NCBI GenBank assembly: GCA_018716875.1 | Contig: DVJJ01000143.1 | Location: 1 to 64,000 of the forward strand | Direction of reading: 5' to 3' | Source: Candidatus Avoscillospira avistercoris | GTDB taxonomy: Bacteria; Bacillota; Clostridia; Oscillospirales; Oscillospiraceae | DNA length: 64,000 bases | Shown here: positions 1 through 64,000 of the stretch, in pieces | Numbering within the stretch: position 1 is the stretch's first letter | How the letters are laid out: every line of letters begins with the position of its first letter | Position numbers and translations under genes: made by a program | Notes under the pieces: generated by a model | What the model was told of the DNA's origin: nothing | Seen by the model: the letters and a program-made list of their open reading frames with translations, nothing else | The model's database searches: none

Positions 1-27
1 CATATGAAAGAATACTGGCACTTTTTT

Positions 28-88
28 GAGGGTGCGAAAAGTTTGCTGCTTGATTTTACCAGGCACACAAGGAACTTTTCGCACCCTC
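28..88. repeat. 16-bp perfect inverted repeat (gagggtgcgaaaagtt / aacttttcgcaccctc) with 29-nt loop
   Basis: Arms at 28-43 and 73-88 are exact reverse complements; T-run follows the right arm. Confidence 0.75.
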
Positions 89-155
89 TTTTTGCGTCCA
101 TGTTCCCTTTATTCCCTGCTGGGAGCAACCGCTGATCCTGCCACTCTGCGGTTGG

Positions 156-560
156 GTGGGTAGGGAGAATGCCATCACAATAAAAGGCAAGGGCGGCAAA
201 CTCCGCACAGTACCCATCAATGAGCAGATTGCAATTGCTCTCCGGGAACAGTTGGTGCATACCCAGCGTGGACATAAACTGCTGGTACCGGACGATATGC
301 CCACTGACCGTGCCATCAATGGCCTACAGCTTTTCATCATAAAGCATAGAAACGACATCCAGGTAAAGTCCAGCCCTCCCCTGACCTTTCACGGGCTTCG
401 TCACACCTTTGCGGCAGAGACGTACGCGGAGTTGATCCGCAGCGGCATGGGGACTCTGGATGCCCACTTCACTGTGTCCCGATTGCTGGGCCATAAGCGG
501 CCCGATGTGACCAATATTTATCTGGTCTCTCTGTCCAGGGACAAATACCATGGAAAATAA
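156..560 (+). pseudogene. Tyrosine recombinase/integrase C-terminal fragment
   Basis: Contains GKGGKLRTVPI, HGLRHTFA and LLGHKRPDVTNIYL catalytic-domain motifs; N-terminal and core-binding domains are absent and the upstream in-frame sequence is not integrase-like. Confidence 0.75.
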
Positions 561-609
561 CGGAATGAACACCACTTGTTCGGGCCAAACTATATCCGGA
601 GGCGATTGT

Positions 610-765
610 ATGGAACAGCAAGAGATCACATTGGGGAATGTCATTTATGAGGTCAGCCGCACCTACGCAGGAAACTGCCCCGCCTCAGAATTGATCGCGG
701 AACGACTGGCCAAGCGCCTGGCGGAATATCCTTCCTTTGACGAACCGCATGGCAAAGTCGTATAA
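610..765 (+). CDS. Small transposon-associated protein (TnpW-like)
   Basis: MEQQEITLGNVIYEVSRTYAG...; short ORF immediately 5' of the serine recombinase, resembling TnpW-type proteins. Confidence 0.5.
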   Translation: MEQQEITLGNVIYEVSRTYAGNCPASELIAERLAKRLAEYPSFDEPHGKVV

Positions 766-801
766 TGACCTTGTGGGTCGGTTCGTCGTAAGGAGGCAAA
801 C

Positions 802-2493
802 ATGAGAACCGACAAATTAACGCTGGGCTTCGCCTACCTGCGTCTCTCCAATGAAGAGGCCCAGGGCGGGGAATCCTCCAGTATCACCAACCAACGCATG
901 ATCGTGCAGAATTACTGCAAGCAAAACGGCATCACCCTGGTGCGGGAATTCGTGGACGACGGTTACTCCGGCGGCAACTTCGACCGACCGGCGTTCCAGG
1001 AAATGATGCGACAGCTCTCTCAGGGCCAGGCCAACACTGTCATCACCAAGGACCTCAGCCGACTGGGCCGTGATATGCGGGAAGCCAGCTACTACGCCGA
1101 GCAGTTCTTCCCCGAGCACGGCATCCGCTATATCGCCATCGGCGACAACTTTGACACCGAGCGAGAAAATGTCATGGCCCCTTTTTTGTTCGCCATGAAC
1201 GAGGTCTATCTGCGGGACGGTTCCCGGAAGGTCAAAGATGTCCTCCGCAGCAAACGGGAGAGCGGACAGTACTGCGCCTGTCCCCCCTATGGCTACCGCA
1301 AAGACAAGGAGGACAAGCACCGTCTGACCCCCGACGAGCAGACTGCCCCGGTGGTGCAGCGCATTTTTGAACAGGCGGCCAAAGGGGATTCCTCCCGAAA
1401 GATCGCCCTGGATCTGAACGCCGATGGCGTCATCCCGCCGTTGAAGTACCGGGTGCTGTATCGGGACGAGTTCAGTGCAGAGGGTGCCGCCCGGGCCAGC
1501 GATGTGTGGAATTATACCACGGTGAAACGCATCTTGAAAAACCCGGTGTATCTGGGCCACACCCTGCTGGGAAAAAGCAAAAAGGTCAGCGTAAAGTCCA
1601 AGAAAAAAGTCCCGGTTCCCCGGGACAACTGGGCGGTGACGGAAAACACCCATCCGCCGCTGGTCACAAAGCAGCTCTATGAGCGGGCTCAGGCCAATTT
1701 GGGCCGGGGCAGCCGTGACTACCGCGCTTATGACCAGGTGCGCAAAAGCATCTTCTCCGGCATTGCCGTCTGTGCCAAGTGCGGCCATTCCCTTTGCTCC
1801 TGCGGCACCGTCTATAAAGGTGAACGGGAAAAATACTGGTACCTTTCCTGTACCCACCAGCGGCAGGACATCGCCGAGCCCTGTACCGGCGTCCGGGTGC
1901 GGTACGCCGATCTGCTGGAGATCGTGCGGCAGGAATTGAACAGTCTGCTGGCTTTGACGGATCAGCAGGTTAGCGCCCTGGTCCACGATGCCTTACAGCG
2001 GGCAGGTGCCAGCGAAAATCCTAAGGCGCTCCGTCAGAAGCGGGAAAAGATCGAGGCACGGCTGGGAACCATCGATAAGATCGTCACCAAACTCTACACA
2101 GACAATGCCATGGGTCATCTGGACGATGACCGGCTGCGTCGCATGGTAGCAGATTTGGAGAAGGAGTCCGTTGGTCTGCAAGCCACGCTGGATTCGCTGA
2201 CCGTCTCACATCCCGCCGAGGAGATCGCGTCCAATTACGCCAGCTTCTTTTCCCTGGCCCGGTCCTACACACAAATCCAGGAATTGGACCGCGATACCCT
2301 GCTGACCTTTGTAGAGCGGATTGAAGTAGGCCCCAAGAACTATCCCGATGGCATTGTCAAGGCAACCCACCGCAACCAGCCCTACCGGCAGAGCATCCGT
2401 ATCGTCTATAAATTTATTGGCGAGGTAGCTGCAGAACCTGTCCGGGAGCTTCCGCCGGTGAATGAGAATGCGGCAAATGATACACTTGCCTGA
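802..2493 (+). CDS. Large serine recombinase (TnpX/DUF4368-type)
   Basis: 563 aa; N-terminal resolvase domain (AYLRLSNEE, TKDLSRLGRDMRE), recombinase domain, zinc-ribbon-like CAKCGHSLCSC, coiled-coil C-terminus. Confidence 0.95.
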   Translation: MRTDKLTLGFAYLRLSNEEAQGGESSSITNQRMIVQNYCKQNGITLVREFVDDGYSGGNFDRPAFQEMMRQLSQGQANTVITKDLSRLGRDMREASYYAEQFFPEHGIRYIAIGDNFDTERENVMAPFLFAMNEVYLRDGSRKVKDVLRSKRESGQYCACPPYGYRKDKEDKHRLTPDEQTAPVVQRIFEQAAKGDSSRKIALDLNADGVIPPLKYRVLYRDEFSAEGAARASDVWNYTTVKRILKNPVYLGHTLLGKSKKVSVKSKKKVPVPRDNWAVTENTHPPLVTKQLYERAQANLGRGSRDYRAYDQVRKSIFSGIAVCAKCGHSLCSCGTVYKGEREKYWYLSCTHQRQDIAEPCTGVRVRYADLLEIVRQELNSLLALTDQQVSALVHDALQRAGASENPKALRQKREKIEARLGTIDKIVTKLYTDNAMGHLDDDRLRRMVADLEKESVGLQATLDSLTVSHPAEEIASNYASFFSLARSYTQIQELDRDTLLTFVERIEVGPKNYPDGIVKATHRNQPYRQSIRIVYKFIGEVAAEPVRELPPVNENAANDTLA

Positions 2494-2569
2494 GTTGTCA
2501 GAACTTTCTGATCCCGCAACCCCTGACAGTGCAAGGGTTTTAAACCCTTAAGATGGAGAAGGAACACCA

Positions 2570-2692
2570 AGGGAGGTCGGCGTCGACCTGAAGCAGGGTT
2601 ACAACGGTCATCTGACCTCCCGCGAGGCCGGCTCTGTTGGCGGCCAGATGGTCAAGAAGATGATCGAGGAATACGAGCGCAACATGAAGTAA
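2570..2692 (+). pseudogene. Alpha/beta-type small acid-soluble spore protein, C-terminal part only
   Basis: In-frame REVGVDLKQGYNGHLTSREAGSVGGQMVKKMIEEYERNMK* matches the SASP C-terminal signature (GVxLxxGYNGxLTxxxxGSVGGxMVKKMI); first ~25-30 residues missing; in-frame stop at 2549-2551. Confidence 0.85.
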
Positions 2693-2709
2693 TTCCTCCC
2701 CAAACGCAC

Positions 2710-2744
2710 AAAACACCCGGCAGTCTCAGACTGCCGGGTGTTTT
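2710..2744. terminator. Bidirectional intrinsic terminator
   Basis: aaaacacccggcagtct-c-agactgccgggtgtttt perfect hairpin between SASP remnant and hydF. Confidence 0.9.
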
Positions 2745-2747
2745 GCG

Positions 2748-3941
2748 TTATGGCAGCAGGGCGGCCAAGGCCGGAAACGGCGCCAGGGAGCGTTTCAGAA
2801 TCCCGTGGACCTGGGCGATGGCCGTGCCGTAATTGGTAAATGGCACCCCGGCGTCGGCGGCACATTTTCTCCGGTAGTCCAGTTCCCGGCCATTGAGCAT
2901 ACAGCCGCCGCAATGGACCACCACCCGATAGGGCGACAAGTCCTCGGGAAACTCCCGGCCGGAACAGGTCTCGAATTGCAGGTCTGCGCCGCTGTACTCC
3001 CGCAGCCAGCGGGGCAGCTTGACGGTACCGATATCCTCACACTGGCGGTGGTGGGTACAGCCCTCGGCAATTAAAATCCGGTCGCCATCGTGCAAATCAT
3101 TCAACACAGCAGCACCACGGACTGCGTCCTCCAGAAAGCCTTTATACCGGGCCATCAGAATGGAAAAAGACGTCAAAGGCAGTTCCGACGGCGTGGCTCT
3201 GGACACTACACCGAATACCTGAGAGTCCGTCACCACCAGTGCGGGCCGCTGGCCTAACCGTTCCAATGCCGTGGGATACTCCGTTTCCCGGACCACCAGC
3301 GGCATGGCTCCAGCCTCCAAAGCGTCCCGGATTACCTGCTGCTGCGGCAGAATCAGCCGCCCCTTGGGGGCCGATTTATCGATGGGGACCACCAAAATCA
3401 GGAAGTCCCCCGGCTGCACCAAATCGCCCACCAGTTTTCCAGTCCGTTCCCCGGTGGGAATCAATCGGGCAATCCGTTCTTTCAGCTCCCACACACCGTC
3501 ACCGGTCAGGGCGCTGACAGCCAGACCGTCGCCCTCTGCCGTGGCTCCCAAATCGGCCTTGTTATAGGCTACGACATAGGGAATTTTTTTCTCCACAAGC
3601 AGTGCAATAAGCTGTTGATCGATTGCCGTTTTTCCCACGGTACCATCCACCACCAGAACAGCGCAGTCCACCCGATTCAGCGTCCGCTTCGTCTGCTGGA
3701 CCCGCAGTTCTCCCAGCTGGCCCTCGTCGTCAAAGCCCGGCGTGTCGATGATAACCACCGGTCCCATGGGCAGCAGCTCCATAGCCTTCTGGACCGGGTC
3801 GGTGGTGGTGCCTTTGACCTCCGACACCACCGACAACTGCTGACCGGTCACGGCGTTGACCAGACTGGATTTTCCGGCGTTTCTCCGTCCGAAAAATCCA
3901 ATGTGGACCCGCTCCGCGGCGGGTGTATCATTCATACCCAT
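2748..3941 (-). CDS. hydF: [FeFe]-hydrogenase H-cluster maturation GTPase HydF
   Basis: GRRNAGKSSL P-loop, DTPGFDDEG, HCGGCMLN Cys motif. Confidence 0.95.
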   Translation of the reverse strand: MGMNDTPAAERVHIGFFGRRNAGKSSLVNAVTGQQLSVVSEVKGTTTDPVQKAMELLPMGPVVIIDTPGFDDEGQLGELRVQQTKRTLNRVDCAVLVVDGTVGKTAIDQQLIALLVEKKIPYVVAYNKADLGATAEGDGLAVSALTGDGVWELKERIARLIPTGERTGKLVGDLVQPGDFLILVVPIDKSAPKGRLILPQQQVIRDALEAGAMPLVVRETEYPTALERLGQRPALVVTDSQVFGVVSRATPSELPLTSFSILMARYKGFLEDAVRGAAVLNDLHDGDRILIAEGCTHHRQCEDIGTVKLPRWLREYSGADLQFETCSGREFPEDLSPYRVVVHCGGCMLNGRELDYRRKCAADAGVPFTNYGTAIAQVHGILKRSLAPFPALAALLP

Positions 3942-3950
3942 AGGCCCACC

Positions 3951-5366
3951 TCAGAACCGGAAGTCCCGGATACCCTGCTCGATTTTTTGCAGATGGTCGG
4001 CGCAAATCTCCCGGACCTTATCCTTGGGGATGTTCTGGAGTTCTGCCTGAATCAGCGCTTCTCCGATGGCTTTCGTCTCCGGGGCCGCGTAATCCATAAG
4101 ATATTCCTTTAACGTCATCAGTGCATTGGGATGGCAGCAGTTTTGAATCTGTCCGGCTTTGCAAAGGCTCATAAACCGGTCGCCGGTGCGGCCTTCCCGG
4201 TAGCAGGCCGTACAGAAGGACGGAATATACCCCAGCTCCATCAGCCAGCAGACCACTTCATCCAGGGTTCTCTGGTCGGACACGTCGAACTGTTCCGTGT
4301 CGGTGGGCCGCTCCTCTTCCTCGTAGCCGCCGACAGAGGTACGGGAACCACCGCTGATCTGGGACACGCCCAGGGGCAGAACCCGTTCTCTTACGGCCTG
4401 GCTCTCCCGTGTGGAGATGATCATGCCCGTATAGGGCACGGCAATGCGAATCAATGCGCACAGCTTGGCAAAGGTATCGTCGCTGATGCCGTTGTCAAAG
4501 GCGCTGGGGTCGATGTCGTCGGCATGCTTGATGCGGGGGACACTGATGGTGTGAGGGCCGACGCCGTGGACGGCTTCCAAATGTTCGGCGTGCATCAGCA
4601 GGCCCGCAAACTCATAGCGGTACCGCTCCAATCCGAACAGCACGCCCAGACCCACGTCATCAATGCCGCCCTCCATGGCCCGGTCCATGGCTTCCGTGTG
4701 GTAGTCATAATTATGCTTGGGGCCGGTGGGATGCAGCTGCTCATAGCTCTCCTTGTGATATGTCTCCTGGAAGAGAATATAGGTGCCGATTCCGGCTTCT
4801 TTCAGCATCCGGTATTCCTCCACCGTGGTGGCAGCAATGTTGACATTGACGCGGCGGATATCACCGTTTTTGTGGTGGATGGAATAGATGGTTTTGATGC
4901 ATTCGAGAATGTATTCAATGGGATTGTTCTTCGGGTCCTCACCGGCTTCAATGGCCAGCCGCTTGTGGCCCATATCCTGCAAAGCGATGACCTCCCGTGC
5001 CACTTCCTCCTGGGTCAGCTTTTTGCGGCCGATGTGCTTGTTTTTGGCGTGGTAGGGGCAGTAGACACAGCCGTTGACGCAGTAGTTAGACAGGTACAGA
5101 GGGGCAAACAGCACAATCCGGTTGCCGTAGAATTTCAGCTTGATTTCCTTGGCCAAATCGTACATCCGCTGGAGCCGCATCTCATCCTCACAGGCCAGCA
5201 GCACCGAGGCTTCCCGGTGGCTCAGGCCCTTACATTGGGCCGCCTTGTCGAGAATGGCGTCTACCAACTCCAGATCGTCCTTGTGGGCATCGGCATAAGC
5301 CAGGGTGTCGAGAATTTCCTGATGGTCGATAAATTCCGTGGCTTTCAGGGAATGGGGGTTGTACAT
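3951..5366 (-). CDS. hydG: [FeFe]-hydrogenase maturase, radical SAM HydG
   Basis: LYLSNYCVNGCVYCPYH radical-SAM motif, C-terminal CTACYREGRTGDRFM. Confidence 0.95.
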   Translation of the reverse strand: MYNPHSLKATEFIDHQEILDTLAYADAHKDDLELVDAILDKAAQCKGLSHREASVLLACEDEMRLQRMYDLAKEIKLKFYGNRIVLFAPLYLSNYCVNGCVYCPYHAKNKHIGRKKLTQEEVAREVIALQDMGHKRLAIEAGEDPKNNPIEYILECIKTIYSIHHKNGDIRRVNVNIAATTVEEYRMLKEAGIGTYILFQETYHKESYEQLHPTGPKHNYDYHTEAMDRAMEGGIDDVGLGVLFGLERYRYEFAGLLMHAEHLEAVHGVGPHTISVPRIKHADDIDPSAFDNGISDDTFAKLCALIRIAVPYTGMIISTRESQAVRERVLPLGVSQISGGSRTSVGGYEEEERPTDTEQFDVSDQRTLDEVVCWLMELGYIPSFCTACYREGRTGDRFMSLCKAGQIQNCCHPNALMTLKEYLMDYAAPETKAIGEALIQAELQNIPKDKVREICADHLQKIEQGIRDFRF

Positions 5367-5407
5367 GATACATTCCTTCTTTCTTGCGGGTCAGAGGTTC
5401 TTTCCCG

Positions 5408-6472
5408 TCAGAGTGTCGGGGCGTCGCCCCGGGCTACAACGGCTTCATAGCCGATGGCTTGCAGATTGGTTCGCAGCTGGTTCAGACCGTTGGCCGATTC
5501 GGCCCCAGTAGCCAGCTTATCATGGTACAAAAGATATTTACTCCGCACGTCGGCGGGGGACAGATTGGGCATAACCACATTGGCCCCATGGAGAATCCCC
5601 CGCTCCCGGCCGCCCTCCAGGGCTGTCCCCAGCGCCGTGGTGGCGGGCAGCAGGACTTTGGGCAGCAGCAGCCGCACCATGGACAGCAGGTACAGCGTCA
5701 ACTCTGCTGATCCGTCCGGTTCGTTGGCAAAGGGCGTATCCCGATGGCGCAAAAACGGGCCCATGCCCACCATATGGGGCTGCAATTCCTGTAAGAACCG
5801 CAAATCCTCCACCAAGTTCTCCAACGTCTGGCCGGGAGAGCCCACCATCATACCTGCGCCCACCTGATACCCCAGCGCCTTGAGGTCGTACAGGCAGCGG
5901 ATACGGTGTTCCAACCGCAGTTCCGGCGGGTGCAGATGGGCATAGTGGGCATCGTTGGCCGTCTCATGGCGCAGCAAATACCGGTCGGCCCCGGCCTGTT
6001 TCAGGGCAGCGTAGCTGTCCCGGCTCCGCTCCCCGATGGACAGGGTCACGGCACAGTCGGGGTGGTTTTTCTTAATGGCCGTCAGGAGATTGCATAACTT
6101 GTCATCGGTCCACCAGCCATCCTCCCCGCCCTGCAAGACAAAGGTTCGGAACCCCAGGTCATAGCCCGCGTCGCAGCAGGCCAGAATGACCTCCGGAGAC
6201 AGACGGTATCGTTCCGCTTTGCGATTGCTGCGGCGGATGCCGCAGTAGTAGCAGTCGTTTTTGCAGTAGTTGGTAAATTCGATGAGACCCCGGAGATAGA
6301 CTTGGTTTCCAAAGGTTTTCCGCGCCGTCGCCACGGCGGCAGCCCGCAGAATCTCCGCCGATTCCACCGTCCGCTGCTCCAGCAGCGTCAGCAATTCCCC
6401 ATCGGTGAGGGCCTCCCCCGCCGCCAGACGGCGGGCCAGGGCCGCGGCCTTATCCACGGCCGCCTCCGGCAT
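5408..6472 (-). CDS. hydE: [FeFe]-hydrogenase maturase, radical SAM HydE
   Basis: EFTNYCKNDCYYCGIRRSN; start could also be 6508; clustered with hydG/hydF. Confidence 0.93.
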   Translation of the reverse strand: MPEAAVDKAAALARRLAAGEALTDGELLTLLEQRTVESAEILRAAAVATARKTFGNQVYLRGLIEFTNYCKNDCYYCGIRRSNRKAERYRLSPEVILACCDAGYDLGFRTFVLQGGEDGWWTDDKLCNLLTAIKKNHPDCAVTLSIGERSRDSYAALKQAGADRYLLRHETANDAHYAHLHPPELRLEHRIRCLYDLKALGYQVGAGMMVGSPGQTLENLVEDLRFLQELQPHMVGMGPFLRHRDTPFANEPDGSAELTLYLLSMVRLLLPKVLLPATTALGTALEGGRERGILHGANVVMPNLSPADVRSKYLLYHDKLATGAESANGLNQLRTNLQAIGYEAVVARGDAPTL

Positions 6473-6704
6473 AGGCCGTCTTGGAGCTGACGCCGGGCAG
6501 CTTGCCAATCTTGCCCGACAGGGCTGAAATCACATCCTGGGGGGCATCCACGGCAATGCTCATGATGCTGACCTGTTTTTCCCGGTAGGGAATGCCCATG
6601 CGGCCAATGATATATTGGCGGTACTGGTGCAGAATGTCGTTGAGAGCTTCCACCGACGATTCATTTTCCACCAGAATGGCCAATAGCGCAATGCGTGTTT
6701 CCAT
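6450..6704 (-). CDS. TM1266-family iron-only hydrogenase system regulator
   Basis: METRIALLAILVENESSVEALNDILHQYRQYIIGRMGIPYRE...; RBS aggagg at 6711-6717. Confidence 0.85.
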   Translation of the reverse strand: METRIALLAILVENESSVEALNDILHQYRQYIIGRMGIPYREKQVSIMSIAVDAPQDVISALSGKIGKLPGVSSKTAYAGGGRG

Positions 6705-6740
6705 GGTTCGTCCTCCTTGTGAATCGAGACAAACAAAAAA

Positions 6741-6761
6741 GCCGCACCCGGAGGGTACGGC
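6741..6761 (-). terminator. Leader terminator hairpin upstream of the hyd operon
   Basis: Minus strand GCCGTACCCTCCGGGTGCGGC followed by TTTTTT, inside the 5' leader. Confidence 0.7.
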
Positions 6762-6862
6762 AAACAGCGCCCACCCGCTGCCGGGTGTGCGTCGAAAACA
6801 CCGAACCTTCCATCGCAAAGACTTTTTTGATGTCAGGATCTTGTTACACAGTTCCATGATAT

Positions 6863-6891
6863 ACGATACCATATTTTTTGTCCATTGGCAA
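6863..6891 (-). promoter_or_regulatory. Predicted sigma-A promoter of hyd maturation operon
   Basis: TTGCCA-N17-TATCGT on minus strand. Confidence 0.6.
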
Positions 6892-6977
6892 TCCCCTTGT
6901 CTTTTTCATGGGTTTGCGGTACCATAATACAAGCATACAAAACGAACCGTACAGAGTACAGAAATGGGGATTTTTTG

Positions 6978-8504
6978 ATGCAACACCCTTGGATACAGAA
7001 ACGATGCCTGCACATGACGGACCTGGACACAGACCGCACCGACGACGTCCAGCGCTGTCTCGATGCCCTTTCCGCCCTGGGCCTGGATGCCCGTCTGCCG
7101 TTGGAGCTGGTGCAGTCGTCCTACGAGACGCTGCGCCTGGAGCGATTCACCGTGACGCTGGTTCACAATGGCCGCCACTGGGACGTGACCCGTGTGGAAC
7201 CCGGTGATACCACCCTCTGTGCCTACGGCGCCGCCGTGGATTTGGGCAGTACCACCGTGGTTATGCGGTTGATGGATTTCACCTCCGGCAGCATTCTGGC
7301 CGAGGACACGGTCCGCAACGGCCAGCGGGCCTATGGTGACGAGATTCTCAGCCGGATTTTCTATACAAAGGACAATCCCGAACATCGAAAAGAATTGCAG
7401 GCCGTCACCGTGGACACCCTGAACACCCTGCTGGATAACGTCTGCGGTGAGGCAGGCGTGGACCCGGACCAGGTCTGTACCATGGTCATCGGCGGCAACA
7501 CCACCATGATTCACTTCCTACTGGGACTGGATACCTTCTGCATTTTCCACACGCCCTTCCGGCCCGTCATCACGTCGCCGGGTCTGGTGAGCGGTCCCGC
7601 CCTGGGTCTCCATGTCCGGGGGCCGGTCTACTGCTTCCCGGCTACAGCCAACTATCTGGGCGGCGATATCATCAGCGGCCTCCTGGCCACGGGTTTGACC
7701 CAGCGGGAAGAAACCGCCCTGTTCCTGGACATCGGCACCAACGGTGAAATGGTGGTGGGCAATAACACCTATCTTATCGGCGGCGCGGGCGCGGCAGGTC
7801 CGGCGCTGGAGGGCGGCATCAGCCGCAGCGGTATGCGGGCCAGAGCCGGAGCCGTGGACTCCATCACCATCCGGGACGGCGTTTTGACCTGCACCACCAT
7901 CGAAAACGAGAAGCCAAAGGGCATCTGCGGCTCCGGCATCGTGGATTTGCTGGCCCAAATGCTGCTGGCCGGATGGATGGACCGTCAGGGCACCTTGCAG
8001 CCGGAAAAGAGCAGCCGCATTCGCCGCTTTGAGGACCAATGGGCCATTGCCTACGCCGATGAAACGGAGAGCGCCACCGGCGAGGCGCTGCTGTTCACCC
8101 AGGAGGATATCCGCCAGTTTACGGAGACCAAGGCGGCAGCCCATACCATGGTGGCGGTGCTGCTGAACACCGCCGGTCTGACATTGGATGACATCGACCG
8201 GATTTATCTGGCTGGAGCCTTTGGCCGCCATTTGGATTTGGAATCGGCCATCACCATCGGCATTTACCCCGACGCCCCCCGGGAAAAATTCCGCAACGTG
8301 GGCAACAGCTCCCTGGACGGCGCCTGTGACCTGCTCTGCGGCCGGGTGACGCCGGAGGAAGCCGACCGGGTGGCAAAGGAAATTTACTATCTGGAATTTG
8401 CCATGCAGGAAACCTTTGTGGAAGAAATGCGGGCCGCCAGCTTCTACCCCCACACCAATCTGGAGCAGTATCCCACCGTTGCCGCCAAGATGCAGCAGCC
8501 GTAA
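6978..8504 (+). CDS. ASKHA-domain protein (DUF4445; RACo/RamA-like corrinoid activator family) lacking the N-terminal [2Fe-2S] domain
   Basis: AAVDLGSTTVVMRL, LFLDIGTNGEMVVGN, GICGSGIVDLLAQ, LAGAFGRHLD motifs. Confidence 0.8.
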   Translation: MQHPWIQKRCLHMTDLDTDRTDDVQRCLDALSALGLDARLPLELVQSSYETLRLERFTVTLVHNGRHWDVTRVEPGDTTLCAYGAAVDLGSTTVVMRLMDFTSGSILAEDTVRNGQRAYGDEILSRIFYTKDNPEHRKELQAVTVDTLNTLLDNVCGEAGVDPDQVCTMVIGGNTTMIHFLLGLDTFCIFHTPFRPVITSPGLVSGPALGLHVRGPVYCFPATANYLGGDIISGLLATGLTQREETALFLDIGTNGEMVVGNNTYLIGGAGAAGPALEGGISRSGMRARAGAVDSITIRDGVLTCTTIENEKPKGICGSGIVDLLAQMLLAGWMDRQGTLQPEKSSRIRRFEDQWAIAYADETESATGEALLFTQEDIRQFTETKAAAHTMVAVLLNTAGLTLDDIDRIYLAGAFGRHLDLESAITIGIYPDAPREKFRNVGNSSLDGACDLLCGRVTPEEADRVAKEIYYLEFAMQETFVEEMRAASFYPHTNLEQYPTVAAKMQQP

Positions 8505-8514
8505 CCTACAGTAA

Positions 8515-8556
8515 AACCCCCGTTTGATGGACAAACCTGCCCATCAAACGGGGGTT
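8515..8556. terminator. Bidirectional terminator
   Basis: aacccccgtttgatgg / ccatcaaacgggggtt hairpin. Confidence 0.85.
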
Positions 8557-8582
8557 ATATATTTTCTGCTAACGGAGCACCG

Positions 8583-9041
8583 TTACAGCGCCATGACATA
8601 AATCTGACAGGGGTTGCCCTCGTCCCACAGGGTGGGAAACACCTCAAACTCCCGAAATCCAACCGACTGATAAAACCGGTTGGTGCGGTCGTACACCTCA
8701 TATTTTCCCATTTGCACCGTTTTGACTTGCAGAAAAGAGCAGTTCTGTTCCCGTGCCATGGTTTTTGCCGCTTCCATCAGGGCCGCTCCAATCCCGGTGC
8801 GCTGCGCTTCTTTGCGTACTCCCATGGCGGCGATTTCCATGGTGTCCTTGCCGGTCTGCTTCAAATATAAAAATCCCACCGATTGATTGCTCTGCATGGC
8901 ACAAACATATGGCATTCCGGCGCTGTCCTGTATGTACGCCTCCCGCGCCTCGGGAATCCCGAACCACTCGGGCAGCGCCTCCAGAATTTCCCGTGTGATT
9001 CGCATTTGTTCTCGTCTGTCTGTGATCTTCCTGAGCTGCAT
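8583..9041 (-). CDS. GNAT family N-acetyltransferase
   Basis: VRKEAQRTGIGAALMEAAKTMA acetyl-CoA-binding motif. Confidence 0.85.
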   Translation of the reverse strand: MQLRKITDRREQMRITREILEALPEWFGIPEAREAYIQDSAGMPYVCAMQSNQSVGFLYLKQTGKDTMEIAAMGVRKEAQRTGIGAALMEAAKTMAREQNCSFLQVKTVQMGKYEVYDRTNRFYQSVGFREFEVFPTLWDEGNPCQIYVMAL

Positions 9042-9085
9042 ATGTTTTCCTCCACAGAGTTCTCTAAAAACTGTACCAAACGGAA

Positions 9086-9532
9086 TCACCTTTGACAGAG
9101 CTGAAGTTCCAGCTCATATAAACCGCCGGTGTGCTGCACGGTGTTTCCCGTCGGCTGAAAGCCATGGCGCTCATAGAGCCGCTTTGCACCGGTATTGGTG
9201 CTGAGAATCCACAGGGTAGGACAGTCCGTACATTGCTGTATGGCAAACATCAGCAGCCGCGTCCCATACCCCTTGTTCTGCTCGCTGGGCAACACATAGA
9301 GGTTTTCAATCCGGCTGCCATGGACAGACACAATTCCCACAGGCTTCTCCTCTGTCAGCAGATAGAGCCGCGCCCCTTTGTCCATCTCAGATTCCAGATA
9401 CCGCGCCTGCCGTTCCGGCGTATGGAGTGCCAGAAACTCCGGGGTGCAGATTGCCCGGTGGGATGCCTGCCAGCTTTCCGCATGGATGGCGGCGGCCTGC
9501 ATCAGGTTGGACGGTGTAACCGGTTGAATCAT
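9086..9532 (-). CDS. GNAT family N-acetyltransferase
   Basis: YVLPSEQNKGYGTRLLMFAI motif; RBS before 9532. Confidence 0.85.
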   Translation of the reverse strand: MIQPVTPSNLMQAAAIHAESWQASHRAICTPEFLALHTPERQARYLESEMDKGARLYLLTEEKPVGIVSVHGSRIENLYVLPSEQNKGYGTRLLMFAIQQCTDCPTLWILSTNTGAKRLYERHGFQPTGNTVQHTGGLYELELQLCQR

Positions 9533-9640
9533 GGTGCTCCTCCTGAATCGTTCCAAAAAATCACAGATGGGAAGGGCTTCTTCCAAGAAGACACCCTTCC
9601 CATTTTCATACCATTAAGAATGTTTTCCGGAAACTGCCAA

Positions 9641-10717
9641 TCAGCCCAGGCACAGGCCCATACGGCGGGCCACATGAATCATACCGTGGTCCTCGGGGAC
9701 CAGGCGGCTCTTGCCCGCAATATCCTCCAGCCGGTTGGCCACCACCTGGTTGTTGTTCATGGCCACGGTGACGCCATAAATCTCTTCTTCCACCAGCTTG
9801 GCAGCATAGGTACCAAACTGGGTAGCCAGCACCCGGTCATAGGGCGACGGGCTGCCGCCGCGCTGCATGTGGCCGGGAACACAGAACCGGGTCTCAAAGC
9901 CTGTCATTTCCTCAATCTGATGGGCAATGCGATGGGTGGCCGTGGTGATGCCTTGTTCGGCCCGCTTGGCGGCCCGCTCCTTCTTCTTCATCTTGGCTTC
10001 TTCCACGTCGTAGACGCCCTCGGCCACAGCCAGAATGGAGAAATTTTTGCCCTGCTCGGCCCGCTTGGTGATGGCGGCACAAACATTTTCAATGTTGTAG
10101 GGCAGTTCGGGAATCAAAATGATATCCGCGCCGCCGGCGATGCCTGCGTACAGCGTCAGCCAGCCGGCCTTGTTGCCCATAAGCTCCACCACCATGCAGC
10201 GGCTATGGCTGCCGGCGGTGGTGTGGACCCGGTCGATGGACTCGGTGGCAATATCCACAGCCGTATGGAAACCGAAGGTCACGTCGGTACCATAAATATC
10301 GTTGTCAATGGTCTTGGGCAGGCCGATGACGTGGAGCCCTTCCTCCGACAGGAGGTTGGCCGTCTTGTGGGTGCCGTTGCCGCCCAGGCACAGGAGACAA
10401 TCCAGCTTCATCTCTTTATAGTTTTTCTTCATGGCGCTGACCTTGTCCACCTCGTCGTCACCGATGACGCGCATCAGCTTAAAGGGGGTGCGCTTGGTGC
10501 CGAGGATGGTGCCGCCCACGGTCAGAATGCCGGAAAATTCGTAGGGCTGCATGACGCGGTAATCGCCGTTGATCAGGCCCGAATAGCCGTTGGCGATACC
10601 GATGATCTCCACATTATTGCCCATGCGCTGATACAGCGCCTTGGCCACGCCGCGGATGGTGGCGTTCAGGCCGGGGCAGTCGCCGCCGGAGGTGAGAATA
10701 CCAATGCGTTTTTTCAT
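9641..10717 (-). CDS. pfkA: 6-phosphofructokinase
   Basis: MKKRIGILTSGGDCPGLNA, GGNGT, PKTIDND. Confidence 0.92.
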   Translation of the reverse strand: MKKRIGILTSGGDCPGLNATIRGVAKALYQRMGNNVEIIGIANGYSGLINGDYRVMQPYEFSGILTVGGTILGTKRTPFKLMRVIGDDEVDKVSAMKKNYKEMKLDCLLCLGGNGTHKTANLLSEEGLHVIGLPKTIDNDIYGTDVTFGFHTAVDIATESIDRVHTTAGSHSRCMVVELMGNKAGWLTLYAGIAGGADIILIPELPYNIENVCAAITKRAEQGKNFSILAVAEGVYDVEEAKMKKKERAAKRAEQGITTATHRIAHQIEEMTGFETRFCVPGHMQRGGSPSPYDRVLATQFGTYAAKLVEEEIYGVTVAMNNNQVVANRLEDIAGKSRLVPEDHGMIHVARRMGLCLG

Positions 10718-10808
10718 AATGAGTACCCCCTTGTATAGACTACCTTTAGAGTACCGATTTCCGGGGCCGTTGTCAAGACAGCAGACCAGTTTGTGGAAAA
10801 ACTTTCCC

Positions 10809-11552
10809 TTAAAACGACGCCTCCACCAGCCCTTGGGTATAGGGGGACCGGGGTTGGAGCAATACCTGGTCGGTATCGCCCAATTCCTCCACCACGCCGC
10901 CCCGCAGCACCAGAACGCGGTTACAAAACTGCTGCACCAATGACAGGTCATGGCTCACAAAGACAAAGGCCATGCCCTGCTGCCGCAGTTCGTTCAGCAG
11001 CTCCATAATCTGGGCCTGTACCGTCACATCCAGGGACGCTGTGGCCTCGTCGCACAGCAGCAGCCGGGGCTGTGGGGCCAGCGCCCGGGCAATGGCAGCC
11101 CGCTGGCACTGGCCGCCGCTGACCTCATGGGGATAACGGCTCGCCAGCTCCGGCGGCAAGCCGCAGCGCTCCAACAGAGATGCCGTCTCCTCTGCTGCCC
11201 GGTTCCGGGGGACGCCGTAGTTGACCAAAGCCTCCCCGATGGCCCCGCCCAATGTCTGGCGGGGGTCGAAAGAATCCTGGGGCATCTGAAAGACCATCTG
11301 CATGCTCTGCCAGACGGCACGGCGGGGCATGGTCTCCAAGGGCTTGCCCTCCAATAACACCTGTCCCGACGAAACGGGCAGCAGTCCGGCCAATGCACGC
11401 AGCAGCGTCGTTTTGCCGCTGCCCGACTGACCCACCACCCCCAGCGCTTCGCCGGGGGACAACGTCAGGGACACATGATCCAGGGCTGTCACCGTCTGCC
11501 GTCCCCGGCGAAAGGTTCGGCATACGTCTCGGGCTTCCAGCAGCGGCGTCAT
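10809..11552 (-). CDS. Oligopeptide/nickel-type ABC transporter ATP-binding protein
   Basis: GQSGSGKTTLLRAL Walker A, VSGGQCQRAAIARAL signature. Confidence 0.9.
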   Translation of the reverse strand: MTPLLEARDVCRTFRRGRQTVTALDHVSLTLSPGEALGVVGQSGSGKTTLLRALAGLLPVSSGQVLLEGKPLETMPRRAVWQSMQMVFQMPQDSFDPRQTLGGAIGEALVNYGVPRNRAAEETASLLERCGLPPELASRYPHEVSGGQCQRAAIARALAPQPRLLLCDEATASLDVTVQAQIMELLNELRQQGMAFVFVSHDLSLVQQFCNRVLVLRGGVVEELGDTDQVLLQPRSPYTQGLVEASF

Positions 11553-12319
11553 AAGCTCCTCCTCAGTCGCGGCACGGCGGCCAGCAGCCGCCGGGTGTAC
11601 TCGGTTTGGGGTGTGGTGAGCACCTGGGCGGCGCTCCCCTGCTCCACGGTCCGGCCATGCTTCAAAATCAATACCCGGTCGGCCACCGATTCCAGCAGGG
11701 CCAGATTATGGGTCACCAGAACCATGGCCGTGCCCCGGTCCCGGCGCAGACGCCCCAGGGTCTCCATGACCTCCCGCTGGACCAGCACATCCAATGCCGA
11801 GGTAGGCTCATCGCACAGAAGCAGCTCCGGCTCCAGCAGCATGGCCAGCAGCAGGCCCACCCGCTGGCACATACCGCCTGACAGCTCCATGGGGTAGCTC
11901 CGCAGAACGCGGACACCCTCCGGCAGGCCCAGCTGTTCCATCAGGGGCAGGGCCAGCCGTTCCGCCTCCCGGCGGGAGACGCCCCGGCCCAAGACCTGCC
12001 GGACCTGGGCCTCCACGGTGCGGACCGGACAGAGAGAGGCCCCGCTGTTCTGGAAGACCATTCCCATACGGCGGCCCCGCAGGGCCCGCCACTGGCGTTC
12101 GGTGGTCAGCGCCGTACCATCAAAGGCCATGGTTCCCCCGATAACAGCCCCGCCGGGGGGCAGCAGCCCCAGCACCGCCCGCAAAATGGTGCTTTTGCCG
12201 CTGCCGGACTCTCCGGCCACTCCCAGAATTTCCCCCGGCTCCACGGTAAAGGACACGTCTTCCACCACCGGGCGGCGGTCATAGGCGATATGGAGTTGTC
12301 GGACCTCCAGCAGGGCCAT
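11549..12319 (-). CDS. Oligopeptide/nickel-type ABC transporter ATP-binding protein
   Basis: GESGSGKSTILRAV, ELSGGMCQRVGLLLAM, LLCDEPTSALD. Confidence 0.9.
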   Translation of the reverse strand: MALLEVRQLHIAYDRRPVVEDVSFTVEPGEILGVAGESGSGKSTILRAVLGLLPPGGAVIGGTMAFDGTALTTERQWRALRGRRMGMVFQNSGASLCPVRTVEAQVRQVLGRGVSRREAERLALPLMEQLGLPEGVRVLRSYPMELSGGMCQRVGLLLAMLLEPELLLCDEPTSALDVLVQREVMETLGRLRRDRGTAMVLVTHNLALLESVADRVLILKHGRTVEQGSAAQVLTTPQTEYTRRLLAAVPRLRRSL

Positions 12320-12330
12320 GGAACCCCCTC

Positions 12331-13878
12331 CTATTCGCCCACGCTCAGCTGGGCTGTGATCTCATAGTAATCCGAGGGATGGGCCGTAAAGCCCGTCACC
12401 CGGTTGTTCATCACAAAGTTCATCCGCAGATAGGACGCGAAAAAGTAGCCGCAGTCGTCCAAAATGGTCTGGCTCATTGCCGTACCCAGAGCTGCCCGCT
12501 CCGCCGGGTCAAAGGTCCCGGCCAACTGTGCCGCCTGGGCTTCCAGTTCATCACTGTGGTACCCGCCCCGGTTCTTGGCGGAGCTGTCGAGACAGTGGGT
12601 GGTGAAAAAGTAGGCCGGGTCGCCGGTGGGAGCCGCCACAAAAGCACTGACATACACATCCCAATCGCCGGACTCCAGAACCCCCAGATGGTTGGCCGTG
12701 GAGTTGATCTCCACCTGAATGCCCACCTCCTGCAAGGTGGCCTGGGCCGCTTCGGCCAGCAGCGGCAATTCCTGCCGCCCCGGATACGTCAGCCAGCGGA
12801 TGGTCAACGTCTGGCCGTCCTTGTCCACATACCCGTCACCGTCGCTGTCGGTCCAACCGGCTTCTGCCAGCAGAGACCGGGCAGCATCCGGGTCGTAGGC
12901 CGACGCAGTTACACCGTCGGTGTCAAAGGAGAAGGGACCCACGGCGGGGGTGCCGTTGCCGTGGAGCAGTACCTCTGTAAAGCTGTCCTTGTCAATGGCC
13001 ATGGCAATGGCCTGCCGCACCTGGATATCCTGCAAGGCAGGCGTATCATAGTTGAAAGCCCCGAAGAACACACGGGAGGTGTCGGCGGAGGAAATGGTAT
13101 ACTGGCTCTCGTCTGCAAAAAGTTCCAGACTGGCATAGGGCAAACCCTGGACCGCGTCCAGCTGCCCAGCCTGCAGCGCCATGGTCAGCGTGTCGCCGTC
13201 GGTGATGGAGCGGACCTCCACCCGGTCCACCTGGGGCACGCCGCCCCAGTACGTTTCGTTTTTGTTGAGATAGATGTGGTCATCAGCCACCTCATAGGCC
13301 ACAAAGGGGCCGGTACCAGCCACATTCCGGGTCTCGTCTACGCCATCGGTGCCGTAATCCATATCAATGATGGCCCCATAGGGGTCGCTGAGGTAGTTGG
13401 GCAGCGCCGGGTTGGGGGCGTTGCAAGTGATGGTCACCGTCTGGCCCTCGGCTTCGATGGCGGCAATGTTCAAATCGCCGGGGGCACGGTCATGGACCGC
13501 AATCAGATGGTCCAGACATTCCTTAACGGCCTGACCGTCCATATTCCGGCCACTGGAAAAGGTGACGCCGTCACGCAGGGTGATGGATAAGGTGGTGTCG
13601 TCCACCCATTCCCAGCGCTCCGCCAACCACGGCTCCAGCTCCATGGTCTCACTGAGACGGAACAGTGTCTCTCCGACGCCGTAGCGGACCGCCGACCAGC
13701 CGGAATAGGCTTCGTGGGGGTTCAATCCCGCGTTGGCCATTTCCGGGCCATAGGCCACGGTACCATAGCGGAAGACTGTCTCCCCCGCCGTCTGCTCTGT
13801 GGTTCCGGCGGTAGAGCCGCAGGCGGTAAGGGTCAGGGCCAGCAGCAGGGCCGCCGGAATCGCTTTAGAACGCTTCAT
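12331..13878 (-). CDS. ABC transporter substrate-binding lipoprotein (SBP family 5; Nik/Opp type)
   Basis: Lipobox LALTLTACGS; family-5 features throughout. Confidence 0.88.
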   Translation of the reverse strand: MKRSKAIPAALLLALTLTACGSTAGTTEQTAGETVFRYGTVAYGPEMANAGLNPHEAYSGWSAVRYGVGETLFRLSETMELEPWLAERWEWVDDTTLSITLRDGVTFSSGRNMDGQAVKECLDHLIAVHDRAPGDLNIAAIEAEGQTVTITCNAPNPALPNYLSDPYGAIIDMDYGTDGVDETRNVAGTGPFVAYEVADDHIYLNKNETYWGGVPQVDRVEVRSITDGDTLTMALQAGQLDAVQGLPYASLELFADESQYTISSADTSRVFFGAFNYDTPALQDIQVRQAIAMAIDKDSFTEVLLHGNGTPAVGPFSFDTDGVTASAYDPDAARSLLAEAGWTDSDGDGYVDKDGQTLTIRWLTYPGRQELPLLAEAAQATLQEVGIQVEINSTANHLGVLESGDWDVYVSAFVAAPTGDPAYFFTTHCLDSSAKNRGGYHSDELEAQAAQLAGTFDPAERAALGTAMSQTILDDCGYFFASYLRMNFVMNNRVTGFTAHPSDYYEITAQLSVGE

Positions 13879-14705
13879 GTGGTTTGCTCCTTTTTCCGGG
13901 CTCTGCGGCGGGGGTCCAGATGGTCCCGCAGGCTGTCGCCCAGCAGATTGAAAATGAGTACCGTTAGGAAAATCGCCACGCCAGGGCCGAGAATGGTCCA
14001 GGGGGCCGTTTGAATCAGACTGCGGCCCTTGCTCATCATGGAGCCCCATTCCGCCGTGGGCGGCTGTGCCCCCAAGTTCAGAAAGGACAGGCCCGCCAGC
14101 TCCATCAGCATGGTGCCGATGTCCAGGGATGCCGTCACCAGCAAAGGGCCCGCAATATTGGGCAGGATGTGGCGGGCCATCAGCCGGACCGGACCGTTGC
14201 CCGCCATACGGGCGGCGGTCAGATAGGGCGCACCCCGGACCGTCAACGTCTGGCTGCGGGCCAGCCGGGCATATTTGGGCCAGGACACCAGGGCAATGGC
14301 AAGAATGGCGTTGCCCATGCCGCCACCCAGCAGTCCCGCCACAGCCAGGGCCAGCACCATGCCGGGGAAAGCCAGAAACAGGTCCCCCAGCCGCAGTAAC
14401 AGGGTGTCCAGCCAGCCACCGAACCAGCCGCAGGCAATACCGATGACGCTGCCGGACACGGCGGATACAGCCACCAGAATCAGTGCCGAAAAGACGCTGG
14501 TCCGCGCACCGGCAATCACACGGGACAAGACATCCCGGCCGTGGGAATCGGTGCCCAGCCAGTGGTCCGCCGACGGCGGCTGCAGCGCCGCCGCCATATC
14601 CTGGGCGTTGGGGTCATAGGGCGTCAGCCACGGCGACAGCAGCGCCAGCAGCACCACAACCAGGGCCAGGGCGGCACAGAGCCACACCCGCAGTTTGGTA
14701 CTCAT
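13875..14705 (-). CDS. ABC transporter permease (NikC/DppC type)
   Basis: LGTDSHGRDVLSRVIAGARTS; C-terminal EWGSMMSKG. Confidence 0.9.
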   Translation of the reverse strand: MSTKLRVWLCAALALVVVLLALLSPWLTPYDPNAQDMAAALQPPSADHWLGTDSHGRDVLSRVIAGARTSVFSALILVAVSAVSGSVIGIACGWFGGWLDTLLLRLGDLFLAFPGMVLALAVAGLLGGGMGNAILAIALVSWPKYARLARSQTLTVRGAPYLTAARMAGNGPVRLMARHILPNIAGPLLVTASLDIGTMLMELAGLSFLNLGAQPPTAEWGSMMSKGRSLIQTAPWTILGPGVAIFLTVLIFNLLGDSLRDHLDPRRRARKKEQTT

Positions 14706-15658
14706 GGCCGTCCCTCCTCTCCCAGCCGCACACGGGGGTCCAGGCGGCGGCACAGCAAATCTGCCGCCAAATTCAGTACTACATAAAGGATAGCTGTCCA
14801 CAGGACATAGGCCAGCACCACCGGCGCATCCCGCATGGCGATGGAGTCCACGGTCAGTTTCCCCACGCCATCCCATAAAAAGATGGATTCCACAATGGCG
14901 GTACCGCCCAGGAGACTGCCCGCCGACATGGCCAGCAGGGTGACAATGGTACCCATGGCCGCCCGCAGCACATTGGAAAGCAGCACGGTTTTCCGACCCA
15001 CACCCCGGGCCAAGGCACCGGTCACATAGTCCTGTTCCAGTTCTTCCAGTACGGCGGCCCGAATTTGCCGGGTGTACCGGGAGGACATGGCAAGGGCCAG
15101 CGTCACCGACGGCAGCACCAGACTGCCGCCGCCGCCCAAATCAATGACCGGCAGCCACCGGAGTTTGACGGCGAAAATCAACAGCAGCAGCAGCGCCGCG
15201 AAGAAGTTGGGCAGAGAATTGCCCACAAAGCTGACAGCCCGAATGAGGTAGTCAATCCACCGGCCATGAAACACCGCCGAAATGATGCCCAGGGGCACGG
15301 AAATGAGAATGGTCAGCCCCAGAGACGCCCCTGTCAGCAGCAAGGTGGCCGGAACCTTGGACAGCAGCGTGGGCAGCACCGGCACACCGGAGACGTAGGA
15401 GGTGCCCAAATCGCCGTGGAGCAGGTCCCACAGCCAGCGGCCATACTGAACGAAAAAGGGCTGGTCCAGCCCCAGCTCCGCCCGTTTGGCGTCCAGAACC
15501 GCCTGGGAAACGCTGGTGCCCAAATTCTCATAGAGCAGTTCCACGGCATCGCCGGCGGCAAACCGCAACATGGCGAAGGTCAGCAGCGTCACGCCCAGCA
15601 GCAGCGGAATCAGCTGCAACAGCCGCCGTACAATATAAGAACCGGCAGAGCGGTTCAT
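14702..15658 (-). CDS. ABC transporter permease (NikB/DppB type)
   Basis: RRLLQLIPLLLGVTLLTFAMLR; ALARGVGRKTVLLSNVLRAA. Confidence 0.9.
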   Translation of the reverse strand: MNRSAGSYIVRRLLQLIPLLLGVTLLTFAMLRFAAGDAVELLYENLGTSVSQAVLDAKRAELGLDQPFFVQYGRWLWDLLHGDLGTSYVSGVPVLPTLLSKVPATLLLTGASLGLTILISVPLGIISAVFHGRWIDYLIRAVSFVGNSLPNFFAALLLLLIFAVKLRWLPVIDLGGGGSLVLPSVTLALAMSSRYTRQIRAAVLEELEQDYVTGALARGVGRKTVLLSNVLRAAMGTIVTLLAMSAGSLLGGTAIVESIFLWDGVGKLTVDSIAMRDAPVVLAYVLWTAILYVVLNLAADLLCRRLDPRVRLGEEGRP

Positions 15659-15713
15659 GGGCGATTCCTCCTTTCTGCGGTTTCATCCCCCATGGGGGGA
15701 TGGTCAGAAAAAC

Positions 15714-15740
15714 GGCGGTGCTGTCCGGGACAGCACCGCC
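15714..15740 (-). terminator. Terminator downstream of methyltransferase gene
   Basis: GGCGGTGCTGTCC / GGACAGCACCGCC hairpin followed by GTTTTTC on minus strand. Confidence 0.75.
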
Positions 15741-15751
15741 GGGTCCATTCG

Positions 15752-16501
15752 TTACTTGTCAGCACAGATCATAAAGCCGGGGGTGGCTGCGAAGTTGACC
15801 TTTTCCTCATTGTCCCAGGTTAGCTTCCAGACCTCCGTATCGGTATAGATGCGATGGTAGCCGCAGCGCAGCAGCGTTTGAATGTCCCAGTCGGGACGGT
15901 TGACGCGGCCCATGGGCAGCAGCAGAGAGATTTGCTCCATCTCATCGGCTTTCTCGTAGGCGTTGTAGTCGGTGCAGCCCTCCTGGCGGACATTGTCCCG
16001 GTCCTGGGCCACGGCCACCCGCTTTTTTTCATCGAACAGGTAGCCGTACCAGTCGGCGTCGAAGTTGATCATCCGCCCGCCGGGCTTCAGCACCCGGAAC
16101 CACTCCCGGTAGGCCCGCTCCGGGTCCGGCAGATTCCAGGTCAGGTTGCGGCTCACCACCACATCAAAGGTGTTATCGGGGAACTCCAATGCCTGGGCGT
16201 CCATCTGGCGGAACTCGATTTTTTCGGCCAGATCACCGGCATTGCGCCGGGCCTCCTCCAGCATGGCGGGGGTATAGTCGGCGGCGGTGACCTGATGGCC
16301 CATCTCCGTCAGCAGAATGGCAAAGAAGCCGGGGCCGGTGCCAATATCGAGAATGCGCAGGCAGTCTCCCTCGGGCAGGTGATTCAAAAGGGCATTGCGC
16401 CACATTTCGCGGCCACCATGGGCAATATTCGTTTTCACGTCCACCGTATAGGAGGGGGCGCGCTCGGTCCAGTAGGCTCGGTTTCTGACGGCAAGATCCA
16501 T
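15752..16501 (-). CDS. Class I SAM-dependent methyltransferase
   Basis: LRILDIGTGPGFFAILLTEMGHQVTAADYTPAML. Confidence 0.9.
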   Translation of the reverse strand: MDLAVRNRAYWTERAPSYTVDVKTNIAHGGREMWRNALLNHLPEGDCLRILDIGTGPGFFAILLTEMGHQVTAADYTPAMLEEARRNAGDLAEKIEFRQMDAQALEFPDNTFDVVVSRNLTWNLPDPERAYREWFRVLKPGGRMINFDADWYGYLFDEKKRVAVAQDRDNVRQEGCTDYNAYEKADEMEQISLLLPMGRVNRPDWDIQTLLRCGYHRIYTDTEVWKLTWDNEEKVNFAATPGFMICADK

Positions 16502-16581
16502 AAGGTGATACCTCCGGTAAAGTCTGATAGGATAGTACCAGACCGCACCCGCCGCCGCAAGCCCCCCAGGGGGATGTTTTT

Positions 16582-17133
16582 TTAGAGAATATTACCCTGG
16601 CCGTCAAAGACCGGCAGCCTCTCCAGATAGATAATGTCGTCCCGTTTCTGGGCTTCCCCCTCGGCCAGAATGGCCATGCGGCCCGCCACAATGCCCCCCG
16701 CGGCCTCCACCAGCCGTTCGATGGCCAGCAGGGACTCCCCGGTGGAGATCACATCGTCCACAATGAGAATGCGTTTGCCTTTCATTTTGGCGGCGTCCTC
16801 GCCGTCCAGATAGAGGTGCTGCTCCTTGGCGGTGGTGATGGAGCGGACTGCCACATCCAGCACGTCGCGCATGTAGAGTTTGGGCCCCTTGCGGGCCAGA
16901 ATATACGTGTTGCGGCCGCTCTGGCGGGCCATCTCATGAATCAGCGGGATGCCCTTGGCCTCGGCGGTAATCATATAATCAAATTCCGGCGCCTTCTCCA
17001 GCAGCGCTCTGGCGCTGGCACAGGTCAGCTCCACGTCCCCGAAAATCACAAAGGCCGCAATCTGCAGCTCGTCCGTGACGGGACACAACGGCAGGTCCCG
17101 CTTCACACCGGCAATGGTCATTGTATGATACAT
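16582..17133 (-). CDS. Adenine/xanthine-type phosphoribosyltransferase
   Basis: ILIVDDVISTGESLLA PRPP-binding motif. Confidence 0.88.
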   Translation of the reverse strand: MYHTMTIAGVKRDLPLCPVTDELQIAAFVIFGDVELTCASARALLEKAPEFDYMITAEAKGIPLIHEMARQSGRNTYILARKGPKLYMRDVLDVAVRSITTAKEQHLYLDGEDAAKMKGKRILIVDDVISTGESLLAIERLVEAAGGIVAGRMAILAEGEAQKRDDIIYLERLPVFDGQGNIL

Positions 17134-17187
17134 AACATTCCTTCTCCTTTTCACACACGGTGTCACAGGGCGTTTTTTGTACAATTC

Positions 17188-17216
17188 ATTATAAACCGCC
17201 CAATAGTGCTTGTCAA
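17188..17216 (-). promoter_or_regulatory. Consensus promoter for phosphoribosyltransferase
   Basis: TTGACA-N17-TATAAT on minus strand, perfect consensus. Confidence 0.85.
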
Positions 17217-17231
17217 TTCACCGGCCATATC

Positions 17232-17264
17232 GCAAAATCTGTTTGCCATTCTAACAAATTTTGC
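17232..17264. promoter_or_regulatory. 12-bp-arm palindrome between divergent purine-salvage promoters
   Basis: GCAAAATCTGTT-N9-AACAAATTTTGC, one mismatch. Confidence 0.5.
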
Positions 17265-17300
17265 ATTCGTTTTTTGAGCAAAAACACAATGCCCAATCCA

Positions 17301-17329
17301 TTGTATTTTCGTGTCCAGTGGATTATACT
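17301..17329 (+). promoter_or_regulatory. Promoter for NCS2 permease
   Basis: TTGTAT-N17-TATACT. Confidence 0.75.
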
Positions 17330-17457
17330 GTTTATAGAATCTTAACATGTGGCCCGCAGGAATGGATCAGACGTCGGAAGAATCTGTAGCAGAACAGGTG
17401 TATCGAAGGCGTTTGGTCCTTTTTTCACCGCAGGCCCCGGAAACGGAGGGTAATGCA

Positions 17458-18855
17458 ATGGAACAATTCTTTAAACTGAAGGAGCACGGCACCACAGTCC
17501 GCACCGAGCTTGTCGCCGGCTTCACCACCTTTATGGCCATGGCCTATATCCTTATGGTCAATGCCGGCATGTTTGCCGAGCTGGAAGGCCAGGTCACCTA
17601 CAACGCCGTGTACATTGCTACGGCCATCTCCGCCGTCATCGGCACGGTGCTCATCGGTCTGCTGTCCAACCTGCCCCTGGCCCAGGCCTCCGGCATGGGC
17701 CTCAACGCCTATTTCGTCTACACCGTCTGTTTCAACCTGGGCCTCAGCTATGCCAACGCCCTGGTCCTGGTCCTGGCCGACGGCATCATTTTCACTCTGC
17801 TGACCGTCACCGGCCTGCGCAAGAAGATTTTTGATGCCATCCCCTCTGCTGTCCGTATGGCCATCCCCGCCGGTATCGGCCTGTTTATCGCCTTCCTGGG
17901 TCTCCAGAACGCCGGTATCGTGGTGGACAGCTCCACGCTGGTGGGTCTGGCTTCTTTCAACCTGTACTCCGGCAACGCCACCTGGGGCACCATCATGCCC
18001 ATGCTGGTCACCATCTTTGCCGTCCTGGCCATTGCCATCCTCACCAAGCGCGGCGTCAAGGGCGCGGTCCTGTGGGGCATCCTGGGCGGCGCTGTGGCCT
18101 ACTACGTCCTGGGCTTCACGGTTCCCGGCTTCTATGAAGGCTTCTTTGCCGGCATGAGCTTCAACCCCTTCACCGCTTTCCAGGAATTTGCCGAGCTGTC
18201 CCTGTTCAAGGTCTTCACCGAGGGCTTTGACTTCTCCGCCTATATTGCCGCCAACGGCACCGGCGGTTTCATCGTCATGTTCCTGACCACGGCTCTGGCC
18301 TTCTGCATGGTGGATATGTTCGACACCCTGGGCACCCTCTACGGTGCCTGCGCCCGCGGCAACCTGCTGACCAAGCAGGGCGACGTTCCCAACATGGACA
18401 AAGCCATGCTGGCCGACGCTGTCGCCACCACCTGCGGCGCTATCTGCGGTACCTCCACCGTCACCACCTTTGTGGAGTCCTCCGCCGGTATCGGTGAGGG
18501 CGGCCGTACCGGTCTGGCTTCCATGTTTACGGCTCTGTTCTTCTTCATCGCCATGTTCCTGGCGCCTCTGGCCCAGCTGATTCCCACCTACGCCACCGCA
18601 GCGGCGCTGATCTACGTTGGCGTTCTGATGATGAACTGTGTCCGCGACATCGAGTGGACCACGCCGGAAATCGCCGTTCCCGCTTTCCTGACCATCGCCA
18701 TGATGTCCTTTACCTACAGCATCTCCTTCGGCATCGCCTTTGGTATCATCTCCTGGACCATCATCGCCCTGTTCACCGGCAAGGCCCGGGAGATCAAGGC
18801 GGCTACCTGGGTCATCGGCATTCTCTTCACCCTGACCTTCTTCCTGACCCACTAA
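17458..18855 (+). CDS. NCS2 family (guanine/hypoxanthine/adenine) permease
   Basis: GFTTFMAMAYILMVNAGM; CGTSTVTTFVESSAGIGEGGRTGL. Confidence 0.93.
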   Translation: MEQFFKLKEHGTTVRTELVAGFTTFMAMAYILMVNAGMFAELEGQVTYNAVYIATAISAVIGTVLIGLLSNLPLAQASGMGLNAYFVYTVCFNLGLSYANALVLVLADGIIFTLLTVTGLRKKIFDAIPSAVRMAIPAGIGLFIAFLGLQNAGIVVDSSTLVGLASFNLYSGNATWGTIMPMLVTIFAVLAIAILTKRGVKGAVLWGILGGAVAYYVLGFTVPGFYEGFFAGMSFNPFTAFQEFAELSLFKVFTEGFDFSAYIAANGTGGFIVMFLTTALAFCMVDMFDTLGTLYGACARGNLLTKQGDVPNMDKAMLADAVATTCGAICGTSTVTTFVESSAGIGEGGRTGLASMFTALFFFIAMFLAPLAQLIPTYATAAALIYVGVLMMNCVRDIEWTTPEIAVPAFLTIAMMSFTYSISFGIAFGIISWTIIALFTGKAREIKAATWVIGILFTLTFFLTH

Positions 18856-18917
18856 AAGTGTTTTGTCATTGAGTGCCCACGCGGCGTAAGCCGTTCGGAA
18901 CTCTAATAATTCTCCCA

Positions 18918-18948
18918 CAGGCAGGACCGCTGCAAGCGGTCCTGCCTG
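18918..18948 (+). terminator. Terminator of NCS2 permease
   Basis: caggcaggaccgct-gca-agcggtcctgcctg then gttttctt. Confidence 0.85.
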
Positions 18949-19087
18949 TTTTCTTATGCTCTGTCCGCCAAATGTGCGCAATATCTGCCGTTTTGTCTGA
19001 CTTTTCTCCGAAAAATGGTATGATAAGCAAAATATGCACCTATCAAAACGGTGTATCAGAAAACACAAAGAAGAAGGAGACCAATGT

Positions 19088-19875
19088 ATGACATCCGCTA
19101 TGCTGACAGATTTTCTAAAAAGTCTGGCTTTGTTGGGAGCATTCCTGCTTTTGGGCGTGTTCCTGCGTGCCAAAGTAAAATTCCTCCAAAAAGCCTTTAT
19201 TCCATCCTCCGTCATCGGCGGTTTTCTGCTGCTGCTTCTGGGGCCCCAATGCCTGGATCTGCTGCCCGTTCCCGCAGAGTGGTTCTCTGTCTACTCGTTG
19301 CTGCCCGGCGTCCTGATCGTTCCTGTGGTGGCAGCGGTGCCCCTGGGACTGACCATCGGCTCCGGGTCCGGCGGCAATGATTCCAAGGGGTGGACAGCAA
19401 GGTGAAAAGCAAGATTTCCAGTTCTTTTACGGAATTTGCCGTAATCGCTGCCATTGCCAGTCTTCCCATCAAAGCGGTCGCCACCTACATCGTACCCATT
19501 CTGTTCCTGGTGGTGCTGGGCTATGTCGTCACCGCTACCGTCCTGTTTTTCCTCTGCAAGCGTTTTCTCAAAGGATATTGGTTTGAACAGATGATCGCCA
19601 CCTTTGGCATGTCCACCGGCGTATTTCTGACCGGTGTGTTGCTGCTGCGTGTCTGTGACCCTGATTTGGAAAGCCCCGCGCTGGCCAACTATTCTCTGTC
19701 CTATACCATCAGCGGCGTCATCTTCTTCGCCATGCTGAATCTGTTTGTCGTTCTGCCGCTCAGCGCCGGAGCCGTTGCCACCGCTGCCGTTGCTCTGGGC
19801 ATTGCACTGATCGCCTTTGTCTTTGCCATTGCCACCAGCCGCATTTTCTTTGGCAAGGACTTCCGTGGAAATTGA
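19088..19875 (+). pseudogene. gltS: Sodium/glutamate symporter with internal deletion and frameshift
   Basis: N-terminal part MTSAMLTDFLKS...VPLGLTIGSGSG joined at ~19380-19392, out of frame, to C-terminal part DSKVKSKISSSFTEFAVIAAIASLPIKAV...; middle of protein absent. Confidence 0.85.
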
Positions 19876-19884
19876 GGGGTAACA

Positions 19885-21313
19885 ATGGAAACTTATACGC
19901 AGCTTCTCACCGAGCTGAATGAAAAAATCTGGAACTTTTCCAAGCTCAAATTTCAGGAGCATCAATCTGCCGACGCCATGGCGGAACTGCTGCGCAGCCA
20001 CGGTTTTACCGTCACCATGGGATTGGCGGATATGGATACCACATTCACCGCCACCTATGGCAGCGGGAAACCCGTCATCGGCCTGCTGGCGGAATTTGAC
20101 GCCCTTTCCGGGCTGAGCCAGTGCGCAGATGTGACAGCGCCGTGCCCTCGTCCGGAGACAGAAAACGGACACGGATGCGGACACAATCTGCTGGGCACCG
20201 CCTGTGTGGACCGCCTGTGTGGGCGCGGCGCTGATGCTGCGGGATTACTTGCAGACGCACAACGTCCCCGGTACGGCCATGCTCCTGGGCTGTCCTGCGG
20301 AAGAGGGCGGTTCCGGTAAAACCTATCTGGCGCGGGCCGGTGTGTTTGACGCGCTGGATTTGGCCCTGGCCTGGCATCCCGGCGGCGGAAACGCCGTTGT
20401 GACCGGCTCCATGCAGGCCAACTGTCAGGCTTATTTCCGCTTTCATGGCATCTCCTCCCACGCAGCCGCCACGCCCCATCTGGGCCGCAGCGCATTGGAT
20501 GCCGTGGAACTGATGAATGTGGGCGCCAATTATATGCGGGAACACATAGAGTCCACCGACCGGCTGCACTATGCCATTACGGACAGCGGCGGCACTTCTC
20601 CCAATGTGGTACAGAACCATGCAGAGGTCCTCTATCTAATCCGTTCCACCAATTCCAAAAAGGTGCAGGCGTTGTATGACCGCGTCTGTAAAATCGCCCA
20701 GGGTGCGGCGCTGATGACCGAAACCCAAGTGGAGATATGCTTTGACAAGGCATGCTCCAATGTGCTGTCCAACTCGGTTTTGGAACAGCTGCTATATGAA
20801 AGTATGCTGGCCGTTCCCCTGCCCCGGTATACGCCGGACGAGCTGGCTTTTGCCCACGCCATTCAGGACACCTTCCGTCAGGTGGACCCCATCAATGACC
20901 TCTCCCTCATGGGGGTTGTCGGTCCGCGGAAAGCTCAGCTGGCGCAGCGGTACCGGGAGCTTCCCATGGCGGATTTTGTGGTGGAGCATCGCCATCAGGA
21001 GATTAACATTCCCGGTTCCTCCGACGTGGGCGATTGCAGCCATGTGGTCCCCACGGCACAGTTTATCGGGGCTTGCTTTGCACCGGGCACACCAGCCCAC
21101 TCCTGGCAAATGGTTGCTCAGGGAAAAAGCGGAGCCGCAGTAAAGGGTATGCTGTATGCCGCCCAAGTGCTGGCCCATGCCGGACGGACGATTCTGGAGC
21201 ATCCCGCCCTGGTGCAGCAGGCCAAAGCCGAATTTTTGGAGCGTACGGCGGGCGCACCTTACGTCTGCCCCATTCCGCCTGAAATCTTACCCAATCGACA
21301 CGCCCGGCCCTAA
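19885..21313 (+). pseudogene. M20-family amidohydrolase (aminobenzoyl-glutamate utilization B-like), frameshifted
   Basis: Two overlapping ORFs (19885-20319 and 20204-21313) continue one protein; frameshift caused by a 13-bp tandem duplication at 20197-20222. Confidence 0.88.
20197..20222 (+). repeat. Perfect 13-bp tandem duplication (accgcctgtgtgg x2)
   Basis: Copies 20197-20209 and 20210-20222. Confidence 0.97.
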
Positions 21314-21320
21314 CACGTCA

Positions 21321-21361
21321 CAAGCGCCCCCATTGCCGTTTTTCAGCAATGGGGGCGCTTG
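21321..21361. terminator. Bidirectional terminator
   Basis: caagcgcccccattgc / gcaatgggggcgcttg. Confidence 0.85.
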
Positions 21362-21372
21362 ATTGTCTCTGC

Positions 21373-22188
21373 TTACAAATAGAATCCACCGTTGCGGTGC
21401 AAGTCTTTCATGCGGTCCCGGTCCAAAGTCTGGAGCCAGTTAAACGCATGGGCCTGGGTGGCCGTCACATAGGCCAGCGCCAGCGTTTCCATCAGCAGCA
21501 TGACGCCTTGATAGAGAATATATATCGTCCAATAGCCCCGGACCGTATAAGTGCTCACCGGCAGGAAACCATAATTATAGGCCATTACCACCATCTGCAC
21601 CAGGAACAGCGTGCCGTAGTACCAGAAAAACCGCAGGTCCAGCATCAGCAGCTCCATCTTGTGGCCGTAGGTCAGTCGGGAGGAGTAGGACAGCGCTTGA
21701 AACGGCCCCAGGTCTGGGTCATCCAGCACGGCAAAGACAGCCATCCGATAGCGGTACATGGCCACCAGGCCCGGCAACAGAAACAGCATGGACCAGGCGG
21801 CAATGAGAATGGACTGGAGCACAATCACCGCCAGGATCCGGCTTACCAGCCGGAACCCCTGGAAGAAGTCGCCAAACGACGCCGATTGTCCCCGGCTGAT
21901 GCGCAGGGCAAACCAGCTGTAACCCGCATTCCACAGGCTGCCCACAACGCTGAGCCCCACCATGGACAAAACATTGAATAAATCCACCTGGTTTTGCAGC
22001 GCAATGATACCAAAGCCCGTCTCCTTTGCCAGACGGCGCTCCAGATAGAAGGAAATCAGATCACAGAGCAGCGACAGGCCCAGGAAACACAAAAGAAACA
22101 GCAGCGTCAGACGGCGGTAAGGGGTGTGACTGTCCCGCAGACAGCGCCGCGCCGCCTGCTTGAGCCCTCGATAGTGCATGGCCCTCAT
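21373..22188 (-). CDS. DUF975 family membrane protein
   Basis: Multi-TM protein with SLWNAGYSWFALRISRG and SSRLTYGHKMELLMLDLRF. Confidence 0.8.
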   Translation of the reverse strand: MRAMHYRGLKQAARRCLRDSHTPYRRLTLLFLLCFLGLSLLCDLISFYLERRLAKETGFGIIALQNQVDLFNVLSMVGLSVVGSLWNAGYSWFALRISRGQSASFGDFFQGFRLVSRILAVIVLQSILIAAWSMLFLLPGLVAMYRYRMAVFAVLDDPDLGPFQALSYSSRLTYGHKMELLMLDLRFFWYYGTLFLVQMVVMAYNYGFLPVSTYTVRGYWTIYILYQGVMLLMETLALAYVTATQAHAFNWLQTLDRDRMKDLHRNGGFYL

Positions 22189-22853
22189 GTGCGCACCGCC
22201 AGGCCGTGGAGGGCTTCCACAAAGGCAGCCGGTTCGGCGGCCTTAAAATAGGCGCTGCCGGCCACCAGCACATTGGCGCCGGCGTCGGCGCAGATTTTGG
22301 CGGTGTCCATCGCCACGCCGCCGTCCACCTCCACCTCACAGTCCAGGCCCTTCTCGGTGATATAGCGGCGAATGGCTGTGACCTTGGGCATCATATCGGC
22401 CATAAAGGACTGGCCGCCGAAGCCCGGCTCCACCGTCATAACCAGCACCATGGAGCACAGCTCCAGGAAGGGCAGCACCGCCTCGGCGGGGGTTTTGGGC
22501 TTGACGCTGACGGCGGCCCGCTTGCCGCAGCCGCGAATCCGCTCCAATGCCTTGCGGGTGTTCTCCTCTGTATCGGCCTCCACATGGACGGTGACGATGT
22601 CGGCGCCAGCCTGACAGAACCGCTCCACATAGCGGACCGGCCGGTCGATCATCAAATGGACATCCAATACCATGTCGGTCTCCTTGCGGACCGACTCCAG
22701 CACCGGCAAGCCAAAGGAAATATTGGGGACAAAGATGCCGTCCATCACGTCAAAGTGGAGATAGTCGGCGCCGGTCTCCCGGCACCGGGCAATGTCTTGG
22801 CCCAGGCGGTTGAAGTTGGCCGACAGAATGGACGGTGCGACTTTACACTGCAT
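22185..22853 (-). CDS. rpe: Ribulose-phosphate 3-epimerase
   Basis: VAPSILSANFNRLG, HFDVMDGIFVPNISFG, TVEPGFGGQSF. Confidence 0.95.
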   Translation of the reverse strand: MQCKVAPSILSANFNRLGQDIARCRETGADYLHFDVMDGIFVPNISFGLPVLESVRKETDMVLDVHLMIDRPVRYVERFCQAGADIVTVHVEADTEENTRKALERIRGCGKRAAVSVKPKTPAEAVLPFLELCSMVLVMTVEPGFGGQSFMADMMPKVTAIRRYITEKGLDCEVEVDGGVAMDTAKICADAGANVLVAGSAYFKAAEPAAFVEALHGLAVRT

Positions 22854-23013
22854 AGGTGGAACCTCCAGAAAAACATCGAATGGTGTCACAATGGCGGGAG
22901 TTCCATCATAAACTTGAGTATGCGGCCACCATGGCAGGTAGGCTCTCGACTCCCGCGCAGGCCCTGCCGGCCGCTTCAGATAGGGGCCGTCCATCGGACG
23001 GCCCCATGGGGTT
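22854..23013 (-). other. Structured 5' leader of rpe
   Basis: ~160-nt leader with hairpin ggggccgtcc-atc-ggacggcccc (22983-23005) and long-range stem GCGGGAGT...ACTCCCGC (22894-22901 / 22949-22956). Confidence 0.45.
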
Positions 23014-23019
23014 GTGTTC

Positions 23020-23048
23020 ATTATATCCTGCCCATCCCCCCCTGTCAA
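23020..23048 (-). promoter_or_regulatory. Consensus promoter for rpe
   Basis: TTGACA-N17-TATAAT on minus strand. Confidence 0.85.
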
Positions 23049-23144
23049 CGACAGATGCAGTTGACACCGGGGCCCGAAATGGGTAAGATGAACCTATAGC
23101 ATTTCACCGGGAAACCGCATTCCTGTAGTAAAGTTGGTGTGCCT

Positions 23145-23801
23145 ATGATGCAATCTGTCCGCAAGCCGTCGGTAGTTCCCATCTATACCATTGCCGCCGT
23201 CTGGCTGATCTATACCCTGGCCACGGGGCTCCATCGCCTTTTGGATGTGGCGATCTGCGCCGCTCTCTCCGTGGGCGGGTACTTTCTGATGCGGACCTTT
23301 TTCCCCGGCACCACCGTCCAGGTGGAGGTGCCGGAACCGGAGCCGGACACCGGTGACCGGGAATTGGACGAGGTCATCCGGCAGGGCCGGGCATCCATTG
23401 CCGCCATCCGCCGTCTCAACGAGCAGATTCCCGATGACGACATTTCCAAAAACCTGTCGGCTCTGGAAGATCTGACCCGCAAAATTTTCGCCCGTCTGGA
23501 GGCGGACAAGCAGCACTTGCCGCGCTGCCGCCAGTTTCTCAACTACTATTTACCCACCACCATTGAACTGCTGGAACGCTATGTGACGCTCCAGAACCAA
23601 GGGCTGGACACCGGAGACGTCCGGGAGGCCATGGGCCGCATTGCCAGAATGCTCTATACCATCCGCGAAGCCTTTACGCGGCAGCTGGACAGCCTGTTTG
23701 CCCAGGATGTGGTGGATATCAACGCAGAAATCACCGTCATGGAACAAATGATGCAGGCCCAAGGCCTGCGGGATACCAAGGATTTCACAACGAAGGAGTA
23801 A
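23145..23801 (+). CDS. XpaC-like (5-bromo-4-chloroindolyl phosphate hydrolysis) family protein
   Basis: Two N-terminal TM segments and coiled C-terminus; directly precedes telA. Confidence 0.75.
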   Translation: MMQSVRKPSVVPIYTIAAVWLIYTLATGLHRLLDVAICAALSVGGYFLMRTFFPGTTVQVEVPEPEPDTGDRELDEVIRQGRASIAAIRRLNEQIPDDDISKNLSALEDLTRKIFARLEADKQHLPRCRQFLNYYLPTTIELLERYVTLQNQGLDTGDVREAMGRIARMLYTIREAFTRQLDSLFAQDVVDINAEITVMEQMMQAQGLRDTKDFTTKE

Positions 23802-23807
23802 TGCAGC

Positions 23808-24944
23808 ATGGATGAGAAAATTCCCCAGTTGACCCTGACCCCTGAATTGACCCTGGAACCCCAGGAAAGCGCCAAGCCCGAACCCGCTCCGGAGCCCCAG
23901 CCGGACAATGAGCTGCAAAAGCTCAGTGCCGCCGAACAGGAAGCCGTCCATACCTTTGCCCAGCAGATCGACCTGACCAACTCCGCCCAGATTCTGCAAT
24001 ACGGCGTGGCGGCGCAAAAAAACATCACCGATTTTTCCGAGAGCGCTCTGTCCTCGGTCCGGACCAAGGACCTGGGCGAGGTTGGCGACATGATCAGCTC
24101 CCTGATGGTAGAGCTCCGTGGCTTTGACGCCGACGAGGAAGAGGAAAAGAAGGGATTTTTCGGCTTTTTCCGCAAGGCTGGCCGCAGCATTGAGATGCTG
24201 AAGGCCAAGTATGAAAAGGCCGCCGTCAATGTGGACAAAATCACCAGCCAGCTGGAAAAGCACCAGATTACCCTGATGAAAGACGTGGCCATTCTGGACC
24301 AGATGTATCAGAAGAATCTGGAATACTACAAGCAGCTGACCATGTATATTCTGGCCGGTAAGGAGAAGCTCCAGCAGGAGCGGACCACAACCCTGGTTCA
24401 GCTGCAGCAGAAAGCCCAGGCCAGCGGTTCCGCCGAGGACGCTCAGGCGGCCAACGATTACGCCAACCTCTGCCAGCGGTTTGAGAAAAAGCTCCACGAT
24501 TTGGAGCTGACACGGGTTATCTCCATTCAGATGGCCCCGCAGATCCGCATGATTCAAAACAACAACACCATCATGACCGAGAAGATTCAGACCACCATCA
24601 TCAACACCATTCCCCTGTGGAAAAGCCAGATGGTGCTGGCCCTGGGCACCCACCACACCCAGCAAGCCATGGAGGCCCAGCGGCAGGTCACCGACATGAC
24701 CAATGAACTTCTGCGGAAGAATGCCGATAAACTGAAAATGGCCACGATTGAGACGGCCCGGGCTTCTGAGCGGGGCGTTGTGGACATTGAGACGTTACAG
24801 CACACCAACCAAAGCCTGATCTCCACCCTGGACGAGGTCCTGCAGATTCAAACCGAGGGCGCGCAAAAGCGCCGGGAGGCAGAGGCCGAGCTGCGCCGCA
24901 TCGAAGGCGAGCTGAAACAAAAGCTGCTGGAGGTCCGCGGCTAA
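23808..24944 (+). CDS. TelA/KlaA-like toxic anion resistance protein
   Basis: LEKHQITLMKDVAILDQMYQKNLEYYKQLTMYILAGKEKL; VTDMTNELLRKNADKLK. Confidence 0.88.
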   Translation: MDEKIPQLTLTPELTLEPQESAKPEPAPEPQPDNELQKLSAAEQEAVHTFAQQIDLTNSAQILQYGVAAQKNITDFSESALSSVRTKDLGEVGDMISSLMVELRGFDADEEEEKKGFFGFFRKAGRSIEMLKAKYEKAAVNVDKITSQLEKHQITLMKDVAILDQMYQKNLEYYKQLTMYILAGKEKLQQERTTTLVQLQQKAQASGSAEDAQAANDYANLCQRFEKKLHDLELTRVISIQMAPQIRMIQNNNTIMTEKIQTTIINTIPLWKSQMVLALGTHHTQQAMEAQRQVTDMTNELLRKNADKLKMATIETARASERGVVDIETLQHTNQSLISTLDEVLQIQTEGAQKRREAEAELRRIEGELKQKLLEVRG

Positions 24945-24980
24945 GGTCCCCTTTCCCATGACAGTTAGGACGGTATAGGA

Positions 24981-25961
24981 ATGAAACTACTGAACAACCG
25001 TGTTTTTGCGATTCTGCTGACAGTGGCGGTGGTGCTGGGCTGCTGCGCCTACGGCTTTTTGGCGAAGCCCAACGAGACGGCGGCGGACCAGACGGCCCTG
25101 GAATATGGCCGGGACCATTACAGCAGCTATCTGGATTGGATTGCCGACGAAGCCGATCTGCTCAGCGATGACACAGAGCAGACCGTGGCCTCCTATCTGG
25201 GCGCACTGGACCACGGCTGGGGCAGCATCGTGGCCGTGGTCACGGAGGACAGCAACGGCGCAGACCTCCAGACCCGAGCCAAGGACTGGGCCGCCCGTGG
25301 CAATCTCAGCGGCCGGGACATGGTCCTGCTGCTGGACGCTTCCTCGGGCCGCTGGTATATGCAGCCCGGTGCCGACATCGGCCCCTATGTGGACCAAACG
25401 TTGACCACCACCGTGACGGCCTGTTTTGATGGCCGCAACGTCACCGAAGACGCCGACGAGATTTTGACGGATCTGTTTCCGGACCTCTACTCCTGGTACG
25501 AAGCCACCCTGACGGTGCAGGAGGACAGCGGCGGCACCCCGATTCTGCTGGCCTTCGGCTTTGTGGCCCTGCTGATTCTAATCATTGCCATCGCTTCGGC
25601 AGCCAGCCTGGGCCGGGGCGGACGGGGCGGCAATTCCGGCGGCGGTTCTGACAATACGGTGCGGCATCGCAGAAGCGGCCCCACCATCTTCTGGGGCCCC
25701 ACTATTTTCTTCCCCGGCCGCTTTGGTGGTCCCTTTGGTCCGCCCCATGGAAGGCCCGGACGCCATCGCCCTCCCAACCATCATAACGACCACAACCGCA
25801 GCGGGGACGACTGGCCCTTCCGCGGCGGCGGAGGATTTGGCGGCGGCTTTGGCAGCGGCGGGTTTGACGGCGGTGACCGGGGCGGCGGCTTTGGAAACTC
25901 CGGCGGCTTCGGCGGCGGTGGGTTTCACGGCGGCGACCGGGGCGGCGGCTTCGGCGGCTGA
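24981..25961 (+). CDS. TPM-domain protein with Gly-rich C-terminus
   Basis: YLDWIADEADLLSDDTEQTVASYL...; TM segment then (F/G)GGG-rich tail. Confidence 0.78.
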   Translation: MKLLNNRVFAILLTVAVVLGCCAYGFLAKPNETAADQTALEYGRDHYSSYLDWIADEADLLSDDTEQTVASYLGALDHGWGSIVAVVTEDSNGADLQTRAKDWAARGNLSGRDMVLLLDASSGRWYMQPGADIGPYVDQTLTTTVTACFDGRNVTEDADEILTDLFPDLYSWYEATLTVQEDSGGTPILLAFGFVALLILIIAIASAASLGRGGRGGNSGGGSDNTVRHRRSGPTIFWGPTIFFPGRFGGPFGPPHGRPGRHRPPNHHNDHNRSGDDWPFRGGGGFGGGFGSGGFDGGDRGGGFGNSGGFGGGGFHGGDRGGGFGG

Positions 25962-25978
25962 TGACAATACCGATGCAG

Positions 25979-26012
25979 CGCGGGTGTCGATGAAGTTCGG
26001 CACCCGCGTTTT
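25979..26012 (+). terminator. Terminator after TPM gene
   Basis: cgcgggtg...cacccgcg followed by tttt. Confidence 0.6.
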
Positions 26013-26029
26013 GGAAAGGAAGAACGTGT

Positions 26030-27400
26030 ATGTTGCTCTTGTCCGACCAGGACGGTCCCCTCTACCTGTCCATCTACCGCCAGCTGCGGGAACAAATCCA
26101 GAGCGGCCAGCTGGCCGCCGGGACGCGGCTGCCCTCCAAACGTGCCCTGGCCAATGAACTGCAAGTCAGCATCAACACCATCGACGGCGCTTACGGTCAG
26201 CTCCAATCGGAGGGTTTTGTGGAATCCCGGCCCCGCAGCGGCTACTATGTGCTGGGCATTGAAAGTGTACAAAATCTATCCCTGCCCCATCGGACCGTGG
26301 CGGTCCCGCTGCCCCGCTCCCAACCTCCGGTCATCGAGTTTCACCCCGGCGGCGTGGCAAAAGAAAAGTTTCCTTTTTCCGTGTGGCAGCGGCTTCTCCG
26401 GGGCGCTCTCAGCGAGCCGGACGCCCTCCGCCGGACCGAAGCTCAGGGAGACCCAGGGCTTCGGCAGGCCGTGGCCGACTATCTGTACGCCGCCCGGGGC
26501 GTTCGCTGTACGGTGGAACAGGTGGTCCTGGGGGCCGGTACCGACGCCCTGTTGAGCATGCTCAGCTACATTCTGCCCAACGACTGTACCATGGCCGTGG
26601 AAAACCCCGTCTACAACCGGGGATACCGGCTGTTTGCCCGGACAGGCCATCGGGTTCTCCCGGCGGAAATTGACCGCCAGGGCGTCATGGTGGAGCCATT
26701 GGAGCAGCTGGATAATGTGCTGCTGTACACCACCCCTTCCCACCAGTACCCCCTGGGCTTGTCCATGCCCATGGGCCGCCGGGCCCGGCTGCTGAACTGG
26801 GCCGGACAGGGGGCATTTCGCTACATTCTGGAGGATGACTACGACTCGGAGTTCCGCTATGACGCCCGGCCCATGCCGTCGCTGCAAAGCATCGACCCCA
26901 ATGACCGAGTCATCTATTTGGGTACTTTTTCCCGCAGCGTGGCCCCGGCACTGCGTCTGGCCTATCTGGTGCTGCCGCCCCAACTGCTGACCCTCTACCG
27001 GCAGGAATACAGCGGGTTTGCCTGCCAGGTGTCCACCATGGAGCAGCTGGCCCTGCGGGAATTTCTGATACGTGGCCATTTTGAGACCCATTTGAACCGG
27101 ATGCGGGTTTACTACCGGGCCAAGCGCAAGGCGCTGGTGGAAGCCCTCGCCCCCCTGGAGCACTCCATGCGAATCATCGGTGAGGCCGCTGGACATCACC
27201 TGACGCTGCAATCGAAAACCGGCCGCACAGAATCGGAATTATGTCAGCTTGCCTTGGACCACGGCGTCCGTGTCTACCCCATTTCCCCCTATTTTATGGG
27301 TCCGTGTCCCTATGACGGCAAGGTGCTGCTGGGCTTTGCCGACCTCAGTGACCGACAGCTTCAGGACGGGGCCGCCGCCCTGTGCGAAGCCTGGAAATAA
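26030..27400 (+). CDS. MocR-like regulator (GntR HTH fused to aminotransferase-like domain)
   Basis: GntR HTH LPSKRALANELQVSINTIDGAYGQL; fold-type-I domain with EDDYDSEFRY and GTFSRSVAPALRLAYL. Confidence 0.9.
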   Translation: MLLLSDQDGPLYLSIYRQLREQIQSGQLAAGTRLPSKRALANELQVSINTIDGAYGQLQSEGFVESRPRSGYYVLGIESVQNLSLPHRTVAVPLPRSQPPVIEFHPGGVAKEKFPFSVWQRLLRGALSEPDALRRTEAQGDPGLRQAVADYLYAARGVRCTVEQVVLGAGTDALLSMLSYILPNDCTMAVENPVYNRGYRLFARTGHRVLPAEIDRQGVMVEPLEQLDNVLLYTTPSHQYPLGLSMPMGRRARLLNWAGQGAFRYILEDDYDSEFRYDARPMPSLQSIDPNDRVIYLGTFSRSVAPALRLAYLVLPPQLLTLYRQEYSGFACQVSTMEQLALREFLIRGHFETHLNRMRVYYRAKRKALVEALAPLEHSMRIIGEAAGHHLTLQSKTGRTESELCQLALDHGVRVYPISPYFMGPCPYDGKVLLGFADLSDRQLQDGAAALCEAWK

Positions 27401-27405
27401 AATGC

Positions 27406-27442
27406 AAAAACCCGCGAAAACCGGTGGTTTTCGCGGGTTTTT
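27406..27442. terminator. Bidirectional terminator
   Basis: aaaaacccgcgaaaacc-ggt-ggttttcgcgggttttt. Confidence 0.88.
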
Positions 27443-27453
27443 TATGAATATTC

Positions 27454-27906
27454 TTACTTGATAACGCCTTTTTGCAGCATGATATTGGCGTAGATGGCCT
27501 CCTCGCCGGTCTGCACGATGCAGTAGGACTTCTTGGCCTGCTCATAGAACTCAAAGCGCTCATAGGACCCGAAGGCCTTTTCGCCCCGCTCGTCGTGCTT
27601 GGCAACAATCTTCTTGTACTCGTCCCAAACAGGGATTTCCAAATCCTTGTCGCACTCGGCGGTCTCCATCAGATGAACCGGGTGCTCCACATAGGCGTCC
27701 AGGGGAATCATGGTCAGGATGGCGTCCAGCAGTTCCGGCACGCCGTGACCGTCACAGCGGAGGAACTTGCAGTTGCCCTCATGGGCGAAGCGGTCGCCGG
27801 GGAAATTGCCGTCGCCCAGTACAATGACGTCGCTGTGACCCATCTCGCACAGGGTTTTCAGCAGTTCCGGGGAGAGAATCTTGGGAACATTGCTCAGCAT
27901 ATACAA
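27454..27906 (-). CDS. fucU: L-fucose mutarotase (RbsD/FucU family)
   Basis: MGHSDVIVLGDGNFPG; TGEEAIYANIMLQKGVI. Confidence 0.9.
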   Translation of the reverse strand: MYMLSNVPKILSPELLKTLCEMGHSDVIVLGDGNFPGDRFAHEGNCKFLRCDGHGVPELLDAILTMIPLDAYVEHPVHLMETAECDKDLEIPVWDEYKKIVAKHDERGEKAFGSYERFEFYEQAKKSYCIVQTGEEAIYANIMLQKGVIK

Positions 27907-27920
27907 TCTCCTTCCAAAAA

Positions 27921-27946
27921 GCCAGGCATCCCAGAGGATGCCTGGC
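27921..27946 (-). terminator. Hairpin with U-tract between fucI and fucU
   Basis: GCCAGGCATCC/GGATGCCTGGC followed by TTTTTGG on minus strand. Confidence 0.6.
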
Positions 27947-27960
27947 CGTTGTTTTGCTTC

Positions 27961-29751
27961 TTACACCTTGTACAGGGGGCCGAAGGCCTCGCAAGCTCTG
28001 TAGTCGGCGCCTTCCAGATCGGTGGTGCCGAAGGCAGACCAGGCAGCGGGACGGAAGATCCGCTCCTTCTCCACGTTGTGCATGGAGACGGGAATCCGCA
28101 GCATGGAAGCCAGGGTAATCAGCTGATCGCCCACATGGCCGTAGCAGAACGCGCCGTGGTTGGCGCCCCAGTTGGCCATGACGGAGTAGACGTCGGTAAA
28201 GGCGCCCTCACCGGTGAGCTTGGGAGCAAACCAGGTGGTGGGCCAGGTGGGATCGGTGCGCATATCCAGGGTCTTGTGCACCTCGGGGTCCAGCTCGCAG
28301 GAATAGCCCTCTGCCAGCTGCAGGACAGGGCCCAGGCCGTGGACAATGTTCAGACGGGCCATGGTCACAGGCATGCCGCCGCGGGTGCCGCCGATGTAGT
28401 GGCTGGAGAATCCGCCGCCGCGGAAATAGAACTGGTCAGCCGGGCACCAGTCGGTGGCGTCCAGGCAAGCCTTAGCGTCGGCGTCGGTCATGTTGTAGAA
28501 GGGCTTGATAACCGGGTTGCCCTTGTCATCGGAGACAGCGCCGGTGCCGTCCAGGGAGGCAGCGCCGGAGTTGATCAGGTGGATGATGCCGTCCTTGGCG
28601 TAGCCCTCCAGCTTCTTGCCGGTAACGCGCTCCACGGCCTCGGGGCTCCAGTAGGTGCGGACGTCGGCAAAGATGCCCGGAGTGTCAGTCAGCAGATGCT
28701 CAAAGAGCATGGTGATGGCGTTGAGGGTGTCGTTCTCGGTGCCGATGACAAAGGCTTCACGCAGGCCGTTCCAGTCAAACTGGCTGTTGAGCATGGCCTC
28801 CAGGAAGTCGAAATTGGGCTTGTAGTCGGTCCACTGACGCTGACCCTGAATACCGGCAACAATGGCGTTATGGCCGCAGGATTCCTCCACGAAGCCCATC
28901 TCCGCCAGCTTGGGGTTACCGATCATCAGGTCACGGACAATGAGCATGTTCTTGACCACGAATTCCCACTGGGCGTCGTAGCCGGCCTGATCGGGCTGCA
29001 TATCCTTGGGGTTCTTGTCCCAGCCCTGCTTGCAGTTGGCCTTGGTCCAGGCCAGAGCCTTCTCGAACTCCTCCTTGTCATAGATGCCGTTGTCCATGCG
29101 GCGCAGGATCTCAGACTCGTCCACAGACTCAGAACGCATACCCAGATACTTCTGGACGAAATCCTGATTCAGGATGGAGCCGCCGATACCCATGCACATG
29201 GAGCCGATTTGCAGATAGCTGTTGCCACGCATGCACTTGGCAGCCACAGCGGCCTTGGTGAAGTTCAGAATCTTCTTGGCCACATCCTCGGGGATCTCGT
29301 TGTTGTTGGCATCCTGGACATCATGGCCGTAGATGCTGAACGCGGGCAGACCCTTCTGGGCATGGGAAGCCAGAACAGAGGCCAGGAACACTGCGCCGGG
29401 GCGCTCGGTGCCGTTGAAGCCCCAGACCGCCTTGATGGTGGAGGGGTCCTGGTCCATGACCTCCGTGCCGTAGCACCAGCAGGGGGTGACGGTCAGGGTG
29501 ACGCCAACGCCCAGCTTCTCAAACTTGGTCTGGCACTTGGCGGCTTCCATAACACCGCCAATGGTGGTATCGGCAATGACGACCTTAACGGGTTCGCCGT
29601 TGGGATAGCGGAGGGTTTCCTCAATGAGCTTCTTGGCGGCCAGGGCCATGCCCATGGTCTGGTCTTCCAGGCTCTCCCGGACGCCGTTGCGGCGGCCATC
29701 GATGGTGGGACGGATGCCGACAACCGGCAGGTCCATGTGATAACGGTTCAT
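27961..29751 (-). CDS. fucI: L-fucose isomerase
   Basis: [28 protein letters not shown]; 596 aa. Confidence 0.95.
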
Positions 29752-29803
29752 AGTTGGTAAGCTCCTTTCAAAAATGACAGTGAACTTTGAACTTGCAAAA
29801 GAA

Positions 29804-30778
29804 TCAAACGTGACTCAGCTTGGACTTGAGCCGCAGCAGTTGGGGCGGCTCCTTGCCGCCGTCGAGACGCTGCAGCACAATGCGGGCGGCCTCCCGTCCC
29901 ATCTCCTCCATGGGCTGTTCCACAAAGGGCAGGGGCGGCGTCACCACCTGACACAGGTCGATGTTGTCAAAGCCGATAAAATCCACCTGCTCCGGCAGGG
30001 CAATGCCCCGCTCATGGGCGGCGGTGATGGCGCCCACCGTCATATCGTAGTTGGTGACGCAGACGGCGGAGGGTGGCTGTTTTAAGTCCATCAGGGCGTT
30101 GAACAGCCGGTAGCCGGACTCCAAATCGTAGTTGCCCACCTGGATCAGTTCCCCGTCCACGGGAATGTTGTAGTCCTCATGGACCCGGCGATAGCCGATG
30201 AGCCGTTCCCGGGCCGTGGAGATATCCTGGGGACCCACAATCAGACCGACGCGGCTATGCTGCTTGCGGAACAGGGCCTCCATGGCGCTGTAAATGGCGT
30301 TGAGGCTGTCAGCCACCACGGCGTCACAGCGATAGTCGGGAATGGCCCGGTCCACCAGCACCACCGGCACGTTCTGCACAATGGACATGAGGGTCTCAGC
30401 ATCGATCTGCTGGGGGACGAACACAATGGCATCCACATTGATATTTACCAGCAGCCGCAGCTGCTCCTGCTCCAACTGTGCATCGAAATCGTAGCTGCAC
30501 ACAATGGAGTGATAGCCGCACTGACGCAGCCGTCCATCCATAGCCGCCACCACCCGGCCGAAAAAGGGGCTGGAAATGGTGGGCAGCAGAACGCCGACGG
30601 TCATGGACCGGTTGGTCTTGAGACCCCGGGCAAAGTAATTGACCTTGTAGTCCAGCTTGGTAATGGCCGCTTCGATCCGCTCCCGATTCTGGTCCAGGAC
30701 GTGTCCGCCGTTGAGATATTTTGAGATCGTCGCCAGAGAGAGCCCTGTCTCCCGGGCGATGTCCTTGATCGTAGACAT
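29804..30778 (-). CDS. LacI family transcriptional regulator
   Basis: [28 protein letters not shown]. Confidence 0.93.
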
Positions 30779-30810
30779 AGACGCCTCCATCCAAAAGTCA
30801 AAGATTAGAA

Positions 30811-30820
30811 CGAAACGTTT
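30811..30820. promoter_or_regulatory. Candidate LacI-family operator 1
   Basis: CGAAACGTTT, upstream of lacI-fucI-fucU. Confidence 0.55.
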
Positions 30821-31112
30821 AGCTTATTGTACTCCCAATGGTCGCCACCGTCAAGGTGTCCCAAAGGATTTCCTGCATTTCAGCCATTTTCACAATTTTT
30901 TAGGGATGACTTTGGAAGCCTTCGTAAATCCCGGTAAATTTTCACGCAAAACAACATATATCCAACAAAAAACACATTTATTTTTTCGTTGTTTCAGTGG
31001 TTTTCAGAATTGTGCAGTTTTGCGGCTTCCAAATTTCTCCTGCCTTGCAGTCCCTCCGATTCCATGGTAGAATGTATCTATCCAAATTTGCGCATTTCCG
31101 GCCGCATTATCG

Positions 31113-31122
31113 CGAAACGTTT
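31113..31122. promoter_or_regulatory. Candidate LacI-family operator 2
   Basis: Identical CGAAACGTTT, upstream of the divergent SDR gene. Confidence 0.55.
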
Positions 31123-31156
31123 TGAGCTAATATCGCAGCAAAGGAGCTATTCAGTT

Positions 31157-32032
31157 ATGATCGATATGACAAAATGGCAGGAACTGGCCAAGCAGAACAT
31201 TCACAAGCGCCCCGCAGGTACCGGCCGTCTGGCCGGCAAAATCGCCATTGTCACCGGCTCTGCCCAGGGCTTTGGCAAGGGCATTGCCGAGGAGATGTAT
31301 AAGGAAGGCGCTTCCGTGGTCATTGCCGATATGAACGAGCCGCTGGCCAAGCAGGTGGCCGCTGAGCTGGGCGAGCGTGCCCACTTTATCGCCGTCAATG
31401 TGGCCGACGAGGAGAGTGTGGCTCACATGGTGGCGGAGACCGTGGAATACTTCGGCGGTCTGGACATTATGCTGTCCAACGCCGGTGTGGTCCGTTCCGG
31501 CCCCATCGCCCAGATGGAGAAGAAGGACTTCGATTTTGTTACCAACGTCAATTACACCGGTTGGTTCCTGTGCGCCAAGTACGCGGCCATTATCATGCAG
31601 GCCCAGCATGAGGCTGACCCCGAGTGGACCGGCGATATCATCACCCTCAACTCCAAGTCCGGTCTGGAGGGCTCCAACAAGAATTTTGCCTACGCCGGTT
31701 CCAAGTTCGGCGGCATCGGCCTGACCCAGAGCTTTGCTCTGGAGCTGTGCGCCTACAACATCAAGGTCAATGCCATCTGCCCCGGCAACTATCTGGATGG
31801 TCCCCTGTGGATGGACCCGGAGCGCGGCCTGTTTATCCAGTACCTCAAGGCTGGCAAGGTGCCCGGCGCCAAGACTGTGGAGGATGTCAAGGCTTATTAT
31901 GAATCCAAGGTGCCCATGAACCGCGGCTGTCTGCCTGTAGACGTGGCTCGCGCCGTCTTCTACTGCGTGGAGCAGAAGTATGAGACGGGCCAGGCCATCC
32001 CCGTTACCGGTGGCCAGGTCATGCTGAACTAA
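31157..32032 (+). CDS. SDR family oxidoreductase
   Basis: IAIVTGSAQGFGKGIA Rossmann motif; YAGSK catalytic motif. Confidence 0.92.
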   Translation: MIDMTKWQELAKQNIHKRPAGTGRLAGKIAIVTGSAQGFGKGIAEEMYKEGASVVIADMNEPLAKQVAAELGERAHFIAVNVADEESVAHMVAETVEYFGGLDIMLSNAGVVRSGPIAQMEKKDFDFVTNVNYTGWFLCAKYAAIIMQAQHEADPEWTGDIITLNSKSGLEGSNKNFAYAGSKFGGIGLTQSFALELCAYNIKVNAICPGNYLDGPLWMDPERGLFIQYLKAGKVPGAKTVEDVKAYYESKVPMNRGCLPVDVARAVFYCVEQKYETGQAIPVTGGQVMLN

Positions 32033-32040
32033 CTTGTCAA

Positions 32041-32245
32041 TGCAGGGCGGGACCGATGTGTCCCGCCACTGATATATGGTTCCCGCCGTCCACCCCCGCA
32101 GGGGGCGGCGGCAGAAACCATGGCCCATGGCCGGAGATTGCGCCCGTTGCGACGGGCGCTTGAGGACGATGGGGAATTTCGCGCCTTGCGAGGCGCGACC
32201 GGGGCTCTGCCCCTGGACCCCGCGATTTTTTGAAAAAAATCGAGT
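32041..32245. repeat. Intergenic block of successive hairpins, probable dispersed repeat
   Basis: Hairpins at 32046-32067, 32140-32159, 32180-32197, 32201-32213 (ggggctctgcccc) and 32224-32241. Confidence 0.55.
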
Positions 32246-32315
32246 AAAACTTTTCATTTATTGTCCTTTTTTCCGGCACTCCCCCGTGTAAACCCCAATC
32301 CTTGAGGTGAAAACC

Positions 32316-33491
32316 ATGATTGATCAGAAGATTTTAACGCTGCTCAACGCCCCCACCCGGCAAGAGCGCATCGCTAATCTGAAAGAAGTGCTGAAGACAG
32401 CGGAATTCCCGCCCATGGTGGATCAGTACATCAACAACCACATCCACACCACCTATTCTTTCTCCCCCTACTCCCCCACCGCCGCCGTCTACGCGGCCCG
32501 GGCCGAGGGGCTGTGCACCGCCGGTATCGTGGACCATGATTCCATCGCCGGTGCCCATGAGTTCCTGGAGGCCGCCGCCCTGGTGGGCATTCCCGCCACC
32601 GTAGGCATGGAGTGCCGTGCTTCCATGGACGGCACCATTCTGGAAGGCCGCCGCACCAACAATCCCGATCAGGTGGGCGTCAGCTACATGACCATCCAGG
32701 GCGTGCCCCACGATAAAATCGACTATTTAAACCAGTGGTTTGCCCCCTACCGGGCAGCCCGTGACGTCCGTAACCGCAAGATGATCGACAAGATCAATGC
32801 GTTGCTGCCGGGCATCTCCCTGGATTACGACCGGGACGTGCTGCCCCTGAGCCAGCATGCCGACGGCGGCGGCGTCACCGAGCGCCATCTGATGTACGCT
32901 CTGGCTTTGGCTATGGTAAAGCAGAACGGAAAGGGCCAGTCCATGGTGGACTATCTGCAATCCATCGGTCTGAGCCTCAATGACAAGCAGAAGGCCCAAA
33001 TGCTGGATACAGAATATCCCTTCTACGAGTACGACCTGTTGGGCCTGTTGAAATCTGCCTTTGTGCCCAAAGTCTACATTGACGCCACCGACGAATGCCC
33101 CAACATCCGCGACGTGGTGAAGCTGGCGAAAGAGGTGGGTGCCGTCCCCTGCTATGCCTATCTGGGCGACGTGGGCGACAGCGTCACCGGCGACAAGAAG
33201 GCTCAGAAGTTTGAAGACGACTATCTGGATGACGTGTTCACCTGTCTCAAGGACATCGGCATGCCCGCCGTCACCTATATGCCCACCCGCAACACCCAGC
33301 AGCAGTTGGAGCGGCTGCGGAAGCTGTGCGACGACAACGGTATTTTCCAGGTGTCCGGCGAGGATATCAACACGCCCCGGCAGAGCTTTGTCATCCGGGC
33401 CATGGAAAATCCCATGTTTGCCAACCTCATTGACGCCACCTGGCGGCTCATTGATTACGAAACCGGCAAGCGTCCCATGGACCTTTACTGA
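32316..33491 (+). CDS. PHP domain metal-dependent hydrolase
   Basis: NNHIHTTYSFSPYSP, GIVDHDSIAGAHEF PHP motifs. Confidence 0.85.
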   Translation: MIDQKILTLLNAPTRQERIANLKEVLKTAEFPPMVDQYINNHIHTTYSFSPYSPTAAVYAARAEGLCTAGIVDHDSIAGAHEFLEAAALVGIPATVGMECRASMDGTILEGRRTNNPDQVGVSYMTIQGVPHDKIDYLNQWFAPYRAARDVRNRKMIDKINALLPGISLDYDRDVLPLSQHADGGGVTERHLMYALALAMVKQNGKGQSMVDYLQSIGLSLNDKQKAQMLDTEYPFYEYDLLGLLKSAFVPKVYIDATDECPNIRDVVKLAKEVGAVPCYAYLGDVGDSVTGDKKAQKFEDDYLDDVFTCLKDIGMPAVTYMPTRNTQQQLERLRKLCDDNGIFQVSGEDINTPRQSFVIRAMENPMFANLIDATWRLIDYETGKRPMDLY

Positions 33492-33550
33492 GTAAGTCAT
33501 ACACAAGAAAACAGCGTGTGCAGGAGATACCCACTGCACACGCTGTTTTC

Positions 33551-34018
33551 TTATTGGATTGGCTCTTCCGACTCTCCGTGGGAGAGGGCCACCTCCGGCA
33601 TCAGTTCCCGGCCGATGATATCCAACATCTGTTCCAGCTTGCGGCAATCCTCCGGTGCGAAGCGGGTCCGTACCCGCTCCATAACCTCCATGACATAGCC
33701 GTTGCCGATGTTGTAATATTCCAGATACTTCTCTGTCACCTGCAAATGGTATTCCCGCCGGTCGTTTTGACTGCGGACCTTGCGGAGATACCCCTTGCGG
33801 ATGAGGCTGGCCACCTTATAGGCGGCATTGGGCGGGGAGATGCCCGCAAAGGTGGCAAATTCATTGACCGTCGGCTGTCCCAATGCCTGGATGGTCTCCA
33901 TGCAGTAGGTCTCCACCGTGGTCAGACTGGCCTCCCGATTCTGGAACTGTCGGAAGATCTGCTGATAAAAATGCAGCTTGAATTTGGTGTAGACATCCCA
34001 CACCACCCGTTCCAGCAT
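33551..34018 (-). CDS. MarR family regulator (FabT-like by context)
   Basis: Winged-helix TVNEFATFAGISPPNAAYKVASLIRKGYLRKVRSQNDRREYHL; last gene of fab operon. Confidence 0.85.
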   Translation of the reverse strand: MLERVVWDVYTKFKLHFYQQIFRQFQNREASLTTVETYCMETIQALGQPTVNEFATFAGISPPNAAYKVASLIRKGYLRKVRSQNDRREYHLQVTEKYLEYYNIGNGYVMEVMERVRTRFAPEDCRKLEQMLDIIGRELMPEVALSHGESEEPIQ

Positions 34019-34030
34019 GACAAACCTCCC

Positions 34031-34471
34031 TTACGGGTTGTCCACCAGCATGAACGTCAGCTCCGCCGTAACGGCGTTCTTGCCGTTGACCGTGGCCACG
34101 GCCTTGCCCACGCCCACGGGGCCCTTCTGTTTAATGATCTCACAGGACAGCTCCAGCACATCGCCGGGGACCACCTGCTGGCGGAACCGGGCCTCCTTGA
34201 TGCCGCCGAACAGGGCCAGCTTGCCCTTGTTTTCCGGCAGGGACAGGGCGCAGACGGCGCCCACCTGGGCCAATGCCTCAATCATCAGCACGCCGGGCAT
34301 CACCGGATTGCCGGGGAAGTGACCCTGGAACTGGGCCTCGTTGGCCGTGACACACTTGGTGCCCTTGGCCCACTGGCCCGGCTCCATATCGATGATCTTG
34401 TCCACCAGCAGGAAGGGATACCGGTGGGGAATGATCTCCTGAATCTGGCGGTTATTCAGCTCCATTGCCAT
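34031..34471 (-). CDS. fabZ: 3-hydroxyacyl-ACP dehydratase FabZ
   Basis: [37 protein letters not shown]. Confidence 0.96.
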
Positions 34472-34474
34472 GGC

Positions 34475-35716
34475 TTATTCCTCCCACTTACGCAGGGCCA
34501 CGGTGGCGTTGTGGCCGCCGAAGCCGAGAGAGTTGGACAGGGCGCAGCGGATTTCCGCCTTTCGGCCCTCGTTGGGAACAACATCCAGGTCACAGGCCTC
34601 GTCGGGGACCTGATAGTTGATGGTAGCGGGCACAAAGCCGTCGTGGAGGCTCAGCGCCGTGATAATGGCTTCCACCGCACCGGCAGCGCCCAGCATATGG
34701 CCCGTCATGGACTTGGTGGAGCTGACCATTAGTTTGTCGGCATGGCTGCCGAAGACCTTGCGGATGGCCGCCGTCTCACCGGCGTCGTTGAGGGGCGTGG
34801 AGGTACCGTGGGCGTTGATGTAGTCCACATCCTCCAACTGGATATTGCCGTCAGCCATGGCTTCGGCCATGGCTCTGGCTCCGCCCTCGCCGTCGGGGGC
34901 GGGCGCCGTTATGTGGTAGGCGTCACAGGTTACGCCGTAGCCGACAACCTCGGCATAGATCTTCGCACCGCGGGCCTTGGCGTGCTCCAGCTCCTCCAGC
35001 ACCAGGATACCAGCGCCCTCGCCCATGACAAAGCCGCTGCGCTCCTTGTCAAAGGGGATGGAGGCCCGGTTGGGGTCCGTGGCCAGGGTGACAGCCTTCA
35101 TGGAGGTGAAACCGCCCATGCCCTGGGGATGGACCGTAGCCTCGGCGCCGCCGCAGACCATGACCTCAGCATAGCCGTCGCGGACATAGCGGAAGGCGTC
35201 GCCTACGGCATTGGTGCCGCCTGCACAGGCAGCCACAGGACAGGCGCACATGCCCTTGAGACCGTAGGCAATGGCGATTTGACCGGCGGCCATATTGGCG
35301 ATAGCCATGGGGATATAGAAGGGAGAAATCCGGTCAAATCCCTTGGTCAAACCCTTGGAATGCTCCTCCGCCGTGGTGGCGATGCCGCCGATGCCGCTGG
35401 AAACGACGGTACCGCAGCGGGTGGCATCCTCCTGCTCCATATTCAGGCCCGAGTCCTGCATGGCCTCCCGTGCCGCCACCAGGGCAAACTGGGTAAAACG
35501 GTCCATGTGGCGCAGCTCTTTCTTGTCCAAAAACTGCTCCGGCTGAAAGTCCTTGACCTCGGCGGCCAGCTTGCATTTGTTGTTCTCTGTATCATAGAGG
35601 GTTATGGGGGCCACGCCGCATTTACCCTCCTGGATGGCTGCCCAGAAGGCGGGAATATCGTTGCCGACCGGCGTCACAGCGCCCAGGCCGGTGATCACAA
35701 CGCGTCTTTTGCTCAT
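34475..35716 (-). CDS. fabF: Beta-ketoacyl-ACP synthase II FabF
   Basis: RVVITGLGAVTPVGND; CPVAACAGGTNA. Confidence 0.95.
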   Translation of the reverse strand: MSKRRVVITGLGAVTPVGNDIPAFWAAIQEGKCGVAPITLYDTENNKCKLAAEVKDFQPEQFLDKKELRHMDRFTQFALVAAREAMQDSGLNMEQEDATRCGTVVSSGIGGIATTAEEHSKGLTKGFDRISPFYIPMAIANMAAGQIAIAYGLKGMCACPVAACAGGTNAVGDAFRYVRDGYAEVMVCGGAEATVHPQGMGGFTSMKAVTLATDPNRASIPFDKERSGFVMGEGAGILVLEELEHAKARGAKIYAEVVGYGVTCDAYHITAPAPDGEGGARAMAEAMADGNIQLEDVDYINAHGTSTPLNDAGETAAIRKVFGSHADKLMVSSTKSMTGHMLGAAGAVEAIITALSLHDGFVPATINYQVPDEACDLDVVPNEGRKAEIRCALSNSLGFGGHNATVALRKWEE

Positions 35717-35730
35717 AGTCTTCCTCCGTC

Positions 35731-36477
35731 TCACATGGCCATGCCGCCGTCCACAGACAGAACTTGTCCCGTCACATAGGCGGCCTCGTCACTGGCCAGA
35801 AATGCCACAGCATTTGCCACGTCCTCGGGCTTGCCGAAGCGGGCCATGGGGATTTGTCCCGCCATGGCGGTTTTCACATCCTCCGGCAGCTTGGCCGTCA
35901 TATCGGTCTCAATAAAGCCGGGGGCGATGGCATTGACTGTGATGCCGCGGGAGGCCAGCTCCCGGGCCATGGCCTTGGTCATACCGATGACACCGGCCTT
36001 GCTGGCGCAGTAGTTGGCTTGTCCGGCATTGCCCATCAGGGCCACAACGCTGGCCATGTTGATAATGCGGCCGCTGCGCTGCTTCATCATGGGACGGCAC
36101 ACGGCCTTCATGGTCAGGAAAGTACCCTTGAGGTTGGTCTCAATGACCTGATCGAAATCCTCTTCCTTCATGCGCATAGCCAGATTGTCCCGTGTGATAC
36201 CAGCATTGTTGACCAGAATATCAATGCGGCCAAATTTCTCCATCACAGCGTCCATGAGGGCCGTTACGGCCTCACTCTTGCCCACATCGGCCTGCATGGC
36301 CAGAACCTCCACGCCATGGGCGCGGCAGGCCGCTTCCGTCTCCTGGGCGGCGGCGGCGTTGCCCGCATAGCTGAACGCCACGTTGGCTCCCAGGGAAGCC
36401 AGCTTTTCACAGATGGCGCGGCCAATGCCGCGGCTGCCGCCGGTAACCACGGCGATTTTACCCGTCAGATTGATCAT
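35731..36477 (-). CDS. fabG: 3-oxoacyl-ACP reductase FabG
   Basis: IAVVTGGSRGIGRAI; YCASKAGVIGMTKA. Confidence 0.95.
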   Translation of the reverse strand: MINLTGKIAVVTGGSRGIGRAICEKLASLGANVAFSYAGNAAAAQETEAACRAHGVEVLAMQADVGKSEAVTALMDAVMEKFGRIDILVNNAGITRDNLAMRMKEEDFDQVIETNLKGTFLTMKAVCRPMMKQRSGRIINMASVVALMGNAGQANYCASKAGVIGMTKAMARELASRGITVNAIAPGFIETDMTAKLPEDVKTAMAGQIPMARFGKPEDVANAVAFLASDEAAYVTGQVLSVDGGMAM

Positions 36478-37403
36478 TGGGCCGCTCCTTTCAGCTCTGC
36501 CACCACGGACTGCAAATCCTCCGCCGTGGTGATGGCATACGTCTTGATGTCAGCCGCCGTCTTCTTGACAAAGCCCGACAGGACCTTGCCGGGGCCGATT
36601 TCCACAATGGTGTCCACGCTCAGCTCAGCCATACGGCGGATGGTGTCTTCCATGTAGACGCTGGACATGACCTGCCGCTCCAAAAGGCTCTGGATGGTGG
36701 CATTGTCCTCCTTGACGTTGCCCAGGCAGTTGAACAGCACCGGGAAACGCATCTCTCCAAAGGAGATCGTCTGGAAATAGTCATGGAGAGCCTTGGAGGC
36801 AGGCTCCAGCAGCTTCGTATGGAAGGGGCCGGAGGTGTTCAGGGGCATGCAGCGGCGAGCGCCCAGCTCCTTGGCATAGACGGCGGCCTGTTCCACAGCG
36901 GCCTTCTCACCGGCAATAACCAGCTGGCCGGGGCAATTGTAATTGGCAATCTGCACCACGCCCAGGTCGGCGGCCTTGTCGCAGGCCTCCTGGAGCTTGG
37001 CCCGGTCCAGATTGAGGACCGCCACCATAGCGCTGTCGATGCCCTTGGCCGCTTCGGTCATGGCGTTGCCGCGGAATGCGGCCAGGGAGATGGCCGTGGG
37101 GGCATCCCACACACCGGCGGCACACAAGGCCGAATACTCGCCCAGGCTCAGACCGGCAGCCAGTTCCGGCTCAATGCCGTTCTCTTTCAAAACAGCCGTC
37201 ACACCGGCGGCAAAGGCCACCATGCAGGGCTGGGTGTATTTTGTTTCGTTGAGGTGTTCACCCTCGAAGCAAGTCTTTTTCAGATCAAAGTCCACGGTGG
37301 CGTTGTCTAGGACCTGCCGGAACGCCGGATAGGCTTCATACAGGTCCTTGCCCATACCGGGGGTCTGGCTGCCCTGTCCGGCATACAAAAACGCAAGTTT
37401 CAT
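36474..37403 (-). CDS. fabD: Malonyl-CoA:ACP transacylase FabD
   Basis: AFLYAGQGSQTPGMGKDLYE; AGLSLGEYSAL. Confidence 0.95.
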   Translation of the reverse strand: MKLAFLYAGQGSQTPGMGKDLYEAYPAFRQVLDNATVDFDLKKTCFEGEHLNETKYTQPCMVAFAAGVTAVLKENGIEPELAAGLSLGEYSALCAAGVWDAPTAISLAAFRGNAMTEAAKGIDSAMVAVLNLDRAKLQEACDKAADLGVVQIANYNCPGQLVIAGEKAAVEQAAVYAKELGARRCMPLNTSGPFHTKLLEPASKALHDYFQTISFGEMRFPVLFNCLGNVKEDNATIQSLLERQVMSSVYMEDTIRRMAELSVDTIVEIGPGKVLSGFVKKTAADIKTYAITTAEDLQSVVAELKGAAQ

Positions 37404-37409
37404 CGGCTT

Positions 37410-38333
37410 TTACCCCAGGTGCTTGATGCACGCGTCACAGCCAGCCACCAGTTCCTCGAGAATCTGACGGACAGGCTTGATCTCATGGAGCATACCGGCC
37501 ACCTGGCCGCACATAACGCTGCCGGTGGAAACGTCGCCTTCAAAGACGGCCCGGCGCAGACTGCCCAGAGTGTAGTGCTCCAGTTCTTCCTTGGTGGCGC
37601 CGGCATACTCCTGCTGGACGTATTCTCTGGCCATCTTGTTTTTGATAATCCGGACGGGAGCGCCGACGCTGCGGCCGGTGACGGTGGTATCCCGGTCCTT
37701 GGCCTTGAGGACAGCTTCCTTGTAATTCTGGTGAACGGGGCATTCCACGCTGGTCAACAGGCAGGTGCCCACCTGGGCACCGCAAGCGCCCAGTGCATAG
37801 GCGGCGGCCAGCTGGCGGCCATCGGCAATGCCGCCGGCGGCGACGACGGGAATGGAGACCGCGTCCACCACCTGGGGCACCAGGGCCATAGTGGTGGTCT
37901 CACCAACGTGACCGCCGGACTCGGTGCCCTCGGCAATGACGCCGTCAGCCCCCGCCCGCTCCAGCATTTTCGCCAGGGCCACAGCGGCCACCACGGGGAA
38001 GACCTTGATGCCTGCGGCCTTCCACTTGGGCATGTACTTGGTGGGGTTGCCCGCGCCGGTGGTCAGGAACTTCACGCCCTCCTCAATAACCATATCGGCC
38101 ATCTCGTCGGCGCAGGGGTTCATGAGCATCAGGTTGACGCCGAAGGGCTTGTCAGTGAGGGACTTGCACTTGCGGATTTCCGCCCGCAGCTGCTCGGTGT
38201 TCATACCGCCGCAGCCAATCAGGCCCATGGCGCCGGCATTGGAGCAGGCGGCGGCAAATTCGGCGGTGGCAATGTTGGCCATACCGCCCTGGATGATGGG
38301 GAATTCAATTCCCAGAATCTCATTGAGTTTCAT
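37410..38333 (-). CDS. fabK: Enoyl-ACP reductase FabK
   Basis: GIEFPIIQGGMANIATAEFA; AEGTESGGHVG; within fab operon. Confidence 0.93.
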   Translation of the reverse strand: MKLNEILGIEFPIIQGGMANIATAEFAAACSNAGAMGLIGCGGMNTEQLRAEIRKCKSLTDKPFGVNLMLMNPCADEMADMVIEEGVKFLTTGAGNPTKYMPKWKAAGIKVFPVVAAVALAKMLERAGADGVIAEGTESGGHVGETTTMALVPQVVDAVSIPVVAAGGIADGRQLAAAYALGACGAQVGTCLLTSVECPVHQNYKEAVLKAKDRDTTVTGRSVGAPVRIIKNKMAREYVQQEYAGATKEELEHYTLGSLRRAVFEGDVSTGSVMCGQVAGMLHEIKPVRQILEELVAGCDACIKHLG

Positions 38334-38336
38334 AAT

Positions 38337-39293
38337 TTACGAAATGCCTCCAATCTCAATCAGGCAGCCGCCCCAGGTGAGACCGCCGCCAAAGCCCACG
38401 CACAGGACGCGCATACCGCTGCGCAGCTGGCCCGCTTCATACAGGTCATTGAGGGCAATGGGAATACAAGCCGACGACATATTGCCGTACTTTGCAATGT
38501 TTTTAAAGGCCTTTTCCGGCGGCATCTGCATTTTTTTCACCGCGTGGTCAATGATGCGCTCATTGGCCTGGTGCATGACCAGCCAGTCCAAGTCCTCCAC
38601 GGTCTTCCCGGCCTGGTCCAGAATCCACTGGATGCAGCGGGGAATGATATCCACGGCGAACTTGAAGACAGCCTGGCCCTCCATATGGATGTAGGACGGG
38701 CCTTCTTCCGTGGAGCCGTCGATATACAGCACCGGCTGATTGCTGCGGGAGCCCAGGATGGCGCAGATGTCCGGCGTGTCCTCGCTGCCCTCCACCACCA
38801 CGGCGCCCGCGCCGTCTCCGAAGAGGACACACGTGCTGCGGTCGGTGAAGTCCGTCAGACGGGACAGCGCTTCGCAGGAGACCACCAGGGCGTAGGGACG
38901 CTCCTTGGTGACCAATCCCTGGGCCAGCTTCAACCCGTAGGGGAAACCGGCACAGGCGGAATTCATATCAAAACAAGCGGTGTTTTCCTCCAGTTCCAAC
39001 GCCGCCTGGAGCATACAGGCACAGGTTGGGGTGATGTAATCACCGCCCAGGGTGGTGACGATACAGGCCGCGATTTTGCTGCGATCGATGTTGGCCCGCT
39101 CCAATGCCTGCTTGGCCGCCGCCTCGGCCATGGTCTGGTGGGTCTCCCCTTCGCCCAGATAATGGCGGGTCCGGATGCCGGTGCGCTTGACAATCCACTC
39201 GTCGCTGGTATCGACGATTTTACTCAGATCGTCATTGGTGACGACCTTGCTGGGGAGATAGCTGCCGGTGGCGATGATTTTAATTCCCATCAT
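38337..39293 (-). CDS. fabH: Beta-ketoacyl-ACP synthase III FabH
   Basis: DEWIVKRTGIRTRHY; NSACAGFPYGL. Confidence 0.95.
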   Translation of the reverse strand: MMGIKIIATGSYLPSKVVTNDDLSKIVDTSDEWIVKRTGIRTRHYLGEGETHQTMAEAAAKQALERANIDRSKIAACIVTTLGGDYITPTCACMLQAALELEENTACFDMNSACAGFPYGLKLAQGLVTKERPYALVVSCEALSRLTDFTDRSTCVLFGDGAGAVVVEGSEDTPDICAILGSRSNQPVLYIDGSTEEGPSYIHMEGQAVFKFAVDIIPRCIQWILDQAGKTVEDLDWLVMHQANERIIDHAVKKMQMPPEKAFKNIAKYGNMSSACIPIALNDLYEAGQLRSGMRVLCVGFGGGLTWGGCLIEIGGIS

Positions 39294-40095
39294 AATATCC
39301 GTTGCCTCCCATGGCTCTGAATTTCTTGTACCGCTGACCGGCAATGCTGATATCGCTGATCTTTTGCAGGCTGTTCAGCGCCGCCGTCAATGCCTGATCC
39401 ACGGCGGCCATCTGGGCTTCCACGTCCATATGGGCGCCGCCCTCCGGCTCGGGAATGATGGCGTCAATGACCTTCTGTTCCAGCAGGTCCTCCGCCGTCA
39501 GCTTCATAAGGTCGCAGGCCTCGCCGCTGCGGCTGGAATTCTTCCAGAGAATCGACGCGAACCCCTCGGGAGACAGAATGGAATAGACGGCGTTTTCCAG
39601 CATTAACACTGTGTCGGCCACACCCAGAGCCAACGCGCCGCCGCTGTTGCCCTCGCCGGTAATAACGGCCACAATGGGCACCGACAGCTGGCTCATTTCA
39701 AAGAGGTTCCGGGCGATGGCCTCGCCCTGGCCTCTGGCCTCGGCCTCCAGGCCGGGGTACGCACCGGGGGTGTCGATAAAGGTGAGAATGGGCCGCCCGA
39801 ACTTCTCGGCCTGCTTCATAATCCGCAATGCCTTGCGGTACCCTTCCGGACCGGGCATACCGAAATTGCACTTGAGATTTTCCTGCAAATTCTTGCCCTT
39901 GCGGGTGCCGATGACGGTAACGGGCTTGCCGTGGAACAGGGCGATGCCGCCGAGAATGCTGGGGTCCTCCCGGCACTGGCGGTCGCCTTTCTGCTCAAAA
40001 AAGTCGGTAAACAGGTGCTCGATATAGTCGGCCACGCCGGGACGGCCCTCGTGACGGGCAATGGTCACCCGCTGGGCCGGAGTCAGGTTGCTCAT
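39280..40095 (-). CDS. accA: Acetyl-CoA carboxylase alpha subunit
   Basis: FIDTPGAYPGLEAEARGQGEAIARNL. Confidence 0.95.
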   Translation of the reverse strand: MSNLTPAQRVTIARHEGRPGVADYIEHLFTDFFEQKGDRQCREDPSILGGIALFHGKPVTVIGTRKGKNLQENLKCNFGMPGPEGYRKALRIMKQAEKFGRPILTFIDTPGAYPGLEAEARGQGEAIARNLFEMSQLSVPIVAVITGEGNSGGALALGVADTVLMLENAVYSILSPEGFASILWKNSSRSGEACDLMKLTAEDLLEQKVIDAIIPEPEGGAHMDVEAQMAAVDQALTAALNSLQKISDISIAGQRYKKFRAMGGNGYYDGN

Positions 40096-40955
40096 TGGGC
40101 GGCACCTCCTCGATAGTGGAGTGTCAACAGCTGGGCCAGAACGGCGCGCATCTGCTTGCGGGGCACAATCTGGTCCACAAAGCCGTGTTCCTCCAGATAT
40201 TCGGCTCTCTGGAAGCCCTCGGGGAGCTTCTGGCCGATGGTCTGTTCGATGACCCGGGGACCGGCAAAGCCAATCAGTGCCCCCGGCTCGGCCAAAGTGA
40301 TGTCGCCCAGGCTGGCAAAGCTGGCGGTGACGCCGCCGGTGGTGGGGTCTGTCAGGACGGAAATAAAGAGACCGCCCTTCTGGCTGTGGCGGGCCAGCGC
40401 TGCGCTGGTCTTGGCCATCTGCATCAAAGACAAAATGCCCTCCTGCATCCGGGCGCCGCCGCTGGCGGAGAAAATCACCACGGGCAGACGGTTTCGGGTG
40501 GCATGTTCGATAAGCCGCGTGACCTTTTCGCCCACGGCGGCGCTCATGCTGCCCATGAGGAACCGGCTGTCCAGCACCGCAACGGCCACCTTGCGGCCCT
40601 CAATGCGGCCTGTGGCCGTGACCACGGCTTCAGACAGGCCCGTTTTCTGACGGCACTGGTCCAGCTTCTCACTGTAGCCGGGGAACTCCATGGGATCGGC
40701 GGAGGTCAGGTTCTCGTCCAGTTCCCGGAAGGAGCCGGAATCGAGAATCAGGCTGAGACGGAAATACGCGCCGATGGGAAAATGGTGGCCGCAGTTGGGG
40801 CAGACATACTGATTGCGGCTCAACTGCTGCCGGGCCGTGGCGGTCTGGCACTTTGGGCAGGTAACCTCCACGGGGCTGGCCGCCGGAATCTGTCCCTCCC
40901 GCATGGCCTTCATGGCCAGCATGTGTTTGCGGCGCTTGTTGAATACGGGGATCAT
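40092..40955 (-). CDS. accD: Acetyl-CoA carboxylase beta subunit
   Basis: CPKCQTA...CPNCGHHF zinc motif; SASGGARMQEG. Confidence 0.95.
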   Translation of the reverse strand: MIPVFNKRRKHMLAMKAMREGQIPAASPVEVTCPKCQTATARQQLSRNQYVCPNCGHHFPIGAYFRLSLILDSGSFRELDENLTSADPMEFPGYSEKLDQCRQKTGLSEAVVTATGRIEGRKVAVAVLDSRFLMGSMSAAVGEKVTRLIEHATRNRLPVVIFSASGGARMQEGILSLMQMAKTSAALARHSQKGGLFISVLTDPTTGGVTASFASLGDITLAEPGALIGFAGPRVIEQTIGQKLPEGFQRAEYLEEHGFVDQIVPRKQMRAVLAQLLTLHYRGGAAQ

Positions 40956-42334
40956 GCTTCACTCTCCTCTATGCGGGCCATCCACTCCAGCATGGTCGGC
41001 AAATGCTCTTCCAGAAAGGCGGTGGTATAGTTGCCGCGGACAAAGACGGGATGATAGAGAATCTGGTGCATCAGTTCGGCATTGGTCTGGACGCCGTCAA
41101 TGGTCAATTCCTCCAGGCAGCGGCGCATCCGCCGGATGGCCTCCAATCGAGTAGGGGCCCAAACGATAATCTTACCCACCATGGAATCATAGAACGGCGG
41201 AATCTCATAGCCGTTATACATACAAGTATCAATCCGAACGCCGGGACCGCCGGGGAAATAGAGGAAATCGGCCTTGCCGGGGCAGGGGGCGAATTCCCGA
41301 GCCGGGTTCTCGGCGTTGATGCGGCATTCGATGGCATGGCCCCGCAGCTCCACTTCCTCCTGGGTACGGCTCAGCTTGAGACCGGCGGCAATGCGGATTT
41401 GCTCCCGCACCAAATCCATGGAGGTGACCATCTCCGTAACCGGGTGCTCCACCTGGATACGGGTGTTCATTTCAATGAAATAGAATTCCTTATTGGGGGC
41501 CAGAACAAATTCAATGGTACCGGCATTCTCGTAGCCGGCGGCCTTGGCGGCCCGCACGGCGGCGTCGCCCATGCGCTTGCGCAAATCCGGCGTCAGGGCA
41601 TGGGACGGCGTCTCCTCCAGGAGCTTCTGGTTCTTTCGCTGGACGGAGCAGTCCCGCTCGCCCAGCTGGATGACATTGCCGTATTTGTCGGCCAAAATCT
41701 GAAATTCGATGTGGCGGGGGTTGAGAATCAGCTTTTCGATGTACATTTCATCGCTGCCGAAGCAGGCCACAGACTCGGCCATGGCCTCCCGGAACAGGTC
41801 CCGCATTTCCGACGGCTCATAGACACGGCGCATGCCGCGGCCGCCGCCGCCGGCGGCAGCTTTGATGAGCACTGGATAGCCGATGCGCGCACCGACTTTG
41901 ACGGCCTCGTCCTCATCGCGGACCAGACCGTCGGAGCCGGGCACCACCGGCACGCCCACGGACTGCATCAGCGCCCGTGCTGCAGATTTATTGCCCATCT
42001 TGCGGATAACATCGCCGCTGGGGCCGATAAAGGCGATACCGGCGTCCCGGCAGGCGTCGGCAAAGGCATCGTTTTCCGACAGGAAACCGTAGCCGGGGTG
42101 GATGGCGTCGCAGCCTGTGGCCTTGGCCACCGTCAGGATGGCATCCATATTGAGGTAGCTGTCACCGGCCCGGGGGGGACCGATACAGACGGACTGCTCG
42201 GCAAAGAGCACATGGAGGGAATCGGCGTCGGCGGTGGAATAGACAGTGACGGCCTCGATGCCCATTTCCCGGCAGGCCCGCAGAATCCGCGCGGCGATTT
42301 CGCCGCGGTTGGCAATAAGGATTTTCTTAAACAT
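40952..42334 (-). CDS. accC: Biotin carboxylase
   Basis: MFKKILIANRGEIAARILRACREMGI. Confidence 0.96.
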   Translation of the reverse strand: MFKKILIANRGEIAARILRACREMGIEAVTVYSTADADSLHVLFAEQSVCIGPPRAGDSYLNMDAILTVAKATGCDAIHPGYGFLSENDAFADACRDAGIAFIGPSGDVIRKMGNKSAARALMQSVGVPVVPGSDGLVRDEDEAVKVGARIGYPVLIKAAAGGGGRGMRRVYEPSEMRDLFREAMAESVACFGSDEMYIEKLILNPRHIEFQILADKYGNVIQLGERDCSVQRKNQKLLEETPSHALTPDLRKRMGDAAVRAAKAAGYENAGTIEFVLAPNKEFYFIEMNTRIQVEHPVTEMVTSMDLVREQIRIAAGLKLSRTQEEVELRGHAIECRINAENPAREFAPCPGKADFLYFPGGPGVRIDTCMYNGYEIPPFYDSMVGKIIVWAPTRLEAIRRMRRCLEELTIDGVQTNAELMHQILYHPVFVRGNYTTAFLEEHLPTMLEWMARIEESEA

Positions 42335-42773
42335 GGCTGTACCGGAGGATGGGGGCGTCAAAGGCCACCAGAGCGCCGTTATCCACCAGAATCTCCTCCA
42401 CCAGGAGATCACAGGGGGCGGGAATTTCATTCATGGTTTTCATGGCTTCGATAAGGCACAATGTCTGGCCCTTTTCCACCCGGTCGCCCACCCGGACATA
42501 GGGGGCGGCATCGGGAGAGGACGCGGCGTAGTAGGTGCCCACCAGGGGGGCCTTCACATAGAGGGCGTTGTCCACGGCAGGGGCCTCGACCACAGCGGCA
42601 GCTGCGGAAACCGCAGTCGCGGAAACTGCGGCCACAGGCGCAGCCGCGGGAGCGGCCACAATGGGGGCGGGCTTTTCCAGCTCCAGGGTAAAGTCACCGT
42701 CCTGCAATGCCATGCGCTGCAAGCCGCTGCGGGCAAACCGGTCCATCAATTCAAACAGATCTTGCTTCTCCAT
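42327..42773 (-). CDS. accB: Biotin carboxyl carrier protein
   Basis: LCLIEAMKTMNEIPA biotinylation motif; Ala/Pro-rich linker. Confidence 0.95.
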   Translation of the reverse strand: MEKQDLFELMDRFARSGLQRMALQDGDFTLELEKPAPIVAAPAAAPVAAVSATAVSAAAAVVEAPAVDNALYVKAPLVGTYYAASSPDAAPYVRVGDRVEKGQTLCLIEAMKTMNEIPAPCDLLVEEILVDNGALVAFDAPILRYSHV

Positions 42774-42777
42774 AATT

Positions 42778-43008
42778 TCACTCCGTATGTTCCTTTAAGT
42801 ATTGCAGAATATCTCCGACGGTCAGCATTTGGGGCAGCCGTTCGTCCTCAATGGTGACGCCGGTAGCCTCTTCCAGGGCCATGCACAGCTCCACCGCCGC
42901 CAGGGAGTCGGCGTGGAGATCCTCCCGCAGCCGGGCCTCCTCGGTGACGTCGCTGAGATCGCAGTTGAGCGTCTCCACGATCACGTCCCGTACCAGATCG
43001 AACTTCAT
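42778..43008 (-). CDS. acpP: Acyl carrier protein
   Basis: LREDLHADSLAAVELCMALEE phosphopantetheine site. Confidence 0.95.
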   Translation of the reverse strand: MKFDLVRDVIVETLNCDLSDVTEEARLREDLHADSLAAVELCMALEEATGVTIEDERLPQMLTVGDILQYLKEHTE

Positions 43009-43038
43009 TGAAATTCCTCCGTCTGTTCTCGACAATAG

Positions 43039-43060
43039 TTAAAAATTTTTAAATATTTAA
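43039..43060. promoter_or_regulatory. Overlapping AT palindromes; candidate FabT/MarR operator
   Basis: TTAAAAATTTTTAA (43039-43052) and TTAAATATTTAA (43049-43060), just downstream of the fab promoter. Confidence 0.5.
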
Positions 43061-43068
43061 TCTTTCTT

Positions 43069-43096
43069 ATTTTAGCACCTGGGAACCATAAGTCAA
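43069..43096 (-). promoter_or_regulatory. Promoter of fab operon
   Basis: TTGACT-N16-TAAAAT on minus strand. Confidence 0.7.
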
Positions 43097-43243
43097 GGAA
43101 ATTTTTCCGACAAAGTGGTGGGAATGTCGAATATTTGGGCATAATGACGAACAAATTAGGGTGATTCCTCCCCCTGGCACAGCAAAGGGCTACAGCCAAT
43201 CCACGGAAACCGGCGAACCCTCCAGCCGCAAACCAGGCCCCAT

Positions 43244-43292
43244 AAGAAACCGGCGATATGCCGCCCGCTCCGGGAGCATACCGCCGGTTCTT
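43244..43292. terminator. Large hairpin between hypothetical gene and fab operon
   Basis: aagaaaccggcgatatgc...gcataccgccggttctt. Confidence 0.65.
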
Positions 43293-43367
43293 GCCTTTAA
43301 CAACTATCATCTGCCAACCGAAACGGTGCAAACGACCGTTGGTGCAGCGCTTCCAGGTCGGTGCGTG

Positions 43368-44111
43368 TTACGCCATAATCTGGAACACTCTATTAGTTCC
43401 GCCGCGAATGGCGGCAACCATTTGGCTCAGGGCCGTCCGGTCAAACGAATGTTCTTTCAGATATTCGTTGATCTTCTCCTGCCACTTTTCCCGTACCATT
43501 GCCGCATAGTCTGCCATTTCCTGTTCCGAAGCGCCGCTTCTAATCTTGGCATCTGTGGCTTTGGCCGTCTGCTTCATGACGGCAAATGCCGCTTTTTGCT
43601 GTTCCGACTTTTCCGTCATAAATGCACTGTAGGTTTCCAGGCCTTTATTCAGTTCGGCATATTCCTGTTCCGAAATCTCACCGGCTGCAAACGCACTGTC
43701 CAAGTCCTTTCCGATATTGCCGAACAGCTCCGCAAGCTGGTCCATACTCAGCCCGTCAATGGAGAATTTCACCCCGGTGGGATACTCCGTCATACGCGCA
43801 GCCAACTCCTGCGCCTTCTCCGACACGGTTTTATCTGTGAACTCCACAAAGTCCTGTCGGCCTTTCACCACCAACGAACTATCCAGATCATACTGGATAT
43901 TCTCTCCAAATTGCGGATCCAGCGGTATGGCCTTGCTCAAATCCACCTGGTCCAGCTTGACCCCCTTGAGCGATTGCAGCTTCTCCCCCACAACTGTGGA
44001 CGTCTGCTGGCCGCCGCCCTGATTGGACACATCCAGCTCCTTAACCCAGCCGGTATTAACCAGCGCATCCGGCAGTCTTGGCAATTCCCCTACAATCAAT
44101 GGCATATCCAT
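43368..44111 (-). CDS. Hypothetical protein, no recognised domain
   Basis: 247 aa; RBS AAAGGGGA before ATGGATATGCC; not antisense to another gene. Confidence 0.65.
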   Translation of the reverse strand: MDMPLIVGELPRLPDALVNTGWVKELDVSNQGGGQQTSTVVGEKLQSLKGVKLDQVDLSKAIPLDPQFGENIQYDLDSSLVVKGRQDFVEFTDKTVSEKAQELAARMTEYPTGVKFSIDGLSMDQLAELFGNIGKDLDSAFAAGEISEQEYAELNKGLETYSAFMTEKSEQQKAAFAVMKQTAKATDAKIRSGASEQEMADYAAMVREKWQEKINEYLKEHSFDRTALSQMVAAIRGGTNRVFQIMA

Positions 44112-44222
44112 TCCCCTTTCTGTTTCTCTCAGCACAGCCCGTCAGGCTAATTCCATTTGCTATATAGTATATCGGCAAATATTTCTAAAAAGTTTATACC
44201 GAATCACTCTCTCCCCTCAACA

Positions 44223-44253
44223 GGAAACGGCCCGATGCCGGGGAAGCATCGGG
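44223..44253. repeat. 31-bp direct repeat copy 1 (hairpin-forming)
   Basis: ggaaacggcccgatgccggggaagcatcggg. Confidence 0.95.
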
Positions 44254-44288
44254 TCGGGGCTGCCGCCCTTGGCAGCAGCCCCCCTTAC

Positions 44289-44313
44289 GCTCCCTTTCGG
44301 GAGCGGCTTTTTG
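44289..44313 (+). terminator. Intrinsic terminator-like hairpin
   Basis: cgctccc-tttc-gggagcg-gcttttt. Confidence 0.65.
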
Positions 44314-44404
44314 ATTGAACGCGCAGGGAGCCTTGCCCCCTGCACACATCCCCCGCTGCTCTGTCGCTGTTCCACTCCGCGTTGTATGTCACTTTTGCCG
44401 GACA

Positions 44405-44519
44405 ACGGGAAACGGCCCGATGCCGGGGAAGCATCGGGCCGTTTCCTTGGAAAAAAGAAAGAGAAAGAAAAGAGGGGTTACCAGAACCGTGAGCCGAGGG
44501 GGCAGCTCCCGGTTTGGAT
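44405..44519 (-). ncRNA. Candidate small RNA A
   Basis: Downstream of a phased-repeat promoter; hairpin CCAAACCG...CGGTTCTGG, C/U tract CCCCTCTTTTCTTTCTCTTTCTTTTTT, then strong hairpin 44408-44446. Confidence 0.5.
44408..44438. repeat. 31-bp direct repeat copy 2; extends to a perfect hairpin ending at 44446
   Basis: Same 31 bp; ggaaacggcccgatgc / gcatcgggccgtttcc. Confidence 0.95.
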
Positions 44520-44525
44520 GGTGTC

Positions 44526-44579
44526 AGTATACGGTACAAATTTGAACAAGGTGTTAATAATTCAGAAAAATTTTGAAAA
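44526..44579 (-). promoter_or_regulatory. Phased-repeat promoter A (PhoB/OmpR-type box candidate)
   Basis: TTTTCAAAATT-TTTCTGAATTA-TTAACACCTTG-TTCAAATTTGTACCG-TATACT; no -35 hexamer. Confidence 0.6.
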
Positions 44580-44671
44580 CCTGTTTCAAATGGGGTGTTC
44601 AAGGCTGTCACGCAGCGGGCCGCCCTCCCACGAAATCCTCCGCGGGTTCCCGCCGTCCCCTGCCTGGAACA
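44566..44671 (-). ncRNA. Candidate small RNA C
   Basis: Closing stem GTGTTCCAGGC/GCCTTGAACAC (44662-44672 with 44595-44605) starting at the predicted +1; tail hairpin TTTGAAA-CAGGT-TTTCAAA-ATTTTT at 44566-44590. Confidence 0.55.
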
Positions 44672-44677
44672 CTTATG

Positions 44678-44731
44678 ATTTTAGGGGGCAGATTTGAACA
44701 GCCTATGAAGCAATTGAAAAGAAATTGGAAA
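44678..44731 (-). promoter_or_regulatory. Phased-repeat promoter C (PhoB/OmpR-type box candidate)
   Basis: TTTCCAATTTC-TTTTCAATTGC-TTCATAGGCTG-TTCAAATCTGCCCCC-TAAAAT; no -35 hexamer. Confidence 0.6.
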
Positions 44732-44757
44732 CATCTTCTGTTTTTTCCGGACAGAGT

Positions 44758-44901
44758 GCGCGCCCGGCGGAGAGCATCCGCCGGGCGCGTGTCGTGTTTG
44801 AAGAAAGAGAAAAGAGGAGAATAAGATGAGTCAAAGAGGAAGTCTACCGTCGGCTCCCCGGTCAATGCTGTCCGGGCCGGTAAACTGTATTTCCTTTTGA
44901 C
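44758..44901 (-). ncRNA. Candidate small RNA B
   Basis: Hairpin region ACCGGCCCGG...CCGGGGAGCCGACGGT, C/U tract CTCCTCTTTTCTCTTTCTTC, GC hairpin gcgcccggcgga/tccgccgggcgc (44760-44788). Confidence 0.5.
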
Positions 44902-44907
44902 ACCCTT

Positions 44908-44961
44908 AGTATAGTCCGCAATTTTGAATGAATCGTGAACGATTCCAAAACAAATTTTGAA
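44908..44961 (-). promoter_or_regulatory. Phased-repeat promoter B (PhoB/OmpR-type box candidate)
   Basis: TTCAAAATTTG-TTTTGGAATCG-TTCACGATTCA-TTCAAAATTGCGGAC-TATACT; exact 11-bp phasing; no -35 hexamer. Confidence 0.65.
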
Positions 44962-44987
44962 TTTCTCCCCCGGTCTTTACGGCTTCT

Positions 44988-45875
44988 TTACTGGGCCAGC
45001 GCGTCCAGAACCTCCTGCCGGTACGGGATGGACGGCGCTGCGCCGGGCCGGGTAACGGCAATGGAAGCGGCCTTGGCGCTCATGCGCAGAACCTCTGCCA
45101 TATCCATACCCTCAGCCAGTCCCGCCAGGAAATACCCGGTGAAGGTGTCGCCGGCGGCGGTGGTATCCACGGCCTGCACCTTAAAAATAGGCTGGAACAG
45201 TTTTTGATGCTCGTCCTGATAAATGGCACCATCGCTGCCCAGTGTCAGGACGATTTTCGCGTGGGGGAACCGCTGGCGCATACCGGCCAGAATGTCCTCC
45301 GGCTCGGTTTTTCCGGTAATCTGGTTGCCCTCCACCTCATTGAGGAGGAAGATGGAGATTTTCGTCATGTCCACTGCGTCCAGCTTTTCATCATAGGGCG
45401 AGGGGTTCAGTGCAATCTGCATCCCCTTGGCATGGGCGGCGTCCACAATATAGGGCAGCAGATTGACTTCGTTTTGCAGCAGCAGAATATCTCCGGCGTC
45501 AAAATGGCTCAAGGTCTCGTCAATGTATTCCTTGGTCAGCTTTTGGTTGGCGCCGCCGAACAGCAGAATACAGTTTTGGGCGTTGCGGTCAATCTGAATG
45601 ATGGTGTGGCCCGTCTCGCCGGGAATCTGTTTCAGATAGTCGTCATGGATGCCGTACTCCTTGCATGCGTCCAAAAAGGGTTGGCCGTCCTGGCCAATCA
45701 TGCCGCCGTGGTAGACCTCCACCCCGGCTTTGGCCAGGGCCGTGGACTGGTTCATGCCCTTGCCGCCCAAAAAGTGGTTGAGGCTGGAGCTGGACTCCGT
45801 CTCACCGGGCATGAGGATGTGGTCCACATTGTACACATGGTCCAGGTTGAGAGAGCCGATGTTCAATACCTTCAT
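44988..45875 (-). CDS. rbsK: Ribokinase
   Basis: NIGSLNLDHVYNVD, GGKGMNQSTALAKAG, DTTAAGDTFTGYF. Confidence 0.93.
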   Translation of the reverse strand: MKVLNIGSLNLDHVYNVDHILMPGETESSSSLNHFLGGKGMNQSTALAKAGVEVYHGGMIGQDGQPFLDACKEYGIHDDYLKQIPGETGHTIIQIDRNAQNCILLFGGANQKLTKEYIDETLSHFDAGDILLLQNEVNLLPYIVDAAHAKGMQIALNPSPYDEKLDAVDMTKISIFLLNEVEGNQITGKTEPEDILAGMRQRFPHAKIVLTLGSDGAIYQDEHQKLFQPIFKVQAVDTTAAGDTFTGYFLAGLAEGMDMAEVLRMSAKAASIAVTRPGAAPSIPYRQEVLDALAQ

Positions 45876-45908
45876 AGAGTACGCTTCCTCCTATACGATA
45901 TACATGGG

Positions 45909-46832
45909 TCAGGCGTTGTCCTTCGTAATCAATGTTACTTCAACAGGAATGGCCTTGTCAATGGTCTCGCCGTTGATAAGCTTCACCGCCTGCTCCACGG
46001 CTGTTTTGCCGATAAGGTCCGGCTGCTGGGCGATGGTGGCGTCCATACGGCCGGCCTTGATGGCCTCAATGGCGTCGTCGGTGGCATCAAAGCCCACCAC
46101 CATAATATCCTTACCGGCACCGGAAATGGCCTCCACAGCGCCCAGGGCCATCTCGTCATTGGCGGCAAAGACGGCCTGGATGTCGCCGTTGCTCTGGAGC
46201 ATGTTCTCCATGACGCTCATGCCCTCGGTACGGTCAAAGTTGGCGGGCTGACTGGACACCACATCCAACTTCTCGTCGGCCACATTGTGGAAGCCCTGGC
46301 CCCGGTCGATGGCAGCGGACGCGCCGACGGTGCCTTGAAGCTCTGCCACCTTGATACCCTCGCCCAGGGTGTCCACAATATACTGGGTAGCCATCTCCGC
46401 ACCAGCCACGTTGTCCGAAGCAATCTGGCAGTCGATTTCCACACCGTTAACGGCGCGGTCCACGGAGATGACCTTGACGCCCCGGCTGACGGCGCTGCTG
46501 ACAGCGCTGCTGACGGCATCGGAGTCCACAGGGTTGACGATAAGGACGCCCACCTGCTTGGAAACCAGGTCCTCGATGTCGCTGGCCTGCTTGGTGACAT
46601 CGTCACCGGCGTCCACCACCGTCAGCTTCACACCCAACTCCTGGGCGGCAGCCTCAGCGCCCTCCACCAGGGTCACAAAGAAGGGGTTGTTCTGGGTGGA
46701 GACGGACAGGCCGATGGAATTGTTGACGGTACCGCTGGCGGCGGCAGTCCCTTCACCGTCAATGGTAATCATGCAGCCGGTGCAGCCCAAAGCCAGCACG
46801 ACGCTGCACAGCAGTGCAAGGATTTTTTTCAT
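45909..46832 (-). CDS. rbsB: Ribose-type ABC transporter substrate-binding lipoprotein
   Basis: Lipobox LALGCTGC; periplasmic-binding fold with NPVDSDAVSSAV. Confidence 0.9.
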   Translation of the reverse strand: MKKILALLCSVVLALGCTGCMITIDGEGTAAASGTVNNSIGLSVSTQNNPFFVTLVEGAEAAAQELGVKLTVVDAGDDVTKQASDIEDLVSKQVGVLIVNPVDSDAVSSAVSSAVSRGVKVISVDRAVNGVEIDCQIASDNVAGAEMATQYIVDTLGEGIKVAELQGTVGASAAIDRGQGFHNVADEKLDVVSSQPANFDRTEGMSVMENMLQSNGDIQAVFAANDEMALGAVEAISGAGKDIMVVGFDATDDAIEAIKAGRMDATIAQQPDLIGKTAVEQAVKLINGETIDKAIPVEVTLITKDNA

Positions 46833-46847
46833 AGTTCGCTTCCTCCC

Positions 46848-47540
46848 TTATCTCTTGCGGTCGGACAGGACGGCCACGAGAATGACGATGGCTTTGATGA
46901 CGTCCTGATAGTAGGAGGTGACCTCCAGGATGTTCAGACCGTTGTTCAGCGCGGCGATGATGAGGACACCGGCCACGGTGCCGGTGATGCGGCCGCGGCC
47001 GCCATTCATACTGGTGCCGCCCAGGGCCACGGCAGCGATGGCGTCCAGCTCATAGCCCTCGGCCAGCGTGGGCTGGGCGGAGTCCACGCGGGAAATCATA
47101 ATGAGACCCGCCAGAGCGGCCAGGAAGCCGGAAATGCCGTAGACCCACACCTTGACCCGGGCGGTATTGACGCCCACCAGTTTGGCGCACTTCTCGTTGC
47201 TGCCGGTGGCGTAGACGCGGCGGCCGAAGGTGGTATGGTTGAGAATGAAGTAGAAAATCACAAAGGTCAGGACCAGGATGATGGCGGGAATGGGCAGTCT
47301 GATGGAGGGATTCCAGGTTGCTGCCAGGTTGCCTTTACCCAGGGTTTTAAAGAAGAATGCGCCGCTCTCGCTCTCGATGGTGGCAGCCAGCTGGGAGATG
47401 GGCTTGCCGTCGGTGAGGATTTTGGCCAGGCCGCGATAAGCGGTCATGGTGATGAGGGTGGCAATGAAGGGCTGGAGCCGTCCCTTGGTCACCAGGATGC
47501 CGCTGATGACACCCAGGATGACACCCACGATGAGGGCGGC
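46848..47540 (-). pseudogene. rbsC: Ribose ABC transporter permease, N-terminally truncated by deletion
   Basis: RbsC-like from AALIVGVILGVISGILVTKGRLQPFIATL onward; the preceding frame is antisense-independent rbsD 3' sequence; N-terminal TM segments and rbsA absent. Confidence 0.85.
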
Positions 47541-47944
47541 TAGCCGAAAATACAGCCGGACTGGAGAATGATGTTGGCATAGGGGGTCGTCTCACCGGTG
47601 CGGATGACGGCCCGGCAGTCTGCGGTCTGGGCCTTGAATTCCGTGTGGGGTACAAACTCCACCTCCACATTTTGACCGGCCAGCAGAGCCTCAATGCCTT
47701 GGAGGACCGTGGGGTTCTGCTCCTTGATTTCCTCGGCCAGAACAATCTTTTCCACTTTCATATCGGCCAGGACCAGCTCCAGCACACGGAGGAACTTGGG
47801 CTCGCCAAAGGTCAGGGACAGGTCAATGCGCTCTACCTCTTCCGGGATGGGCAAGCCGCAGTCGCCGATGGCGATGCGGTCCGTGTGTCCCATGTAAGAC
47901 AGGACACGGGAGATATCGCTGTTGAGAATGCCGTTGCGTTTCAT
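47540..47944 (-). CDS. rbsD: D-ribose pyranase
   Basis: ISRVLSYMGHTDRIAIGDCGLPIP; TPYANIILQSG. Confidence 0.93.
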   Translation of the reverse strand: MKRNGILNSDISRVLSYMGHTDRIAIGDCGLPIPEEVERIDLSLTFGEPKFLRVLELVLADMKVEKIVLAEEIKEQNPTVLQGIEALLAGQNVEVEFVPHTEFKAQTADCRAVIRTGETTPYANIILQSGCIFG

Positions 47945-48939
47945 TTTGTGTTCTTTTCCTTTCTTCTGGTGGTTTCTCTGGGAACCAGGGAGACGGGAAA
48001 CACCTGCTGTCTCCCCTCCTTGGGCAATGTACCTTTCTGCAAAATGACCTCCACCGCCCGGCGGCCCATAGTGGTAATGGGCTGGTGGATGGTGGTCAGT
48101 TCCGGCGAAATCAGGCTGGAAAGATGGATGTCATCAAAGCCGATCAGCTGGATTTGCTCCGGCACGGCAATGCCGCGCTTGTGGAGAATCTTATAAACCG
48201 AAATGGCGACGATATCGTTACAGGCGATGATGCCGTCCACGTCGGGGAACCGCTCCAACAGCTCCTCAGTCATAGCCAGACCTGCCTGGAAATCATAGTC
48301 ACATTCCACCACCCGCTCCTCGAGATTCTGCTCCCGGCAAAAATCCCGGTAGCCCTCGTAACGGGCCTGGGCCGTGTATAGGTTCTGCGCTCCGCGAATG
48401 CAGACCATCCGGCGGCAGCCGCAGGCCGTCAGATGTTCCGCCGCCAGCCGTCCGCCCTGGTAGTAGTCGCAGTAGAGATAGGCGTTGACCTGCTGTGTCT
48501 GGAACAACGCATCCACTACCACCACCGGCATATTGTAATGGGACAATTCCTCCTGGAGCGCTTCGTTGTTGGAAGCCACAATGACGCCGTCGGCATTGGC
48601 CGCCGCCAACATCTGCAAGGCTGAACGCTCCTGCTCCAGGTCGTGGTGGACGTTGTAAAGAACAATGCGGTAGCCCTGGAGCTTGGCCGCCTCGTCGATG
48701 ACATCGGCCAGCTGGGTGAAGTAGGGGTTGCGAATGCTGGGGATGATCACACCGATGGTCTTACTGGACTTTTTGAACAGAGACCGGGCCACTTCATTGG
48801 GGACAAATCCCGTCTCTTCTATGGCTTGCAGCACCCGTTCCCGCTTGTCGGCGGCCACCGGCGTGGTGCCGTTGATCACCCGGGAGACAGTGGCAGGCGA
48901 CACGCCCGCCCGGCTGGCAACATCACGAATACTGGCCAA
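47941..48939 (-). CDS. LacI family regulator (RbsR-like), TTG start
   Basis: ASIRDVASRAGVSPATVSRVINGTTPV; RBS GGAGGTG before TTG. Confidence 0.9.
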   Translation of the reverse strand: MASIRDVASRAGVSPATVSRVINGTTPVAADKRERVLQAIEETGFVPNEVARSLFKKSSKTIGVIIPSIRNPYFTQLADVIDEAAKLQGYRIVLYNVHHDLEQERSALQMLAAANADGVIVASNNEALQEELSHYNMPVVVVDALFQTQQVNAYLYCDYYQGGRLAAEHLTACGCRRMVCIRGAQNLYTAQARYEGYRDFCREQNLEERVVECDYDFQAGLAMTEELLERFPDVDGIIACNDIVAISVYKILHKRGIAVPEQIQLIGFDDIHLSSLISPELTTIHQPITTMGRRAVEVILQKGTLPKEGRQQVFPVSLVPRETTRRKEKNTK

Positions 48940-48970
48940 TGGCGCACCTCCATAAATGATAAAATGTTTC

Positions 48971-48986
48971 TTGAAACCCGTTTCAA
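48971..48986. promoter_or_regulatory. Candidate RbsR operator
   Basis: TTGAAAC-CC-GTTTCAA palindrome just downstream of the -10 box. Confidence 0.7.
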
Positions 48987-48994
48987 ACATGTAG

Positions 48995-49023
48995 AGCATA
49001 CAGATTATGTCGTATTCTGTCAA
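48995..49023 (-). promoter_or_regulatory. Promoter of the rbs operon
   Basis: TTGACA-N17-TATGCT on minus strand. Confidence 0.8.
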
Positions 49024-49230
49024 GATAGTTTTTTATTTTTGACTTTTTCACCAAGAATACCGCGGAACGTTTTGTGCAGAAAAACGGACAAATTTGAAAA
49101 TTCTGGGTTTTCTATATTTTGCAAGAAAAATTGCAAAACATCTTTCTTTTTTGCAAGTCCTGTGCTATACTGTTTCCGCAACGACGGAGCGGCTCCTCCG
49201 CCCAAGAAACAGAGAAAGGGGAATCCTCCC

Positions 49231-50076
49231 ATGAAAGCCAAAGCACGGGAAGTGCTGCTGCTGATCCTGGGCACCGCGCTGGTGGCCCTGGGCGTCTACT
49301 TTTTCAAATTTCCCAACAACTACTCCACCGGCGGCGTCACCGGTATCGCCGTCATTCTGTCCTCCCTGTTCCCCTCGGTCAGCTCCTCTACGTTTACCTC
49401 GGTCATCAACATTGCCTCCCTGGTTTTGGGCTTTGTGTTTCTGAATCGGGGCTTCGGCATCCGTACCATCTTCTGTACACTGCTGTTCTCAGCCATGCTG
49501 GCCGGTCTGGAATGGCTGTATCCCATGACCCATCCCCTGACGGACCAGAAGATGCTGGAGCTGTTTTTCGCCGTCATTCTCCCCTCTCTGGGCGCGGCCA
49601 TCCTGTTCAACCTGGACAGCTCCACCGGCGGCACGGACATTCTGGCCATGATCCTCAAGAAGTACACCAGCATGGACATCGGCAAGGCGTTGCTGTACGT
49701 GGACGTTCTGATTACCGCAGCAACCCTCATTGTCATCAACATTGAAACGGGCCTCTATTCCCTGCTGGGTCTGGTGCTCAAGTCGGTGATGGTGGATATG
49801 GTCATTGAGTCTTTCAACCGGCGCAAGAGCTTTATGCTGGTGACCTCCTGCCCCGACACAGTCTGTACCTATATCACCCACCAGCTGCACCGCTCAGCCA
49901 CCTACTGGAAGGGCGAGGGCGCCTACAGCCATCAGGACAAATGGGTGGTTCTGACGGCTCTGAGCCGCGCCCAGGCCGTGGCCCTGCGGCGGTATCTCAA
50001 GGGCATTGACCCCCATGCCTTTATGCTGATCACCAATTCCAGCGAAATCTTCGGCAAGGGATTTCTCCGGGCGTAA
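49231..50076 (+). CDS. YitT family membrane protein (DUF2179)
   Basis: NNYSTGGVTGIAVILS; LDSSTGGTDILAMIL. Confidence 0.92.
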   Translation: MKAKAREVLLLILGTALVALGVYFFKFPNNYSTGGVTGIAVILSSLFPSVSSSTFTSVINIASLVLGFVFLNRGFGIRTIFCTLLFSAMLAGLEWLYPMTHPLTDQKMLELFFAVILPSLGAAILFNLDSSTGGTDILAMILKKYTSMDIGKALLYVDVLITAATLIVINIETGLYSLLGLVLKSVMVDMVIESFNRRKSFMLVTSCPDTVCTYITHQLHRSATYWKGEGAYSHQDKWVVLTALSRAQAVALRRYLKGIDPHAFMLITNSSEIFGKGFLRA

Positions 50077-50093
50077 TCTTCATACATACGCAA

Positions 50094-50123
50094 AAGCCCA
50101 CCGGCGCGGATGCCGGTGGGCTT
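50094..50123 (+). terminator. Terminator of yitT-like gene
   Basis: aagcccaccggc-gcggat-gccggtgggctt-gtttttt. Confidence 0.9.
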
Positions 50124-50141
50124 GTTTTTTGACAAATGCGC

Positions 50142-50186
50142 ATACAGCAAACACCCACTGGCATTGCCGGTGGGTGTTTGCTGTAT
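50142..50186. terminator. Second tandem hairpin between yitT-like and nagA
   Basis: atacagcaaacacccactggc-att-gccggtgggtgtttgctgtat. Confidence 0.75.
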
Positions 50187-50240
50187 GGATTGGAAAAGCA
50201 GGATATTGGAACGCGGCGATCAATACGCCGGTTTGCGCAG

Positions 50241-51362
50241 TTACAGAGCGCCGTGGACCACGGTGCCCCGCAGAATCACGGCCCGAATGTTCAGGTCCTG
50301 ATCCAGAACCACGGCATTGGCCGCCTTGCCTGCCTCCAGGCTGCCGTACTGATCGTACAGGCCCAGGGCCTTGGCGGGATTGACAGCGGCAGCCGTCACG
50401 GCATCCGCCAGGGAAATGCCGAAGGAGACAGCGGTCTTCATGCAGGCCATCAAATCGGTGGCGCTGCCGGCAATGGTGCCGTCGGCCAGGGTGGCCTTGT
50501 TGCCTACCACCGTCACATCCTGGCCGCCCAGGGTGTACGCGCCGTCGGACATACCGGCGGCCCGCATGGTGTCGCTAACCAGAATCATCCGGTCCTTGCC
50601 CATCATGCGGAAGGTGGCTCGAATGACGGCCGGGTGGATATGGACGCCGTCGCTGATAATCTCGCAGTAGACATGATCGCAGTCGGCGGCAGCGCCGATG
50701 ACGCCGGGCTCCCGGTGATTGAAGGGAGGCATGGCGTTGTAGGTGTGGGTCAGATGGCGTGCGCCGTTGTCGAAGGCCTCCTTGGCAATATCATAGCTGG
50801 CCGTGGTATGGGCCAAACTGACCGCCACACGGTCGCTGACGGCCTTGATAAAGTCCATGGCGCCGTCCAGCTCAGGGGCGATGGATACCAGCTTCACCAG
50901 ACCCTCGGCACAGTCCATCAGGTGCTCCAGCAGCTCCACATTGGGATTCTGGAGCCATGCGCCGTTCTGGGCGCCCTTTTTGGCCATGGAGAGGAAGGGG
51001 CCTTCCAGATGAATGCCCACCAGCTCCGCGCCGCTCTTGCTGTGCTTGCGGTGCTCGGCACCCATGCGGCAGATTTTCTCCAGCTGCTCCGTCTCCAGGG
51101 TCATACCGGCGGGGCAAATCTGGGTCACACCGCGAGACAGCTCATAGTCCGCCATGGTCTGGAGCCCTTCGGGGTCGCCATCCGAAAAATCCGCGCCGCG
51201 GCAGCCATGGAAATGCAGATCCGTCAGGCCGGGAATCACATAGCAGCCGGACACGTCCACCGCACCGTCGGCCGCTTCGACGACTTTGCCGCCGTCGAAG
51301 CAGACGTCCCGCTCCACAAAGCCATGGATGGGATCAAAGACTTGTGCGCCGGTCAGTCTCAT
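50241..51362 (-). CDS. nagA: N-acetylglucosamine-6-phosphate deacetylase
   Basis: VIPGLTDLHFHGCRGADF; GIHLEGPFLS. Confidence 0.95.
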   Translation of the reverse strand: MRLTGAQVFDPIHGFVERDVCFDGGKVVEAADGAVDVSGCYVIPGLTDLHFHGCRGADFSDGDPEGLQTMADYELSRGVTQICPAGMTLETEQLEKICRMGAEHRKHSKSGAELVGIHLEGPFLSMAKKGAQNGAWLQNPNVELLEHLMDCAEGLVKLVSIAPELDGAMDFIKAVSDRVAVSLAHTTASYDIAKEAFDNGARHLTHTYNAMPPFNHREPGVIGAAADCDHVYCEIISDGVHIHPAVIRATFRMMGKDRMILVSDTMRAAGMSDGAYTLGGQDVTVVGNKATLADGTIAGSATDLMACMKTAVSFGISLADAVTAAAVNPAKALGLYDQYGSLEAGKAANAVVLDQDLNIRAVILRGTVVHGAL

Positions 51363-52102
51363 ACGAGACCCTCCTCCTTCAGGCCGGCCAGAGCGGCCTC
51401 GTCACCGACCAGAGTGACATTGGGATGGAGCTGCAGGATGGAAGCGGGGACCTCGGGAGTGATGGGGCCGCAGAAGGACTTGCGGATGATCTCAGCCTTA
51501 TCGGCGCCGCTGACCACCATCAGCACGGCCTTGGCCTGCATGATGGCCTGCATGCCCATGGTCAAAGCCTGACGGGGCACATCGTCACGGTTGGCAAAGA
51601 AGCGGGCGTTGGCGTCAATGGTCATGTCGGTCAGCTCTACGCAGTTGGTGCCGCAGGAGAAGTGGTCGGCGGGCTCATTGAAGCCGATGTGGCCGTCATG
51701 GCCGATGCCCAGCAATTGCAGGTCGATGCCGCCGAACTCCTGGATACGCTCGTCATAGGCGGCGCACTCGGCGTCCACATCCTCGGCCATGCCGTTGGGA
51801 ACGTAGGTGTTGGCCTTGTCGATGTCGATGTGGTCGAACAGGTTGGTGTTCATGAAGTAGCGGTAGCTCTGGTCATGGGTGCCGGGCAGACCGCGGTACT
51901 CGTCCAGGTTGACGGTACGGACATCCTTAAAGGTCACGTCGCCCTGCTGCTGCCACTTGGCAAGCTGCTGGTAAGCGCCCACGGGGGTGGAGCCGGTGGC
52001 CAGACCCAGAACGCAGTCGGGCTTCATGATGACCTGAGCGGCAATGACGTTGGCAGCCTGACGGCTCATGGCGTTGTAATCGGGGCAGACAATGATTCTC
52101 AT
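51359..52102 (-). CDS. nagB: Glucosamine-6-phosphate deaminase
   Basis: VLGLATGSTPVGAYQQL; GIGHDGHIGFNEP. Confidence 0.95.
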   Translation of the reverse strand: MRIIVCPDYNAMSRQAANVIAAQVIMKPDCVLGLATGSTPVGAYQQLAKWQQQGDVTFKDVRTVNLDEYRGLPGTHDQSYRYFMNTNLFDHIDIDKANTYVPNGMAEDVDAECAAYDERIQEFGGIDLQLLGIGHDGHIGFNEPADHFSCGTNCVELTDMTIDANARFFANRDDVPRQALTMGMQAIMQAKAVLMVVSGADKAEIIRKSFCGPITPEVPASILQLHPNVTLVGDEAALAGLKEEGLV

Positions 52103-52135
52103 GATTGATTTCCTCCTTGGTACCTTCAAAAACAG

Positions 52136-53044
52136 TTAGCAATATTTGGCCACGGCAGCAGTAATGGCGGCCACGGTCTCATCAACAATGGGAGCGTCGC
52201 TCTCGGCCAGGGGGGCCAGAGGCAGACGGACGGAGCCGCAGTCGGGACCGCCCATCTTGACAATGGCGGCCTTCATGACGGCATACAGATTACCCTTGGC
52301 GGAGCACATCTTGTAGATGATGCGGCAGCACTCATTCTGGATTTCCCGTGCCTGCTCCATCTTGCCCTCCAGGAACAGCTCCCGGATGCGGATGTACAGC
52401 TTGGGCATGACGCCATAGGTGCCGCCAATGCCGCCGATGGCGCCGGTAGCCAGACCGGCCAGCAATTGCTCGTCGGGACCGTTGAAAACGATGGCGCCGG
52501 TATCGCGGAACATCTGAATGTCCTGCACCGGCATGGAGGAGTTCTTCACACCGATGACGCGGGGGTTCTTCTGCATTTCGGCCAGCAGGGAGCCGGTCAG
52601 GGCCACACCGGCCAGCTGGGGAATATTGTAGATGATGAAATCCGTATTGGGAGCGGCGTCGGAGATGTCGTTCCAGTACTTGGCAATGGCATGCTCGGGC
52701 AGATGGAAGTAGATGGGGGGAATGGCGGCAATGGCATCGACGCCCAGGGATTCGGCATGGGCTGCCAGTTCCCGGCTGTCGGCGGTGTTGTTGCAGGCAA
52801 CATGGGCAATGACGGTGAGCTTGCCCTTGGCCTCGGCCATCACCTGCTCCAGAACCAGCTTCCGCTCGGCAACGCTCTGGTAGATGCACTCGCCGGAGGA
52901 GCCGCCCACATAGACGCCCTTGACGCCCTGCTCGATGTGGTAACGGGTCAGGGCCCGGACGCCCTCGGGGCTGATGTTGCCTTCCGCGTCATAGCAGGCG
53001 TAGAACGCGGGGATGATGCCTTGATACTTGGTAAAGTCTTTCAT
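52136..53044 (-). CDS. nanA: N-acetylneuraminate lyase (DHDPS family)
   Basis: GVYVGGSSGECIYQS; FIIYNIPQLAGVALT; linked to nagAB. Confidence 0.85.
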   Translation of the reverse strand: MKDFTKYQGIIPAFYACYDAEGNISPEGVRALTRYHIEQGVKGVYVGGSSGECIYQSVAERKLVLEQVMAEAKGKLTVIAHVACNNTADSRELAAHAESLGVDAIAAIPPIYFHLPEHAIAKYWNDISDAAPNTDFIIYNIPQLAGVALTGSLLAEMQKNPRVIGVKNSSMPVQDIQMFRDTGAIVFNGPDEQLLAGLATGAIGGIGGTYGVMPKLYIRIRELFLEGKMEQAREIQNECCRIIYKMCSAKGNLYAVMKAAIVKMGGPDCGSVRLPLAPLAESDAPIVDETVAAITAAVAKYC

Positions 53045-53122
53045 GGTTATACAACGCTCCAAAGTATAATATTACGGGTTCTGCAGGAGAACCTTAAAGA
53101 CAGTTTTGGGAACCGTGTTTAC

Positions 53123-53160
53123 AAACCGTACCGGCGCCATGGAATGCGCCGGTACGGTTT
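53123..53160. terminator. Intercistronic hairpin between permease and nanA
   Basis: aaaccgtaccggcgc / gcgccggtacggttt. Confidence 0.55.
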
Positions 53161-53202
53161 TAGATTGTGTATCCGCAGCAGTTGGCTGTTTGGAACAGTC
53201 CA

Positions 53203-54045
53203 TCAGCCCTTGACAGCACCCATGGAGATGCCCTGGGTGAAGTACCGCTGGAAGGCGATGAAGATGGCCACGATGGGCACGGCGGCCAGGGTGGCGCCGG
53301 CCATAATGAGGCCGAAGTCATTGGACATTTCGCCCTGCATACGGGCAATGCCCAGGGGCAGGGTCCACTTTGCCTCGCTGTTGAGCATGATCAACTGCAT
53401 AAAGTAGTCGTTCCAGGTATTGACAAAGGTGAAGATGGCCAGAGCGCCAATACCGGGCTTGATCATGGGGAACACCACAGAGCAGAAGGTGCGCACTTCA
53501 CTGGCGCCGTCCACCCGGGCTGCTTCCAGAATTTCTCCCGGAATGGTCTCAGAGAACTGCTTCATCAGGAACACACCGAAGGGCCAGCCCACGGTGGGCA
53601 GAATCACGGCCCACAGGGTGTCGTGGAGACCGATGGCGCTCATCTCCTGCAGCAGGGGGATAACAATGACCTGCTTGGGCAGCGCCATGGCGCAGGTAAT
53701 CATACCAAAGAGGAACGCCCGGCCGTAAAAGCGCTTCTTGGCCAGGGCATAACCGGCCAAGGAGGCGGTAAGACAAGTCAGGACCATAGCGCCTACGCAG
53801 ATGGCGACAATGTTCAGCAACCACTGGAGGGCGGGACGGTCAAAGAGCTTGACGTAGTTGGCAAGGGTGGGATTCAGAGGAAACCACTGGGGGTCCGCGG
53901 CAATGATGGTCTTATTGTCTTTAAAGGAGCCCGTGATAATCCAGTACAGGGGGAAGATGAAGAAGATGGCCAGAAGAATCAGTACGACAATGGTAAAAAT
54001 CCGGTAGCTCAAAGGGGTATCGGACAGACGGTTTTTTGTTTTCAT
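53203..54045 (-). CDS. Carbohydrate ABC transporter permease
   Basis: EAARVDGASEVRTFCSVVFPMIKPGI EAA motif. Confidence 0.92.
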   Translation of the reverse strand: MKTKNRLSDTPLSYRIFTIVVLILLAIFFIFPLYWIITGSFKDNKTIIAADPQWFPLNPTLANYVKLFDRPALQWLLNIVAICVGAMVLTCLTASLAGYALAKKRFYGRAFLFGMITCAMALPKQVIVIPLLQEMSAIGLHDTLWAVILPTVGWPFGVFLMKQFSETIPGEILEAARVDGASEVRTFCSVVFPMIKPGIGALAIFTFVNTWNDYFMQLIMLNSEAKWTLPLGIARMQGEMSNDFGLIMAGATLAAVPIVAIFIAFQRYFTQGISMGAVKG

Positions 54046-54057
54046 CTTCTCACCTCC

Positions 54058-54987
54058 TCAGGTTTCAGACTTGGCGAGCTTAAACTGCACAGCAGAGAAG
54101 ATCGCAATGATAATGGCAAGGATAACGCCCATGGCGTTGGCATAGCCGAAGCGGTGATACTTGTAGGCCATGTCGAAGATGTAGTACATAATGGTGTCGG
54201 TGGCGTGATTGGGACCGCCGCTGGTCAACAGCTGAATCAGCGCGAAGCACTGGAAGGAGTTGATGGTGGTGATGACCAGGATGTACAGGGTGGTGGGCAT
54301 AATCTGGGGCCACTTGACCTTCCAGAAAACCTGGAATTTGGTGGCGCCGTCCACCTGGGCCGCCTCCACCAGGGAGTGGTCCACATTGCCCAGGGCCGCC
54401 ACGTACAGGACGATGGGCTGGCCGATGGAGGTGGTGAACAGGATCATAATGATACAGGCCAGGGCCGTGGAGGGATTACCCAGCCAGTTGAAGCCCACGG
54501 AGTCGAAAATCTGATTGATCAGGCCGTTGTAGGGGTTGAACATCCACTTCCACACCACGGTGACGGCCACGGTGCCGGTGACCACCGGCAGATAGAACAC
54601 ACAGCGGTAGAAGGAACGGGTAAAGGCCTTCATCTGGTAGATAGCAGAGCTGACCCACAGGGAAAAGGCCGTAACGGTGGGCACAGCCACCACCACGATG
54701 ATGACGGTGTTGAGGAAGCCTTTCCGGAAAATGGCGTCCTGGAACATTTCCAGGTAGTTTCCGATACCCACAAAGGTGGCTTCGTCCATGTTCAGGCCCA
54801 TGTCGAAGAAGCTGTATACCAGACACATGACCATGGGCGCGACCACAAAGCCCAGGAAAAAGATGAGACTGGGTAACAGGAACAGATAGGCCGACAGAGT
54901 CTCTTTCCGTGCCAGAACTCTGCTTCTCTGGTGCATGCTGAGTTTCGGCGGTTGTTTGGAGGCGGCCGCGTTGGATCGTTGCGTCAT
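54058..54987 (-). CDS. Carbohydrate ABC transporter permease
   Basis: EAAQVDGATKFQVFWKVKWPQIMPT EAA motif. Confidence 0.92.
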   Translation of the reverse strand: MTQRSNAAASKQPPKLSMHQRSRVLARKETLSAYLFLLPSLIFFLGFVVAPMVMCLVYSFFDMGLNMDEATFVGIGNYLEMFQDAIFRKGFLNTVIIVVVAVPTVTAFSLWVSSAIYQMKAFTRSFYRCVFYLPVVTGTVAVTVVWKWMFNPYNGLINQIFDSVGFNWLGNPSTALACIIMILFTTSIGQPIVLYVAALGNVDHSLVEAAQVDGATKFQVFWKVKWPQIMPTTLYILVITTINSFQCFALIQLLTSGGPNHATDTIMYYIFDMAYKYHRFGYANAMGVILAIIIAIFSAVQFKLAKSET

Positions 54988-55090
54988 GGATCTCTCCCTC
55001 TCTAGTAAAATAAATGGCGGGCAAAACCCGTGCCCACCCCCTCGCAAGGGAGCGGGCACGGTGCGAAGTCAGGTTCGGATACCAGCGCGC

Positions 55091-56458
55091 TTACTTGATG
55101 TTGGCGTTTGCGCTTTCCACGAAGGTATCGGCAGCGGTCTGGGCGTCGGTGCCGGAGAAGACCTGCTGCAGCATGTTGAACCACAGGGTACGCTGCTCGG
55201 TCCAACCGCCGGTCACGTTGTAGTAGTCACCCAGATAGGGCATCAGGGTCAGGAACTCGTCAGCGTCGGCCTCGGTCTCGGTGCCGGCATAGACGTTGCC
55301 CAGGGAAGCACGGACGGGGAAGAAGCCGGTCATCTGGACGCTGGCAGCAGCTTGGGTCTCATCGTCACAGACGAACTGGATGAAGGTCTTGGCAGCGTCG
55401 ATGCGGGCCTGGTCGCCGTTATCGAAGATACCGAAGCCCCAGATACCGCCGCACAGCTCGGGCTGGCCGTCATCGGAGGGGAAGGCCATGGCGAAGGGAG
55501 TGAAGGAAACGTCCGCAGCGTACTGAGCCTTGTTGGAAGCGTTCCAGCAGAAGGTCATGGCAGCGGTGCCGTTGGCAAACTGCTGCAGCTCATCGGCAGC
55601 CTGGGCGGCGGGGTCAGCCACCAGCAGACCGTCGTTGACCAAGGTCTGGAGCAGGGTCAGAGCTTCCACGTTCTCGGGGGAGTTGGCGGTGTACTCGGTG
55701 TGCTCCGCATTGGTGTAGGTACCGGAGTACAGGTTGTTGACGAGAGCACGGGTGCCCTGGTCGCCGCCCTGGCCGCCGCAGTAGACAATGCCGTTAACGG
55801 GGGTAGCACCGGCATCCTTCAGGGCCTTCAGAGCGTTCTGGAAGTCCTCGGTGGTCCAGGTGCGGGTCTCCTCGTCGATGTACTGCAGAGCACCGGCAGC
55901 CTCAAAGGCCTCGTAGTTGATGGCCATGGTGTGGGTGGTCATGCACAGGGGGTACTCATAGTACTTGCCGTCCAGCTGGCAGGCGGAGACAACGGAGGGG
56001 CTGGTGGCCTCAATGTCAGCCTTGACCTCATCGGTCCACAGGTCGGACAGGTCCACCATCTTACCGGCGGCGCCCCAGTTGGTCACGAGACGCTCGGGGC
56101 CTTCCATAATGATGTCGGGGGTGGTGCCGGCGGTGATGGCGCCGGTGACCTGGGTATCACCGTTGGTGTAGTCCAGCAGCTCCAGGGTGACGGAAATCTC
56201 AGGATGTACTTCGTTGAACTTGGCGATCAGCTCGTTGACGGCGTCTCTGTCACCGAACTTGCCGATGGGGTAGGTCCAGATGGTGATGGCGGTGGTGTCG
56301 CCGGTGGTCTCGCCGCCCTCGGCAGTGTCGCCGGTGTTGCCGGTCTCCGTGGTGCCGGGCTCAGTGGTCTTGTCGGCATCCGTGGTTTCCTTGCTGCCGC
56401 AGGCAACCATACCAAAGGTCATGGTCAGAGCAAGGAGCAGGGCAAGAAGCTTTTTCAT
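55091..56458 (-). CDS. Carbohydrate ABC transporter substrate-binding lipoprotein
   Basis: Lipobox TFGMVACGS; family-1 solute-binding features. Confidence 0.92.
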   Translation of the reverse strand: MKKLLALLLALTMTFGMVACGSKETTDADKTTEPGTTETGNTGDTAEGGETTGDTTAITIWTYPIGKFGDRDAVNELIAKFNEVHPEISVTLELLDYTNGDTQVTGAITAGTTPDIIMEGPERLVTNWGAAGKMVDLSDLWTDEVKADIEATSPSVVSACQLDGKYYEYPLCMTTHTMAINYEAFEAAGALQYIDEETRTWTTEDFQNALKALKDAGATPVNGIVYCGGQGGDQGTRALVNNLYSGTYTNAEHTEYTANSPENVEALTLLQTLVNDGLLVADPAAQAADELQQFANGTAAMTFCWNASNKAQYAADVSFTPFAMAFPSDDGQPELCGGIWGFGIFDNGDQARIDAAKTFIQFVCDDETQAAASVQMTGFFPVRASLGNVYAGTETEADADEFLTLMPYLGDYYNVTGGWTEQRTLWFNMLQQVFSGTDAQTAADTFVESANANIK

Positions 56459-56531
56459 GGAATTTGCCTCCTCAAAAAATTTACCAGGTGTTAACACAGT
56501 TTGTAACGTTTCACCTAGATGGATTATCTGT

Positions 56532-56560
56532 ATGATAGCTTTGATTAGTGACAATGTCAA
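56532..56560 (-). promoter_or_regulatory. Promoter of transporter/nan operon
   Basis: TTGACA-N17-TATCAT on minus strand. Confidence 0.8.
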
Positions 56561-56568
56561 TACATTTT

Positions 56569-56583
56569 TGAAAATTATTTTCA
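56569..56583. promoter_or_regulatory. Candidate RpiR-type operator 1
   Basis: TGAAAATTATTTTCA perfect palindrome, 8 nt upstream of the -35 box. Confidence 0.6.
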
Positions 56584-56621
56584 GCTGTTTTGGAAATTAG
56601 ATATTTTTTTCCATTGCTGTA

Positions 56622-56636
56622 TGAAAGTAATTTTCA
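56622..56636. promoter_or_regulatory. Candidate RpiR-type operator 2
   Basis: TGAAAGTAATTTTCA, one mismatch. Confidence 0.55.
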
Positions 56637-56726
56637 TCAAAAAGCAACGTTTTCCCACGGAATCCCACAGAATCCGTCGGATACTGGCTGCGGAAATCGG
56701 TTTCCCCGTTTTCTTTCCTCCGCCGC

Positions 56727-57584
56727 TCAGATGTGGCGTTCTGCCAGGGCCGACGCCACCCGCTCCCGATTGGTCCGGGCTTTTGGGCCGCTGATGCGGC
56801 ACACCTCGGCAAACAGCACATCAATGAGAAACAGCTGTGCCATCCGGGCCGGGACAGATCCCAGCTGCAAGGGCGCCTCATTGGCGCCGCATTGTAGAAT
56901 CACATCGGCGCAGGCCGCCGCCGGGGATTTGGGGAAACGGGTTACCAGAATGATCTTGGCCCCCTGCTCTCTTGCCACCTTCAGCAGCTCCAGAATTTCC
57001 TGGGTGGAGCCGGAATAGGAGAAGAACAACACCGCATCGGCGGCGGTCAGAGTAGCGGCGGAAATAATTTGCAAATGGGAGTCATAGACCGGTACATAGC
57101 CGGGAAAGGCCGTGGAAAACAGATGGGCCGCCTCCATAGCCATAATCATGGAGCCCCCCTGCCCCATGCACAGCACGCGGGTGGCCTCGGACAGGATTTT
57201 CCCGGCCATGGCCATGGACTCCGGCCGCACCAGCGCCATGGTCTGGGCCAGGGCATCGGCGTCGGCCGCATAGAGCTTGCGGCAGACCTCCGGAATGGTA
57301 TCCAGGTCCTCAGAGTGCCCCACCACCACAGGATGGCCGACGTGACGGGCCGTGGAGTTGGCGACAGCCAGTTTGAACGCATTATAGCCCTTATATTGCA
57401 GGCGGCGGCAGAAGCGGGACACCGTGGCTTCGGCCACACCGCAGGCTTCGGCCAGATCGGAGATCGACATAAACTGGGTATCCCGCTGATGGGCAATGAC
57501 GTAGTCGGCCACCTTCCGCTCGGCCGTGGTCAGTTGGTAATATTCACTGCTGATCTTGTCAAATACGTTTCCAGTATCCGGCAT
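56727..57584 (-). CDS. MurR/RpiR family regulator
   Basis: HTH ISDLAEACGVAEATVSRFCRRLQYKGYNAFK plus SIS domain. Confidence 0.93.
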   Translation of the reverse strand: MPDTGNVFDKISSEYYQLTTAERKVADYVIAHQRDTQFMSISDLAEACGVAEATVSRFCRRLQYKGYNAFKLAVANSTARHVGHPVVVGHSEDLDTIPEVCRKLYAADADALAQTMALVRPESMAMAGKILSEATRVLCMGQGGSMIMAMEAAHLFSTAFPGYVPVYDSHLQIISAATLTAADAVLFFSYSGSTQEILELLKVAREQGAKIILVTRFPKSPAAACADVILQCGANEAPLQLGSVPARMAQLFLIDVLFAEVCRISGPKARTNRERVASALAERHI

Positions 57585-57660
57585 CGTCTCTCCCCTTTCG
57601 TTTTTTCAAAATAGTATGGATGGGTTGGGCGGCCCCGATTCGGGCCGCCCGCAGCCGGTC

Positions 57661-58872
57661 TTATGCCCGGTCCAAAATCTGGCCGATCATGGTGTCCACC
57701 ATCATCAGCATTCTGGGCAGATGGAACGGACCTTTAAACGTGGAGCCCTTGGCGGCAGGCATGGTGGGCTTGCCGTCGCGGCGCAGATAACCGTACCACT
57801 CACCGAATTCGTCGTCGGCAAAGTACGTCTTGCAGTAGTCCAGGGTCTTGTTGAACCACTCCAGATACTCCTCACAGCCGGTGTCGCGGTAGAGCATCAT
57901 GGAGGCAATCAAAATCTCATTATGAGGCCACCACAGCTTCATGTCATGCTCATAGGACTCAGGCGGATTGCCCAGGCAGTCGATAAAGTACAGCAGTCCG
58001 CCGTACTCCTTATCCCAACCGGCGTTGATGGCCAGGTCAAAAATCTTCCGGGCCGTGTTGAACTGCTCCTGGTTGCCGGTGCGGTTGGCGTCCTCCATAA
58101 GGAACCAGGCGCACTCGATATCGTGGCCGGGGTTGACCACACGGCCCTCGGTGACCTCGCCGCGGAATTCGCCATTGGGACCCACGTTCTCCAGGGTGCA
58201 GCCCAGTTCCGGCTTGAAGTGATACTGGAAGATCTCCTCCACGCACTTGGCAGCTCTTTCATTATAAAGGGCCTCCTGCTCCGGGTCCACACGGCGCAGG
58301 ACGGAGGTGATATTCAGATAGATCATGGGATTGGCCAGACCGCGGCCGCTGCGGGTCTCGGGAATGGTCTTGGGACCCAGGCCCGTGGGGTCCTGGATAA
58401 GGCCCTGGTTCAGCTTCCAGATCAGATCATATGCCGCTTTTGCCCGCTCCAGACAGATCTTGTCGCCGGTAACGCCGTAATACTCCGCGTTGGCAATGGC
58501 GTAAAAGCCCTCGGAGAAGCAGTACCGGCGCTGACGCAGGGGCTTGCCGTCGCCGGTGACGGTGAAGTACATGCGGTTACCGGCGGCACGGTTGATGCAG
58601 AACTTCTCCAGGAAGTCCAGGCAGCTCTTACTGGCGGCCAGCCATTCCTCCTTAACGCCGTAGGTGGCGCAGAGGGCAGCAAAGGTCCAGGCGCAGCGGC
58701 CCTGCATCCACACGCTCTTGTCGGTGGAATAGATCTTGCCCTCCCGGTCCAGACAGGTGTAGACGCCGCCATTGACGGGGTCCATGCCGTGCTTGAGCCA
58801 GAAATTCACGCTCTTGTCCAGCTGTTCCCGGACCCATACGCGATGTTCCGTCAACAATTCCTTGGTATTCAT
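57661..58872 (-). CDS. AGE family epimerase (N-acylglucosamine 2-epimerase-like)
   Basis: SVNFWLKHGMDPVNGGVYTCLDREGK; NPGHDIECAWFLME; KLWWPHNEIL. Confidence 0.9.
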   Translation of the reverse strand: MNTKELLTEHRVWVREQLDKSVNFWLKHGMDPVNGGVYTCLDREGKIYSTDKSVWMQGRCAWTFAALCATYGVKEEWLAASKSCLDFLEKFCINRAAGNRMYFTVTGDGKPLRQRRYCFSEGFYAIANAEYYGVTGDKICLERAKAAYDLIWKLNQGLIQDPTGLGPKTIPETRSGRGLANPMIYLNITSVLRRVDPEQEALYNERAAKCVEEIFQYHFKPELGCTLENVGPNGEFRGEVTEGRVVNPGHDIECAWFLMEDANRTGNQEQFNTARKIFDLAINAGWDKEYGGLLYFIDCLGNPPESYEHDMKLWWPHNEILIASMMLYRDTGCEEYLEWFNKTLDYCKTYFADDEFGEWYGYLRRDGKPTMPAAKGSTFKGPFHLPRMLMMVDTMIGQILDRA

Positions 58873-58940
58873 GGGTATGTAACTCCTTTTCACTCCAAAA
58901 AACTCCAGGCGGCCCCCATGGCCGTCGTATTGGTGCATTC

Positions 58941-58969
58941 ATTTTACCACTGTCGAAAGATTTTTTCAA
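58941..58969 (-). promoter_or_regulatory. Promoter of AGE epimerase gene
   Basis: TTGAAA-N17-TAAAAT on minus strand. Confidence 0.65.
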
Positions 58970-58971
58970 CA
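58951..58971. promoter_or_regulatory. Candidate RpiR-type operator 4
   Basis: TGTCGAAAGATTTTTTCAACA, 8/10 symmetric, overlaps the AGE epimerase promoter. Confidence 0.4.
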
Positions 58972-58983
58972 AATATTATTTTA

Positions 58984-58998
58984 TGAAAATTATATTCT
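58984..58998. promoter_or_regulatory. Candidate RpiR-type operator 3
   Basis: TGAAAATTATATTCT, two differences from operator 1. Confidence 0.4.
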
Positions 58999-59006
58999 GT
59001 TTTGTA

Positions 59007-59035
59007 GTGACAAATTGGAAAGAACATGGTATACT
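59007..59035 (+). promoter_or_regulatory. Promoter of ROK-like gene
   Basis: GTGACA-N17-TATACT. Confidence 0.7.
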
Positions 59036-59153
59036 ACCGTAGAAACCAAGGGCTTTTTGTCCCCCGCACATACATTCTGCTGCTTTATTCCGGCAGAATT
59101 GGCGGGTTTTCCGACAGCCTAGGGCTTTTTCCATGATATGGAGGTTTTACACT

Positions 59154-60527
59154 ATGAATTGCTATGGTATTGAAGTCGCTCCGCGCCACATTCCGGCGCT
59201 GGACCCCAACTATGCGCCCCTGGGGCTGTTCAACCGGGCCTTTCTGAAAACGGCCCGCAAGCCCCTGGGCCTGGCGGTGGAGCGTTCCAACGGTCAGGTG
59301 GCCGTCTGTGAGACGTTTATCCACGGTACGCCGGATATGGCAGAGGCCGACCGTTATTATGTGGACCGGCTGGTGAAGACGCTGCTTTGGATGAAGGGCG
59401 GCTTCCGGGTGTACGTCCGCGGCGACGAGACCGTTTATGAGACGCTGAAAGCAGCCTATACCGCTGAGGGTTCCCGCGCCTTTGACGCCGACTTTATGGC
59501 CCGTGTCTATGAGCGTCCCTTTGAAGTCGTTTCCTGTGAGACGCTGCCGGAGGAGAAGAACAATCCCCAGGCCATTGGCCGCCATCTGAACGGCTGCCGC
59601 ATCGGCTTCGACGCCGGCGGCTCCGACCGCAAGGTGTCCGCCGTCATCGACGGCGAGAGCGTCTACTCTGAGGAAGTGGTCTGGTTCCCCAAGACCACCG
59701 CGGACCCCGACTACCATTACCAGGGCATTGTGGACGCCATGAAGTCCGCCGCCGCCCACATGCCCCGCGTGGACGCCATCGGCGTTTCCTCCGCCGGTGT
59801 GTACATTGACAACCGCACCATGGTGGCTTCCCTGTTCCTGAAAGTGCCCCAGGACCTGTTCGACGCCAAGGTGAAGGATATCTACCTGCGGGCCGCCAAG
59901 GAGTTCGGCGACGTGCCCATCGCCGTGGCCAACGACGGCGATGTAACGGCCCTGGCCGGCGCCATGAGCCTGGAGGATAACAATGTGCTGGGCATCGCCA
60001 TGGGTACCAGCGAAGCCGTTGGTTATGTAGACAGCCACGGCAACATCACCGGCTGGCTCAACGAACTGGCCTTCGTGCCTGTGGACGCCAACCCCGCCGC
60101 CATGGAGGATGAATGGTCTGGCGACATCGGCTGCGGCGTCAAGTACTTCTCCCAGGACGGCATTATCAAGCTGGCCCCCGCTGCCGGTATTGAGTTGGAC
60201 GAGAGCCTGTCCCCCGCTGAGAAGCTGAAAGTGGTTCAGGGTCTTATGGAGGAGGGCGACAAGCGCGCCGCCGCCGTCTACGAGTCCATCGGCGTGTATC
60301 TGGCCCATGCCCTTTCTTATTATTATGAATTGTACGGCTACAAGTACGTCCTGCTGCTGGGCCGCGTTATGTCCGGCAAGGGCGGTGACCTGCTGCTGTC
60401 CACCTGCAAGGACGTTCTGGCCGATGAGTATCCCGAAGTCAGCAAGGCCGTGCGCCTGACGCTGCCCGACGAGAAGTTCCGCCGGGTGGGCCAGTCCGCC
60501 GCCGCCGCTTCCCTGCCGGAGCTGTAA
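59154..60527 (+). CDS. ROK/ASKHA-type sugar kinase-like protein
   Basis: CRIGFDAGGSDRKVSAVIDG; VPIAVANDGDVTALAG; IGCGVKY. Confidence 0.75.
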   Translation: MNCYGIEVAPRHIPALDPNYAPLGLFNRAFLKTARKPLGLAVERSNGQVAVCETFIHGTPDMAEADRYYVDRLVKTLLWMKGGFRVYVRGDETVYETLKAAYTAEGSRAFDADFMARVYERPFEVVSCETLPEEKNNPQAIGRHLNGCRIGFDAGGSDRKVSAVIDGESVYSEEVVWFPKTTADPDYHYQGIVDAMKSAAAHMPRVDAIGVSSAGVYIDNRTMVASLFLKVPQDLFDAKVKDIYLRAAKEFGDVPIAVANDGDVTALAGAMSLEDNNVLGIAMGTSEAVGYVDSHGNITGWLNELAFVPVDANPAAMEDEWSGDIGCGVKYFSQDGIIKLAPAAGIELDESLSPAEKLKVVQGLMEEGDKRAAAVYESIGVYLAHALSYYYELYGYKYVLLLGRVMSGKGGDLLLSTCKDVLADEYPEVSKAVRLTLPDEKFRRVGQSAAAASLPEL

Positions 60528-60530
60528 GCC

Positions 60531-61169
60531 ATGGCCTCCCTCTTTGATCCGGAGCGGCCCCTCTGGCGGGGGTTGGGAACGCTGGCCGATGTGCTGGTCC
60601 TCAGCGCCATGTGGTTCACCGCTTCCCTGCCCTTGTTTACCCTGGGCGCATCCACCACGGCCCTCTATGACGTCGTCTCCCACTGTCTGCGGGGCGGCGA
60701 CTCGGGTCCATGGCGGCGATTTCTCCGGACCTTTCGGCGGGAGCTGCTTCCCTCCAGTCTTTTGACGGTGGTCTTCGGCTTCCTGCTGGTTCTGCTGTAC
60801 CGGGGCCTTGCCCTGCTGTGGCGGGGACAGGTGGCCGGAATATCCGGCGCGCCGGTGATGCTGGCCGCCTACGCCGTAGCCCTGGTTATCCCCACGGGGA
60901 TGTTTCTGTGGATGTGGCCCCTGCTGTCCCGGTTCACCTTTACGCCTTTGGCCCTGGTGAAGACAGCCCTCCAGTTCACCTTTGCCCATCTGGTGGGCAC
61001 GGTGATTCTGGTGGTTGTAACCCTTTTTTCCGTGCTGGTGACGGCATGGCTCCTCTTTCCCATGCTGTTTCTTCCCTGTCTGACGGCCTTGGTGTGGACC
61101 GTGCCCGTGGAACGGGCCTTTCGCCGCCATCTGCCAGCAGAGGACCAGGACAATCACGAAAGCAATTGA
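60531..61169 (+). CDS. DUF624 (YesL-like) membrane protein
   Basis: LADVLVLSAMWFTASLPLFTLGASTTALYDV. Confidence 0.88.
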   Translation: MASLFDPERPLWRGLGTLADVLVLSAMWFTASLPLFTLGASTTALYDVVSHCLRGGDSGPWRRFLRTFRRELLPSSLLTVVFGFLLVLLYRGLALLWRGQVAGISGAPVMLAAYAVALVIPTGMFLWMWPLLSRFTFTPLALVKTALQFTFAHLVGTVILVVVTLFSVLVTAWLLFPMLFLPCLTALVWTVPVERAFRRHLPAEDQDNHESN

Positions 61170-61172
61170 GAC

Positions 61173-61211
61173 AAAACCCGTGTGCGCCCCTGTGGGCTCA
61201 CACGGGTTTTT
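61173..61211 (+). terminator. Terminator after DUF624 gene
   Basis: aaaacccgtgtg...cacacgggttttt. Confidence 0.8.
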
Positions 61212-61241
61212 GCATAGATGGCAGCCCCTTCGCAAAAGAAA

Positions 61242-61266
61242 CCGCCGCCGGAGATTCCGGCGGCGG
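61242..61266 (-). terminator. Terminator of PPi-PFK-like gene
   Basis: ccgccgccgg-agatt-ccggcggcgg. Confidence 0.75.
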
Positions 61267-61285
61267 CTCGTTGTACCAAATAAAA

Positions 61286-62524
61286 TTACTTGGCAAAGAC
61301 CTTCTTCAGGTTGCAGAAACGGGGCAGACCGTCCTCCTTGACCATGGGGGTCTCACCCTGGATCAGAGGCAGGCAGTAGTTGATGAAGTCCTCGGTGACA
61401 TAGTTGCCCTCGGCGTTGATCCACTCCTTGGGGAACTTCTTCTCAAAGTTGGCCACCTTGTCCAGATCGAACAGCTTGGTCTTGCAGGTGTAGCCGTTGG
61501 TACGGTCACACTCGAAGCCCACCATCTTGCCGGTCTCACCAGCCACAGCGGCCTCAACAGCGGTCTTGCCAGAGTTGAAGGACTCCTGGATGTCGTTGCC
61601 GGAAGCGCAGTGGGCGGCGCAGCGCTGCAGCAGGCTCAGCTCGATACCGCGGACCTTGGCGCCGGTCTTCTCCTTGATGACGTTGGCCAGCAGAGCAGCC
61701 AGACCGCCCAGCTGGGCATGGCCGAAGCCATCGGTGCCGGAGGTCTTGGCCTCGGCAACAAAGGTGCCGTCGGCGTAGTGGACGCCCTCGGAGACAGCCA
61801 CAATGCAGTTTTTGTTCTTCTCATAGCGGGCGGAGACATCGGCCACGAACTTGTCCATGTCGAAGTCCACCTCGGGCAGGTAGATGAAGTCGGGGCCATC
61901 GCCCTTGATGCCGGCCAGAGCGGCAGCGGCAGTCAGCCAGCCGGCGTGACGGCCCATGCACTCGATGATGGTGACCATGCCGGTGTCATAGACGTGGGCA
62001 TCGCGGCTGACCTCCATAAAGGAAGTGGCGATATACTTGGCGGCGGAGGAGAAGCCGGGGCAGTGGTCGGTGCCGAACAGGTCGTTGTCGATGGTCTTGG
62101 GCACACCCATCACGCGGCACTCATAGCCAACCTTGGCCATGTAGCGGGAAACCTTCTCACAGGTATCCATGGAGTCGTTGCCGCCGTTGTAGAAGAAGTA
62201 ACGGATGTTGTACTTCTTGAAGATCTCCAGGATGCGCTTGTAATCGGTCTCATCCTCATCGGGATCAGCGATCTTGTAGCGGCAGGAGCCCAGGGCGGAA
62301 GAGGGGGTGTACAGCAGGCGCTCCAGCTCCGCCGGGTCCTCCTGGTCCATGATCATCAGCTCGTCGTTGAGCACGCCCTTGATGCCGTGGTGGGCGCCGT
62401 AGACGGTGGTGATGTTCTCATTCTCCAGAGCGGTCTTGATGACGCCGTATGCACTGGCGTTGATGACCGAGGAGGGGCCGCCGGACTGGCCGATGACGCA
62501 TGCGCCCTTGAGTACAGTAGACAT
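61286..62524 (-). CDS. Phosphofructokinase, PPi-type signature
   Basis: CVIGQSGGPSSVINAS; GGNDS (Asp at the donor-specificity position); PKTIDNDLFGTD. Confidence 0.9.
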   Translation of the reverse strand: MSTVLKGACVIGQSGGPSSVINASAYGVIKTALENENITTVYGAHHGIKGVLNDELMIMDQEDPAELERLLYTPSSALGSCRYKIADPDEDETDYKRILEIFKKYNIRYFFYNGGNDSMDTCEKVSRYMAKVGYECRVMGVPKTIDNDLFGTDHCPGFSSAAKYIATSFMEVSRDAHVYDTGMVTIIECMGRHAGWLTAAAALAGIKGDGPDFIYLPEVDFDMDKFVADVSARYEKNKNCIVAVSEGVHYADGTFVAEAKTSGTDGFGHAQLGGLAALLANVIKEKTGAKVRGIELSLLQRCAAHCASGNDIQESFNSGKTAVEAAVAGETGKMVGFECDRTNGYTCKTKLFDLDKVANFEKKFPKEWINAEGNYVTEDFINYCLPLIQGETPMVKEDGLPRFCNLKKVFAK

Positions 62525-62686
62525 AATAATGTTACCTCCTAAATTCTTTCACAGTTGGCTGTGAAAATTACACAAATCTTGACAGATATACTATAGCACA
62601 TCGTCTGAGAATTGTAAATTCATCTATTGCACTTTTCCTCGGATTTTGGTAAAATAAACGAAGATTACTAGTAAGGAGTGTTACCA

Positions 62687-63655
62687 ATGCCTCTTGTTAC
62701 AACCACCGAGATGTTTAAGAAGGCTTACGAGGGCGGCTACGCCATCGGCGCTTTCAACGTCAATAACATGGAGATCGTCCAGGGCATCACCGAGGCCTGC
62801 CGCGAGGAGAAGTCTCCCGTCATCCTGCAGGTTTCCAAGGGCGCCCGCGCCTACGCCAACCACACCTATCTGGTGAAGCTGGTGGAGGCCGCTGTTGCCG
62901 AGTGCCCCGAGATTCCCATCGCTCTGCACCTGGACCACGGCCCCGACTTCGAGACCTGCAAGAGCTGCATCGACGGCGGCTTCACCTCCGTCATGATCGA
63001 CGCTTCCTCCATGTCCTTCGAGGACAACATCGCCGTCACCAAGAAGGTCGTTGAGTACGCTCACGATCACGGCGTTGTGGTCGAGGCCGAGCTGGGCACC
63101 CTGGCCGGCATCGAGGACGATGTGAAGGTTGAGGCCCATGCCGCTTCCTACACCCGTCCCGAGGAAGTCGAGGAGTTCGTTGCCAAGACCGGCTGTGACT
63201 CCCTGGCCATCGCCATCGGCACCAGCCACGGCGCTTACAAGTTCACCGCCGCTCAGTGCACCCGCAATGAGCAGGGCATCCTGGTTCCCCCTCCCCTGCG
63301 TTTCGACGTGCTGGAGGAAGTTTCCAAGCGTCTGCCCGGCTTCCCCATCGTGCTGCACGGTTCCTCTTCCGTTCCTCAGAACTATGTGAAGATGATCAAC
63401 GAGAACGGCGGCAAGATGCCCGATGCCGTGGGTATCCCCGAGGAGGAGCTGCGTCACGCTGCTCAGCTGTCCGTCTGCAAGATCAACATTGACTCCGATC
63501 TGCGTCTGGCCATGACCGGCACCATCCGTGCCTTCTTCAACGAGCATCCCGACAAGTTTGATCCCCGCGAGTACCTGAAGCCCGCCCGCGCCAACATCAA
63601 GGATCTGGTTCGCCACAAGCTGGTGAACGTCCTGGGCTGCGCCGGCAAGGCCTAA
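62687..63655 (+). CDS. fba: Class II fructose-bisphosphate aldolase
   Basis: YAIGAFNVNNMEIVQGI; HLDHGPDFETCKSCIDGGFTSVMIDAS; VLHGSS. Confidence 0.95.
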   Translation: MPLVTTTEMFKKAYEGGYAIGAFNVNNMEIVQGITEACREEKSPVILQVSKGARAYANHTYLVKLVEAAVAECPEIPIALHLDHGPDFETCKSCIDGGFTSVMIDASSMSFEDNIAVTKKVVEYAHDHGVVVEAELGTLAGIEDDVKVEAHAASYTRPEEVEEFVAKTGCDSLAIAIGTSHGAYKFTAAQCTRNEQGILVPPPLRFDVLEEVSKRLPGFPIVLHGSSSVPQNYVKMINENGGKMPDAVGIPEEELRHAAQLSVCKINIDSDLRLAMTGTIRAFFNEHPDKFDPREYLKPARANIKDLVRHKLVNVLGCAGKA

Positions 63656-63669
63656 TTACCCTTTGCATC

Positions 63670-63703
63670 AAACGGGAGTACCGCAGCTGCGGTACTCCCG
63701 TTT
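63670..63703 (+). terminator. Perfect 34-bp palindrome after fba
   Basis: aaacgggagtaccgcagctgcggtactcccgttt. Confidence 0.8.
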
Positions 63704-63753
63704 CGTGCGTATTAGGGATGTTGCTTTCATATCTGATGCCGCCCGCAACGCCG

Positions 63754-63790
63754 AACGCCCCGGATTCCGCAGAATCCGGGGCGTTTTTTT
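63754..63790. terminator. Intrinsic terminator
   Basis: aacgccccggattc-cgca-gaatccggggcgtt-ttttt. Confidence 0.85.
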
Positions 63791-63799
63791 CTTTGGTTA

Positions 63800-64000
63800 T
63801 CAATCGAGGACCGGGATAGCCGACAGAATCGAAAATCCCTTTTCCCGCAGTTCATCCAACTTGGCCTTGGACACAGGGCCCGTCACATAGGCGCCGTTCT
63901 GGCCGGGCACGGCTTCCACCGGACCCAGGGCAGCCGCCACAGCGCCCGCCGCCGCTTCGGTGCGGACCAGCCACCGCAGCTCCAAGGATTCAAAGGGCAC
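63800..64000 (-). CDS. C-terminal part of an unidentified protein running off the window edge
   Basis: In-frame to the edge; ...YVTGPVSKAKLDELREKGFSILSAIPVLD. Confidence 0.45.
   Translation of the reverse strand: MPFESLELRWLVRTEAAAGAVAAALGPVEAVPGQNGAYVTGPVSKAKLDELREKGFSILSAIPVLD

Follow-up and report, generated by a model that had tools for sequence, protein, structure and literature searches.

Three tandem promoters with 11-bp-phased repeats in an Oscillospiraceae genome, and their candidate anti-Shine-Dalgarno small RNAs in a probable stress regulon

Gut Oscillospiraceae are abundant and mostly uncultured, and their regulatory RNAs are barely known; a literature search on regulatory RNAs of this family found no paper. 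The DNA analyzed here (64,000 nucleotides of Candidatus Avoscillospira avistercoris, hereafter the window) carries three neighboring minus-strand promoter boxes, which raise the question of what they express and which regulator and stress they answer to. An Rfam scan of the window matched no family, and a tRNA scan found nothing. The initial annotation described three four-repeat boxes, and these are present letter by letter where it placed them. In each, as it also claimed, TTCAAA begins exactly 15 nt ahead of the -10 element (TATACT in B and A, TAAAAT in C), and a search of the region for sigma-70 -35/-10 pairs found none, in line with the reported lack of a usable -35. The boxes, read from the sequence and scored with a profile, are:

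44908 to 44961, minus strand: box B, four 11-bp-phased TTC units and the -10 element TATACT (profile match 64 bits; kept in genus genomes G001 to G006).
44678 to 44731, minus strand: box C, four 11-bp-phased units and the -10 element TAAAAT (profile match 45 bits; ortholog in G004).
44526 to 44579, minus strand: box A, four 11-bp-phased units and the -10 element TATACT (profile match 49 bits).

The PhoB/PhoP Pho boxes are 11-bp direct repeats that take the place of a -35 element. The proposal that the repeats in the window act in the same way, in the style of the OmpR/PhoB family, is supported by what appears to be an activator-type layout. The composite pattern TTYN8TTHAN7TTCAAAN9TANNNT describes three TT-units at 11-bp intervals, with TTCAAA as the final one, followed after 9 nt by TANNNT. 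It occurs three times in the 64-kb window, every time at this cluster, compared to no match in 100 dinucleotide shuffles of the window, and 22 times in seven genus genomes compared to none for the reversed control. Spacing of TTC units in homologous sites outside the genus peaks at 11, 22, and 33 bp. Nearly every genus site also has a purine followed by TC(C)AAA 7 nt past the -10 element, which fits a fixed, predicted transcription start.

Most to nearly all genus sites are followed by a 5' hairpin, which a CU-rich anti-Shine-Dalgarno linker separates from a GC-rich terminator-like hairpin. CCTC, CTCC, or TCTC is present in 38 of 39 CU tracts, and CAU ahead of the tract is only mildly enriched (21 of 39, compared to 13.3 expected). 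The corresponding features in the window are:

44758 to 44901, minus strand: candidate small RNA B (144 nt), with a 5' hairpin from the predicted start GTCAAAAGG, a CU-rich linker, and a GC-rich terminator-like hairpin (fold z -5.3 against shuffles; compensatory changes in the genus).
44801 to 44828, minus strand: linker of B, CATCTTATTCTCCTCTTTTCTCTTTCTT, the complement of an ideal Shine-Dalgarno sequence plus AUG (near-invariant in the genus).
44759 to 44789, minus strand: terminator-like hairpin of B, lacking a clear U-tail (covaries within the genus).
44572 to 44671, minus strand: candidate RNA C, with a GGAGG-containing 5' hairpin, CCCGCGGAGGATTTCGYGGG, and no CU linker; its end is uncertain and it may run into RNA A (weak fold, z -1.0).
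44408 to 44519, minus strand: candidate small RNA A (112 nt), with a 5' hairpin from ATCCAAACC, a CU-rich linker, and a terminator-like hairpin (fold z -5.5 against shuffles; orthologs G004:C81 and G001:C112).
44449 to 44477, minus strand: CU-rich linker of A, CCCCTCTTTTCTTTCTCTTTCTTTTTTCC, seen in the sequence.

The promoter and RNA of B are found again in six other genus genomes with differing gene neighborhoods, and an exact search with the linker of B returned six uncultured Oscillospiraceae assemblies. The linker, whose reverse complement AAGAAAGAGAAAAGAGGAGAATAAGATG forms an ideal Shine-Dalgarno sequence plus AUG, is the best-conserved part of the RNA. Covariation was evaluated in eight B-type sequences, using an alignment that was not structure-fitted but a structure taken from one of them. 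Across the hairpin core and terminator stem, 93.6% of cells are paired and nine pairs have changed on both sides; the double-changed cells number 21, compared to 7.6+-2.1 in shuffles and at most 6 in slid structures. On the plus strand, a small ORF that begins within the linker's complement, behind a perfect Shine-Dalgarno sequence, was considered and rejected; neither its frame nor its sequence is conserved. The original call of small RNAs rather than ORFs is supported. A search for mRNA targets with the linker complement gave scattered single matches and no recurrent gene.

RNAs A and B fit the plan of hairpin, CU linker, and terminator-like hairpin fully, while C fits it more weakly. The claim of a distinct small RNA behind each box holds for B (z -5.3) and A (z -5.5) and is weaker for C, whose fold does not reach significance in the window (z -1.0) and for which no good terminator of its own was found there. 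Because the hairpins of A and B have no clear U-tail, termination at these sites is a prediction. The promoter and hairpin of C are conserved in G004, where the ortholog runs on to a terminator-like hairpin; the hairpin is also partly common to the RNA of G001:C125. On the best reading of the sequence, at least two of the three promoters would drive small RNAs suited to block ribosome-binding sites. The terminator-like hairpin of A (CCCGATGCTTCCCCGGCATCGGGCCGTTTCC, 44408-44446) has a second copy about 190 bp downstream (44223-44253), and GCGGAGTGGAACAGCGACAGAGCAGCGGGGG (44333-44367, minus strand) belongs to a repeat that is dispersed in many copies through G003, G006, and the window's own genome.

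Conservation in relatives extends to the cluster as a whole; G003 and G006 have B, C, and A in the same succession, and so does the strongly diverged G004. Members absent from the window's own genome (G000) mean little because its assembly is fragmented and 82.7% complete. Another small RNA of the same family in that genome (L097, G000:C16:1115-1186, plus strand) has orthologs in G003:C6 and G006:C39. Two further box-driven candidates lie divergently, back to back, in G003:C2 (L095; 62071-62138 on the minus strand and 62146-62210 on the plus strand).

Beyond the genus, the box profile (sequence-only, built from 16 genus sites, with rough E-values) has matches in 238 of the 401 genomes of the family at E<=0.05 and, order-wide, in 37 of 297 genomes at E<=0.001, many of the single matches being weak. 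Sixty-three sites outside the genus were inspected individually, and 20 of them precede a protein gene by rule; one more (L184) was recognized by hand. At the 43 sites classed by rule as non-protein, a tract of at least 21 pyrimidines in 24 nt is present in 29 (control 2.9%), a strong hairpin in 37 (control 10%), and both together in 26 (control 0.5%). In another family of the order, four closely similar small RNAs, each with its own box, CU linker, and hairpin, lie in tandem within ~0.9 kb (L235, G607:C50). The regulon part of the claimed regulon-like cluster is supported. The cluster is not unique; it is one locus of a regulon that extends through the family and into parts of the order.

Proteins encoded behind the box indicate what kind of regulon this may be. 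By Pfam, those outside the genus comprise nine HtrA-type proteases, five Hsp20 proteins (including L089, assigned by its resemblance to L157), two ClpB-type Clp_N/AAA proteins, and one FKBP/trigger-factor-like lipoprotein, along with HlyD and VTT proteins. HtrA is the commonest protein target. Within the genus, a strong box precedes htrA in G001:C169, and weaker profile matches lie just upstream of htrA in G000, G003, G004, G005, G006, and G001:C45. The htrA promoters of the genus have the box at the 15-nt spacing to the -10 element that is seen at the small RNA genes; in the window's own genome the promoter sequence is TTCATATTTTTTTCATAATTGTTGCATATCAT, with the spacing of boxes A, B, and C. 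The sharing of the box with htrA, hsp20, and clpB is, like the boxes themselves, their conservation, the RNA architecture, and the covariation, a computational result. The stress regulon that had been proposed is supported by the position of the box ahead of genes predicted to encode HtrA, Hsp20, ClpB, and response regulators. At two loci (L173 and L190), the box precedes a 163-aa membrane-type protein family with no Pfam match.

Genes for a response regulator, a kinase, and HtrA adjoin in G000, G001, G003, G004, and G006. The regulator promoter in this cluster has two 11-bp-phased units (a half box, TTTACAAATTG-TTCACC or a close variant) in five of five genomes, which is consistent with self-control. 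The htrA gene of the cluster has a full four-unit box in G001:C45, in a register 26 nt (15+11) before the -10 element, and only a degenerate box site in G000, G003, and G006. OmpR-family regulator matches number 10-22 per genome in the genus, and this regulator is assignable to the OmpR family only, scoring below every curated NCBIfam cut-off shown. In the other family of the order, a box also lies ahead of a response-regulator gene; its product was compared with the htrA-linked regulator, and no orthology was evident. Because the two candidates are not evident orthologs, the box-binding protein can be named only provisionally.

Phosphate limitation was the inducing condition originally suggested, with PhoB/PhoP binding the boxes and inducing the RNAs when phosphate is short. 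PhoB-type regulators do bind 11-bp repeats, a pst promoter (L051) has TTTACA 15 nt before TATCAT, and a response-regulator gene lies downstream of pstS. However, the box goes with HtrA, Hsp20, and ClpB, and a box-profile search of the pstS promoters of five genus genomes gave no match. We reject this reading as very unlikely because those promoters carry other elements (TTTTACA/TTTAACA) and do not match the profile. The repeated elements in the genus pstS promoters (L051-L055) are themselves likely PhoB boxes. A CtsR-type heat-shock repressor acting on direct repeats is the least probable explanation. In its favor, the genes for Hsp20 and ClpB belong to the classic heat-shock set, and direct repeats with TCAAA are recognized by CtsR as well; however, HtrA outnumbers the other protein targets, and the units are fourfold, 11 bp apart, and in an activator position. 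No pairs of the CtsR-type heptad GGTCAAA are present among 40 sites. No CtsR protein was found in the seven genus genomes, in a search of limited sensitivity because its control missed Bacillus subtilis too.

The same stress regulon could also operate with RNAs that bind proteins or serve as decoys instead of pairing with Shine-Dalgarno sequences. The conservation of the 5' hairpin core of B (ACCGG...GGAGCCGACGGT) exceeds what mere stability needs, C has GGAGG hairpins and lacks a CU linker, and the target search with the B linker yielded nothing recurrent. Against this, the linker is the part of B that is kept best, it is CU-rich in nearly all members, and 38 of the 39 tracts have one of the motifs CCTC, CTCC, and TCTC, so we regard such a role as improbable for the family.

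A tandem cluster of trans-acting anti-Shine-Dalgarno small RNA genes driven by a stress regulator is the best explanation, and we consider it probable. We infer the course of binding, induction, and pairing as follows. An OmpR/PhoB-family response regulator, most likely the one encoded beside the kinase and htrA (G000:C6), would bind the four 11-bp direct repeats as tandem dimers in place of a -35 element and recruit sigma-A polymerase to the -10 box, which lies 15 nt downstream of where the last repeat begins. The signal would most likely be misfolded secreted or membrane protein. Under stress, HtrA would rise (in relatives also Hsp20 and ClpB), as would a group of short RNAs that would hold a CU-rich stretch of 20-30 nt single-stranded between the 5' hairpin and the terminator-like hairpin. 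This stretch would pair with the Shine-Dalgarno regions of target mRNAs (in B, with AUG too), lowering translation of the targets, presumably exported proteins. For a wider proposal the balance is even: that Oscillospiraceae and relatives share an undescribed, order-wide regulon, in which a single regulator of envelope or protein-folding stress governs HtrA, Hsp20, and ClpB plus fast-evolving, often tandem anti-Shine-Dalgarno RNAs that arose independently of the streptococcal csRNAs, and in which RNA C could sponge the CU-rich members through GGAGG. If true, Oscillospiraceae would gain a whole small RNA regulon with promoters that can be read as a code, a probable inducing stress, and a mechanism open to testing.

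Among known systems, Pho boxes share the 11-bp direct repeats that replace the -35 element, whereas the unit sequence and target genes differ here. CssRS of Bacillus subtilis is a two-component secretion-stress system that raises HtrA proteases (PMC4812647). The regulator-kinase-htrA cluster with its box elements is similar, with a full box at the htrA gene of G001:C45; no small RNA arm of CssRS was found in a literature search. The apparently undescribed stress network of the window resembles one in streptococci. There, the OmpR-family regulator CiaR acts on the repeat TTTAAG-N5-TTTAAG, placed about 10 nt ahead of the -10 element, and each csRNA has two stem-loops that flank an unpaired anti-SD/anti-AUG stretch (PMC3091779); several are present per genome, sometimes in tandem (PMC8186281), and CiaR also controls htrA and ciaRH itself (PMC8317062). 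Shared features are several short RNAs, some in tandem, an 11-bp direct repeat before the -10 element, and an unpaired stretch complementary to the Shine-Dalgarno sequence with a stem-loop on either side, as seen in A, B, and the majority of the family. The box of the small RNA genes also lies at htrA promoters of the genus and family, and one regulator may act on both. In contrast, the boxes agree in spacing only. The repeats are TTCAAA/TTCACA/TTCATA rather than TTTAAG, present fourfold and ending 9 nt short of the -10 element; the CU-rich linkers are long, the regulon extends to hsp20 and clpB, and the host belongs to a different order. The likeness seen is one of layout. Because the box differs and the likeness does not rest on orthology, we do not class the system with the csRNAs. 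If the proposed mechanism is correct, this suggests that an HtrA-controlling two-component system and anti-Shine-Dalgarno RNAs have been coupled more than once in Firmicutes.
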